The notes under the pieces were generated by a model. It saw only the letters and a list, made by a program, of their open reading frames with translations, was not told the DNA's origin and ran no database searches. A program made the translations under genes and the position numbers. A stretch of 41,918 nucleotides of DNA from Nitrospirota bacterium (GTDB taxonomy: Bacteria; Nitrospirota; Thermodesulfovibrionia; Thermodesulfovibrionales; JdFR-88), in assembly GCA_014874185.1 (NCBI GenBank), contig JACWAF010000027.1, positions 1-41,918 on the forward strand. Direction: 5' to 3'. Shown here piece by piece: positions 1 through 41,918 of the stretch (positions are counted from its first letter, which is position 1; every line of letters begins with the position of its first letter).

Positions 1-54
1 GGTGCGGGTGCGGGTGCGGGTGCGGGTGCGGGTGCGGGTGCGGGTGCGGGTGCA
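1..54. repeat. (GGTGCG)n hexanucleotide tandem repeat
   Basis: Eight perfect GGTGCG units and a ninth ending in A run from the first base of the window, so the array may extend further left. On the + strand it gives GGG runs separated by TGC, a regular pattern compatible with a G-quadruplex. It is open in all three forward frames. Frame 2 reads alternating Val-Arg and stops at 74-76. Frame 1 reads Gly-Ala and is continuous with the Wzz-like gene. It sits directly before that gene's ribosome binding site. Confidence 0.95.
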
Positions 55-76
55 GCAGGGGGAGCGCCTGGCGTGA
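2..76 (+). CDS. C-terminal tail of an upstream gene (partial), Val-Arg repeat
   Basis: Frame 2 is open from the window edge and reads a Val-Arg dipeptide repeat followed by VQQGERLA and a TGA at 74-76. The stop overlaps the GTG start of the next gene (GTGA), the same stop/start fusion used elsewhere in this locus, which is why this frame is preferred over the Gly-Ala frame. The body of the protein lies outside the window, so its function cannot be read. In comparable loci the gene before a Wzz-like regulator is often an outer-membrane polysaccharide export protein, but nothing here proves that. Alternatively the repeat is untranslated or is an N-terminal Gly-Ala extension of the next protein. 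Confidence 0.35.
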   Translation: MRVRVRVRVRVRVRVRVQQGERLA

Positions 77-1251
77 GCCTTCTCGATTACCTGGTGGCGT
101 TCTCAAAGCACGGGAAACTGATCTTCTTCTGCTCGGTCATCCTGCCCATTCTGGCGCTGGGGACAAGTTTCCTGTTTCCGAAGACATACAGGGCGGAGTC
201 GCGGGTAATGCCGCCCCAGAACTCCTCTTCGATGAAGATCGGCATGATAAGCCAGGTGACGGGGATAGACCTGTCGGGCTTCTCAAGCGGGTCGGGCACC
301 GGGATGACCAGCGATATCTACGCCGGGATGCTGAAAAGCAGCACCATACTGGACAGGATAATAGACCGCTTCGGCCTCATCAGCAAGTACGGCGCCGCGA
401 CCCGGGAGGACGCGCGCAGGCAATTAAGTGACGACATCATGGACGTGAGCGTGGATTCCAAGTCCGGCATAGTCACTGTCGGCGTGCAGGACAAAGACCC
501 GCGCACGGCGGCGCAGATGGCCAACGCCTTCGTCGATGAGCTTGAAAAGACAAGCAACCAGCTAAATTACATGGACGCCAAAGGCCGCATGGACTACCTG
601 GAGGCCCAGGTCAACAAAGCAAAGGAAAATCTGACCCGGAGCGAGGAAGATATGAAAAAATTCATGGAGAAGACCGGGGTCCTCCAGATAGACGACCAGG
701 CGCGGGCCATCCTGGAGGGCATAGCCGCGCTGAACGCGCAAGTGGCCGCCAAGGAAGTGGAGATAAACGTGATGAAGACCTTCTCAATGCCCCAAAACCC
801 CGACCTGCAGATGGCCGAGGAGGAACTGAGGGGCCTCAGCGCTCAGCTTGCGAAACTGGAGGCCAGAAAGACCGCAACCGGCATAGACCCGATCCTGCCA
901 ACGGCCAACATCCCCTCCCTGGGGACTGACTACGAGAGGAAATTGAGGGACCAGAAATACTATGAAGCCCTTTACCAGTTCCTTGCCAAGGAATACGAGA
1001 GCGCCAGGCTGGACGAGGCCAGGAATTATGCCGGAATACAGGTCCTGGACAGCGCCGTCCCGCCCACCAAAAAGTACAAGCCGCAGAGGCTCCTGATAAC
1101 GCTTGTGACGGCGGCCGGGGGGTTCTTCATCTCGATATTCGCATCCCTGGTCTTGGAATACGTGGAGAAGGCCAAACAGGACAGAGAGACGCGCGAGAAG
1201 CTGGACCTGATAAAGGGCCATCTGCGCCTGCGAAAAAACAGGGCGGCTTAG
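73..1251 (+). CDS. Wzz/GumC-like polysaccharide chain-length determinant
   Basis: This 392-residue inner-membrane protein has the classic Wzz topology. A short cytoplasmic N-terminus is followed by a membrane segment at about 16-35, a long periplasmic region with coiled-coil stretches (about 165-265), and a C-terminal membrane segment at about 340-363. That last segment is preceded by the Pro-rich motif PPTKKYKPQR typical of the family. Such proteins set the length of, or help export, polymerised surface polysaccharide. There is no fused tyrosine kinase domain. The GTG start is chosen for the AGGGGGAG ribosome site at 57-64 and the GTGA overlap with the upstream frame. It opens the polysaccharide locus, in line with its role. 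Confidence 0.85.
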   Translation: MSLLDYLVAFSKHGKLIFFCSVILPILALGTSFLFPKTYRAESRVMPPQNSSSMKIGMISQVTGIDLSGFSSGSGTGMTSDIYAGMLKSSTILDRIIDRFGLISKYGAATREDARRQLSDDIMDVSVDSKSGIVTVGVQDKDPRTAAQMANAFVDELEKTSNQLNYMDAKGRMDYLEAQVNKAKENLTRSEEDMKKFMEKTGVLQIDDQARAILEGIAALNAQVAAKEVEINVMKTFSMPQNPDLQMAEEELRGLSAQLAKLEARKTATGIDPILPTANIPSLGTDYERKLRDQKYYEALYQFLAKEYESARLDEARNYAGIQVLDSAVPPTKKYKPQRLLITLVTAAGGFFISIFASLVLEYVEKAKQDRETREKLDLIKGHLRLRKNRAA

Positions 1252-1318
1252 CCTTCGTGCCGGCCGGTTATTGGTCCGCTTTACCGATGCGAACTGAAAA
1301 TTTCGACAAGGAGCTGCC

Positions 1319-2143
1319 ATGCTGCAGGAAGAGAAAAAGACGCTTACGGAAATGGACGCAGACCGGAAGATCGAGAGGTCGAAGGCCGTATTCAGGGAAG
1401 CGGTCGAAAGGTTCGGACCGGACAGGATCGCCCTGGCCATAACGGGCGGCAAGGACTCCACCACCGCCTTGTGGATAGCCAGGCGCGCCTGCGAAGAGAT
1501 GGGCGTGAAGCTCCCCCTCTGCATGTTCATAGACGAAGGGGACGTGTTCGATGAGATACTGGAGTTCATGGCCCGGATAAAAAAGCTCTGGTCTCTGGAT
1601 ATCGCGTGTCTCAAGAATAAGGACGTAAGCTCGAAGGCCAGGGGGCTTGGCGATATGGTGAAAGTCTCTTCGCTTGATGAGGCGAACCAGGCGGCCCTGC
1701 GCGAGATGGGCTTTATCGGAGAGGAGTTCCCGCTCATGCCGGACTCCACGGTCTGCAACCACCTGATGAAGACGGTCCCCATGCGGGAGTTCATCACCGC
1801 AAACGGGCTGGCCGCCGTCTCCATAGCCATCCGCTGGGACGAACAGGCCGCGCGCAGGGACGAGGATTATTTCGCGGCCCGCGCAAACCCGCTCCACACG
1901 CGCGTCCATCCGATATTGCACTTCACCGAGCGGGACATCTGGACGGCCATATTCAGGCACGATATCCCTTATAACGGCCTCTATAAACAGGGCTACCGCT
2001 CACTGGGGGCAAGGTGCGCCACGGGCAGGGCCTCCGATATGCCGGCATGGATGCAGGACATGGAAAATACTCCCGAGCGCGTGGGCCGCGGCCAGGAAAA
2101 AGAAAAGGTGATGGGCCAGTTGAGGGCCCTTGGGTATATGTAA
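1319..2143 (+). CDS. PAPS reductase/CysD-like PP-loop enzyme of the polysaccharide locus
   Basis: The 274-residue protein has the ATP pyrophosphatase P-loop TGGKDS at residues 42-47. Its C-terminal half resembles PAPS/APS reductases and CysD, with HPILHFTERDIW followed by IPYNGLYKQGYRSLG. Family members bind ATP or PAPS and cleave at the alpha phosphate. The Cys-Cys pair and CxxC cluster of APS reductases and the C-terminal ECGLH-type catalytic Cys are absent, so a standard sulfate-reduction role is unlikely. Location inside a glycan locus suggests activation or modification of a sugar or lipid intermediate (inference). AAGGAG at 1308-1313 supports the ATG. The protein ends LRALGYM, a tail also seen in two alkaline-phosphatase-superfamily enzymes nearby. 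Confidence 0.75.
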   Translation: MLQEEKKTLTEMDADRKIERSKAVFREAVERFGPDRIALAITGGKDSTTALWIARRACEEMGVKLPLCMFIDEGDVFDEILEFMARIKKLWSLDIACLKNKDVSSKARGLGDMVKVSSLDEANQAALREMGFIGEEFPLMPDSTVCNHLMKTVPMREFITANGLAAVSIAIRWDEQAARRDEDYFAARANPLHTRVHPILHFTERDIWTAIFRHDIPYNGLYKQGYRSLGARCATGRASDMPAWMQDMENTPERVGRGQEKEKVMGQLRALGYM

Positions 2144-2154
2144 GACTAAATCCC

Positions 2155-2194
2155 TTCTTTCTCTTGTAAGAGAAAGAAGCAAAGAGAACTTTTA
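2155..2194 (+). repeat. 40-nt dispersed repeat, copy 1
   Basis: These 40 bases recur at 16766-16805 with a single mismatch (base 25 of the unit, G here and C there). The first 24 form the 11-bp hairpin with a GT loop, followed by CAAAGAGAACTTTTA. Both copies begin 11-12 bases after the stop codon of a + strand gene, suggesting a small mobile or regulatory hairpin element tolerated at gene ends. Confidence 0.85.
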
Positions 2195-2306
2195 GATTTT
2201 TCTGCTCTAAAAGAGCAGAAAAACAAGTAAAAATTTTTTCTCTTGCCCCAAGGCGGATGAAAATCCGCCGTATTTGATAAATTCTCTCTTTTTTATAAAA
2301 AAGAGA
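2155..2306. other. Chain of four hairpins between two genes
   Basis: The 175-base gap between the PP-loop gene and the next start holds successive perfect inverted repeats. The first has an 11-bp stem at 2155-2165/2168-2178. The second has a 12-bp stem, TTTTTCTGCTCT at 2197-2208 with its complement at 2212-2223. The third is GGCGGAT/ATCCGCC at 2252-2258/2263-2269 with a GAAA tetraloop. The fourth is a 22-bp palindrome at 2285-2306. CTTTTAG at 2189-2195 can pair instead with CTAAAAG at 2207-2213, so hairpin two has a competing fold. None has the GC-rich stem plus T-run of a standard terminator. Confidence 0.8.
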
Positions 2307-2318
2307 AGTGGAAATCCC

Positions 2319-3614
2319 GTGAAAATATTTAAAAGGAAAAAAAATCGCAAGGTCGTAGTCGTCGGCATTGACGGCGCGCCGTGCAGTCTTCTGCGGGACT
2401 ATATGGAGCGGGGGATAATGCCCGGGCTGAAGGAGATGTGCGCGGGGGGCTCTTTGCTGAAGATGAATTCCACTCTGCCCGAGATATCCTCGGTCGCCTG
2501 GACAAGTTTTCTCACCGGGAAGAACCCCGGAGAGCACGGCATCTTCGGCTTCATGGAGATAGACCCGGAGACATACGAATACAGGTTCCCGGATTCGCGG
2601 TCGGTAAAAGCTCCGGGCATCTGGGAAAAAAACGGGAGCAGGTCCGTGGTCTTCAATATACCCCAGACCTATCCGGCCCGCCCGATAAACGGCGTGATGG
2701 TTAGCGGGTTTGTGGCATTGGATTTGAAAGAGGCCGTTTATCCGGAGAGGCTTTTCCGCGAGCTGAGTGCGATGGGATACAGGCTGGATGTGAACGCGCA
2801 GCTTGCCGCCTCCAACCCGGAGGCGTTCTTCCGGGACCTGTTTGAGACCTTCGAAAAACGCAGCAAGGCGATAATGCGTGTCTACGAAAAGGAGGACTGG
2901 GACCTCTTCATCTGCGCCATAACCGAGACGGACCGCCTGCACCATTTCTTCTTCGATTCGGCGCTGGAAGGGAGATATTACGGCAGGTTCGCGGATCTTT
3001 ATTCGAGGCTGGATTCTTTTTTGAAGGAGATGGCTGACAGGGCCGAAAAGGACGGCGCGGTCTTCATGACCTGCTCCGACCACGGGTTCACGGAAATCGA
3101 AAGCGAAGTTTACATAAACAGGTGGCTCATGGAAAACGGCTATCTCAGCCTCTCCGGCGGCGAGGGGCTTAAGGGGATCGAGCGTCAGTCGCTGGCCTTC
3201 TGCCTGGACCCGTCCAGGGTTTACATACACATGGAGGGCAAATATAAAAAGGGCACGGTAGGCAAGAGCGGGCGCGAGGAGCTGATAGGCGTGCTTAAGG
3301 GAAATTTGAGAGATATCCGCTTCCAGGGGAAGGAAGTCATAAAAGAAATATTTCTGGGGGAGGAAATATTCAGGGGCCCTTACGCCTGTTGCGGGCCGGA
3401 CCTCTATCTGCTTCCAAATTACGGCTTCGACCTGAAAGGCCTCACCAGGAGCCCCAGGCTTTTCGGCACAACCCGCTTCAGGGGCATGCACACCTATGAC
3501 GACGCACATTTCTTCATCTCAAGGGATTTCGAAAGGGAAAATTTGAAGATAGAAGACCTGGCCGGGATCATCTCGGGCTTCCTTGAATGCCCATGCGCGG
3601 GCGGGCTGAAATGA
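2319..3614 (+). CDS. Type I phosphodiesterase/nucleotide pyrophosphatase-like enzyme 1
   Basis: This is a 431-residue alkaline-phosphatase-superfamily enzyme. Metal ligands and the nucleophile are visible: GIDGAP with Asp18, AWTSF with the likely nucleophile Thr62, ETDRLHHFF with Asp205 and His209, and SDHGF with Asp254-His255. Family members hydrolyse or transfer phosphodiesters; here a lipid-linked glycan or phosphate decoration is a reasonable target (inference). No signal peptide is obvious. The GTG at 2319 is preferred over an upstream TTG at 2274 because the latter puts the 22-bp palindrome inside the coding region and adds residues unlike the family. The enzyme is a distant paralogue of the one at 6295. 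Its stop overlaps the next start (ATGA). Confidence 0.8.
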   Translation: MKIFKRKKNRKVVVVGIDGAPCSLLRDYMERGIMPGLKEMCAGGSLLKMNSTLPEISSVAWTSFLTGKNPGEHGIFGFMEIDPETYEYRFPDSRSVKAPGIWEKNGSRSVVFNIPQTYPARPINGVMVSGFVALDLKEAVYPERLFRELSAMGYRLDVNAQLAASNPEAFFRDLFETFEKRSKAIMRVYEKEDWDLFICAITETDRLHHFFFDSALEGRYYGRFADLYSRLDSFLKEMADRAEKDGAVFMTCSDHGFTEIESEVYINRWLMENGYLSLSGGEGLKGIERQSLAFCLDPSRVYIHMEGKYKKGTVGKSGREELIGVLKGNLRDIRFQGKEVIKEIFLGEEIFRGPYACCGPDLYLLPNYGFDLKGLTRSPRLFGTTRFRGMHTYDDAHFFISRDFERENLKIEDLAGIISGFLECPCAGGLK

Positions 3615-4999
3615 CCCCCTGGTCCCTTCGAAAAGCGCTTCCCGCGGGGTTTGCGCAAAAACTCGAACGGAAGCTGAAAGACGCCCATTACCTGGAGCTT
3701 CTGAAAGGCGGCTATACCGCCTTCGTCCTCAAGACGGCGGGCGGGATTGTGGGCTATCTGCTGGCCCTCCTGATCACCAGGACCCTGGGGGCATTCAGCA
3801 TGGGCGTCTTCGCGCTGAGCCTGACAGTGCTGAATATAGGCGGCCTGGCAGGAAAGCTGGGGCTAAATTCCATGCTCTTGAAACTGGCGGCCGAGTATTC
3901 GGCCCTGGGCCGGTGGGACCTCATTAAAGCGGTGCATGCGAAGGCGATGAGGATCATGGTCCCGCTCAATATTCTTTTATCGGCGCTGCTTTTTTTGTTC
4001 GCGCCGCTGCTGGCCGGAAGGCTCTTCCACAAGCCGGAGATCGCGGCCCATCTGCGGATAGCCGCGGTGGCGCTTCTGCCAGCCGCCATCCACGCGCTGA
4101 ATTCGGAGGGGTTGAGGGGGATAAAAAAGATACGCGAGTTCTCATCGCTTGTGGAACTGCCCAATCTCTTTGCCATAGGCGCGCTTTCAGTGCTTCTCCT
4201 CTTCTCCAGGAGCAGCCGCCTTCCCGTGGCGGCGTATGTGCTTGGGGTGGCGGCAGCCGCCCTGGTAAGCCAGGTCCTGTGGGCCAGACATTCGCCTTCG
4301 TCCAATCAAGGCGCCCGTGCCGGAATATCCAACGGCAGGCTAATGGGGCTTGCCGTGCCGATGATGCTCTCCACCTCGGCCCTTTTCATAATGCACTGGA
4401 CGGACACGCTGATGCTTGGCATATACAGGCCGGAGGCCGAGGTGGGCGTCTTTAATATCTGCTCCAAGGTGTCCTCGGTCACAAGCATGGCCATCATCTC
4501 AGTGAACACCATTGCCGCCCCGAAATTCGCCGAGCTATGGGGCAAACGGGACATTGCCAGCCTGAGAAAGGTTGTCAGGCAATCGACCAAGCTCATATTC
4601 TGGGCCTCCGCCCCGGTCCTGCTGGCCATAACCCTCTTGCCCGGGCCGATACTCGGGCTTTTCGGGGGCGAGTTCAGGTCCGGCTCCCGGGCGCTGCTCA
4701 TATTGCTTTTGGGCAGGTTCGTGAATTCGCTGTGCGGCCCGGTCGGAATACTGCTGACCGTCACCGAAAGACAAAAACTGTTCCAGAACATAATCTTTCT
4801 GGCCGCGGCCCTGAATATAGGGCTCAACCTCGTCCTCATCCCCCGATACGGCATAACCGGCGCATCCATGGCAAGCACGATAAGCACGGTCTTATGGAAT
4901 TTCACCTGCGTTTATTTCGTGAGGGCCCATTTCAGATTCACGACGATCTATCTCCCGTTCAGGAGATTTGCCGGGGGCGTAAAAACCCAGGGCGCGTGA
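3611..4999 (+). CDS. Polysaccharide flippase, Wzx/MOP-superfamily
   Basis: About 462 residues with some twelve or more hydrophobic segments spread over the whole length fit an oligosaccharide flippase of the MOP superfamily. The N-terminal stretch GYTAFVLKTAGGIVGYLLAL and the later LMLGIYRPEAEVGVFNI are typical of these proteins. It would move undecaprenyl-linked repeat units across the inner membrane, supplying the polymerisation step controlled by the Wzz-like protein. The ATG at 3611 is chosen because it overlaps the preceding stop (ATGA); an in-frame ATG at 3587 would add eight residues inside the previous gene. No Wzy polymerase is identifiable in the window. Confidence 0.85.
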   Translation: MTPWSLRKALPAGFAQKLERKLKDAHYLELLKGGYTAFVLKTAGGIVGYLLALLITRTLGAFSMGVFALSLTVLNIGGLAGKLGLNSMLLKLAAEYSALGRWDLIKAVHAKAMRIMVPLNILLSALLFLFAPLLAGRLFHKPEIAAHLRIAAVALLPAAIHALNSEGLRGIKKIREFSSLVELPNLFAIGALSVLLLFSRSSRLPVAAYVLGVAAAALVSQVLWARHSPSSNQGARAGISNGRLMGLAVPMMLSTSALFIMHWTDTLMLGIYRPEAEVGVFNICSKVSSVTSMAIISVNTIAAPKFAELWGKRDIASLRKVVRQSTKLIFWASAPVLLAITLLPGPILGLFGGEFRSGSRALLILLLGRFVNSLCGPVGILLTVTERQKLFQNIIFLAAALNIGLNLVLIPRYGITGASMASTISTVLWNFTCVYFVRAHFRFTTIYLPFRRFAGGVKTQGA

Positions 5000-5022
5000 T
5001 CGCCGCCGCGCCTGATTTTTTC

Positions 5023-5051
5023 TGGACACTATGCACTTTAGAGTATATACT
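5023..5051 (+). promoter_or_regulatory. Sigma70-type promoter with 14-bp palindrome over the -10
   Basis: TGGACA at 5023-5028 and TATACT at 5046-5051 are separated by exactly 17 bases, predicting transcription from about 5058 into the GT2 gene. The -10 lies inside a perfect palindrome, AGAGTATATACTCT (5040-5053), a plausible operator half-site pair. This would give the second half of the glycan locus its own promoter. Confidence 0.5.
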
Positions 5052-5074
5052 CTGAATCGAATTTGCAACCTGTA

Positions 5075-6298
5075 ATGGCGCGCCGCCCGGACAGCGGAGG
5101 CTGCATATCGCTGCTTGAACTGACAGACGCCGGTGCTGCCCGCCCCCGGATAAGCGGTTGCGCCGGGACGGACTGGGAAAGGAGGATTTTCAAACTGAGA
5201 TCGGCCCCGGGGATTTCCATCGTCATAACGAATTACAATTACGGCCGGTTCCTGGAGCAGGCCATCCGGAGCGCGCTGGACCAGTCGCTGCCCGCGGGCC
5301 TTACGGAGCTCATCATAGTGGACGACGGCTCGACAGACCGGAGCCGCGGCATCATAAAAAAATACGAATGGGCCGCGAAATGCGTTTACAAGGAAAACGG
5401 CGGCCAGGCATCGGCCATGAACGCCGGGTTCCGGCAGGCAAGCGGGGAACTGGTCTGGTTCCTTGATTCCGACGATTACCTGCACCCAGTCGCCTGCGAG
5501 AAGGTTTTGAAGGCTTATAAAGCGTTAAGCCATGCAGAGAGACAGCGGGTCTCCAGGATCGAGGGCCGGCTGCACGTGCGCTTCGACGATGAACAGGCCA
5601 TTAAAAAAGGAAGGGTCCTGCCGCGGCGCTTCCCGCAAGACCCCAGGGCGGAGTTCCTGGGGTACGGCAGATGCCCGGGCCCCACCACAAGCGGCAACGT
5701 CTGGCCTAGCCCGTTTCTTCGAAAGATATTCCCCATACCGGAAGGCGATTTCAAGTGGGGCGCGGACAGCTATCTTTATGTCAATGCGGCTTTTTTAGGA
5801 AAGCCGCTTCGCATCCTTGACGCGGTTGGCGTATACAGGAAGCACAATATGGCCAAGACCTATTTTTCCGTCCCTTTCATAAAAAACCAGCTGCAGACCG
5901 ACAGGACAAAAGAGGCGTGCATAACTGAGCTGGCCAGGAGCACCGGTTTCCCTGACAGGTTTGGACCTTCCAGATGGGCCAGGAACGGCCCGCACATGAG
6001 GCTTGAGCTATTCGCCCGGAAACTTGGGCTTTCGGACGGTTTTTTCCAGGAGACGGGCTTTTTAAGGCTCCTCCTGACCGCCGTGAAAGCGGTCGCCCTC
6101 TACAGACCCTATCCGCTTGCGGCAAGGCTGTTTTACATGCTTGAGGCCGCCTGCCTGGCGGCCGTCCCGAAGGGTGCCATAGGCGGGTTTGTATCGTTAA
6201 GCGCGCAGATGGGGCCGGTTGGCAATTTCAGGAGAATGGCAAGAGACCTGTTCTTCTCCTCCGGGGCCGGGACAGCCCCGGGAAAGGGACAGGAATGA
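5075..6298 (+). CDS. Family 2 glycosyltransferase, start uncertain
   Basis: A GT2 (GT-A fold) enzyme: SIVITNYNYGRFLEQAIRSA opens the nucleotide-binding domain, IIVDDGSTD gives the first acidic motif and WFLDSDDYL the DXD. It should add a sugar to the lipid-linked repeat unit at the cytoplasmic face. The start is unclear. ATG 5075 and TTG 5063 lack ribosome sites and would add some 40 residues unlike GT2 enzymes. A perfect AAAGGAGG lies at 5178-5185 and its best-spaced in-frame codon is CTG 5195 (nine bases on), beginning LRSAPGISIV. The ATG is listed as the conventional choice, but a CTG start at 5195 would best fit the protein. The stop overlaps the next ATG (ATGA). Confidence 0.8.
   Translation: MARRPDSGGCISLLELTDAGAARPRISGCAGTDWERRIFKLRSAPGISIVITNYNYGRFLEQAIRSALDQSLPAGLTELIIVDDGSTDRSRGIIKKYEWAAKCVYKENGGQASAMNAGFRQASGELVWFLDSDDYLHPVACEKVLKAYKALSHAERQRVSRIEGRLHVRFDDEQAIKKGRVLPRRFPQDPRAEFLGYGRCPGPTTSGNVWPSPFLRKIFPIPEGDFKWGADSYLYVNAAFLGKPLRILDAVGVYRKHNMAKTYFSVPFIKNQLQTDRTKEACITELARSTGFPDRFGPSRWARNGPHMRLELFARKLGLSDGFFQETGFLRLLLTAVKAVALYRPYPLAARLFYMLEAACLAAVPKGAIGGFVSLSAQMGPVGNFRRMARDLFFSSGAGTAPGKGQE
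5178..5197 (+). promoter_or_regulatory. Strong Shine-Dalgarno pointing to a CTG start
   Basis: AAAGGAGG at 5178-5185 is the best ribosome site in the glycan locus, yet no ATG, GTG or TTG follows at usable distance. CTG at 5195-5197 is in frame with the GT2 protein at ideal spacing, just before its conserved first beta strand. Confidence 0.5.
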
Positions 6299-7779
6299 CA
6301 CGGCTGCTCATAATCGGATTGGACGGGGTCTCGTGGAACGTGCTGAAACCCATGATCGAGGCAGGGCACATGCCCTTCCTTGAAAGCGAGATCGAGAAGG
6401 GCAAGGCCGGGGTCCTGCGCTCTACCGAGCCGCCCATAACCCCAACGGCCTGGACCAGCTTCCAGACCGGGCTCACCCCGGAAGAGCACGGGATATTCGG
6501 CTTCAGGGGATTCCACATGGAAAACGGAAGGCTCCGGAACTCGATACGCACCGCCTCCAGCGTGACCGCCCGGCGCATATGGGACATCCTCTCGAAAAAG
6601 GGCAGGCGGATATGCCTTTTGAACCTTCCCCTCACCTATCCGCCTTTCCCGGTAAACGGGATAATGGTCTCCGGGTTTCCCGTGCCCGGTCCAGAATGCG
6701 AGTTCACCTACCCGGCGGAGTTCAAAAGGGAATTATTCTCGGTGATACCCGGTTTCCAGGTGATGCAGACGGGCATGGGCGCCATGCAGCGGGGCATGAA
6801 AGTGGATGATGTGGTCGGCTGGTGGACGAAACTGATAGACCAGAAGGCCGGTCTAGCCCGGCATCTTTTAAAGAAAGAGCCATGGGACGTGTTCATGGTC
6901 CATTTCCAGGAGACGGACCTGTTGCAGCATTTTTTATGGCACCTGATAGACCGGACACATCCGGAGCACGACCCCGGGGGGTTCGCAAGGGTGGGCCGGT
7001 TCTACAATGAGCTGGACCGGAGGCTCTCCGAAATAACAGGAGCGGCCAGAGGGAAAGGCTTTTCGGTGATGATGCTCTCGGACCATGGTTTCCAGCGGGC
7101 TGATTATTCCGTGAACCTCAACAGCTGGCTTTACCAGAAGGGGTATATCGTACCGCGCCTCTCCGCCAGGGCCCTCGTCTCCAAGGCCGCGCAGAGGATA
7201 TTCGAACTGCCTTTTTTGCTCAAGCTCCGGGGCAGGCTCCTCCTCAGGAAATCGGCCATCGCCATGGCGAACCAGTTCCTCGGCTCAGGAATAGATTACG
7301 AACGTTCCGCCCTGTTCGTGGAATCAAACGGCACAAACACGGCCTTCGCCCATTTCTTTACGGAAGATGAAGCGCTCACAAATAAAATCCTCTCGGAAAT
7401 AAAGGCCCTTTGCACGGAGGGCGGAAAGCCGCTAGTCGATTCGGCGGGGCCGATCAGCGCCGGCCACCCGGCCCTTAAAATCATCTTTGCCGAAAACGCG
7501 GTCTGCTCCGGGATGATGCTCACGAACGGGCACTGGTACACGAGGCCGAAGCCCGGAGGGGCAAGGCTGGTCGGGGTGCACCACGTAAACGGCGTGGTCA
7601 TCTTCGACGGCTCGGTGAAATGCGGGCTGCCCAGGGACATCTTCGAAATGCCGGGGTTGATAATGGGCTGCCTGGGGCTTCAGTTCAGGCCGCTTGGAAG
7701 GGCGAGAGGCAGGGCGCAGGTCCCGGATGCCGAGAGTTCGCGGATAGAGCGGCAGTTGAAGGGGCTTGGCTACCTCTGA
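6295..7779 (+). CDS. Type I phosphodiesterase/nucleotide pyrophosphatase-like enzyme 2
   Basis: This 494-residue alkaline-phosphatase-superfamily enzyme is related to the one at 2319. It has GLDGVSW with Asp10, TAWTSFQTG with probable nucleophile Thr54, ETDLLQHF, and SDHGF with Asp263-His264. An apparent third metal site HPA..K.IF lies in the C-terminal third. The signature PEEHGIFGF is shared with enzyme 1, so the two are paralogues that may act on different positions of the same glycan or on different phosphodiesters (inference). There is no signal peptide. It ends LKGLGYL. The ATG overlaps the preceding stop (ATGA) behind AAGGGACAGGA, and the TGA overlaps the next ATG (TGATG). Confidence 0.8.
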   Translation: MTRLLIIGLDGVSWNVLKPMIEAGHMPFLESEIEKGKAGVLRSTEPPITPTAWTSFQTGLTPEEHGIFGFRGFHMENGRLRNSIRTASSVTARRIWDILSKKGRRICLLNLPLTYPPFPVNGIMVSGFPVPGPECEFTYPAEFKRELFSVIPGFQVMQTGMGAMQRGMKVDDVVGWWTKLIDQKAGLARHLLKKEPWDVFMVHFQETDLLQHFLWHLIDRTHPEHDPGGFARVGRFYNELDRRLSEITGAARGKGFSVMMLSDHGFQRADYSVNLNSWLYQKGYIVPRLSARALVSKAAQRIFELPFLLKLRGRLLLRKSAIAMANQFLGSGIDYERSALFVESNGTNTAFAHFFTEDEALTNKILSEIKALCTEGGKPLVDSAGPISAGHPALKIIFAENAVCSGMMLTNGHWYTRPKPGGARLVGVHHVNGVVIFDGSVKCGLPRDIFEMPGLIMGCLGLQFRPLGRARGRAQVPDAESSRIERQLKGLGYL

Positions 7780-8681
7780 TGGACAAGGCATCGATGGCCC
7801 GGGTAACGGTCTGCATACCGACGATGAACAGGCCGGAGGACCTGGCAAGGTGCTTAAGCTCCGTAATGGGCCAGAGCGCCCTTCCGGCGGAAGTGGTAAT
7901 AATTGATGACGGCAACCTGGACCAAAACGCCTTCAGAAAAATGGTAGAGCCCCGCGCGAGGTTCGTCTACTTCAAAAAATCCCGGCCCAGTTCGGCGGCC
8001 TCAAAGAACCTGGCCAGGAAACTGGCGTCTTCCGGCTTGATACTTGTCCTGGATGACGATACCATTCTGGAAAGAGGCTGCATCGAAGAGCTGGTGAAGC
8101 GGTTCGAATGGGACGGGGGGAAGGCGGTCGGGGGCGTAAGCGGGGTCATTACGAACAGGAAAAAGAAGTCCGTCATCGAACGGGTAATGAGGAGGCTTTT
8201 CCTGCTTGAAAACGGGAATCCCGGCAGGATACTGCCCTGGGGGTTCCAGACCGGCTACTATCATGCCATAACCGTGGACCGGGAGGTGCAATGGACCAGT
8301 TCCTGCTGCACCTGCTACCGGAGGGAGCTGCTGGAGGAGTTCTCTTTCCGCGAGTTCCAGGGCGGGCGCACGGCGCTGGAGGACATAGATTTCTGCTGGA
8401 GGGCATCGAAGAAATACAGGTTCATGGTCACGCCCGCCGCGCGGCTTCAGCACAACCATTCGCGCTCCGGGCGGGAGGCGGTCTATCGCACTGGTTTCAA
8501 GCAGGCATACAACAGGCTCTGGATCTTCCGGCGGCACTCGGGCGGGCTCAAAAACAGCATCTCCTTCTGTTGGGCCACGCTGGGCCATGTCCTGGGGATG
8601 GCCTTCACGGGCAGGCTGGGTTTCGCGGCCGGAAATATCGCGGGGACCCTCGCGTTTCTTAAAAAGGGCGCAAGGAGATAA
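7779..8681 (+). CDS. Family 2 glycosyltransferase
   Basis: About 300 residues of GT2 type: VTVCIPTMNRPEDLARCL begins the domain, VVIIDDGN is the first acidic motif and LVLDDDTIL the DXD. The C-terminal part carries DIDFCWRASKKY, the usual acceptor-side acidic segment, and a weakly hydrophobic tail that may touch the membrane. It probably transfers one sugar of the repeat unit. The ATG at 7779 overlaps the previous stop as TGATG; in-frame codons further upstream lie inside the preceding gene. The next gene follows after two bases. Confidence 0.85.
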   Translation: MDKASMARVTVCIPTMNRPEDLARCLSSVMGQSALPAEVVIIDDGNLDQNAFRKMVEPRARFVYFKKSRPSSAASKNLARKLASSGLILVLDDDTILERGCIEELVKRFEWDGGKAVGGVSGVITNRKKKSVIERVMRRLFLLENGNPGRILPWGFQTGYYHAITVDREVQWTSSCCTCYRRELLEEFSFREFQGGRTALEDIDFCWRASKKYRFMVTPAARLQHNHSRSGREAVYRTGFKQAYNRLWIFRRHSGGLKNSISFCWATLGHVLGMAFTGRLGFAAGNIAGTLAFLKKGARR

Positions 8682-8683
8682 GA

Positions 8684-11551
8684 ATGGAAACCGGCTTGCT
8701 GGAGGGCCTGAAGGCCCTGGACTTCGCTTTCCCCCTCCTTATCGCGCTTTTCCTTATAGCGCGGGCGGGCCGTTTCGGAAGATACGAGACGGGCGTGGTC
8801 ATCTTCGGATTTGCACTGAGGGTGGCGCTTGCTCTGATACTGAAAAATGTCGAATTCCCGTATTTCGCAAACGACCCGGCCAAGTACAACTATATCGCCT
8901 CAACAATAGCGAACGGCCACCCGGACTTCTACGACAGCCTGCAGACGAACGCCTTTGCCATGACGGGCGGCATAATCTATTTCTTCCTGGGCCAGAGCCA
9001 AACCTGCTGGGCCGTGTTCAACGCCTTCGCGGGCGCGGCCACCATACTGGTTGTGATAAGGACAACGGAAGAACTCTTCGGGAAGACGGAGGCGGGCCTC
9101 GCGGGACTGGTCTATTGCGTATTCCCCTCTTATGTGCTCTTCGATTCCATACTGGAGAGGGAGGCCCTGATAATACTCTTTCTCTCCCTTTCGGTCCTCC
9201 ATTTCGCAAGATACCTCAGATCCGGGCGCATCAGGAATTTATGCGCCTTTGCGGCCTTCGTGATAACGGGCGGGATATTCAGGCCCCTCTTTATCCCGCT
9301 GTGTTTCGGCATCGCCTATCCGTTCATGGTCATCAATTTCTACATCTCGGAATGGGCCAAGAGGCTGTGGATAATGCGCCCCTTGATACTGGCGGTCTTC
9401 GTTTTCATGGTCTCGGGGGCGGTGATAGCGGCGCTCTATTTCACGCCGCTTGGGGGGATAATCATGGAAAAGCTCTCGGAGGAGGCCCTGACGGGCGTGG
9501 CCCAGTCCAGGGCCAGCGGGGCCAGTGCCTACCTTGCCGATGTGCATTACGGCTCTGTCGCAAGCATCATTTATTACACGCCCTTAAAGTTCCTGTATTT
9601 CACCTTCGGGCCGTTCCCCTGGCTTGCAAAAGGGACATCCGGTCTTGCCGCGAGCATGGAGGGGCTCTGCAATCTCTTTTTCATGGTCTTTTCCATAGGC
9701 GGAGTCAGACACGTCATGCGGCAAAACAAACGGCTTGCATTCTTCATGGTCCTTTTCGCCCTTGCCGGGCTTGCCGCGCAGGGCGCGATAGACTCCAACT
9801 ACGGCACGGCCCTCAGGCACCGGATCAGCTACAGCTTCCTTTTTGCGATACTCTCCACTTACACCCTGTGCAGAACACGCGTATTCGGGTTGCTAAGAGA
9901 CATATTCCTGCTCAGGGGACCGGCGCCAAAATACGCCGTGGCCATGCTTCTGGCCGCAAGCACGGTGCTGTTTCTGGCCGCGCCAGGCCGCTCGCAGACG
10001 GTAAGCCTGCCTTATGAGGACGGGCAGATAAGGATCTGGGCCGCGCCTTCACTGGAAAAGGTGGACCGCTATTTCAGAAACGCCGATTTCAAAAACGAAT
10101 ACTCCGGCATGGCAAGCATAAGCGCGGCAAAGGACGAGTACGAGTCCTTCCAGGTCGTTTTAAGCAACAAGGGGCGGGCCCCCATAGACCTGAACGCGCT
10201 GAGGGTTTCCGGCCTGAAATCAAAAAAGGGTGACGTCATACCGGGCGCGAATATCGAGGCCTTCTATGTCGGCTATGTGAACGAACAGTATCCGGACGTG
10301 CTTTTCCCGGCTGGGGTGGCCAAATACAAGGAAGAGTTCAGGGCCGTTCACGGCGGCGACGACCTGGACCTCTGGTTCACCGTACACGTCCCCGCCGGGG
10401 CCGGTTCCGGCGATTACGCGGGGACTGTAACCCTTCAGGCGGGCGGTGGCAGCTACAGCGTCCCGGTCTCGCTCAGGGTCAGGGATTTCAGCCTTCCAGG
10501 GAAGACCGCCGTCAGCACGCTTTTATTCAACCTGCTGCCAAGAGACATCTCCGAACGTTACGGCCTGGGTATCTTCTCGCGGAAATATGAAGACTTGGTC
10601 AGGGGCGTCTTCGAGGAATATAAAAAGCACCATATCTCAAACGGGGGGGCCGCCCCGGTGCCCCTTTTCGAGTATTACCGGAAGAAGGGCGCGGAGGCCA
10701 CGGCCGCCTATTTCGAGAAATGGTGCCGCTACTGGACGGATGCCGGCCTGGAGTGCAACAACCTGCAGGCCCCGGCAGACATTGAAAGGTTCAGGGATTT
10801 CATAAAGCCCGTTTACGAAGCGGTCAAAAAGAACGGCTGGATGGATATCGTGGAACTGAAGCTCCCCCATGACGAGGCAAAACGCGGGGAAAAGGCCAAC
10901 GCGAACCTGGAATGGGCACGCCAGGCGCGCCGCCTCGCTCCGGGGATAAAGATCCAGCACACGTTCGGGGGGCTGGAGCGGGGACTGAACAGGGCCGTGC
11001 TGGAGAGTTACGCCGGATATGTGGATGTCTGGTCCCTGGTGCCCGATGCCTATTCCGGCGACCCCGGGATAAAGGCATTCATTGACGGTCAGGCGAAAAA
11101 AGGCGCCCGGATCTCCTGGTATATCCATAGAAAACTGAACGTTTGGCAGTCGCGGGCAGAGCTCAGGCGCTTCTTCTGGCAGATGTGGGCCAATAACGTC
11201 TCGTCGGTCAGCCTCTGGAGGACTGATTTCTGGTCCAGGCCTGAAAAACGGGCCTCCGGCGGCCTGTTCAGGGGGCGCCGCATCCCCGAGAAGAAGACAT
11301 GGAGGGAACCGAGGGGGTTTGGCACCACGAAAAGCTCGGGGGTGGGAAACGGGACCCTTTTCTGGCCCGATGACGACAGGGTGCTCACATCCATAAGGCT
11401 TGAGACCATACGGGACGGAATAGAGGATTACGAATACCTCCAGCTTGCAAAGAAAAAGGGAATAGCCGTGCTGGTCCCGGAGGGGGCCGATGCGAGGGAA
11501 CTGATGAAAATAAGGGCGGACCTGGCCAGACAGATAGAGGAAAAGAAGTGA
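8684..11551 (+). CDS. Membrane glycosyltransferase-like domain fused to DUF4091 domain
   Basis: The 955-residue protein has two halves. Residues 1-435 are polytopic, with a first loop containing NDPAKYNYIASTIANGHPDF and the acidic residues typical of ArnT/PMT-like GT-C enzymes that use lipid-linked sugars. Residues about 440-955 look extracytoplasmic and carry a DUF4091-type (GH123-like) region ending in the hallmark LETIRDGIEDYEYL. The joint, residues about 422-441 (VAMLLAASTVLFLAAPGRSQ), reads like the signal peptide of a once separate secreted protein now serving as a membrane segment. A combined periplasmic glycan transfer and trimming role is inferred. AAGGAGA precedes the ATG. The stop overlaps the next GTG (GTGA). 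Confidence 0.75.
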   Translation: METGLLEGLKALDFAFPLLIALFLIARAGRFGRYETGVVIFGFALRVALALILKNVEFPYFANDPAKYNYIASTIANGHPDFYDSLQTNAFAMTGGIIYFFLGQSQTCWAVFNAFAGAATILVVIRTTEELFGKTEAGLAGLVYCVFPSYVLFDSILEREALIILFLSLSVLHFARYLRSGRIRNLCAFAAFVITGGIFRPLFIPLCFGIAYPFMVINFYISEWAKRLWIMRPLILAVFVFMVSGAVIAALYFTPLGGIIMEKLSEEALTGVAQSRASGASAYLADVHYGSVASIIYYTPLKFLYFTFGPFPWLAKGTSGLAASMEGLCNLFFMVFSIGGVRHVMRQNKRLAFFMVLFALAGLAAQGAIDSNYGTALRHRISYSFLFAILSTYTLCRTRVFGLLRDIFLLRGPAPKYAVAMLLAASTVLFLAAPGRSQTVSLPYEDGQIRIWAAPSLEKVDRYFRNADFKNEYSGMASISAAKDEYESFQVVLSNKGRAPIDLNALRVSGLKSKKGDVIPGANIEAFYVGYVNEQYPDVLFPAGVAKYKEEFRAVHGGDDLDLWFTVHVPAGAGSGDYAGTVTLQAGGGSYSVPVSLRVRDFSLPGKTAVSTLLFNLLPRDISERYGLGIFSRKYEDLVRGVFEEYKKHHISNGGAAPVPLFEYYRKKGAEATAAYFEKWCRYWTDAGLECNNLQAPADIERFRDFIKPVYEAVKKNGWMDIVELKLPHDEAKRGEKANANLEWARQARRLAPGIKIQHTFGGLERGLNRAVLESYAGYVDVWSLVPDAYSGDPGIKAFIDGQAKKGARISWYIHRKLNVWQSRAELRRFFWQMWANNVSSVSLWRTDFWSRPEKRASGGLFRGRRIPEKKTWREPRGFGTTKSSGVGNGTLFWPDDDRVLTSIRLETIRDGIEDYEYLQLAKKKGIAVLVPEGADARELMKIRADLARQIEEKK

Positions 11552-12975
11552 AGCGGCCCAATATAGCCCTGATAATCCTGGACACCGCGCGGGCGGCAAA
11601 TTTCTCCTGTTATGGATATGAGAGGGAGACCACGCCGGAGATAGACAAAATAGCCTCCGAAGGCGTCCTCTTTGAAAACGCCATATCCCCTTCGCCCTGG
11701 ACCCTTCCGGCCCACGCCTCCATCTTCACCGGCCTCCATCCCTCGTTCCACGGCTGCACGGAAAGGCATAAAAGACTCGACCCGCTGGTCCCAACCCTGC
11801 CCAAGATGCTTAAGGACTCCGGCTATCATACGGCAGGGTTCTCAAATAACAGCTGGATAAGCCGGGCATTCGGGTTCGCAAACGGGTTCGATGCCTTCTA
11901 TAACCTATGGCAGGTTGTGCAATACGAGACCGATTTTGCCAACCCGGACCTCCAGGGGACGGAAAAATACGGGAATGCCTTGGGGCTTCTGAATAAAGGC
12001 AACCCGTTCGTGAATCTTATAAACGGCATATACGGCAATTCCCTCTGGAGGCGCTACGATTATGGGGCCAGACGGATAAACCGGCTTGCGGCAAAAGCGC
12101 TCGAACGGATGGATAAGCGAAGGCCCTTCTTTATCTTCATAAATTACCTGGAGCCCCATCTGAAATACGCTGCCCCGGAGCCCTGGTTCGGAAAGTTCCT
12201 GGATAAGGGGACAAGCAGGAAAAAGGCCCTCGGGGTGAACCAGGACGCATGGGCCTGCATGGGCGGGACGGCCCGGATGACAGCTGAGGACTTTGAGATA
12301 TTAAGGGCCCTGTACGACGCGGAGTTGAGCTACCTGGATTACCGGGTGGGCGAGTTCTGCCGCGCCCTGCGAAAAAAGGGGCTGTTCGATGACACCGTCC
12401 TGATCATCACGTCAGACCACGGCGAGAACCTCGGCGAGCACGGGCTGATGGACCACCAGTTCTCCCTGCACGACACCCTCCTCAGGGTGCCCCTGATAAT
12501 AAGGTTTCCGGGCATCTTCAACCGGGGCGCAAGGATAAAAAAGATGGTGCAGACCACGGGCATACTGCCCACGGTATGCAGGCTCCTTGGCATCGAAAAT
12601 AAAGGGAAAGACCTCCTGCAATTGGATTCCCGGGAGGCGTTTGCGGAATACCTAACGCCCCAGCCCCCTTCGGAAATCCTGAAAAAAAGATACCCCGGAG
12701 GTGATTTCAGCCGCTTCTGCCGGGGGCTGACAGCGGTCTATTCCGGAGATTGGAAGCTGATATCCTCCACCCGCGGCGAATACGAATTGTACAACTTGAA
12801 AGAGGACCCGGAAGAAACCAGTAACCTGTTCGAAAGCCGCCCCGCCATCTTCGATGCGCTGAGGGACAGGCTGAAGGGGTTCCAGGACTCCCGGCCAATC
12901 GTCTCCGGCCAGACCGGAGAGGTTGCCGCCGGCGAGGTGAAAAAGAGGCTTGAGGCGCTGGGATACCTGACCTGA
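11548..12975 (+). CDS. Sulfatase-fold hydrolase with Thr at the formylglycine position
   Basis: The 475-residue protein has sulfatase family hallmarks: NIALIILDTARAANFSCYGY with Asp12, SPWTLPAHASIFTG, and TSDHGENLGEHG with its metal-binding Asp-His. In true sulfatases the segment TLPAHASIFTG reads C/S-x-P-S-R; here Thr52 replaces the Cys/Ser that becomes formylglycine and His replaces Arg. It is therefore more likely a phosphodiesterase or phosphotransferase than a sulfatase. No signal peptide is seen. It ends LEALGYLT. The GTG start overlaps the preceding stop (GTGA), with AGAGGAAAAG upstream. Substrate unknown; the context says surface glycan. Confidence 0.8.
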   Translation: MKRPNIALIILDTARAANFSCYGYERETTPEIDKIASEGVLFENAISPSPWTLPAHASIFTGLHPSFHGCTERHKRLDPLVPTLPKMLKDSGYHTAGFSNNSWISRAFGFANGFDAFYNLWQVVQYETDFANPDLQGTEKYGNALGLLNKGNPFVNLINGIYGNSLWRRYDYGARRINRLAAKALERMDKRRPFFIFINYLEPHLKYAAPEPWFGKFLDKGTSRKKALGVNQDAWACMGGTARMTAEDFEILRALYDAELSYLDYRVGEFCRALRKKGLFDDTVLIITSDHGENLGEHGLMDHQFSLHDTLLRVPLIIRFPGIFNRGARIKKMVQTTGILPTVCRLLGIENKGKDLLQLDSREAFAEYLTPQPPSEILKKRYPGGDFSRFCRGLTAVYSGDWKLISSTRGEYELYNLKEDPEETSNLFESRPAIFDALRDRLKGFQDSRPIVSGQTGEVAAGEVKKRLEALGYLT

Positions 12976-13007
12976 AAAAAGACCCGGCCCGGAGGGAACT
13001 GACCTCG

Positions 13008-14189
13008 ATGAAGATCTGCTTCATTTACAATACCGACTGGGGGCTCTGGCAGTTCAGGAAAGGCCTGCTGAAGGACCTGAAAGGGGCCGGGCACGACATC
13101 TATGCCATATGCCCGCCGGGCGATTTCGTGCCCCGTCTGGAAGGGCTTGGGGTGAAGCACATGCCCCTCCATGTTGACAGGACGGGCGTGAACCCGCTGA
13201 AAGACCTCGCGCTCCTTGCCCGCCTTTACGGGATTTTCAAAAGGGAGAAATTTGACATCATCCATTCCTTCACGATAAAGCCAAACATATACGGGGCATT
13301 CGCGGCACGGCTTGCCGGAGGCCTCCCGTTCATCGCCTCAATAGAGGGGCTTGGCTACGCGTTCACCCCGAACGGGGGGGGGATAAAGCATAAGCTCCTG
13401 GGCCGGATTGCGGGGTTCCTTTACAGGAGGGCCTTCCGGAACGCGAGCTTCGCCGTTTTTTTGAACCGGGACGACATGGAATTCTTCCGCATGAACGGGC
13501 TGGTGAACGGAACAAAATCCAGGCTCATCCGCGGCGCCGGGATCGATATAGAGGAGTATGCCCCTGTCGCGCCGGAGGACCCGGCGGTCCAAAGGCTGAG
13601 GGCGGGGCTCTCCATAAAAAAGGACGATGTGGTCATAACGCTTGCCGCCCGCCTGCTGCGGGAAAAGGGCATAGCCGAGTTCATAGAGGCGGCAAGGCTC
13701 CTGAAGGCCAAATATCCCGGGACGGCGTTCCTGCTGGCGGGCGGGACGGACCCGGGCAACCCATCGGCCATGCCGGAAAAAACCCTCATCGAGGCCCAGT
13801 CCGAGGGCTGGATAAAATGGCTGGGGCACCGCAGCGACATGAAGACAATATTCGCCCTCTCGGACGTCATAACCCTGCCCTCCTATTACCGGGAGGGGCT
13901 CCCGATGGTGCTCCTGGAGGCCATGGCCATGGAGAAACCGATAGTCACAACAGACAACGTGGGCTGCAGGGACGTGGTGGAAGAAGGCAGGAACGGCTTC
14001 ATGGTGCCGATGAACGAACCCGAAGCGCTGTCAGAAAAACTCGAACTGCTTATCAGGGACCGGAAGATGCGCGTCCTCTTCGGCAGGCGTGGGAGGCTGA
14101 AAGCCATTTTCGAGTTCAACCAGGAGATGGTGAACCGCGAGACCGAAAGCCTGTACCTGGAAGCTGCCGGAAGGCCGGGGCACAATTAG
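13008..14189 (+). CDS. Family 4 glycosyltransferase
   Basis: A 393-residue GT-B enzyme. The N-terminal domain starts MKICFIYNTDWGLWQFR, carries HSFTIKPNIYGAFAAR and the SIEGLGYAFTP segment common in amino-sugar transferases of O-antigen loci. The C-terminal domain has LLREKGIAEFIEAA and the nucleotide-sugar motif REGLPMVLLEAMA (E-x7-E). It probably adds an N-acetylhexosamine or hexose to the lipid-linked unit; the donor cannot be read. GGAGGGAAC lies ahead of the ATG and 32 bases separate it from the previous gene, so it is likely the last gene of the operon. The following gene is on the other strand. Confidence 0.85.
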   Translation: MKICFIYNTDWGLWQFRKGLLKDLKGAGHDIYAICPPGDFVPRLEGLGVKHMPLHVDRTGVNPLKDLALLARLYGIFKREKFDIIHSFTIKPNIYGAFAARLAGGLPFIASIEGLGYAFTPNGGGIKHKLLGRIAGFLYRRAFRNASFAVFLNRDDMEFFRMNGLVNGTKSRLIRGAGIDIEEYAPVAPEDPAVQRLRAGLSIKKDDVVITLAARLLREKGIAEFIEAARLLKAKYPGTAFLLAGGTDPGNPSAMPEKTLIEAQSEGWIKWLGHRSDMKTIFALSDVITLPSYYREGLPMVLLEAMAMEKPIVTTDNVGCRDVVEEGRNGFMVPMNEPEALSEKLELLIRDRKMRVLFGRRGRLKAIFEFNQEMVNRETESLYLEAAGRPGHN

Positions 14190-14203
14190 GGGGCCCGCTC
14201 TTT

Positions 14204-14731
14204 TCAGCGCCCGCCCCCCGGTCCGGGTTCCAAACCGTCAAAGAGAATCCGGTCGCGGACGGACGGTATAAGGTCTACGTAAATACTCACTACGTCGTTC
14301 TTTTTCAGGGTATAGTAGATATTGAGCACGTCCATGAAGCCGTATTTCAGGATCTGAAAATAGGGACGGACCTCGTAACCTATCGTCTGCCCGCCGGGGC
14401 CGATTATGCGCCTCAGGCCGTATCCGTTGGTATCGGGGTTCTGGCCCAGAAAGCTTACGGCCCTGTTCATGGCCTCCACCGAATTAAGCCCGTGCAGTTC
14501 AGTGTAATCAAAACCCGGGGCAAAAGGCTTAAGCGTATACCGGTCACCCTCCACGTCCAGGAATGCCACGCTCCGGGGGTCGGTAAGATACCTCATGCCG
14601 TAAAGGATGAGGGTGTACCTGAGATTGGGGTTTACCGAACGGGCGCCGCCGGTCCTGAGCGGAGTAAGCCCGGCACACCCGATCAGAGTGAACACAATGG
14701 CCGCGAGCAGAAGACGCTTCAATGTCTCCAT
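14204..14731 (-). CDS. Lipoprotein of a two-member local family (copy A)
   Basis: A 175-residue predicted lipoprotein: METLKRLLLAAIVFTLIGC has a basic start, hydrophobic core and lipobox ending at Cys19. The mature part reads YTLILYGMRYLTDP, then EGDRYTLKPF, GLNSVEAMNRAVSFLG, IIGPGGQTIGYEVRP and YYTLKKNDVVSIYV. Every one of these blocks has a counterpart in the lipoprotein at 31274, so the two are diverged paralogues. The family is not one I recognise. A promoter with TATGAT six bases before the ATG supports this start and a leaderless message. It converges on the glycan operon, 14 bases from its last stop. Confidence 0.7.
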   Translation of the reverse strand: METLKRLLLAAIVFTLIGCAGLTPLRTGGARSVNPNLRYTLILYGMRYLTDPRSVAFLDVEGDRYTLKPFAPGFDYTELHGLNSVEAMNRAVSFLGQNPDTNGYGLRRIIGPGGQTIGYEVRPYFQILKYGFMDVLNIYYTLKKNDVVSIYVDLIPSVRDRILFDGLEPGPGGGR

Positions 14732-14737
14732 AAGGAA

Positions 14738-14766
14738 ATCATAACAGATTGAAACCCGGTATCCAA
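14738..14766 (-). promoter_or_regulatory. Promoter of lipoprotein A (leaderless type)
   Basis: On the - strand TTGGAT (14766-14761), 17 bases, then TGT-TATGAT with the hexamer at 14743-14738. Six bases separate the -10 from the ATG at 14731, so transcription should begin at or next to the start codon. No Shine-Dalgarno site is present. Confidence 0.6.
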
Positions 14767-14841
14767 TAGCGAACGGGCTTGCTTTTTTCCGCCTGAAACT
14801 ATAAATTTAACTGCCTGACTAAAAAATAAAAGGGAGAACTC

Positions 14842-15198
14842 ATGTCAACGGACCACAAGAGGTGGCGGCTGAGCGAGATGGACCTGCGGGAACTGGACCC
14901 GGTGAAGGCCCGCGAGCTAATAATAAAGTGTTTCTTCGAGTCGCAAAAAGAGACCTTCGCGCGTGCCAAGCAGAATTTGGGCAAAGAGGCCAGGGACGAC
15001 GAGATAAGAAAGACCGTGGAGAGCGTAATAAGGCTCTCATTCAAGGAGGTTGGCGGCTCATATGAGGAACCCACAAAAGAAGATCTGGGCAAGGTGGTCT
15101 CCACGCTGGCCCGCAAGGCGGACTCCTGGGGCACCCCGCCTGACATCATAGAACACCACAAAGGGCAGATAATAAAGATACTGAACCTGCTTAAATAA
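14842..15198 (+). CDS. Conserved-looking hypothetical protein
   Basis: A 118-residue, mostly helical, charged soluble protein with no signal peptide or membrane segment. It reads RELDPVKARELIIKCFFESQKETFARAKQNLG, then KTVESVIRLSFKEVGGSYEEPTKEDLGKVVSTLARKADSWGTPPDIIEHHKGQI. The single Cys and His pair are not arranged as a metal site. I do not recognise a family. AGGGAGAA seven bases ahead of the ATG is a clear ribosome site, and codon use matches its neighbours, so it is probably a real gene. It stands alone between a divergent lipoprotein and a CBS-domain gene with its own promoter. Confidence 0.7.
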   Translation: MSTDHKRWRLSEMDLRELDPVKARELIIKCFFESQKETFARAKQNLGKEARDDEIRKTVESVIRLSFKEVGGSYEEPTKEDLGKVVSTLARKADSWGTPPDIIEHHKGQIIKILNLLK

Positions 15199-15283
15199 CT
15201 GGCTCTCAATGCCTGCCTTTTGTTAAAGGCTGACACCCATTAGGCGGCGGCAAACAGGAAAATCCCCGATAGCTGGAATCAAC

Positions 15284-15311
15284 TTGACTCCGGAAACCCT
15301 TCTGATAGTCT
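15284..15311 (+). promoter_or_regulatory. Promoter of the CBS-domain gene
   Basis: TTGACT (15284-15289), 16 bases, then TAGTCT (15306-15311) preceded by TGA, an extended -10. Transcription would start near 15318 and the GAGGAGG ribosome site of the next gene lies within the leader. Confidence 0.45.
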
Positions 15312-15343
15312 TTAAATAAAGAATCAGCGAGGAGGAAAATACA

Positions 15344-15766
15344 ATGAACGTAAAGGAATGCATGAGCAAGGAACTTGCGACCGTAAAACCCACCGATACG
15401 CTGACCGAGACCGCCAAACACATGAAGCAGAAATCGATCGGCTCGGTGCTCGTCCTTGAGAACGGCAAACTGGCGGGAATCCTCACGGACAGGGACATCG
15501 CCATCGCGGTGGCCGCCGAAGGGAAAAACGCCAGTTCCACCTTTGTCCAGGACGTGATGAGGAAAAATCCGAAGACCGTCGAGGCGAGTGCGGGGATAGA
15601 AGACGCGCTGAAGATAATGGAGAAGGAGAAGATAAGGAGACTGCCGGTGGTGGACCAGGGGAAGGTGGTGGGGATACTCTCCTCCTCGGACCTGGCCTCC
15701 ATCCTCAAACAGCAGATAAGCCAGTTCATAGGACTGGAAGAAGTCTATTCTCACGCCGGAAGATAA
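15344..15766 (+). CDS. Two-CBS-domain protein
   Basis: The 140-residue protein consists of a tandem pair of CBS motifs (Bateman module) and little else. The first is about residues 7-60 with VKPTDTLTETAKHMKQKSIGSVLVLENGKLAGILTDRDI. The second is about 72-128 with VEASAGIEDALKIMEKEKIRRLPVVDQGKVVGILSSSDL. Such modules bind adenosine nucleotides and regulate other proteins; stand-alone versions are common and the partner is unknown. A GAGGAGG ribosome site precedes the ATG. The gene is monocistronic, bounded by a promoter upstream and a strong terminator downstream. Confidence 0.85.
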   Translation: MNVKECMSKELATVKPTDTLTETAKHMKQKSIGSVLVLENGKLAGILTDRDIAIAVAAEGKNASSTFVQDVMRKNPKTVEASAGIEDALKIMEKEKIRRLPVVDQGKVVGILSSSDLASILKQQISQFIGLEEVYSHAGR

Positions 15767-15785
15767 CCAAAAACCCGTCTCTTTG

Positions 15786-15826
15786 GAGCGGCCCGAAGCT
15801 CCCCTTCGAGGCCGCTCTTTTCTTTT
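15786..15826 (+). terminator. Rho-independent terminator after the CBS gene
   Basis: GAGCGGCC at 15786-15793 pairs with GGCCGCTC at 15810-15817, with an inner CGAAG/CTTCG stem and one bulged A, followed by TTTTCTTTT. It lies 20 bases past the CBS gene stop. Confidence 0.85.
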
Positions 15827-15841
15827 CATTCCCGGGGCTGA

Positions 15842-15850
15842 TGCTATAAT
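15842..15850 (+). promoter_or_regulatory. Extended -10 of the aminotransferase gene (leaderless type)
   Basis: TGC-TATAAT, a consensus extended -10, has its hexamer at 15845-15850, six bases before the ATG at 15857. The predicted first transcribed base is at or beside the A of ATG, and no Shine-Dalgarno site exists. Confidence 0.65.
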
Positions 15851-15856
15851 TACCCC

Positions 15857-16753
15857 ATGCGTGTATATCTGAACGACGGGCTGGTCCCCCTGAAAGAGGC
15901 CCGGATATCCGTACTCGACCACGGGTTCCTCTATGGCGACGGGATATACGAGACCATGCGGGTATATGGCGGCGTGGTCTTCATGCTGGAGGAACACCTG
16001 AAAAGGCTCCAGCGCTCTGCCGCTTTCATCGGGCTCACCCTCCCGAAGGGCCCAGGCGAAATGAAGGCAAGCATCTATGAGACCATTGAGGCTAACCATG
16101 AGAAGGAAGCATACCTGCGGCTCACGGTCTCCAGGGGAGCGGGGGCGATAGGGCTGGACCCGGAGCTGTGTGCCAGGCCCACTTACATCGTGTTCGCGGA
16201 GAAACTGAAGCCTTATCCGCAGGGCTTTTATGAGAACGGGATAAAACTGCACATAACAGCCGTGCGGCGGAACCTGAAAGAGGCCGTCAACCCGCAGATA
16301 AAATCCCTCAATTTCCTGAATAATATCCTCGCCAGGATCGAGGCCAAAAAGGCCGGGGCCGATGAGGCCCTGATGCTGAACCACGAGGGCCTCCTGGCCG
16401 AGGGCACCGTGAGCAATATATTTTTCGTGAACGGAGAAGGCGCCCTGTGCACCCCGCGAGTGGACTGCGGCATCCTGGACGGGATCACCAGGGGCGTTCT
16501 GCTGGATATTGCCGGACGGCTCCATATAAACACCATGGAAGGGCGGTTCACGCCCGCGGACCTCTACAGCGCAAGAGAGGTTTTTATCGCCAGCACGATT
16601 ATGGAAGCAATGCCAGTGGGCAAGGTGGACGGCGCGGTTTTCAAGGTGGGCGAGACGGCAAAACTCCTTGCGGCGGAGTACAGGAAGGAAGTTGACGCGT
16701 ATACCGAAAACACCAGGGCCGCCGGCCCCTCCATATGGGGAGAAGGGGAGTGA
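15857..16753 (+). CDS. ilvE: Class IV (branched-chain) aminotransferase
   Basis: A 298-residue fold-type IV PLP enzyme. The PLP Lys is K149 in PQIKSLNFLNN; ADEALMLNHEGLLAEGTVSNIF and ILDGITRGVLLDIA are the other family motifs. It matches branched-chain amino-acid transaminases, which interconvert 2-oxo acids and Val/Leu/Ile with glutamate. D-amino-acid transaminase and aminodeoxychorismate lyase share the fold, so the substrate is likely but not certain. The ATG is set by the start MRVYLNDGLVPL and by the -10 six bases upstream, which predicts a leaderless mRNA. The gene stands alone after a terminator. Confidence 0.8.
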   Translation: MRVYLNDGLVPLKEARISVLDHGFLYGDGIYETMRVYGGVVFMLEEHLKRLQRSAAFIGLTLPKGPGEMKASIYETIEANHEKEAYLRLTVSRGAGAIGLDPELCARPTYIVFAEKLKPYPQGFYENGIKLHITAVRRNLKEAVNPQIKSLNFLNNILARIEAKKAGADEALMLNHEGLLAEGTVSNIFFVNGEGALCTPRVDCGILDGITRGVLLDIAGRLHINTMEGRFTPADLYSAREVFIASTIMEAMPVGKVDGAVFKVGETAKLLAAEYRKEVDAYTENTRAAGPSIWGEGE

Positions 16754-16765
16754 TCGTTAAAACCG

Positions 16766-17159
16766 TTCTTTCTCTTGTAAGAGAAAGAACCAAAGAGAAC
16801 TTTTACTTTTCAGGTATTTTATTTAATCCGAGAAATTCCTTTAATCCATATCGGGGTCCCCTTCGAAAATTCAGACGGGTGAGGGAGGCGGAGCGATTAG
16901 AGGGGGCGCAAGCCCCATAAGGACTTTAAATTTTCATGTTTGAGCCCCGCCGTAAGGGGCGAGTTTGAAAATTTTAGCGGAGCCGACCGAGACCCCAAAG
17001 GGGCTTTAGCCCCGTATTTATGTTCTACGGAATTTTCGGGGGCGCCCTTCTTTGGGTTACCTTTCTTGGGTGAGCAAGAAAGTAGCCGGGGCATGGGGCA
17101 GAGCCCCATAGAAAAAGATATGGATTAAATATGGATTCCCGCTTAAGGACTGCGGGAAT
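16766..17159. repeat. Hairpin-rich intergenic repeat block
   Basis: The 467-base gap between the aminotransferase and lptG holds no convincing gene. It begins with copy 2 of the 40-nt repeat (16766-16805). It then contains GGGGC/GCCCC with a GCAA loop (16903-16916), a composite stem AAATTTTCA/TGAAAATTT enclosing GCCCC/GGGGC (16928-16974), and overlapping CCCC/GGGG and GGGGC/GCCCC hairpins (16993-17013). These are followed by CTTTCTTG/CAAGAAAG (17061-17082), ATGGGGC/GCCCCAT (17093-17109) and ATTCCCGC/GCGGGAAT (17135-17159), the last resembling the dRS3-type palindrome known from Neisseria. Short open frames here are low-complexity and without ribosome sites. It looks like a composite of small non-coding repeats. 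Confidence 0.75.
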
Positions 17160-17220
17160 GACAAAGAAAAGCTTATTTCCCCTAGTCTCTCGGAATTTAA
17201 TAAACGGTACTGTAATTCCC

Positions 17221-18270
17221 TTACTCTCTTATACCCTGATACAGCCTCACCGATACCGCCCCGAATGCCGCCGGGGCCAGCCAGGCCGCAACAAGCGGCG
17301 GGAGTATCCCGGCGTATCCCATGGAAAGCGCGATCGTATAGCTGAACCAGTACAGCAGGCTCACGGCAACCCCGATAGAGGCCGAGGCCAGCCCGCCCAG
17401 TCCGCTCCTCAACGACAGGGCTATTGCCAGCAGGACCATTATGAAGTTCACGAACGGATAGGAGATGCGGGAGTCCATGTCCACTGAGAGCTTCTGGTTC
17501 TTTATGCCCGCCGCCCTGAGCCTTGCCATATACTCGGAGAGTTCGCTCAGGCTCATCTCTTCCGGCTTTTTGGCCTCTTTCTCGAAGAGCCCCGGCGAGA
17601 GGAAGCCCCGGGGCAGGGTCATCCGCGGCTCAGCCCTGACCGTCCCGCCCTGCAGATCGTAGGTCCTCACATCCGCAAGCAACCACTGGCCGCCCCTGAA
17701 GACCGCCTGCGAGGCGTCTATCCGCTCCGTCAGTTTCCCCTGGTTAAAACGGAATATGCTCACCCCTTTCGCAATCATCTGCTCCCTTATATAAAGGTCG
17801 AACATGACCAGTGAGCCGTCCTGCGCGCGCACCCAGACCGTACCCCCCCTGAACAGGGACTGCCCTTTCCCGGCGGAGGTCAGTTTCTTTGCTTCGGCAA
17901 GGCTCATCGGGGCCAGGAACTCGCTAAGGACGAAGTTGGCCAGGGTGAGGGCCGCCCCAGCCAGAACAAGCGGGATGAAAAGCTTCTTAAGCCGCCCCCC
18001 CGCGCTCAATACGGCAACGGTCTCCCTGGCCCGCACGGCCTGACCCGCCACGAAAAGCCCGGCAAAGAGCCCGGCAACCGGCATTGTATATACGATGTAC
18101 TGCGGAGTGGCCAGCAGAAAGTACTTGAACATGTTCCAGGGGGTTTTATGGACGATGTCTTCCAGCTTGTCTATCAGCTCTATCGAGCTGAGCATCAGCG
18201 AGAGCCCTACCGCCACTACCAGGAAGGCCCTAAGAAATTCCCTCGTATAATATTTTTGCAGAAGGGTCAT
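17221..18270 (-). CDS. lptG: LPS export permease LptG
   Basis: A 349-residue YjgP/YjgQ-family permease. There are three membrane segments in the N-terminal third (LRAFLVVAVGLSLMLSSIELI, then MFKYFLLATPQYIVYTMPVAGLFAGLFVA and a third near 98-118). A periplasmic beta-jellyroll region spans about 130-260, followed by three more segments near the C-terminus. LptF and LptG form the membrane part of the LptB2FG transporter that extracts LPS from the inner membrane and pushes it along the LptC-A-D bridge. Its ATG overlaps the stop of the preceding permease by four bases. Order and coupling identify this gene as lptG and the upstream one as lptF. Confidence 0.88.
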   Translation of the reverse strand: MTLLQKYYTREFLRAFLVVAVGLSLMLSSIELIDKLEDIVHKTPWNMFKYFLLATPQYIVYTMPVAGLFAGLFVAGQAVRARETVAVLSAGGRLKKLFIPLVLAGAALTLANFVLSEFLAPMSLAEAKKLTSAGKGQSLFRGGTVWVRAQDGSLVMFDLYIREQMIAKGVSIFRFNQGKLTERIDASQAVFRGGQWLLADVRTYDLQGGTVRAEPRMTLPRGFLSPGLFEKEAKKPEEMSLSELSEYMARLRAAGIKNQKLSVDMDSRISYPFVNFIMVLLAIALSLRSGLGGLASASIGVAVSLLYWFSYTIALSMGYAGILPPLVAAWLAPAAFGAVSVRLYQGIRE

Positions 18271-19334
18271 TTCTTCTCGGCCACCCTGAAGGCGTAAAGA
18301 GATGCCGCGGTGATTATCACGAAAGGCAGCCAGCCTCCGATCACGGGGTCAAGCTCGCCGGCCGCGGTCAGCTTCTCCGCGTAGGTGAGCATCATGTAAT
18401 AGACGGTGAAAACGACGGTGCCTATGGCAAGCCCGCCAAGCCTCGCCCGCTTTCCGGAATAAAGCGAGAGCACCGGAGCGAAAAATATCATGGCGAAGGT
18501 GAAGAGCGGATAGGTAAACCTCTTGTAAAATTCAATATACCTGCTGACTCTATCGGACCCCTGCATGGCGCGCGCCTCCCTCATGAGTTCGCAGGGGGTA
18601 AGCTCGGCAAGCTGTCTCGTCTGTTCCCCCCCCAGAATGGGCAGCACCAGGTGGTAGTTTCCGAAGAATATCTCGGTGAGCCTGTCGTCGGATATCATGT
18701 GGATGAGGCCGTTTTTCAGGTCGAAGGAAACGGCGTCCTCCTCCCCCGAAGGGGCGATCCGCCCCTGGGAGGCATATATCACCACGGGCTGGTTCTTCTT
18801 CCGGTGGTCATAGATGAAAATGCCCTTCAAGGCACGGCCGGAGCCCCCTTCCGCGTAAATGACCGTGCCGCTTATGAAACTGTTGAACACGCCGGGCTCT
18901 ATGGCGTATGCCGCGCGTTCGCGGATTATCCTGGAGACCTCGGTCCGAAGCACCCTTTTGCCGTCCGGGCCAAGCCTGAAGCTCACGAAAAAACCCAGGA
19001 TTATGCAGGCCGCCCCCAGCAGGGCAACGGGCGCTATTATCTGCCTGAAGGACATGCCGCTCCCCCTCAGCACCAGCAGCTCGTTATCGGCGCTCATCCG
19101 CCCGTATGTGTAGAGGACCGAGAAGAGGAAGCCAAGGGGGATGGTCACCAGCAGAAGCTCCGGCTGGGTATAAAGGATTATAAGGAAGAACTCCTTCGGG
19201 CCCGCCCCCACGCTGGAGAGAAACCTGCTCAGCTTCAGGATCTTTTCCATCATCAGGATGAAATTCAGCACCGGCAGGCTCACCAGGAGGGCCAGTACAA
19301 GTTCCTTCAGGATGGTCCTGTGAATAATCTTCAT
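18267..19334 (-). CDS. lptF: LPS export permease LptF
   Basis: A 355-residue YjgP/YjgQ-family permease starting MKIIHRTILKELVLALLVS. Membrane segments flank a periplasmic domain, with MSADNELLVLRGSGMSFRQI, the cytoplasmic loop shared by LptF proteins, after the second. Partner of the LptG encoded immediately downstream; together they form the LPS-extracting ABC transporter core. The ATG at 19334 is chosen over codons further upstream because homologues start here and a TAAAAT element lies five bases before it. The gene is divergent from mtgA across 88 bases. Confidence 0.88.
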   Translation of the reverse strand: MKIIHRTILKELVLALLVSLPVLNFILMMEKILKLSRFLSSVGAGPKEFFLIILYTQPELLLVTIPLGFLFSVLYTYGRMSADNELLVLRGSGMSFRQIIAPVALLGAACIILGFFVSFRLGPDGKRVLRTEVSRIIRERAAYAIEPGVFNSFISGTVIYAEGGSGRALKGIFIYDHRKKNQPVVIYASQGRIAPSGEEDAVSFDLKNGLIHMISDDRLTEIFFGNYHLVLPILGGEQTRQLAELTPCELMREARAMQGSDRVSRYIEFYKRFTYPLFTFAMIFFAPVLSLYSGKRARLGGLAIGTVVFTVYYMMLTYAEKLTAAGELDPVIGGWLPFVIITAASLYAFRVAEKK

Positions 19335-19339
19335 CAAAA

Positions 19340-19348
19340 ATTTTAACA
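19340..19348 (-). promoter_or_regulatory. Extended -10 of lptF (leaderless type)
   Basis: On the - strand TGT-TAAAAT with the hexamer at 19345-19340, five bases before the lptF ATG. No Shine-Dalgarno site lies between, so a leaderless transcript is predicted. Confidence 0.5.
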
Positions 19349-19384
19349 CAGCGCCCCGGTTTAAAAGGAAACGGCCAAAAGCTT

Positions 19385-19413
19385 TTGAATTTGCAGGCGG
19401 CCGGCGGTAGAAT
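19385..19413 (+). promoter_or_regulatory. Promoter of mtgA
   Basis: TTGAAT (19385-19390), 17 bases, TAGAAT (19408-19413). The ATG is at 19423, so the 5' leader would be only a few bases and carries no Shine-Dalgarno site. It faces away from the lptF promoter. Confidence 0.6.
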
Positions 19414-19422
19414 ATTCGGACA

Positions 19423-20331
19423 ATGACCGGAAAGTTCCTGAAGGCGATTTTGGTCCTTGCCGTGGCCGCTTTTTTCCTGGACATGGCGCTTCCGTTTTTC
19501 CTGCCCCGGATAAGCAGGTTCAAAAAGCAGGACCCGAAGAAAACCATATACATGGTCTATACGGAACAGAGGTGGAAGAAGCTGGGCATAAAAAGAAGGA
19601 TATCCCAGCGCTGGGTGCCTTTCTCGCATATTTCCAATTACCTGATAAAGGCCGTCCTCATCGGGGAGGACGACAAGTTCTGGCACCATGACGGGTTCGA
19701 TTTCGAGGGGATGGAGAAGGCCCTTGAGAAGGACATGAAGGCGCACAAGTTCAAGGCGGGCGGTAGCACCATTACCCAGCAGCTGGCAAAGAACCTGTTC
19801 CTCACCCCGTCAAAAAACCCGATCAGAAAATTGAAAGAGGCCATCTACACATGGAGGCTTGAGAAGGACCTCTCGAAGAAGCGCATACTTGAGATCTATC
19901 TGAACGTGGCCGAATGGGGAGACGGGATATTCGGGGCGGAGGCCGCCTCCAGATACTATTTCGGCAAGCCCGCCAGCGCGCTCACCCCGGAGGAGGCCGC
20001 GCGGCTGGCCTCGGTGCTTCCCAACCCGAGGGTCTATTCCCCCGTCCGCCCGTCGCGTTATGTGGACAACCGCTCGCGCATAATCTATAACATCATGGTA
20101 AAGCGGGGCATCGTGGAGGAGATGGACAAGACGGTTGACGAGATGAGAAAAGAGGAAAGCCCGGCAGATATGTCCAACGCCCCGGAAGATACATACCAGG
20201 CCCCGCCGGTCACTCCTGCGTACCCTGCCCCTGCGCCAACGGAGCCGTCCGCGTCCCCTTCGTCCGGTCCGGCTTCCTCCCAAAGGGGAGAGGACCGCTT
20301 CAGGCCCGAATCCATGAACCCGGCCAATTAA
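19423..20331 (+). CDS. mtgA: Monofunctional peptidoglycan glycosyltransferase MtgA
   Basis: A 302-residue GT51 enzyme with one N-terminal membrane anchor (residues about 7-28). Catalytic Glu82 lies in IGEDDKFWHHDGFD; GGSTITQQLAKNLFL (113-127), RKLKEAIYTWRLEKDLSKKRILEIYLNVAEWG and GAEAASRYYFGKPA are the further GT51 motifs. It polymerises lipid II into glycan strands on the periplasmic face. There is no transpeptidase domain. A Pro/Ser/Ala-rich tail of about 60 residues after the catalytic domain is unusual for MtgA and looks unstructured. It is divergent from lptF, pairing wall and outer-membrane assembly genes. Confidence 0.9.
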   Translation: MTGKFLKAILVLAVAAFFLDMALPFFLPRISRFKKQDPKKTIYMVYTEQRWKKLGIKRRISQRWVPFSHISNYLIKAVLIGEDDKFWHHDGFDFEGMEKALEKDMKAHKFKAGGSTITQQLAKNLFLTPSKNPIRKLKEAIYTWRLEKDLSKKRILEIYLNVAEWGDGIFGAEAASRYYFGKPASALTPEEAARLASVLPNPRVYSPVRPSRYVDNRSRIIYNIMVKRGIVEEMDKTVDEMRKEESPADMSNAPEDTYQAPPVTPAYPAPAPTEPSASPSSGPASSQRGEDRFRPESMNPAN

Positions 20332-20335
20332 GGAA

Positions 20336-20364
20336 TTTACCTCCGGTCCTTTTTCATCTAAAAT
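20336..20364 (+). promoter_or_regulatory. Promoter of the Cys-rich protein gene (leaderless type)
   Basis: TTTACC (20336-20341), 17 bases, TAAAAT (20359-20364), six bases before the GTG at 20371. GGAGGT at 20365-20370 abuts the GTG with no spacer and so cannot serve it as a normal ribosome site. Confidence 0.45.
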
Positions 20365-20370
20365 GGAGGT

Positions 20371-20724
20371 GTGCTTCGCGGGAATGCCCTGAAATCCAGT
20401 CTGCTTTTTATTTTGACTGCATCCATGCTGGGAGGCGCGTGCTGCAGGGAAACGGCGAAGGCGCACCCGGCGGCGATAATGAACGCACCCGCTCCACATG
20501 AGGCCGTGCCGGAGGAGGCCTTCTGCGGCCGCTCCACCGGGGGCTCCTGTTCGGCGGATTCGGATTGCAAGCGGGGCGGCTGCTCGCGCGAGGTCTGCCA
20601 GTCAGTTGACGAGGAGACGCTTATAACCAGCTGCCGGTGGCGCGACTGCTATGACCCGAAAAAATACAACCTCCGCTGCGGGTGCGTGAACGGGGCGTGC
20701 GAGTGGAAAATAAATGAACAATAA
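20371..20724 (+). CDS. Secreted Cys-rich protein (eight-cysteine-cluster type)
   Basis: A 117-residue exported protein. Residues 1-25 form a signal peptide (LKSSLLFILTASMLGGACC). After a Pro/Ala-rich linker comes a compact domain with ten Cys: FCGRSTGGSCSADSDCKRGGCSREVC, then TSCRWRDCY and RCGCVNGACEW. The spacing resembles small disulfide-rich 'eight-cysteine-cluster' domains of delta-proteobacterial exported proteins; function is unknown. Whether Cys24/25 is lipidated is uncertain because GGAC is a poor lipobox. The GTG start is supported by the -10 six bases ahead. It overlaps the next gene by 11 bases. Confidence 0.7.
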   Translation: MLRGNALKSSLLFILTASMLGGACCRETAKAHPAAIMNAPAPHEAVPEEAFCGRSTGGSCSADSDCKRGGCSREVCQSVDEETLITSCRWRDCYDPKKYNLRCGCVNGACEWKINEQ

Positions 20725-21433
20725 GACGCTCTTTGGGTACAGGATCGTCTACCCCGGGGAACTCGGCCGCTTCAAGGCCGATTTCGTGCAGATAAGCTTC
20801 TATCCCTGGCTTGGGGACGGGATGCAGGTGATGGAAGCCTCCGTGCGGGCCTGCCGCGAGAGGGGCTGGCACTATGTGATTCACCCGGTGAGCAACGGGC
20901 TTATAAAGGACGGGCCCGGCGCGCTGGAGCCGTTCAAGAAGATGGCGGCCCTTTGCGACTGGGCCCTCATATTGCATGACGAAAGAGACCCGGATGGGGC
21001 CCGGGTGCAAGGCCGGCACGGGGACCTCCTGAGAGAGCGCGTCCGGCAATTGCAGGAGTTCACGAAGGTCTCTTTCGAGAACTCCCTGAACACGGCGGAC
21101 GCCCCCTGGTTCTGGCGGAGTTATGCCGATTCCGTCACCCTGGATATCGGGCACATGGAGGGGGCGGGGCTGGACTCCGTGGAGTACGTGCGCGGGCTGG
21201 GAGATGACATACTGAAGAAGGTGGATTTCGTACACATGCACAGGAACTGGCAGTTCAGGAGCGGGCTTACAGACCACTGGCCGCTCACGCCCGGCTGCCG
21301 CGAGGTGCGCGCCCTCCGGGAGCTGCTGAAGAAAAAACAAAGCCTGGGCATCATCCTTGAGCTGAACGAGGTGGAAGAGACCGGAGAGAGCCTTGAGATA
21401 CTGAGAGAGGCCGCCGGATCCGTCCTCAAATAA
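20714..21433 (+). CDS. TIM-barrel sugar-phosphate-isomerase-like protein
   Basis: A 239-residue cytoplasmic protein of the xylose-isomerase-like TIM-barrel type. Recognisable strand ends are DFVQISFYPWLGDG, YVIHPVSNG, VSFENSLNT, VTLDIGHMEG, VDFVHMHRNW and IILELNEVEE, which place His, Glu and Asp residues as metal ligands at the barrel top as in AP-endonuclease-2 family members. The substrate is not readable. It overlaps the Cys-rich gene by 11 bases and shares its transcript. The next + gene has its own -10. A different TIM-barrel protein lies at 22573. Confidence 0.65.
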   Translation: MNNKTLFGYRIVYPGELGRFKADFVQISFYPWLGDGMQVMEASVRACRERGWHYVIHPVSNGLIKDGPGALEPFKKMAALCDWALILHDERDPDGARVQGRHGDLLRERVRQLQEFTKVSFENSLNTADAPWFWRSYADSVTLDIGHMEGAGLDSVEYVRGLGDDILKKVDFVHMHRNWQFRSGLTDHWPLTPGCREVRALRELLKKKQSLGIILELNEVEETGESLEILREAAGSVLK

Positions 21434-21458
21434 TCCCCCGCCCTCATTTCCTTTCGGC

Positions 21459-21464
21459 TAAAAT
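21459..21464 (+). promoter_or_regulatory. -10 element of the MidA gene (leaderless type)
   Basis: TAAAAT ends six bases before the GTG at 21471. No convincing -35 and no Shine-Dalgarno site are visible. Confidence 0.4.
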
Positions 21465-21470
21465 ATCCCG

Positions 21471-22586
21471 GTGAAGACCGCCCTTGTTGAAAAGATAAAA
21501 TCCGCCATACGGCAAAAAGGGGAGATCACCTTCGAGCGGTTCATGGCCATGGCCCTCTACGAGCCGGGGCTTGGCTATTACGCCTCGCCCGGCACCGTTA
21601 TCGGCAGGGCCGGGGATTTTTACACCAGCCCTCACCTCCACCCGGCCTTCGGCTGGATGCTTGCGAGGCAGATGGAAGAGTGCCGGGAGCGGCTTGGCGG
21701 GGGAGGCCTGGACGTGATAGAACAGGGCCCCGGCCAGGGCTGGCTCGCAAAAGACATCCTTGATTACCTGAAAGACAGGCCCGCTTATCAGGATATCCGC
21801 TATCATCTCCTTGAACTGAACCCTGACCTCGCAAGCGCACAAAAAGAACTGCTGAAAGACCACACGAAGAAAACCTCCTGGATAAGTTCATACAACGAGT
21901 TGAAAAACATCAAGGGCATGGTGCTTTCAAACGAGCTGCTGGACGCCTTCCCCGTCCATGTAATCGAGAAACAGGGCGGCTGGAAAGAGGTATACCTTAC
22001 CCTTAAAGGGGATGAGTTCACGGAGGAATTGGGGCCGCTCAGTTCGCCGGAACTCGATGAATATCTCTCCCGGTTTATATCCCCGGAGGATTTTGCCGGG
22101 TTCCGTGACGGGTACCGCACGGAGGCGGACCTGGCCATGAAAAAATGGATAAAAGACGTCTCCGGCGCGCTTTCCGAGGGGTTCCTGATAACGGTGGATT
22201 ACGGCTATCCGGCGCTGGACTATTACAGCCCGGAACGTGACAGGGGCACGCTCCTGGCCTATTACCGGCACGAGACCACTGAAGATTTCTTCTCCCATAT
22301 AGGAGAAGAGGACATGACCGCGCACGTGAATTTTTCAGCCCTCAAAAAATGGGGAGAGGAGGAGGGGTTCAAAGCGCTGGGGTTCTGCCCGCAGGGGACC
22401 TATCTCGTCTCGGCGGGAATTGACGAGGTCATGGCCGCCCTTTCCCCGGATGACATCCTGAGGATAAAGGGCCTGATACTGCCTGGCACGATGGGGGAGA
22501 CCCACAAGGTAATGGCCCAGTACAAGGGAGAAGGCAGTCCGGACCTGCGCGGGTTCAGGCTCCGGAACCTGATCAGAACTCTTTAG
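21471..22586 (+). CDS. MidA/NDUFAF7-type SAM-dependent methyltransferase
   Basis: The 371-residue protein matches the COG1565 (DUF185) family. It starts with GEITFERFMAMALYEPGLGYYASPG and GDFYTSPHLHPAFGWMLARQM. The SAM motif IEQGPGQGWLAKDIL and the family signature LSNELLDAFPVHVIEKQ follow, then LITVDYGYPALDYYSPERDRGTLLAYYRH. Mitochondrial NDUFAF7 methylates an Arg of a complex I subunit; bacterial substrates are not established. The GTG start sits six bases after a -10 hexamer and the N-terminal residues match the family. Its last 14 bases overlap the end of the opposing gene. Confidence 0.85.
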   Translation: MKTALVEKIKSAIRQKGEITFERFMAMALYEPGLGYYASPGTVIGRAGDFYTSPHLHPAFGWMLARQMEECRERLGGGGLDVIEQGPGQGWLAKDILDYLKDRPAYQDIRYHLLELNPDLASAQKELLKDHTKKTSWISSYNELKNIKGMVLSNELLDAFPVHVIEKQGGWKEVYLTLKGDEFTEELGPLSSPELDEYLSRFISPEDFAGFRDGYRTEADLAMKKWIKDVSGALSEGFLITVDYGYPALDYYSPERDRGTLLAYYRHETTEDFFSHIGEEDMTAHVNFSALKKWGEEEGFKALGFCPQGTYLVSAGIDEVMAALSPDDILRIKGLILPGTMGETHKVMAQYKGEGSPDLRGFRLRNLIRTL

Positions 22587-23358
22587 GCCCGAATTCCCTG
22601 GCGAGCCGGGCAAGACTTATAAAAACGTCCTCTTTGCTGTGGGCCTCTATCGTGTAGATGATGTCGTCACTGCCATGAAGCTCATCAAATAAAAGCCTGA
22701 AGGGGAACGTGCCCTCGCCTATTGGCATGTGGGAGTCGAACCCGCCGGTGTTGTCGTGCAGGTGAAGCTCTATTATGTGCTCCTTGAGCGGCCCCAGCCA
22801 GTCCGCAAGGCTTCGCTCTTTCGAGAAGAGGTTGAAGTGCCCGGCGTCGAAGCAGATGCCGAAGCCTGGCGAACCCAGCCTTTCCATGAGCATCACGAGA
22901 TTGTCGGGCGTATCCTCAAAAATATTCTCTATGGCTATCCTGGTCCCGTTTTCGCGGGCCTTTTCGATAAGCGGCCCCCACGTCCTCAAGGAGCTGTCAA
23001 GCCAGATATCGGCCCTGTGGGCGTATTTCCATTTCTCGTAGCCCGAATGGAAGACCACGGCAAGGGCGTGAAGGGCGGAGGCCATATCGAGGGTCTTTTC
23101 GAAGCGTTCCACTGTTACCGCGCGCACCTTATCGTCCACAGCGCCGGGGGAGAGGTCCATGAAGGGCGCGTGCAGGCTGATTTCAGGCGCGTAATCGAGG
23201 AGCGGGGCCGTCTTCTCCAGCCAGTCCGGCGCGAGCGCGTCAAGGTCAAGGGAGCTTACATAAAGCTCAAGCGAGAGCCCGCCCGCACGAAGGAGGCCCG
23301 AGAACCCGGCAAGCCTTGCAAATGGTATATGGACGTGAGGAGATCCGGGGCCCGGCAC
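22573..23358 (-). CDS. Sugar phosphate isomerase/epimerase-like TIM-barrel protein
   Basis: A protein of about 261 residues of the AP-endonuclease-2/xylose-isomerase-like family. EISLHAPFMDLSPG, AVVFHSGYEKW, RIAIENIFEDTPDN, FGICFDAGHFNLFS, IIELHLHDNTGGFDSHMPIGEG and IYTIEAHSKED give the metal-binding His, Glu and Asp set in canonical order. The GTG at 23358 is preferred: it follows the fmdB stop by one base (TGA-A-GTG), implying coupled translation, whereas longer starts would run through fmdB in another frame. It has no ribosome site of its own. Its 3' end overlaps the MidA gene on the opposite strand by 14 bases. Confidence 0.75.
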   Translation of the reverse strand: MPGPGSPHVHIPFARLAGFSGLLRAGGLSLELYVSSLDLDALAPDWLEKTAPLLDYAPEISLHAPFMDLSPGAVDDKVRAVTVERFEKTLDMASALHALAVVFHSGYEKWKYAHRADIWLDSSLRTWGPLIEKARENGTRIAIENIFEDTPDNLVMLMERLGSPGFGICFDAGHFNLFSKERSLADWLGPLKEHIIELHLHDNTGGFDSHMPIGEGTFPFRLLFDELHGSDDIIYTIEAHSKEDVFISLARLAREFGPKEF

Positions 23359-23359
23359 T

Positions 23360-23674
23360 TCAGGCCGAGGGCGGCTTCGTCCCGGACGGTTCCGCGCCGG
23401 AAGTTTTTTCAGGCTTCGATCCGGTCCCGGAAGAGGAGCCGTTCCCGTTTGCGGGATGCTTCTTTTTTGCCTTCCCGTTGTCGTTGCCTCCATCCTTGCG
23501 GGCGTAATCGGTCACGTACCAGCCCGTCCCCTTCAGGACGAAGGAGCTGTTGGAGATGAGCTTTCTCAGCTTGCCCTTGCAGGCCGGGCATTCGGTCAAA
23601 ACGGGGTCGCTGAACTTCTGAATGACCTCATGCCTCTTTCCGCAGACGGTGCACTCGTACTCGTAGATGGGCAT
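23360..23674 (-). CDS. FmdB-family zinc ribbon protein
   Basis: A 104-residue regulator-like protein starting [21 protein letters not shown], the invariant opening of the FmdB/CxxC-CxxC family. Two CxxC pairs (CTVC and CPAC) form a zinc ribbon in the first 45 residues. The rest is a Gly/Ser/Lys-rich, probably disordered tail, which is common in the family. FmdB was named as a regulator of formamidase and amidase genes, but most members have no proven role. AAGGAG lies about ten bases ahead of the ATG at 23674; an in-frame GTG at 23683 is too close to that site. Confidence 0.85.
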
Positions 23675-23787
23675 TTCCGTCACTCTCCTTCTTTGTGGAA
23701 AATTCTCAATTAATAATATAAAAGGAATATGCCCGGCCAGTCAAATCCTCGCGGCCCCAAAATGCCGCTCTTTAAAAAGGCAAACCT

Positions 23788-24240
23788 TCAGATTTCAAGC
23801 CGGTCCAGGAGTTTTATTTTTTCGTCAAGCTCGGCATCGGTCAGGAGGCCGCTCTTTCTGAGGACGGTAAGCATGTCCAGGAGGTCCCTTTTTTTCCGCT
23901 GGGGGCTGGCCTTTACCCCCTCGAAGCCGTACCTGTTCCTGGCTTCCCCTATCCGTCCGGCCCAGTAATCGGGCTCGGAGATATTAAGCAGGTAATCCTT
24001 GTTTTCGGTTTTAATCAGCAGATAATTGATGAACAGCCTTTTGCAGGCCCTTATCTCGGTTATCTGCGTGAAGGGAAAGGACTGGGTCAGCGAACTCCCC
24101 AGGCCGTTAAAGCGGAAGAGGGCCCTCCTGTTGGTCAGAAATACCGAATAGGCGGGCTTTATGCCCGTTGACGCTATGCCGGTGGAGTCCTCCAAGACCT
24201 CTTCGCCGGGCAGAAGCTGAAAAGACAGATTCCAGACCAT
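23788..24240 (-). CDS. Bacterial PH-like domain protein with SHOCT C-terminus
   Basis: A 150-residue protein. Residues 1-100 fit a bacterial pleckstrin-like (bPH) fold, with ASTGIKPAYSVFLTNRRALFRFNG, TQITEIRACKRLFINYLLIKTENKDYLLNI and a closing helix. Residues about 115-150 (RDLLDMLTVLRKSGLLTDAELDEKIKLLDRL) are a SHOCT motif. Both are widespread, probably protein- or oligomer-binding modules; the biological role is unknown. There is no signal peptide. GGAGGG lies just ahead of the ATG and a TTGAAA/GATAAT promoter upstream. Confidence 0.75.
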   Translation of the reverse strand: MVWNLSFQLLPGEEVLEDSTGIASTGIKPAYSVFLTNRRALFRFNGLGSSLTQSFPFTQITEIRACKRLFINYLLIKTENKDYLLNISEPDYWAGRIGEARNRYGFEGVKASPQRKKRDLLDMLTVLRKSGLLTDAELDEKIKLLDRLEI

Positions 24241-24289
24241 TCACCCTCCAATTAACACGCTCCAAGTCGGCAAAGCCCAAGCGCATCTT

Positions 24290-24318
24290 ATTATCAATAA
24301 ACGCCTGAAAGATTTCAA
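24290..24318 (-). promoter_or_regulatory. Promoter of the bPH-SHOCT gene
   Basis: On the - strand TTGAAA (24318-24313), 17 bases, GATAAT (24295-24290). Start of transcription would be near 24283, leaving a leader of about 43 bases with a GGAGGG ribosome site. Confidence 0.55.
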
Positions 24319-24355
24319 TGTCCAATATTTTTCAATTTCGCGCCCGCCCGCAATA

Positions 24356-24364
24356 TGCTAGACT
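24356..24364 (+). promoter_or_regulatory. Possible extended -10 of the sppA gene
   Basis: TGC-TAGACT, hexamer at 24359-24364, has an extended -10 shape but no good -35. If used, sppA would have a leader of about 160 bases in which I see no defined structure. Confidence 0.3.
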
Positions 24365-24532
24365 TTTTTCGCGGATGAACATGGACCCCCGGACCTCGAA
24401 TATATGGAAAACTGGTTTTCCCGCTTCGGAGAGGCGCTATATAGAGAAGACCGCCTCCACCCTGCCCCCCTCCAATGGGCTGGGCCGGGCTTGCCTGTCA
24501 GTCGAAAAATTCCTGCAAGAGAGGATGGAAAA

Positions 24533-25489
24533 ATGAGGAAAAAGCTCTTTTTGCTTCCGGTCCTGTTTGTGCTGACCGCCTGTTCGTTCAATGTCTCGCT
24601 CTTTCCGCCCGTAAAACCTTACCAGGAGGAGATCCTGGAGGGCACGGGCAAGCCCAAAATAGTCGTCGTGGACCTCACCGGCGTGATATCGCTCAGCGAA
24701 ACGGGCGGGCGCCTGAGGGCCGAGCCCTCCAAGGTGGGCCAGTTCGTGGAGGCCCTGAAAAAGGCCGAGAAGGACAAGGACGTAAAGGGCCTGATCATCA
24801 AGGTCAATTCCCCTGGCGGCACGGTTACGGCCAGCGACTTCCTCTATCACGAGATACTCAGGTTCAAGGAGGCCAAGAAGGTCCCCGTCTATGCCTATAT
24901 AATGGAAATAGGCGCCTCCGGGGCCTATTACGCGTCCTCGGCTGCGGACAAGATAATCATAAACCCTACGGCCGTAACCGGCTCGATAGGCGTGATCGCG
25001 ATGAAATTCAACATCCAGGGGCTCATGTCCAAGATAGGCGTGGCGGACGAGGTCTATAAATCCGCCCCTATGAAAGACTTCTGGTCCCCGTTCAGGCCCA
25101 GCACCCCCGAGGAGAAGCGTATGATGCAGGGGATAATAGACTCGCTCTACGGGAGGTTCATAGAGGCCGTTTACTCACAGAGACAGAAGGAGATTACGCT
25201 GGCCCAGGTGAAGGCCGCGGCCGACGGGAGGGTCTATACGGCCGACCAGGCGCTGAAGCTCAAGCTGGTGGACATGGTGGGCTATCCGGACCAGGCCATA
25301 GGCAAAATGAAAGAGGAAATCGGGGTAAAAGAGGCCAGGATAGTCACCTACACCCGGCCGGGCTCCTACAAGCCCAACCTGTATTCCGAGATGTCGGCCA
25401 TTGCCGGCGTTCAGCCCTTGAGCCTGCTGGGCCTGTCCGTGCCCGAGGATCTGCGGGAGGTCAGGTTCATGTATGTCTGGAACCCATAA
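24533..25489 (+). CDS. sppA: Signal peptide peptidase SppA-like S49 protease, lipoprotein form
   Basis: A 318-residue S49 serine protease. MRKKLFLLPVLFVLTACS is a lipoprotein signal with lipobox LTAC, instead of the usual plain membrane anchor. IVVVDLTGVIS opens the catalytic domain. VNSPGGTVTASDFLYHEI, the nucleophile Ser in EIGASGAYYAS, NPTAVTGSIGVI and the general-base Lys in KSAPMKDFWSPFRP follow. The family cleaves leftover signal peptides and other membrane-bound peptides in a Ser-Lys mechanism. The single-domain length matches the short SppA (SohB/SppA36K-like) form. The ATG is set by AGAGGA seven bases ahead. Confidence 0.88.
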   Translation: MRKKLFLLPVLFVLTACSFNVSLFPPVKPYQEEILEGTGKPKIVVVDLTGVISLSETGGRLRAEPSKVGQFVEALKKAEKDKDVKGLIIKVNSPGGTVTASDFLYHEILRFKEAKKVPVYAYIMEIGASGAYYASSAADKIIINPTAVTGSIGVIAMKFNIQGLMSKIGVADEVYKSAPMKDFWSPFRPSTPEEKRMMQGIIDSLYGRFIEAVYSQRQKEITLAQVKAAADGRVYTADQALKLKLVDMVGYPDQAIGKMKEEIGVKEARIVTYTRPGSYKPNLYSEMSAIAGVQPLSLLGLSVPEDLREVRFMYVWNP

Positions 25490-25526
25490 CCACCCCTCTT
25501 GATTTAAGGGGAGATGAAAGGGGGGG

Positions 25527-26267
25527 CTACTCGCAGGAGGAGTTGTTTTTCTTGAGTTTTGTTATGGCCAGGTGCAGCACGGGCAAAGCCCCAAGGAGAA
25601 CCAGGGCCAGGATTATCTGGGGCGAGAAGATGTCACGGGACCTTTCTATATAGTTGAGCCGGCTTCCGGCAAAGCTGTAGAGGAGGTCCGCCGGGAATAT
25701 GCCCGCGGAGGTAGTCCACAGGAAGGTGCGCAGCCTTGTCCTGGTGAGCCCGGCCAGGATATTGATGACGAAAAAGGGGAAGAGGGCTATCAGCCTCAGG
25801 GTAAGCAGATACCTGTAGCCGTTCCTGTCTATCTGGCAGTTGAAGCTGTTGAGCCTTTCCGCATACCTGCGCTGGATCCAGCCCCCGATGACATATCTGC
25901 TGCTTAAAAAGGCAAGCCCCGCGCCGATAGTGGCCCCGATATTGGAGTAGACCGCCCCTTGTATGGTGCCGAAGAGGAACCCCCCCGCCAGGGAAAGTAT
26001 CAGCGCCCCTGGAATGGAGAACGCCGCCACAATGAAATATGCGAGGATGAAAAGGGCCACGGAGTTCCAGTAGTTGGCCTCCATGTAATTGTGCAGGACG
26101 TCCGCGTTCTGCTTAAGCGCCTGGAAATTCAGGTGGTGCCCCAGCCCGGAGAACCTTATCAGGGCGAAAGCCGCAAGGATTGCGGCAATTACAATCAGCC
26201 TCCTCAGGTTCCGGCCAACGGGCTTATATTCTTTCTCTTTTCCCACGCGGCAATCCGAAAAATCCAA
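25527..26267 (-). CDS. TVP38/TMEM64-family membrane protein
   Basis: A 246-residue polytopic protein with a VTT (SNARE-associated/DedA-like) domain. FIVAAFSIPGALILSLAGGFLFG, IGATIGAGLAFLSSRYVIGGW, and LIALFPFFVINILAGLTRTRLRTFL with AGIFPADLLYSFAGSRL are the family landmarks. Related VTT proteins act as lipid scramblases or polyprenyl-phosphate transporters; for this member that is only a possibility. The TTG at 26267 is preferred over GTG 26246 because AGAGGGGA stands six bases ahead. It is convergent with sppA; CCCCT/AGGGG at 25493-25511 is a weak hairpin between them. Confidence 0.8.
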   Translation of the reverse strand: MDFSDCRVGKEKEYKPVGRNLRRLIVIAAILAAFALIRFSGLGHHLNFQALKQNADVLHNYMEANYWNSVALFILAYFIVAAFSIPGALILSLAGGFLFGTIQGAVYSNIGATIGAGLAFLSSRYVIGGWIQRRYAERLNSFNCQIDRNGYRYLLTLRLIALFPFFVINILAGLTRTRLRTFLWTTSAGIFPADLLYSFAGSRLNYIERSRDIFSPQIILALVLLGALPVLHLAITKLKKNNSSCE

Positions 26268-26427
26268 TAAAATTCCCCTCTCTCAGCCCCCTGCCCAAAA
26301 AGCCTTTTATTATAGCTCATCGGGGCGCAATTGAGACAGGCCTGGATCGTATATCGGGCCGAGGCGCGCCTTGCTGGCATAGCACGGCCCTCCCGCTGAA
26401 AAAAGAAGAAAAGACGAAAGACCCAGT

Positions 26428-26464
26428 GGAAAATTCCCGCCATCCGGACGGGAATTTTCCTTTT
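26428..26464 (-). terminator. Bidirectional-looking hairpin after the small hypothetical gene
   Basis: A perfect 12-bp stem, GGAAAATTCCCG (26428-26439) with its complement at 26449-26460 and a 9-base loop. TTTT follows on the + strand only; on the - strand the hairpin lies 21 bases beyond the stop of the 26486 gene, which is the only transcript arriving here. The rest of the 26268-26485 gap shows nothing else. Confidence 0.55.
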
Positions 26465-26485
26465 ACCCCCTGTTTAGCCGATTTC

Positions 26486-26953
26486 TTATTCGGGTCTGGT
26501 GTCGAATATCTTCGAACTGACGGAAGTGGGGATTGACGCGGTCTTCAATTCGTCTTCCAGCTGCTTGAGAAGGGCATTCTGTCTCTTGATATCGTTAATC
26601 AGATAGTTAAGCAGATAGCGCGGGATGAAGAGTTCGCTCTTCTGAAACGCCTTCTCCGCCGCGGCAAGCGTCTTTTCCTCGATGCCAAGTTGTTTGTTGA
26701 GGTGGCCCGAAAGGACATCCAGCTCCTCAGGGCTAAGGTGGACGGCCTCTTTCTTCAGGCTTTCGACTATCATCTGCTGGATGAGGCAGCGCTTCTCCGC
26801 TTCCAGTTTCAGGGCCTGCAACATTGTTTTTATAAGCGGATTCCCGGTTTTTGGGATCTCCCCATTTGTGTACTCTATTGTTTCGGTCTCAACCTCCTGC
26901 CAACCCACCATCATATCCAAAAATTCCTTGGACGTTTCAGCTGGTTTCCTCAT
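26486..26953 (-). CDS. Hypothetical helical protein
   Basis: A 155-residue soluble protein, strongly helical and charged, with a likely coiled-coil in the second half (LNKQLGIEEKTLAAAEKAFQKS; IKRQNALLKQLEDELKTAS). It starts MRKPAETSKEFLDMMVGWQEVETE. No motif or family is recognised. The ribosome site GAAAGGAGG is strong but GGAGG is the arm of a hairpin, CCTCC/GGAGG (26958-26972), which may limit access. A -35/-10 pair lies further upstream and a terminator-like hairpin downstream, so it is an independent unit behind the LysR gene. Confidence 0.6.
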   Translation of the reverse strand: MRKPAETSKEFLDMMVGWQEVETETIEYTNGEIPKTGNPLIKTMLQALKLEAEKRCLIQQMIVESLKKEAVHLSPEELDVLSGHLNKQLGIEEKTLAAAEKAFQKSELFIPRYLLNYLINDIKRQNALLKQLEDELKTASIPTSVSSKIFDTRPE

Positions 26954-26957
26954 ACCG

Positions 26958-26972
26958 CCTCCTTTCAGGAGG
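26958..26972 (-). promoter_or_regulatory. Hairpin covering the Shine-Dalgarno of the hypothetical gene
   Basis: On the - strand CCTCC (26972-26968), loop TGAAA, GGAGG (26962-26958), followed four bases later by the ATG. The 3' arm is the ribosome site itself, so the fold would mask it. Confidence 0.5.
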
Positions 26973-26999
26973 GAACTGGTTCTGCTCCCCCCTATTTAC

Positions 27000-27028
27000 T
27001 TTCTACCACTATTCGGGGATCCTTACAA
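27000..27028 (-). promoter_or_regulatory. Possible promoter of the hypothetical gene
   Basis: On the - strand TTGTAA (27028-27023), 17 bases, TAGAAA (27005-27000): both hexamers 4 of 6. It predicts a leader of about 40 bases containing the masking hairpin. Confidence 0.35.
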
Positions 27029-27093
27029 CGCTATCAGGTTATGGGCGGTATGGATTCCCCGGCAGGAGACCGGATTGAAAGGGCCGGAGGGGA

Positions 27094-28011
27094 TCAGCCT
27101 TCGAGGAGCTTGTTGTAGGGGAAATTCTTGAGGAAAGAAAGGAATGTATCCACGGAATAGGTGCTGATGGAGTTGCGGTTGAAGAGCAGGGAGAAGTCCC
27201 TCCGCATCTCGAATTCCTTGAACCTTATCGCCTTCAGCGCCCCGTAGCGCAGTTCCTTGCGCACGGCCCACCTGGAGAGTATCGAGACGCCTATCCCGTT
27301 CTCCACGGCCTCCTTGATGGCCTCGTTGCTGCCCAGGATTGAGGATATGTTCATGTTCTGCACGGAGATGCCGCCCTTGTCGAAGTAGCTCTCTATCACC
27401 TGCCTGGTGCCCGAGCCCTCCTCCCTGAAGACGAACGGCACCTTCATGAGGTCAAGGACCGATACCTCGGCAAACTTGGCCCAGGAGTGCCGTCCGGAAA
27501 CTATCAGCGTAAGTTCGTCGGCGATGAGCTTCTCCATGGTGAGTTTATACCTGGACGTCTCGCCCTCCACTAATCCCAGGTCTATAACACCGCCTTTAAG
27601 GAGCTCTACAATGCGCTTTGTATTGCCCACCAGCAGGTGTATCTTTATCTTCGGGTGCTGTTTCCTGAACTCCGCGATCACGGCGGGCAGAAGGTAATTG
27701 CCTATCGTGGTGCTCGCCCCAACCGTTATGGAACCCTTCACCAGGCCGGTGAGCCCGCCTATCGCCCTCTCGGCGGAGGCGTAGAGGTTCAGTATCTCTT
27801 TGGAATACTTATAGAGGATCTCGCCCGCCGGAGTGAGCATGACGGTGTTGGAAGAGCGGTCGAAGAGCTTGGTCTCGAAGATCTCCTCCAGGGCCTGTAT
27901 CTGGAGGCTCACCGCCGGCTGTGTGAGATGGATTATCTCCGAGGCCTTCGAAAAGCTGCGGGTCTCGGCGACGGTGCAAAAGACTTTAAGCTTGTGGTCT
28001 TCCATGCTCAT
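27094..28011 (-). CDS. LysR-family transcriptional regulator
   Basis: A 305-residue LTTR. The N-terminal winged helix (residues about 5-64) reads LKVFCTVAETRSFSKASEIIHLTQPAVSLQIQALEE with LFDRSSNTVMLTPAGE. The effector domain begins SITVGASTTIGNYLLPAVIAEF, a CysB/CbbR-like PBP2 fold. The ligand is not readable. LTTRs usually control a divergent gene, but here the neighbour upstream (typA) is on the same strand, so the target may be elsewhere or itself. A perfect 14-bp palindrome overlapping the -10 lies just upstream. An internal in-frame ATG at 28005 is an alternative start. Confidence 0.85.
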   Translation of the reverse strand: MSMEDHKLKVFCTVAETRSFSKASEIIHLTQPAVSLQIQALEEIFETKLFDRSSNTVMLTPAGEILYKYSKEILNLYASAERAIGGLTGLVKGSITVGASTTIGNYLLPAVIAEFRKQHPKIKIHLLVGNTKRIVELLKGGVIDLGLVEGETSRYKLTMEKLIADELTLIVSGRHSWAKFAEVSVLDLMKVPFVFREEGSGTRQVIESYFDKGGISVQNMNISSILGSNEAIKEAVENGIGVSILSRWAVRKELRYGALKAIRFKEFEMRRDFSLLFNRNSISTYSVDTFLSFLKNFPYNKLLEG

Positions 28012-28020
28012 AACTTTTGC

Positions 28021-28034
28021 TTATTCTAGAATAA
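28021..28034. promoter_or_regulatory. Palindromic operator candidate over the LysR-gene -10
   Basis: TTATTCTAGAATAA is a perfect 14-bp palindrome whose right half on the - strand gives TAGAAT (28028-28023), 11 bases from the LysR ATG. It contains a T-N11-A arrangement like LTTR boxes, suggesting autoregulation. The remaining 28035-28168 spacer contains AACTCC/GGAGTT (28054-28059/28071-28076), a weak stem, and nothing else evident. Confidence 0.5.
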
Positions 28035-28168
28035 AACCAGAAAATAATGCAAGAACTCCCTGTTTTGCAAGGAGTTTTTCCTTATTTATTAGCAACTTTC
28101 CCCAGCAAAATTGCCGCAGTCGATTTTCGGTTTTAATCGGGGGTATTAAGGATGCTAATTCAGGGCGC

Positions 28169-29998
28169 TTACTCCCCGGCGGGATAATCTTTTCTCCTGG
28201 GTCTTTTTGCGGACTCCAGGACTTTTTTCCGAAGCCTGATCGAGGCGGGGGCCACCTCTATAAGTTCGTCCTCTTTTATGAACTCTATCGCCTGCTCCAG
28301 GGAGAGGTTCCGGTGGGGCACAAGCTTCAGGGCGTCATCGGCGTTGGAGGCACGTATATTGGTCAGCTTCTTCTCGCGGGTCACGTTCACATCTATGTCC
28401 ACCTCGCGGGAATTCTCGCCTATTATCATCCCCTCGTAGACGGGCGTGTTTTCGCGGATGAACAGCGTCCCCCTGGGCTGAAGATGGAAGAGGGCGTAGG
28501 TGGTGGCAATGCCCCTCCTGTCCGCAACCAGCGCGCCGGTGGGGCGTTTTGAAAGGGGACCAAGCCACGGGTCGAAGCCGTCAAATATATGGTTCAGAAG
28601 CCCCGTCCCCTTCGTGTCTATCAGGAACTGCGAGCGGAACCCTATAAGACCGCGCGAGGGGATGCGGAACTCAAGCCGCACGCGCCCGTGCCGGTTATTC
28701 TGCATCTTCAGCATCTTGCCCTTGCGGACGCCAATCTGCTGGGTGACAACCCCAACGAACTCCTCCGGTATGTCTATCACAAGGTGCTCCATCGGCTCGT
28801 GCAGGGCGCCGTCTATGGTCTTCGTGATTATCTCCGGCATCGAGACCGAAAGCTCGTAGCCCTCGCGCCTCATCATCTCTATGAGGATGGCAAGCTGAAG
28901 TTCGCCCCTGCCCATCACGATGAAGGCCTCGGGGTTGGTGAAGTCCACCCTGATGCTCACGTTATAAAGAAGCTCTTTTTCAAGCCGCTCGCGGATATGG
29001 CGGCTGGTCACGAACTTGCCTTCCTTGCCCCCGAATGGCGAGCTGTTCACCGAAAAGACCATGGACAAAGTGGGCTCGTCCACGGCTATGCGCGGAAGCG
29101 GTTTTGGTTCATCGACGCTGGTGATCGTGTCCCCGATATTGATCCCTTCCATCCCGGCAAGCGAGATTATATCGCCCGCCATGGCGCGCTCTATGGGGAT
29201 CTTTTTAAGCCCTTCGAAGCCCAGTATGGATGTTATTTTCGTATTCCTCTGCTCCCCGTTCTTGCCTATTACCGCGATCACGTCCGCGTGGTTCAGGGTG
29301 CCTGCAAAGACCCTGCCCACGGCAAGCCTGCCCTTGTAGTCATCGTAATCTATGTTGGTCACCAATACCTGCAAGGTGGCCTGAACGTCCCCATCCGGGG
29401 CGGGGATCTTATCGATTATCAGGTCGAATAGCGGCCGAAGGTCATTAAATTCCGCGCCCATGTCCAGGGCGGCCATGCCTGCCCGCGCGTTCGCGTAGAC
29501 GATGGGGAACTCAAGCTGGTCCTCCTCGGCGTCCAGGTCTATGAAGAGGTCGTAGACCTCGTTCAGGACCTCCTGAATGCGGGCGTCCGGGCGGTCTATC
29601 TTGTTTATGACCAGCACGGGGGTGAGCTTAAGCTCCAGTGCCTTCTTGAGGACGAAACGGGTCTGGGGCAGGGGGCCTTCGGACGCGTCCACCAGGAGGA
29701 GGACGCCGTCCACCATCTTCAGTGTGCGCTCCACCTCGCCGCCGAAGTCCGCGTGCCCGGGCGTGTCCACTATGTTGATGGTCGTGTTGTGGTATTTGAT
29801 GGCGGTGTTCTTCGCCATTATGGTAATGCCCTTTTCGCGCTCCAGGTCTATGGAGTCCATGACGCGCTCTTCCACCTGCTGGTTGGCCCGGAATATGCCG
29901 GACTGCTTCAGCATGGCGTCCACAAGGGTGGTCTTCCCGTGGTCAACGTGCGCGATTATCGCGATGTTTCTTATGTCTTCCCGTTTTGCCATTTTCAC
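28169..29998 (-). CDS. typA: Translational GTPase TypA/BipA
   Basis: A 609-residue ribosome-binding GTPase. [15 protein letters not shown] (G1), GITIMAKN (G2), [12 protein letters not shown] (G3) and NKIDRPDAR (G4) are intact. EF-G-like domains and the TypA-specific C-terminal domain with [20 protein letters not shown] follow. BipA helps 50S subunit assembly and is needed at low temperature or stress. Length is typical. The GTG at 29998 is chosen because TATAAT ends exactly six bases before it and no ribosome site exists; ATG 29992 two codons on is the alternative if the message has a leader. Confidence 0.92.
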
Positions 29999-30004
29999 CG
30001 AACT

Positions 30005-30010
30005 ATTATA
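30005..30010 (-). promoter_or_regulatory. -10 element of typA (leaderless type)
   Basis: Consensus TATAAT on the - strand (30010-30005) followed by six bases and GTG. No clear -35 is seen at 16-18 bases. Confidence 0.55.
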
Positions 30011-30139
30011 ATAACTGATTTCCAGGTGTTTTGGCGAGGGGGGTTATTCGTCATGCCGAACTCGATTCGGCATCTGTCTTGGAGGAAGTTGTCGGGTTAC
30101 TGCGTCATGAATGTGGGTTTGAGCAATTTTCCCAACTAC

Positions 30140-30160
30140 CCCCCCTTTAGAAAAGGGGGG
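30140..30160. repeat. C6T3/A3G6 hairpin
   Basis: CCCCCCTTT (30140-30148), loop AGA, AAAGGGGGG (30152-30160): a 9-bp stem followed by another G-run. It lies between the typA promoter and the RAYT unit and resembles a dispersed hairpin rather than a terminator. Confidence 0.6.
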
Positions 30161-30183
30161 CGAGGGGGGATTTCTGGTCTTTT

Positions 30184-30213
30184 TTTGTGGGAGTCACCCG
30201 CCCACGGGTGACC
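30184..30213 (+). repeat. REP-like palindrome 1
   Basis: GTCACCCG (30193-30200), loop CCCA, CGGGTGAC (30205-30212), preceded by TTTGTGGGA. It lies four bases beyond the RAYT stop. The 30-base unit recurs as an exact inverted copy at 30785-30814 and with three changes at 31072-31101. Confidence 0.9.
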
Positions 30214-30216
30214 GCC

Positions 30217-30777
30217 CTATCTCCATGCCTCCAAAACGCTAATCGGAACTCCCGCATCTTCGCCTTTATAATAAAAACGCGCACTGGAAAACCGATACTC
30301 CTCAGGCGATGACACAAGCCCCCAGCGCTCCTGCAAGGGATTGTTATGGATGTAATTCATTTTGATGAGAAAAGTCTTCTCATTCTCAATCAGCAGATCG
30401 TCAAACCTATGCTGCCATACCTGGTATCTGTGGGCCTGCCTGTATTTCTTAGCCGATTCTTCAAAAATGGCAAGGAGCCTCTCCCTCCCATTTTCTTTAC
30501 ACCACTCAATAATCTGCTTTGCCGAGTACTCTTTCATCTGCCCCATTAGCTGCGAAACGGTTCCGTTATCGCCCATGCTTAACAGAAGATGGACGTGGTT
30601 GGGCATGATTACGAAGCCGTGCAACCCGGCCCCGAATTTTTGGACATAGAAACCGAGATTTTCCATCATAATTGCAGCAAGTGGCGGTTCATTAAAAATA
30701 CTGGTAAATTCGGTAATTGTACTGGTAAGGAAATAAGTCGCTTGGGTTCTATAGGTGATAGATGTTTTTCTTTTCAT
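30217..30777 (-). CDS. REP-associated tyrosine transposase (RAYT, IS200-like Y1)
   Basis: A 186-residue Y1 transposase. HGFVIMPNHVHLLLSM holds the metal-binding HxH (His-Val-His), GQMKEYSAKQIIEW the probable catalytic Tyr, and WQHRFDDLLIENEKTFLIKMNYIHNNPLQERWGLV the conserved C-terminal block of RAYTs. RAYTs nick single-stranded REP hairpins and are thought to spread them; they are usually single-copy domesticated relatives of IS200/IS605. REP-like palindromes in opposite orientation touch both ends of the gene, exactly the RAYT/REP arrangement. Key residues are intact, so it may be active. A standard ribosome site is not evident. Confidence 0.9.
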   Translation of the reverse strand: MKRKTSITYRTQATYFLTSTITEFTSIFNEPPLAAIMMENLGFYVQKFGAGLHGFVIMPNHVHLLLSMGDNGTVSQLMGQMKEYSAKQIIEWCKENGRERLLAIFEESAKKYRQAHRYQVWQHRFDDLLIENEKTFLIKMNYIHNNPLQERWGLVSSPEEYRFSSARFYYKGEDAGVPISVLEAWR

Positions 30778-30784
30778 TTTCTTG

Positions 30785-30814
30785 GGTCACCCGTGGGCGG
30801 GTGACTCCCACAAA
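30785..30814 (-). repeat. REP-like palindrome 2 (inverted copy)
   Basis: Exact reverse complement of the unit at 30184-30213, located eight bases upstream of the RAYT start. With copy 1 it forms perfect 30-bp terminal inverted repeats around a 0.63-kb module. Confidence 0.9.
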
Positions 30815-30856
30815 TAATATCAAAATCTCCAGTGCGAGTTTCAGGAAAAAACTTAT

Positions 30857-31042
30857 TCAGATGCCGCTTTTCCTGCCATTGCGAATAAGATATAGCCCGA
30901 AAATCATTAAATTTACCCCTATTAATTCAAAAATAGAGTTATCACTATTCATAAAAAAAGGCGAAAAGCTGACAAATATTAAAGCTAATCCTGCAAGAAA
31001 AATTGGGCTCATCGTGGAAGTGAGTGGGGGTAAAAATCCCAT
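30857..31042 (-). CDS. Possible small two-segment membrane protein
   Basis: A 61-residue frame starting MGFLPPLTSTMSPIFLAGLA with two hydrophobic segments, residues about 10-30 and 40-56, and a basic end RNGRKSGI. It lies in an AT-rich stretch between REP copies 2 and 3, with no ribosome site and no clear promoter. It may be a genuine cargo gene of the REP module, a decayed remnant, or chance. The rest of 30815-31071 shows nothing else. Confidence 0.25.
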   Translation of the reverse strand: MGFLPPLTSTMSPIFLAGLALIFVSFSPFFMNSDNSIFELIGVNLMIFGLYLIRNGRKSGI

Positions 31043-31071
31043 GCTGATATAGAGCAACGTCTTTTCATATT

Positions 31072-31101
31072 TTTGTGCGAGTCACCCGCCTGCGGGTGAC
31101 C
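31072..31101 (+). repeat. REP-like palindrome 3
   Basis: GTCACCCGC (31081-31089), loop CT, GCGGGTGAC (31092-31100), preceded by TTTGTGCGA. It has the same orientation as copy 1 and a slightly longer stem, 257 bases beyond copy 2. Confidence 0.9.
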
Positions 31102-31258
31102 TGCTTCATTCATTTATTTTTTTCACTAAATTGAAATTGCACGATTATATCAAATTTAAGCCCAATTTTTTTATTTCATCCGGCAACTGATTGGATGCCT
31201 GAAGTATTTGAATAAACAAAACAGATTTTTGATAGCCGTTTCTCTCCCACCCCCTTCC

Positions 31259-31267
31259 TGCTATGAT
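31259..31267 (+). promoter_or_regulatory. Extended -10 of lipoprotein B (leaderless type)
   Basis: TGC-TATGAT, hexamer at 31262-31267, then six bases and ATG at 31274. The hexamer and spacing are identical to those of the paralogous lipoprotein at 14731. Confidence 0.55.
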
Positions 31268-31273
31268 TTAATT

Positions 31274-31750
31274 ATGAAAAGGCTGCCGGTTTTAATTATT
31301 ATTTTATCGCTCTTCCTCTCCTCCTGCGCCGGGGGAAAATATCTGAATACCGAGCCCGCAAGGCTTGAGGACGCCCCGCCCGGCAATTACTCCCTGATCC
31401 TGTACGCGGGCGGAAGCCCCCTGAAGAGCTTCGCCATACTGAAGCACGAAGGCAACGGCTATAACTTCGTGCCCGATTTCCCGCGCGGGGACTACCGCGT
31501 CCTTAGAGGAATTAATGGCCGGCGGGTGTTTCCCATGCTTGGCGGTCTGCTCTCGGATTTCCAGAATTTCCAGTTCGTGCAGGTGCGCAAAATACTGGAT
31601 GAGACCGGGAAAAAGGCGATAGGCTATCAGATGGTGCCCCAGATCGGGATATTCGGGCAAGCCCCTCCGAAGCTGGAATACATACTTAAAAAGAAGGGCA
31701 AGGTGGAAGTCAGGATCGCCCGCCCCATGAAGGGCGCTGAAGACCATTAA
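31274..31750 (+). CDS. Lipoprotein of a two-member local family (copy B)
   Basis: A 158-residue predicted lipoprotein: MKRLPVLIIILSLFLSSC is a clean lipoprotein signal, with Cys18 at the cleavage site. The mature part NYSLILYAGGSP, HEGNGYNFVPDFPRGDYRVLRGIN, ETGKKAIGYQMVP and LEYILKKKGKVEVRIA aligns block by block with the protein encoded at 14204. It probably belongs to the same uncharacterised family, with an alpha/beta pattern and no catalytic motif. The ATG is set by the signal peptide and the -10 six bases upstream. It is followed 26 bases later by a DedA gene, probably in one transcript. Confidence 0.75.
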   Translation: MKRLPVLIIILSLFLSSCAGGKYLNTEPARLEDAPPGNYSLILYAGGSPLKSFAILKHEGNGYNFVPDFPRGDYRVLRGINGRRVFPMLGGLLSDFQNFQFVQVRKILDETGKKAIGYQMVPQIGIFGQAPPKLEYILKKKGKVEVRIARPMKGAEDH

Positions 31751-31775
31751 AACCCCGCATCCCATCTCGGGCCTG

Positions 31776-32378
31776 ATGCTGCATTTCCCCGCCTTGGGAC
31801 TTTTCGCCCTTTTGATCCTTGGCGGCCTTGGCCTGCCCATCCCGGAAGACGCAACCCTTATCCTGTGCGGTTTCCTCATATCCACCGGCGCGGCCAGCCC
31901 GTATTCCGCCCTGCCCGCCGTCTTCATAGGCATGCTCGTCACGGACTTCATGCTCTACTCCTTCGGCAGGAAGTATGGGAGGAAGATAGTCAATAACAGG
32001 CGTTTCCGCAGGGTCATAACCGAAAAACGGATCGCGTACATGGAAGACAAGTTCCGCAGATGGGGGCTCCTGTTCTTTCTTGGGGGCAGGCAGATCATAG
32101 GGCTGAGGGCGCAGATATTCCTTGCCTCAGGCGTCCTGGGGATGCCCATCAGGAAATTCATCCTCTCGGACACCCTTTCGGCCCTTATCAGCCTGGCAAT
32201 TATGGTCTCAATCGGCTATGTGGGCGGGCAGAGCCTCGAGGTGGTGAAGAAAGATGTAACCCATATAGAGCACCTCATTTTGTTCATCCTGGTGTGCGTG
32301 TTTTTTATCTTCCTCCTTGTGAAGCACATCAGACAGCTTTTTTGGCCCGGACACAAGGGGAGCCCGCCTGATTCTTAA
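31776..32378 (+). CDS. DedA-family membrane protein
   Basis: A 200-residue polytopic protein with a VTT domain. LGGLGLPIPEDATLILCGFLISTG is the DedA re-entrant motif with its acidic residue. GRKYGRKI and GGRQIIGLRAQIFLASGVLGMPIRKFI supply the conserved Gly/Arg segment, and LVKHIRQLFW ends the last helix. DedA proteins recycle undecaprenyl phosphate or flip lipids in several bacteria; which applies here is unknown. The ATG at 31776 has no clear ribosome site and may depend on coupling to the lipoprotein gene. A strong terminator follows. Confidence 0.82.
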   Translation: MLHFPALGLFALLILGGLGLPIPEDATLILCGFLISTGAASPYSALPAVFIGMLVTDFMLYSFGRKYGRKIVNNRRFRRVITEKRIAYMEDKFRRWGLLFFLGGRQIIGLRAQIFLASGVLGMPIRKFILSDTLSALISLAIMVSIGYVGGQSLEVVKKDVTHIEHLILFILVCVFFIFLLVKHIRQLFWPGHKGSPPDS

Positions 32379-32383
32379 AAAAT

Positions 32384-32411
32384 AAAAAGCCCCTCTTGTG
32401 AGGGGCTTTTT
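32384..32411. terminator. Bidirectional terminator between dedA and atpC
   Basis: AAAAAGCCCCTC (32384-32395), loop TTGT, GAGGGGCTTTTT (32400-32411): a perfect 12-bp stem with A-run and T-run on either side, so it can end both the + strand dedA and the - strand atp transcripts. Confidence 0.93.
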
Positions 32412-32431
32412 ATTTTATATTCCAAATTCTT

Positions 32432-32836
32432 TTAGTGCCGCAGGCGCTCGACGAGCTGGATGCGGGTGACCGCCCTTTCGAGGGCCGACTCGGCCCGGGC
32501 GAAATCCACGTTCTCCAGATGCTTGAGTCTCTCCTCGGCGCGCTTTCTGGCGGCGACGGCCCTTTCCAGGTCTATGCTCTCGGCGGCCTCGGCGCTGTCC
32601 GCAAGGACCAGCACCTTGTCCGGGCCCACCTCGGAATAGCCCGTGCTGACGAAGAAGTACTGCTGCTTCCCCTCCGCCCTGGCCGCAAGCATCCCGACGC
32701 GGAGCGTGGTCACAAACGGGGCGTGGCCGGGCAACACACCGAAGTCGCCTTCCGAGCCGCTGGCCGCCAACTCATCCACCTCGCCCCTGAAGACCGGGCC
32801 GTGGGGGGTAACCAGTTCGAGCTTAAGCTTGTCCAC
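32432..32836 (-). CDS. atpC: ATP synthase F1 epsilon subunit
   Basis: A 134-residue epsilon chain: KLELVTPHGPVFRGEVDELAASGSEGDFGVLPGHAPFVTTL is the conserved beta-sandwich start, followed by the two-helix C-terminal part ERAVAARKRAEERLKH. It couples rotation to gamma and inhibits ATP hydrolysis. The GTG follows the atpD stop TAG directly. Last gene of the operon, 21 bases before a terminator. Confidence 0.93.
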   Translation of the reverse strand: MDKLKLELVTPHGPVFRGEVDELAASGSEGDFGVLPGHAPFVTTLRVGMLAARAEGKQQYFFVSTGYSEVGPDKVLVLADSAEAAESIDLERAVAARKRAEERLKHLENVDFARAESALERAVTRIQLVERLRH

Positions 32837-34267
<1,431 letters not shown>

Positions 34268-34298
34268 TTATCTCCTCCGGTTCCCAACCTGAATTTTT

Positions 34299-35174
34299 CT
34301 AGCCTTTAAGGGCCTCTACGCCGCCGACTATATCCATAAGCTCTCTGGTAATTGTGGCCTGCCTCACCTTGTTGGCAACCAGGGTGAGCCTCTGTATCAT
34401 CTCGTTGGCGTTCTTCGAGGCGTTCTCCATCGCGGTCATCCTGGCCGCCTCCTCCGAGGTCTGCGACTCCAGAAGGGCCCTGAAGACCTCGATCTCCAGC
34501 GCCTTCGGAAGGAGTTTCTCGTATATGGCCTTCGGTGAGGGCTCGAAGATGAAGTCCACGGCCTCACCGGGCGCCCCTTTCTCCTCGCCGTCTTCGGCGG
34601 ACAGGGGAAGGAGCTTCTTGACTTTGACTTTCTGGGAGACCACGTTTATGAACTCGTTATAGAGCAGGAAGACCTCGTCGAACTCCTCGTTTATGAAGCC
34701 CTGCATCAGGCTGCCAGCGATCTCCTGGGCATTGACATAGCTTATCTTTCCGGAGATGCCGGTCCATTTGGCGCGGAGCGGTATCTCCCTTCTTTTGTAA
34801 AAGTCGCCCGCCTTCCGTCCGATGGCGCTTATGGTCACCTGGAAACCCTGGGACTTGAGGTCGCCCACGAAGGCCGTCGCGGCCTTCATCACGTTCGTGT
34901 TGAACGCGCCGCAAAGGCCCCTGTCGCTGGTAAGGACCACTACATCCACGGTCTTCCGCGGCCTCTTCGCAAGGAGCGGATGGAGCTCCGGGTCCTGCAT
35001 CCCGCCCAGGCTGCGCAGGATCTCGTACATCTTGTCCGAATAGGGGCGGAGTTCAAGCATCCTGCCCTGCGCGCGGCGCAGCTTGGCGGCGGCCACCATC
35101 TTCATGGCCTTCGTGATCTGGCTGGTGTTCTTGACCGCCTTTATCCTTCTTCTTATGTCTCTTAAAGTTGCCAT
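34299..35174 (-). CDS. atpG: ATP synthase F1 gamma subunit
   Basis: A 291-residue central-stalk subunit. ATLRDIRRRIKAVKNTSQITKAMKMVAAAKLRRAQ opens the long N-terminal helix, LTSDRGLCGAFNTNV the Rossmann-like core, and MTAMENASKNANEMIQRLTLVANKVRQATITRELMDIVGGVEAL the C-terminal helix. It rotates within alpha3beta3. It is placed three bases after atpA, as usual. Confidence 0.95.
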   Translation of the reverse strand: MATLRDIRRRIKAVKNTSQITKAMKMVAAAKLRRAQGRMLELRPYSDKMYEILRSLGGMQDPELHPLLAKRPRKTVDVVVLTSDRGLCGAFNTNVMKAATAFVGDLKSQGFQVTISAIGRKAGDFYKRREIPLRAKWTGISGKISYVNAQEIAGSLMQGFINEEFDEVFLLYNEFINVVSQKVKVKKLLPLSAEDGEEKGAPGEAVDFIFEPSPKAIYEKLLPKALEIEVFRALLESQTSEEAARMTAMENASKNANEMIQRLTLVANKVRQATITRELMDIVGGVEALKG

Positions 35175-35177
35175 CTG

Positions 35178-36686
35178 CTACGCGGCGAAGCCTTTCTTGA
35201 AATCGTCCAACACGGCAGCGAGCTTCTGCTTGATTTCCTCGTTGATCTCTTTCTTTTCCCTGATCTCGTTCCGGAGGTCGGGCTTGTTCGTCCTCATGTA
35301 GCGCAGGAACTCGTTCTCGAACTTCCTGACGGCCTCCACCGGCAGGTCGTCAAGCGCGCCCTGCGTGGCGGCAAAGATAACGAGCACCTGGTCCTCAACC
35401 GGCAACGGCTGGTACTGGCCCTGCTTCAGAAGCTCGACCATCCTCTTGCCTCTTTCTATCTGCGCCAGGGTGGCCTTGTCCAGGTCGCTGCCGAACTGGG
35501 CGAAAGCGGCAAGCTCGCGGAACTGCGCGAGGTCCAGCCTAAGGGTGCCCGCAACCTGCTTCATCATCTTGGTCTGCGCGGCGCCGCCCACGCGGCTCAC
35601 CGAGAGGCCTACGTTGACGGCCGGCCTTACACCCGCGTAGAAAAGCTCGGGCTCCAGGTATATCTGGCCGTCCGTTATCGAGATGACGTTCGTCGGGACA
35701 TAGCCGGAGACGTCGCCCGCCTGGGTCTCGATTATCGGGAGCGCGGTCAGGGAGCCCCCGCCAAGCTTATCGGAGACCTTCGCCGCCCTTTCAAGGAGCC
35801 TCGAATGCAGGTAGAAGACGTCGCCGGGATACGCTTCACGCCCTGGCGGCCTTCTGAGGAGCAATGATAGCTGCCTGTACGCGGCGGCCTGCTTGCTGAG
35901 GTCATCATAGACTATAAGGGCGTGCTTGCCGTTGTCCCTGAAGTATTCGCCTATCGCGCACCCCGTATAGGGGGCTACGAACTGAAGCGGGGCTGGCTCG
36001 CTGGCCGTGGAGCTTACTATTATGGTGTGCTCCATCGCGCCGTTTTCTTCCAGTATCTGCTGGGTGCGGGCCACATTGGCCCTCTTCAGCCCGCAGGCGA
36101 CATATATGCAGACGACGTCGCCGCCCTTCTGATTTATTATCGCGTCGATTCCGATGGCGGTTTTTCCGGTCTGGCGGTCGCCTATGATAAGCTCGCGCTG
36201 ACCGCGCCCGATCGGGATCATGGCGTCTATGGACTTAAGCCCGGTCTGCAGGGGCTCGCGAACGGGCTGCCTGTCGATTATGCCGGGGGCCACGACATCC
36301 ACATTTCTGGTCTGTTTCGTGTTCAGCGGGCCTTTGCCGTCAATGGGCTGCCCGATGGCGTTTACGACCCTGCCCACCAGGGCGTCGCCAACCGGGGTGG
36401 CCATGATCTTGCCGGTCCTTTTTACGACATCGCCTTCCTTGACCAGGGAGTCTTCCCCGAAGAGAACGGCGCCAACGGCGTCCTCCTCCAGGTTAAGGGC
36501 CATGCCGTAGACGCTGTTGGGGAACTCCAGCAGCTCGCTGGCCATGCACTTGTCCAGGCCGTAGATGTGGGCGATCCCGTCGCCGATGCTGACCACCGTG
36601 CCGACCTCGCTCACGTCCACGCGCTTTTCAAAATCAGCGATCTGCCTTCTTAGATACGCACTGATCTCGTCAACCTTGATTTCCAT
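35178..36686 (-). CDS. atpA: ATP synthase F1 alpha subunit
   Basis: The 502-residue non-catalytic nucleotide-binding subunit. [15 protein letters not shown] is the P-loop, [23 protein letters not shown] the signature region, and the [16 protein letters not shown] segment is intact. Together with beta it forms the F1 head. AAGGGGTGATG ahead of the ATG overlaps the end of atpH, giving tight coupling. Confidence 0.97.
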
Positions 36687-36691
36687 TCACA

Positions 36692-37237
36692 TCACCCCTT
36701 TATAAGCTCTTCTTTTAATAGCCTAAGCTGGCCCCGCAAGCTGCCGTCGAACATCATGCTGCCCACCTGCACCACCACCCCGCCCAGCACGGACGGGTCC
36801 TGGACGTATTCTATCTCCACATCACGGTCGGTGATCTTCTTGAGCGCGGCTTTCAGCCTCTCGCCGTATGCCTTGTCGGGCACTATCGCCGCCTTCACCA
36901 CGGCCTTGGCTTTCTTCGTGCGCTCCAGATAGAGCCTGACGACCGCCTCGAATATATCGGGCATGAGCCCCATGGCATCCTGGTCTATGAGGAACGAGAC
37001 GAACTTGTCCGTGGAGCTGTTAAGCGAGTACTCGCCCTTTATATGCCCCAGGACCTCTTTCTTCTCCCCGGGCGTGAACTGCGGACCTACCAGAAGGCCG
37101 CGCAGGCCGCTGTCCTTGTCCATGAGGAGGTTGATGGTATGCAGGCCCTCCATGGCCTTCATCAGGTTTCCATCCACGCCCGCGTGGTTCAGGAACATGC
37201 GGGCAAAACGCTTGTATTCTCTCTTTCCGTTCTTCAA
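36692..37237 (-). CDS. atpH: ATP synthase F1 delta subunit
   Basis: A 181-residue peripheral-stalk subunit. The helical N-terminal half (YKRFARMFLNHAG..LLMDKDSGLRGLLVGPQFTPGEKKEVL) and the end VLGGVVVQVGSMMFDGSLRGQLRLLKEEL match the OSCP/delta family. It joins the b/b' stalk to the top of alpha. Its start overlaps the atpF stop by four bases. Confidence 0.92.
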   Translation of the reverse strand: MKNGKREYKRFARMFLNHAGVDGNLMKAMEGLHTINLLMDKDSGLRGLLVGPQFTPGEKKEVLGHIKGEYSLNSSTDKFVSFLIDQDAMGLMPDIFEAVVRLYLERTKKAKAVVKAAIVPDKAYGERLKAALKKITDRDVEIEYVQDPSVLGGVVVQVGSMMFDGSLRGQLRLLKEELIKG

Positions 37238-37812
37238 ATCTTTCCCTCTAGTTTCGCCAGGGATTCCTCAAGGAGCTTCTTCTGCTCCCCGGGGGTGAGC
37301 TTCTCCTTGAGCTTGCGTTCGGCCAGTTCCACGGCCAGCTCGGCCGCCTCCTGCCTTATGGCGTCCCTTGCCCTCTTCAGTTCGAAATCCACGTTGGCCC
37401 TGGCCTGCTCCATTACCTTCCGGCTCATGCGCTCGGCCTCCTTTATGAGGGCCTCGCGCTCAACCTCGCCGCTCCTGGTGGAAGCGGCGATTATGCCGGC
37501 TATCTCCTGGTCCTTGAGCCTGAGCCTCTCTTCCACGTCCCTGAGGGCCTTCTCGGAGAGTTCCCGCGCCGTGCGGGCCTCGTCCAGGCTTTTTTGTATG
37601 GCCTCGGTCCTGCCCTTCAGGAACTGGGCGAACGGCTTTCGGGCAAAATAGACTATGATCGCCGCGATGAGAAGGAAATTGATTATCTTCCAGCCCCATT
37701 CCTTGAAGAAACTCTCGTGGGCGGCCCCTTCCGGGCCCGCGGCAAAAGCGATGCCCGCAAGGGCAAGGACAAACAGAAAAACGAAGACACGGACGATTGT
37801 TCTCTTTTTCAT
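37234..37812 (-). CDS. atpF: ATP synthase F0 b subunit with leader-like N-terminus
   Basis: A 192-residue b subunit. An unusual first hydrophobic stretch (MKKRTIVRVFVFLFVLALAG, ending AFAA) looks like a cleavable signal peptide. It precedes the real anchor, FFKEWGWKIINFLLIAAIIVYFARKPFAQFLKGR, and the long charged coiled coil of the stator. Such leaders occur in AtpF of some delta-proteobacteria. It pairs with the b' subunit encoded just upstream, overlapping it by four bases. Confidence 0.9.
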   Translation of the reverse strand: MKKRTIVRVFVFLFVLALAGIAFAAGPEGAAHESFFKEWGWKIINFLLIAAIIVYFARKPFAQFLKGRTEAIQKSLDEARTARELSEKALRDVEERLRLKDQEIAGIIAASTRSGEVEREALIKEAERMSRKVMEQARANVDFELKRARDAIRQEAAELAVELAERKLKEKLTPGEQKKLLEESLAKLEGKI

Positions 37813-38228
37813 GCGGCTACCAGCTTCTGCAGGATGCTGTCCGAGAACTTCTCAACCTCGCCCTTGAGAGCGGCGCGCGCCTTCAGGCTCTCGGACGCTA
37901 TCTCCGCCTTTATTTTTTCGGTCTCTTTCAGGGCCGCCTCGTGCGCCTTCGAGACAATCTCCTTCTGCACCTCGAGCCCCTCGGCCCTTAGCTTTTCGTA
38001 TGCCTCCCGCGAAGCCTGCCGGGCCTTTTCCAGGTCTTTCTTCATCTCCTCAAGGGCCTGGTCCTTCTTCTCGTTCAGCACCCGGGCGCCCTCAAGGTCG
38101 CCCTTTACCATCTCCTTCCTCTTCTTGAACGTCCGGAGGAGAGGCTTGAACAAAATAAGGTTAAGGATCCAGACGAGGAACAGGAAATTGGCAAGCAGGA
38201 CAAAAAACCATTTATTGAATTCTAACAT
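37809..38228 (-). CDS. ATP synthase F0 b' subunit
   Basis: A 139-residue b-type subunit: MLEFNKWFFVLLANFLFLVWILNLILFKPLL is the membrane anchor and the remainder a highly charged coiled coil. Shorter than the next gene product and without a leader, it fits the b' (AtpF', AtpX) partner that forms a heterodimeric stator in organisms with two b genes. GAGGAGG lies five bases ahead of the ATG. First gene of the atp operon; genes for the a and c subunits are not adjacent. Confidence 0.88.
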   Translation of the reverse strand: MLEFNKWFFVLLANFLFLVWILNLILFKPLLRTFKKRKEMVKGDLEGARVLNEKKDQALEEMKKDLEKARQASREAYEKLRAEGLEVQKEIVSKAHEAALKETEKIKAEIASESLKARAALKGEVEKFSDSILQKLVAA

Positions 38229-38267
38229 TTGGCCTCCTCGTTCGAAAAAAGCGAAAGCGTTTAGTAG

Positions 38268-38296
38268 ATTATCAAATGAAAAAATTGCTTGTCAAG
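38268..38296 (-). promoter_or_regulatory. Promoter of the atp operon
   Basis: On the - strand consensus TTGACA (38296-38291), 17 bases, GATAAT (38273-38268), 5 of 6. Transcription from about 38262 gives a leader of some 33 bases with the GAGGAGG site of atpF'. Confidence 0.75.
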
Positions 38297-38317
38297 GATA
38301 GCTATGGCAATATAAAA
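38290..38317 (+). promoter_or_regulatory. Promoter of bioF, sharing the -35 with the atp promoter
   Basis: TTGTCA (38290-38295), 16 bases, TATAAA (38312-38317). Its -35 box occupies the same bases as the atp -35 on the other strand, so the two polymerases could not bind at once. Confidence 0.6.
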
Positions 38318-38352
38318 AATACAAATGAGATAATCCGCGAAATTTAGGAGAT

Positions 38353-39489
38353 ATGTTTACTGGAGATTTAGAAAAACTGGCGAAAGAAGGGCTTTTGAGG
38401 GCCGCGAGGGACCGCGAAGGCCTCCAGGGGAGGATTGTCTCCATATCCGGTGCCCGGCTGCTGAACTTCGCCTCTAACGATTACCTGGGCCTCTCGGCGC
38501 ACCCCGATGTGACAGGGGCCGCCCAAAAAGCCGTCCTGGAATACGGGGCCGGAAGCGGGGCGGCGAGGCTCCTGGCCGGTGGGACGCTTCTGCACCAAAG
38601 GCTTGAGGAGGAGACGGCGAAATTTCTTGGCAGAGAAAGCGCAATAATCTTCAACAGCGGCTACCACGCGAACCTGGGGGCCATACCCGCCCTCTCCGGC
38701 CCGGAGGCCGAGATATTCAGCGATGAGCTTAACCACGCTAGCATCATAGACGGCTGCCGCCTGTCCAGGGCAAAAGTACATATATACAAGCACAAAGACA
38801 ATGGGCATCTTGAAGACCTTCTAAAGGCCTCCGGCGCCCGAAAAAAACTCATCGCTACAGAGTCCGTCTTCAGCATGGACGGGGACACCGCCCCCTTAGA
38901 GGAAATATTTCATTTAAGCGAAAAATATAATGCTTTGCTCTATGTGGACGAGGCGCACGCCATAGGTGTGTTCGGAGGTGGCAGGGGGCTCGTTTCCCAG
39001 TTGGATCTCCCGCCCATCCCTCGGCTCGTACAGATGGGCACCTTCGGGAAGGCCCTGGGCTCCTATGGGGCGTTCATCGCGGCGGACAAGGACATTATAG
39101 CCTGGCTTCAGAATACCGCCCGGACCTTCCTCTTCTCCACCGCCCTGCCCTCTTCTATTATCGGCGCGTCTCTTGCCGCCCTGGAGATAGTAAGCACCGG
39201 AAAAGCCCCGATAAAAACCCTATGGGCCAATCGGGATTTCCTGTTAAATGGATTGAAGAACTCCGGCCTCGTGCTTTGCCCAACCGAGTCCCCGATAATC
39301 CCCATCCTCTTCGACTCGGTGGAGGAAGTAAACGAACTTTCAAAAAAGCTTTTTGATTCGGGTATTTACGCCCCGGCCATCCGGCCGCCTACGGTGAAGC
39401 GGCCCAGGCTGAGGATTACCGTAAGCGCGAGCCATGAGGAGGGGGATATAGGGAAGCTGGTTGCAACTTTAAAACTGCTTTTAAGATAG
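38353..39489 (+). CDS. bioF: 8-amino-7-oxononanoate synthase
   Basis: A 378-residue fold-type I PLP enzyme of the alpha-oxoamine synthase family. LNFASNDYLGLSAHPDV, GAGSGAARLLAGGTLLHQRLEEETAKFLG, VDEAHAIGVFGGGRGL, and the PLP Lys233 in GTFGKALGSYGAF are all present. The end AIRPPTVKRPRLRITVSASHEEGDI is characteristic of BioF rather than KBL or ALA synthase. It condenses pimeloyl-thioester with alanine in biotin synthesis. TTAGGAG precedes the ATG. No other biotin gene is in the window. Confidence 0.88.
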   Translation: MFTGDLEKLAKEGLLRAARDREGLQGRIVSISGARLLNFASNDYLGLSAHPDVTGAAQKAVLEYGAGSGAARLLAGGTLLHQRLEEETAKFLGRESAIIFNSGYHANLGAIPALSGPEAEIFSDELNHASIIDGCRLSRAKVHIYKHKDNGHLEDLLKASGARKKLIATESVFSMDGDTAPLEEIFHLSEKYNALLYVDEAHAIGVFGGGRGLVSQLDLPPIPRLVQMGTFGKALGSYGAFIAADKDIIAWLQNTARTFLFSTALPSSIIGASLAALEIVSTGKAPIKTLWANRDFLLNGLKNSGLVLCPTESPIIPILFDSVEEVNELSKKLFDSGIYAPAIRPPTVKRPRLRITVSASHEEGDIGKLVATLKLLLR

Positions 39490-39548
39490 GGAGCAATGTG
39501 GGCCTCACATAAAAGCAAAGAGAATTAAGTATGGTGTCCCCGGAATTG

Positions 39549-39578
39549 TTGCAAAAAAAAAAGAAAAAGATTTAACAT
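39549..39578 (+). promoter_or_regulatory. Possible promoter of the repeat lipoprotein, A-tract spacer
   Basis: TTGCAA (39549-39554), 18 bases rich in A, TAACAT (39573-39578). The leader of about 35 bases contains TAAGGA (39606-39611) ahead of the ATG. No terminator for bioF is obvious in 39490-39548. Confidence 0.35.
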
Positions 39579-39619
39579 CGTGCACCAGTTGATAATCCTG
39601 GTTTTTAAGGAATGTAGAA

Positions 39620-41725
39620 ATGAAAAAGAGGATCGCTTTTATCGTTGCCGGGCTTTTTCTGGCGATATCGCTTATGAGCTGCGGAAGAGGAAGTAGTCCT
39701 TCAAGCGCTTATACCGTAATCTACAACGGCAATGGCTACACCGGCGGCAGCGCGCCGGCAGACCCGAACACTTACACCCAGGGGCAGACCGTTACGGTCC
39801 TTGCCAACAACGGCAATCTGGTAAATACAACCACACCAGGCTGCACGTTTGCGGGCTGGAACACGGCGGCTGACGGGAGCGGCACTACCTATACCGGCGG
39901 GCAAGTGTTCACGATGGGCGCGGCGGACGTCACGCTGTACGCCAAATGGACGTCCAATCCCACGTATACCGTTGTCTATAACTCAAACAGGGCAACGGGC
40001 GGCAGTGTTCCGATTGACCCGAACACTTATACGCAGGGGCAGGTCGTCACGGTCCTCGGCAACAACGGCAACCTGGTAATGGCCAACTATGCGTTTGCGG
40101 GCTGGAACACGGCGGCTGACGGAAGCGGGACCGCCTATCCTGCCGGGCAGATTTTCACGATTGGCGCGGCGGCCGTCACGCTTTACGCGCAGTGGACAGC
40201 CAATCCCACATATAACGTAATCTACGACGATAACTGGGCAACAGGCGGCAGCGTCCCGGTGGACCAGAACAATTACCAGCAGGGCCAGGTCGTCACGGTC
40301 CTCGGCAACAACGGCAATCTTACAAAGACCGGCTACACTTTTGCGGGCTGGAACACGGCGGATGACGGAAGCGGGACCACTTATGCCCAGAGCCAAACGT
40401 TCACGATGGGGGCGGCCAACGTAACGCTGTACGCGAAATGGACGGCCAACCCCACATATACCGTTACCTATAACGGCAACGGGGCAACAGGAGGTATCGT
40501 GCCGGTGGACTCGACCAATTACGAGCAAGGCCAGCCCGTAACGGTCATCGGCAACAACGGCAACCTGGCAAGGACCTATTATACGTTTATCGGCTGGAAC
40601 ACGAACGCTGATGGCAGCGGCGCTGCCTATGCCGGCGGCCAGCAGTTCACGATGGGGGCGGCCAACGTCACGCTGTACGCGAAATGGACGGCCATCCCTA
40701 CCTACACCGTAACCTACAACGGCAACGGGGCAACCGGAGGCAGCGTCCCGGTGGACCCGAATAATTACGAGCAGGGGCAGACCGTCACCGTGCTCGGAAA
40801 CACCGGAAATCTCACTAAGACTGGTTATGAGTTCGGCGGCTGGAACACGGCGGCTGACGGGAGCGGCACAACTCAGGGCCAGCAGTTCACGATGGGCCCA
40901 GCCAGTGTCACGTTGTATGCGGTCTGGCGTCTTCCCAACGTGCTGACCGTGCTCCATAGCTTCGGGGCCGGAACTGACGGGCAGAATCCTCAGGCCGGGC
41001 TGATCATGGACAGCGCCGGCAACCTCTACGGGACTACTAGTGGTGGCGGCGCTTACGGCCCCGGCGCTTTCCCCGGCGGCACGGTCTTCAAGCTGGATAC
41101 AAGCGGCAATGAGACCGCGCTCTATAGCTTAGTTGAAGTAGGGACCCAAGGACCATATAACGGGGTTTATCCCCGGGCGGGGCTGGTCATGGACGGCGCC
41201 GGCATCCTCTACGGGACCACTTATGACGGCGGCGCTTATTACTACGGCACGGTATTCAAGATCGACACAAGCGGTAATGAGACCGTGCTCCACAACTTCA
41301 ACGTAACTGACGGGGCTAGTCCCCAGGCCGGGCTGATCATGGACAGCGCCGGCAACCTCTACGGGACTACTAATGGCGGCGGCGCTAACGGCGACGGCAC
41401 GGTATTCAAGATCGACACAAGCGGTAATGAGACCGTGCTCCACAGCTTCAACTTAACTGACGGGGCTGGTCCCCAGGCCGGGCTGATCATGGACGGCGCC
41501 GGCAGCCTCTACGGGACCACTTATGACGGCGGCGCTTACAGCCAGGGCACGGTATTCAAGCTGGATACAAGCGGCAATGAGACCGTGCTCTATAGCTTCG
41601 GGGCCGGAACGGACGGGCAGTATCCCATGGCCGGGCTGACCATGGACAGTGCCGGCAACCTCTACGGGACTACAGCTTACGGCGGCGCTTACAACTACGG
41701 CACGGCATTCAAGCTGGCGCCTTAA
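39620..41725 (+). CDS. Repeat lipoprotein: InlB-type B repeats plus GloVer-type repeats
   Basis: A 701-residue surface or periplasmic lipoprotein: MKKRIAFIVAGLFLAISLMSC gives a lipobox with Cys21. Residues about 31-437 are five tandem InlB B-type (Listeria-Bacteroides) repeats of 82-85 residues, each reading YTVxYNGNGATGGSVPVDP, GYxFAGWNTAADGSGT and GAANVTLYAKWT. Residues about 440-701 are five repeats of the GloVer type, each with AGLIMDSAGNLYGTT, GGAY and GTVFKxDTSGNETVLxSF, probably beta-propeller- or beta-solenoid-like. Both repeat classes serve adhesion or binding in other proteins; the ligand is unknown. The reading frame is intact despite near-identical DNA repeats. Confidence 0.82.
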   Translation: MKKRIAFIVAGLFLAISLMSCGRGSSPSSAYTVIYNGNGYTGGSAPADPNTYTQGQTVTVLANNGNLVNTTTPGCTFAGWNTAADGSGTTYTGGQVFTMGAADVTLYAKWTSNPTYTVVYNSNRATGGSVPIDPNTYTQGQVVTVLGNNGNLVMANYAFAGWNTAADGSGTAYPAGQIFTIGAAAVTLYAQWTANPTYNVIYDDNWATGGSVPVDQNNYQQGQVVTVLGNNGNLTKTGYTFAGWNTADDGSGTTYAQSQTFTMGAANVTLYAKWTANPTYTVTYNGNGATGGIVPVDSTNYEQGQPVTVIGNNGNLARTYYTFIGWNTNADGSGAAYAGGQQFTMGAANVTLYAKWTAIPTYTVTYNGNGATGGSVPVDPNNYEQGQTVTVLGNTGNLTKTGYEFGGWNTAADGSGTTQGQQFTMGPASVTLYAVWRLPNVLTVLHSFGAGTDGQNPQAGLIMDSAGNLYGTTSGGGAYGPGAFPGGTVFKLDTSGNETALYSLVEVGTQGPYNGVYPRAGLVMDGAGILYGTTYDGGAYYYGTVFKIDTSGNETVLHNFNVTDGASPQAGLIMDSAGNLYGTTNGGGANGDGTVFKIDTSGNETVLHSFNLTDGAGPQAGLIMDGAGSLYGTTYDGGAYSQGTVFKLDTSGNETVLYSFGAGTDGQYPMAGLTMDSAGNLYGTTAYGGAYNYGTAFKLAP
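39710..40930 (+). repeat. Five direct repeats of ~246 bp (B repeats)
   Basis: Units start at 39710, 39965, 40211, 40457 and 40703; the first is 255 bp, the next three 246 bp, and the last is slightly shortened (it lacks the TYAPG-like codons after SGTT). Blocks such as GGCTGGAACACGGCGG recur almost unchanged, so copy number could vary by recombination. Confidence 0.9.
40936..41725 (+). repeat. Five direct repeats encoding GloVer-type units
   Basis: Each unit encodes AGLxMDxAGxLYGTT and GTVFKxDTSGNET. Stretches around CTCTACGGGACTAC and GACACAAGCGGTAATGAGAC recur nearly identically, indicating recent duplication or gene conversion within the gene. Confidence 0.88.
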
Positions 41726-41747
41726 TTAGTTTTTGCGAAAGAGACCT

Positions 41748-41771
41748 GGGGGGCGGCGGCAGCCGCCCCCC
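41748..41771. terminator. GC-only hairpin after the repeat lipoprotein gene
   Basis: GGGGGGCGGC (41748-41757), loop GGCA, GCCGCCCCCC (41762-41771): a very stable 10-bp stem 22 bases past the stop, but no T-run follows on either strand. It may act as a transcript end barrier. It lies about 14 bases from the inferred end of the group II intron. Confidence 0.5.
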
Positions 41772-41784
41772 TCCCCAATTCCGG

Positions 41785-41918
41785 GTAGAGTAGGAAACTG
41801 AGTCCCTGAGCCAGCCAGGACTTTAGGAACGCCTCGCCGCACGCGGCTATTACGTGTCAGCAGACTGGGTTCGATCATCAGTTTCCCCTCATCAAACCGT
41901 GCATGCGATTTTTTCGCA
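41785..41918 (-). mobile_element. 3' end of a probable group II intron (domains V-VI), cut by window edge
   Basis: On the - strand the window edge reads TGCGA, an A-rich loop, TCGCATGCACGGTTTG and then ATGAGGGG. This is the 3' arm of a domain-V-like hairpin followed by a domain-VI-like opening. GGAAACTGA (41886-41878) pairs with TCAGTTTCC (41801-41793), a 9-bp stem. It is followed by TACTCTAC, a usual 3' terminus of bacterial introns of this kind, ending near 41785. The 76 bases between the arms are longer than a normal domain VI loop. The reverse-transcriptase gene and the 5' part would lie beyond the window. Confidence 0.5.

Follow-up and report, generated by a model that had tools for sequence, protein, structure and literature searches.

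A single-copy RAYT-type transposase gene and its cognate REP hairpins in a Nitrospirota genome

Do a small transposase gene and the inverted palindromes at its two ends belong to one repeat system, and did the enzyme spread the palindrome through the genome? The question is raised by a 41,918-nt stretch of Nitrospirota DNA (the window, meaning the whole stretch analysed), and it was followed through the genome that holds it (G000; 2.43 Mb, 42 contigs). We put the probability at roughly 90% that the locus is a REPtron, in which one Y1 HUH transposase gene of TnpA-REP/RAYT type, present as a single copy and probably gained by horizontal transfer, is bracketed by inverted cognate REP hairpins. 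Parasite-like repeat systems of this sort are known, and this one is ordinary, though a clean example. It is unusual in two respects: canonical GTGG REPs accompany a group-5-like protein, and graded 3' tails occur alongside T-run junctions. The locus comprises the following features:

30180 to 30186, plus strand: T-run at the 5' edge of REP1; such runs mark the junctions of the REP family
30184 to 30213, plus strand: REP1, just 3' of the transposase stop codon; foot GTGG at 30187-30190, then GA, stem GTCACCCG at 30193-30200, loop CCCA at 30201-30204, stem CGGGTGAC at 30205-30212
30217 to 30777, minus strand: RAYT/TnpA-REP gene, 186 aa, with NCBIfam, Pfam, profile, fold and Foldseek matches
30785 to 30814, minus strand: REP2, identical to REP1 in reverse complement and 7 nt ahead of the ATG
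30815 to 31071, no strand: AT-rich spacer between REP2 and REP3, containing a 66-aa membrane-like frame (30857-31057, minus strand)
31072 to 31101, plus strand: REP3, a diverged copy with head GTGC, loop CCTG and an intact stem

The initial annotation had reported that a 30-base unit recurs exactly in reverse complement at 30785 and that the pair touches both ends of a Y1 gene with intact HxH and Tyr motifs. Both statements hold. REP1 and REP2 are identical over 30/30 nt, an inverted pair that by our own estimate would arise by chance in 42 kb with a probability of about 1e-9, and with their flanks they match over 33 nt at 97%. REP1 lies 3 nt beyond the stop codon and REP2 lies 7 nt ahead of the ATG. 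The cognate hairpin can be written as a T-run, (C)GTGG-GA and an 8-bp stem with a 4-nt loop; its predicted DNA fold has an energy of -9.8 kcal/mol (z -3.1). REPs are defined by GT(A/G)G placed 0-2 nt from a stem of 7-20 bp with a 2-5 nt loop (PMC6006769), and the unit, with GTGG, 2 nt spacing, 8-bp stem and 4-nt loop, is canonical in this sense.

REP3 differs from the 30-nt unit by three changes (90% identity): its head reads GTGCGA instead of GTGGGA, and its loop has CCTG in place of CCCA, which accounts for the other two. Its 8-bp stem is unchanged, and DNA folding gives the same hairpin for the REP1 and REP3 versions. The stem thus stays complementary, as had been noted, but not through compensatory change. 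The suggestion that REP3 is possibly a mobilised daughter is weaker, and its head and loop changes led us to reject a fresh one. With a broken head and a loop seen in no other copy, it is a diverged relic or relative rather than a demonstrable recent daughter. The DNA before it is indeed AT-rich, with a GC content of 0.33-0.42 over 30.8-31.3 kb against 0.55-0.65 around it, and offers, as first described, at best one small membrane frame. This 66-aa frame has no family match, and a search of 60 relatives returned a single marginal one (E 0.0012, 36 residues). It is probably not a conserved gene and, having no convincing relatives, was rejected as a partner gene. Beyond REP1, two further palindromic repeats lie beside the RAYT gene: GTCATGCCGAACTCGATTCGGCATC at window positions 30050-30080, which also adjoins a REP, inverted, near 52560 of contig C20, and a CCCCCC/GGGGGG hairpin at 30138-30170.

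The encoded protein is a REP-associated tyrosine transposase, of the RAYT rather than the IS200 family. It scores 96.8 bits against the NCBIfam model REP_Tyr_transpos (NF047646; cut-off 80) and matches Pfam Y1_Tnp. Its HUH motif, NHVH (residues 60-63), and the catalytic Tyr142 in KMNYIHNNP are both intact, and across 17 aligned sequences they vary little or not at all. Searched against solved structures, a profile built from 17 homologues ranked E. coli TnpA-REP (4ER8) highest. Foldseek likewise gave 4ER8 as the best match to the predicted structure (pLDDT 89.7), followed by the ISDra2 and IS608 transposases. A plain IS200/IS605 insertion sequence, with a hairpin at each end, would share the Y1 HUH fold. 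Such elements, however, have several near-identical gene copies, whereas this genome holds one close copy only; the IS200 model reached 27.1 bits, far below its cut-off of 55; and the hairpins are inverted and present in 34 copies without further genes. On the low score and the single close copy we reject an IS200 element, and we regard the insertion-sequence explanation as next to negligible. Protein family and fold, the inverted REPs and the copies across the genome all uphold the description of the locus as a RAYT/REP module.

In a maximum-likelihood tree the transposase sits on a long branch in a mostly Bacteroidota clade (33 rows, 97/93 support), together with a Zixibacterial protein of 39-40% identity. 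It lies apart from E. coli rayT and from TIRYT-like genes of the same family. Several relatives in the clade carry hairpins without GT(A/G)G. The residues with which the E. coli enzyme reads its GTAG head (E100, H101 and R104) are D, L and E here, so head recognition must differ from that of E. coli. Only 3/395 genomes of the phylum, its own included, have a match to the transposase at E <= 1e-15, which suggests horizontal acquisition; the gene was probably acquired in this way. The 1.5-kb flanks of the typA neighbourhood in eight relatives gave no matches to the genes flanking the RAYT locus.

Other Y1 genes were seen in this genome and in its family. A second one in the same genome (L127; G000:C30:320198-320602, 225 aa, YVEMNP) is flanked by inverted AATTCCGGGGACACCATACTTAATTCT and matches the TIRYT type, which carries GGGGWSAS repeats. 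Similar flanks surround its close relative L128, from another genus of the family. Three genomes of the same family (G008, G006 and G011; loci L111, L112 and L115) encode different, E. coli-like RAYTs with YIHYNP, accompanied by REP-like inverted repeats of their own, for example GTAGGTCGGGTTAGCGCAGCGTAACCCGACA.

Across its own genome the exact REP stem occurs 34 times. Over 26 nt, 27 copies are exact and 33 lie within three mismatches, while a backwards control returned 0. The initial annotation had made its reading depend on other copies of the unit and on a RAYT-family match, and both exist (34 copies; NF047646). It had also expected dispersed copies, often in inverted pairs. The copies are dispersed and intergenic, but they are mostly singlets: among the 34 there are five neighbouring pairs closer than 700 bp, and outside the RAYT locus one inverted pair closer than 400 bp, a count limited by assembly breaks. 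None of the 34 lies in a frame of at least 130 aa, except that a 152-aa frame, running antisense to RAYT and the typA side, covers REP1. The GTGG head is kept in 30/33 copies. Among the 33 copies no change was seen at any of the 16 stem positions, against 8 at the 10 positions of head and loop (p ~4e-4, for copies that are not fully independent). The spread is recent-looking. One double-foot REP (L012; G000:C20:92690-92725) is a full palindrome over GTGGGAGTCACCCGCCCACGGGTGACTCCCAC except for its loop.

The intergenic placement and the stable hairpin would also be expected if the REPs were host regulatory hairpins that terminate transcription or stabilise mRNA, maintained by selection and unrelated to the transposase. 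At the three window copies, however, the T-run lies 5' of the hairpin and not behind it, and REP units stand exactly at both ends of the transposase gene. Moreover, the hairpin was found in none of 40 relatives from its family and order, and is therefore no old host signal. We consider a host role of this kind very improbable.

The boundaries of the copies bear on how they spread. Nearly all have the same form, a T-run, an optional C, GTGGGA and the hairpin. One tailed copy on contig C34 (L047; G000:C34:2678-2697) has no head, and its hairpin is reversed with respect to the tail. Of 26 independent junctions, each with a different left context, 24 have at least two T before the head (background 0.088, p ~1e-23). 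At the 3' side, 20/34 copies share a tail of about 50 nt beginning CCGATCCGCTTTGGAACAGAAAGGTCC; the genome has 21 copies of this tail, each next to a REP, and twelve REP copies are tailless. Eighteen tailed copies have 13 different left contexts, many with REP-less paralogues in the same repeat, and the 5' end of the REP unit is thus a fixed breakpoint.

Tailed copies sit inside a mosaic of larger dispersed repeats (53 genome matches, often at contig ends), the ends of which are rich in TTGGACAG and GGTTTGCAAACC. The mosaic repeat has joints, CTGTCCAAAATAAATTTTTTGGACAG and GGTTTGCAAACC, that are palindromic, and it interrupts the assembly at many contig ends (C1, C4, C15, C24, C34, C36-C39 and C42). 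The REPs could be mainly passengers of the mosaic repeat, copied by another route, with the transposase now inactive or merely housekeeping. The shared tail, its constant association with a REP and the many mosaic matches at contig ends are in keeping with this. Copying of whole repeats would not, however, fix the left junction of tailed copies at a T-run plus CGTGGG in 13 unrelated contexts, and it does not account for the twelve tailless copies. We judge passive carriage unlikely as the main route, though it keeps real weight: many copies share a fixed 3' tail within a larger repeat, so transposase-driven and passive spread are not fully separable.

That the host repeat resumes precisely where a copy was joined seemed at first strong proof of insertion. 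With a mismatched-pair control, offsets of at most 2 nt occurred in 7/20 matched and 107/590 mismatched pairs, and the resumption convinces in about three contexts only; this remains weak evidence. At another site (L009; G000:C20:45858-45945) a half REP (GTGGGAGTCACCCGCCCA) is fused via a 7-nt microhomology, CCGCCCA, to a duplicate of the neighbouring gene's end, and this duplicate leads into a T-run and a full REP. This is a local duplication in which the REP 5' end was joined behind CTTAT.

Within the REPtron reading, a mechanism can be proposed from the biochemistry of TnpA-REP enzymes of E. coli, Stenotrophomonas and Marinomonas, which bind the single-stranded hairpin and its head, nick through a tyrosine and transfer strands (PMC8266576; also PMC2817692). 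By analogy, the transposase would bind the single-stranded hairpin with its GTGG head and nick beside it, forming a Tyr-5' phosphate link, and REP-headed strands would be joined to T-rich single-stranded targets. Through REP2, close upstream of the ATG, transposase expression may also be damped, either by the protein or by the hairpin. About 60% of the copies have additionally spread, or been reshuffled, with the larger mosaic repeat that holds REP-headed units. A more specific proposal, which we offer tentatively and think unlikely, is one-ended spread by an enzyme of a clade thought to lack GT(A/G)G: the transposase would set only the 5' end (T-run/(C)GTGGG) and join it to T-rich targets, the 3' end being set by chance or homology. 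If this is true, units would grow from a bare 27-nt REP to 50-120 nt of REP plus tail, capturing neighbouring repeat DNA.

How REPs multiply has yet to be proven. This genome provides a small, young-looking population (27/33 identical) with one cognate transposase gene. Its 26 independent junctions place the 5' breakpoint behind T-runs, which is a direct prediction for cleavage assays.

Among known systems, the protein most resembles TnpA-Y1 subclass 2.6, or RAYT group 5, which was reported to have atypical and weaker hairpins without GT(A/G)G. That subclass has the motifs NH[LIV]H, WQ and YIH[QN]NP and clusters with Bacteroidota proteins (Quentin et al. 2018, PMC6006769). The transposase shares with it NHVH, WQ and YIHNNP, a length of about 180 aa, the tree position with Bacteroidota and the unconserved head-reading region. 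Unlike in subclass 2.6, the REP here is canonical, with GTGG 2 nt from the stem. Since a group-5-like RAYT goes here with canonical GTGG REPs, the rule that this group lacks such REPs needs re-examination. Judged from its motifs (NHVH/WQ/KMNYIHNNP), the protein is best called group-5-like, with a partial fit to subclass 2.4 (RAYT group 4). The 2.4 pattern NH[IFV]H/WQ/YIxNNP does fit, and the double-foot REP (G000:C20:92696) is a further likeness. W94 and Q95 are kept, but the conserved R104 is Glu here; D, L and E at the head-reading positions agree with 2.6 rather than with 2.4. Nor is there a REP within the gene, and the comparison is made in a tree with no certain 2.4 reference.

The REP copies resemble REPINs (Bertels and Rainey 2011, PMC3116915) in being presumably moved in trans by a RAYT. 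REPINs, however, are closely spaced inverted doublets, whereas singlets predominate here and inverted doublets are few. TIRYT/TIRtron systems differ: their protein is longer, and long terminal inverted repeats containing GGGGWSAS stand in place of REP hairpins. The closest counterpart is the RAYT/REPtron described with E. coli rayT (4ER8) by Nunvar et al. (2010, PMC2817692). The present system departs from it in lying outside the Gammaproteobacteria-type RAYTs, in its unconserved head-reading residues, in its mostly single REPs and in a copy number of 34 where more than 100 are usual. It shares with it a single-copy Y1 gene between two inverted REPs, the GT(A/G)G head, a GC-rich hairpin, many intergenic copies and a patchy distribution.
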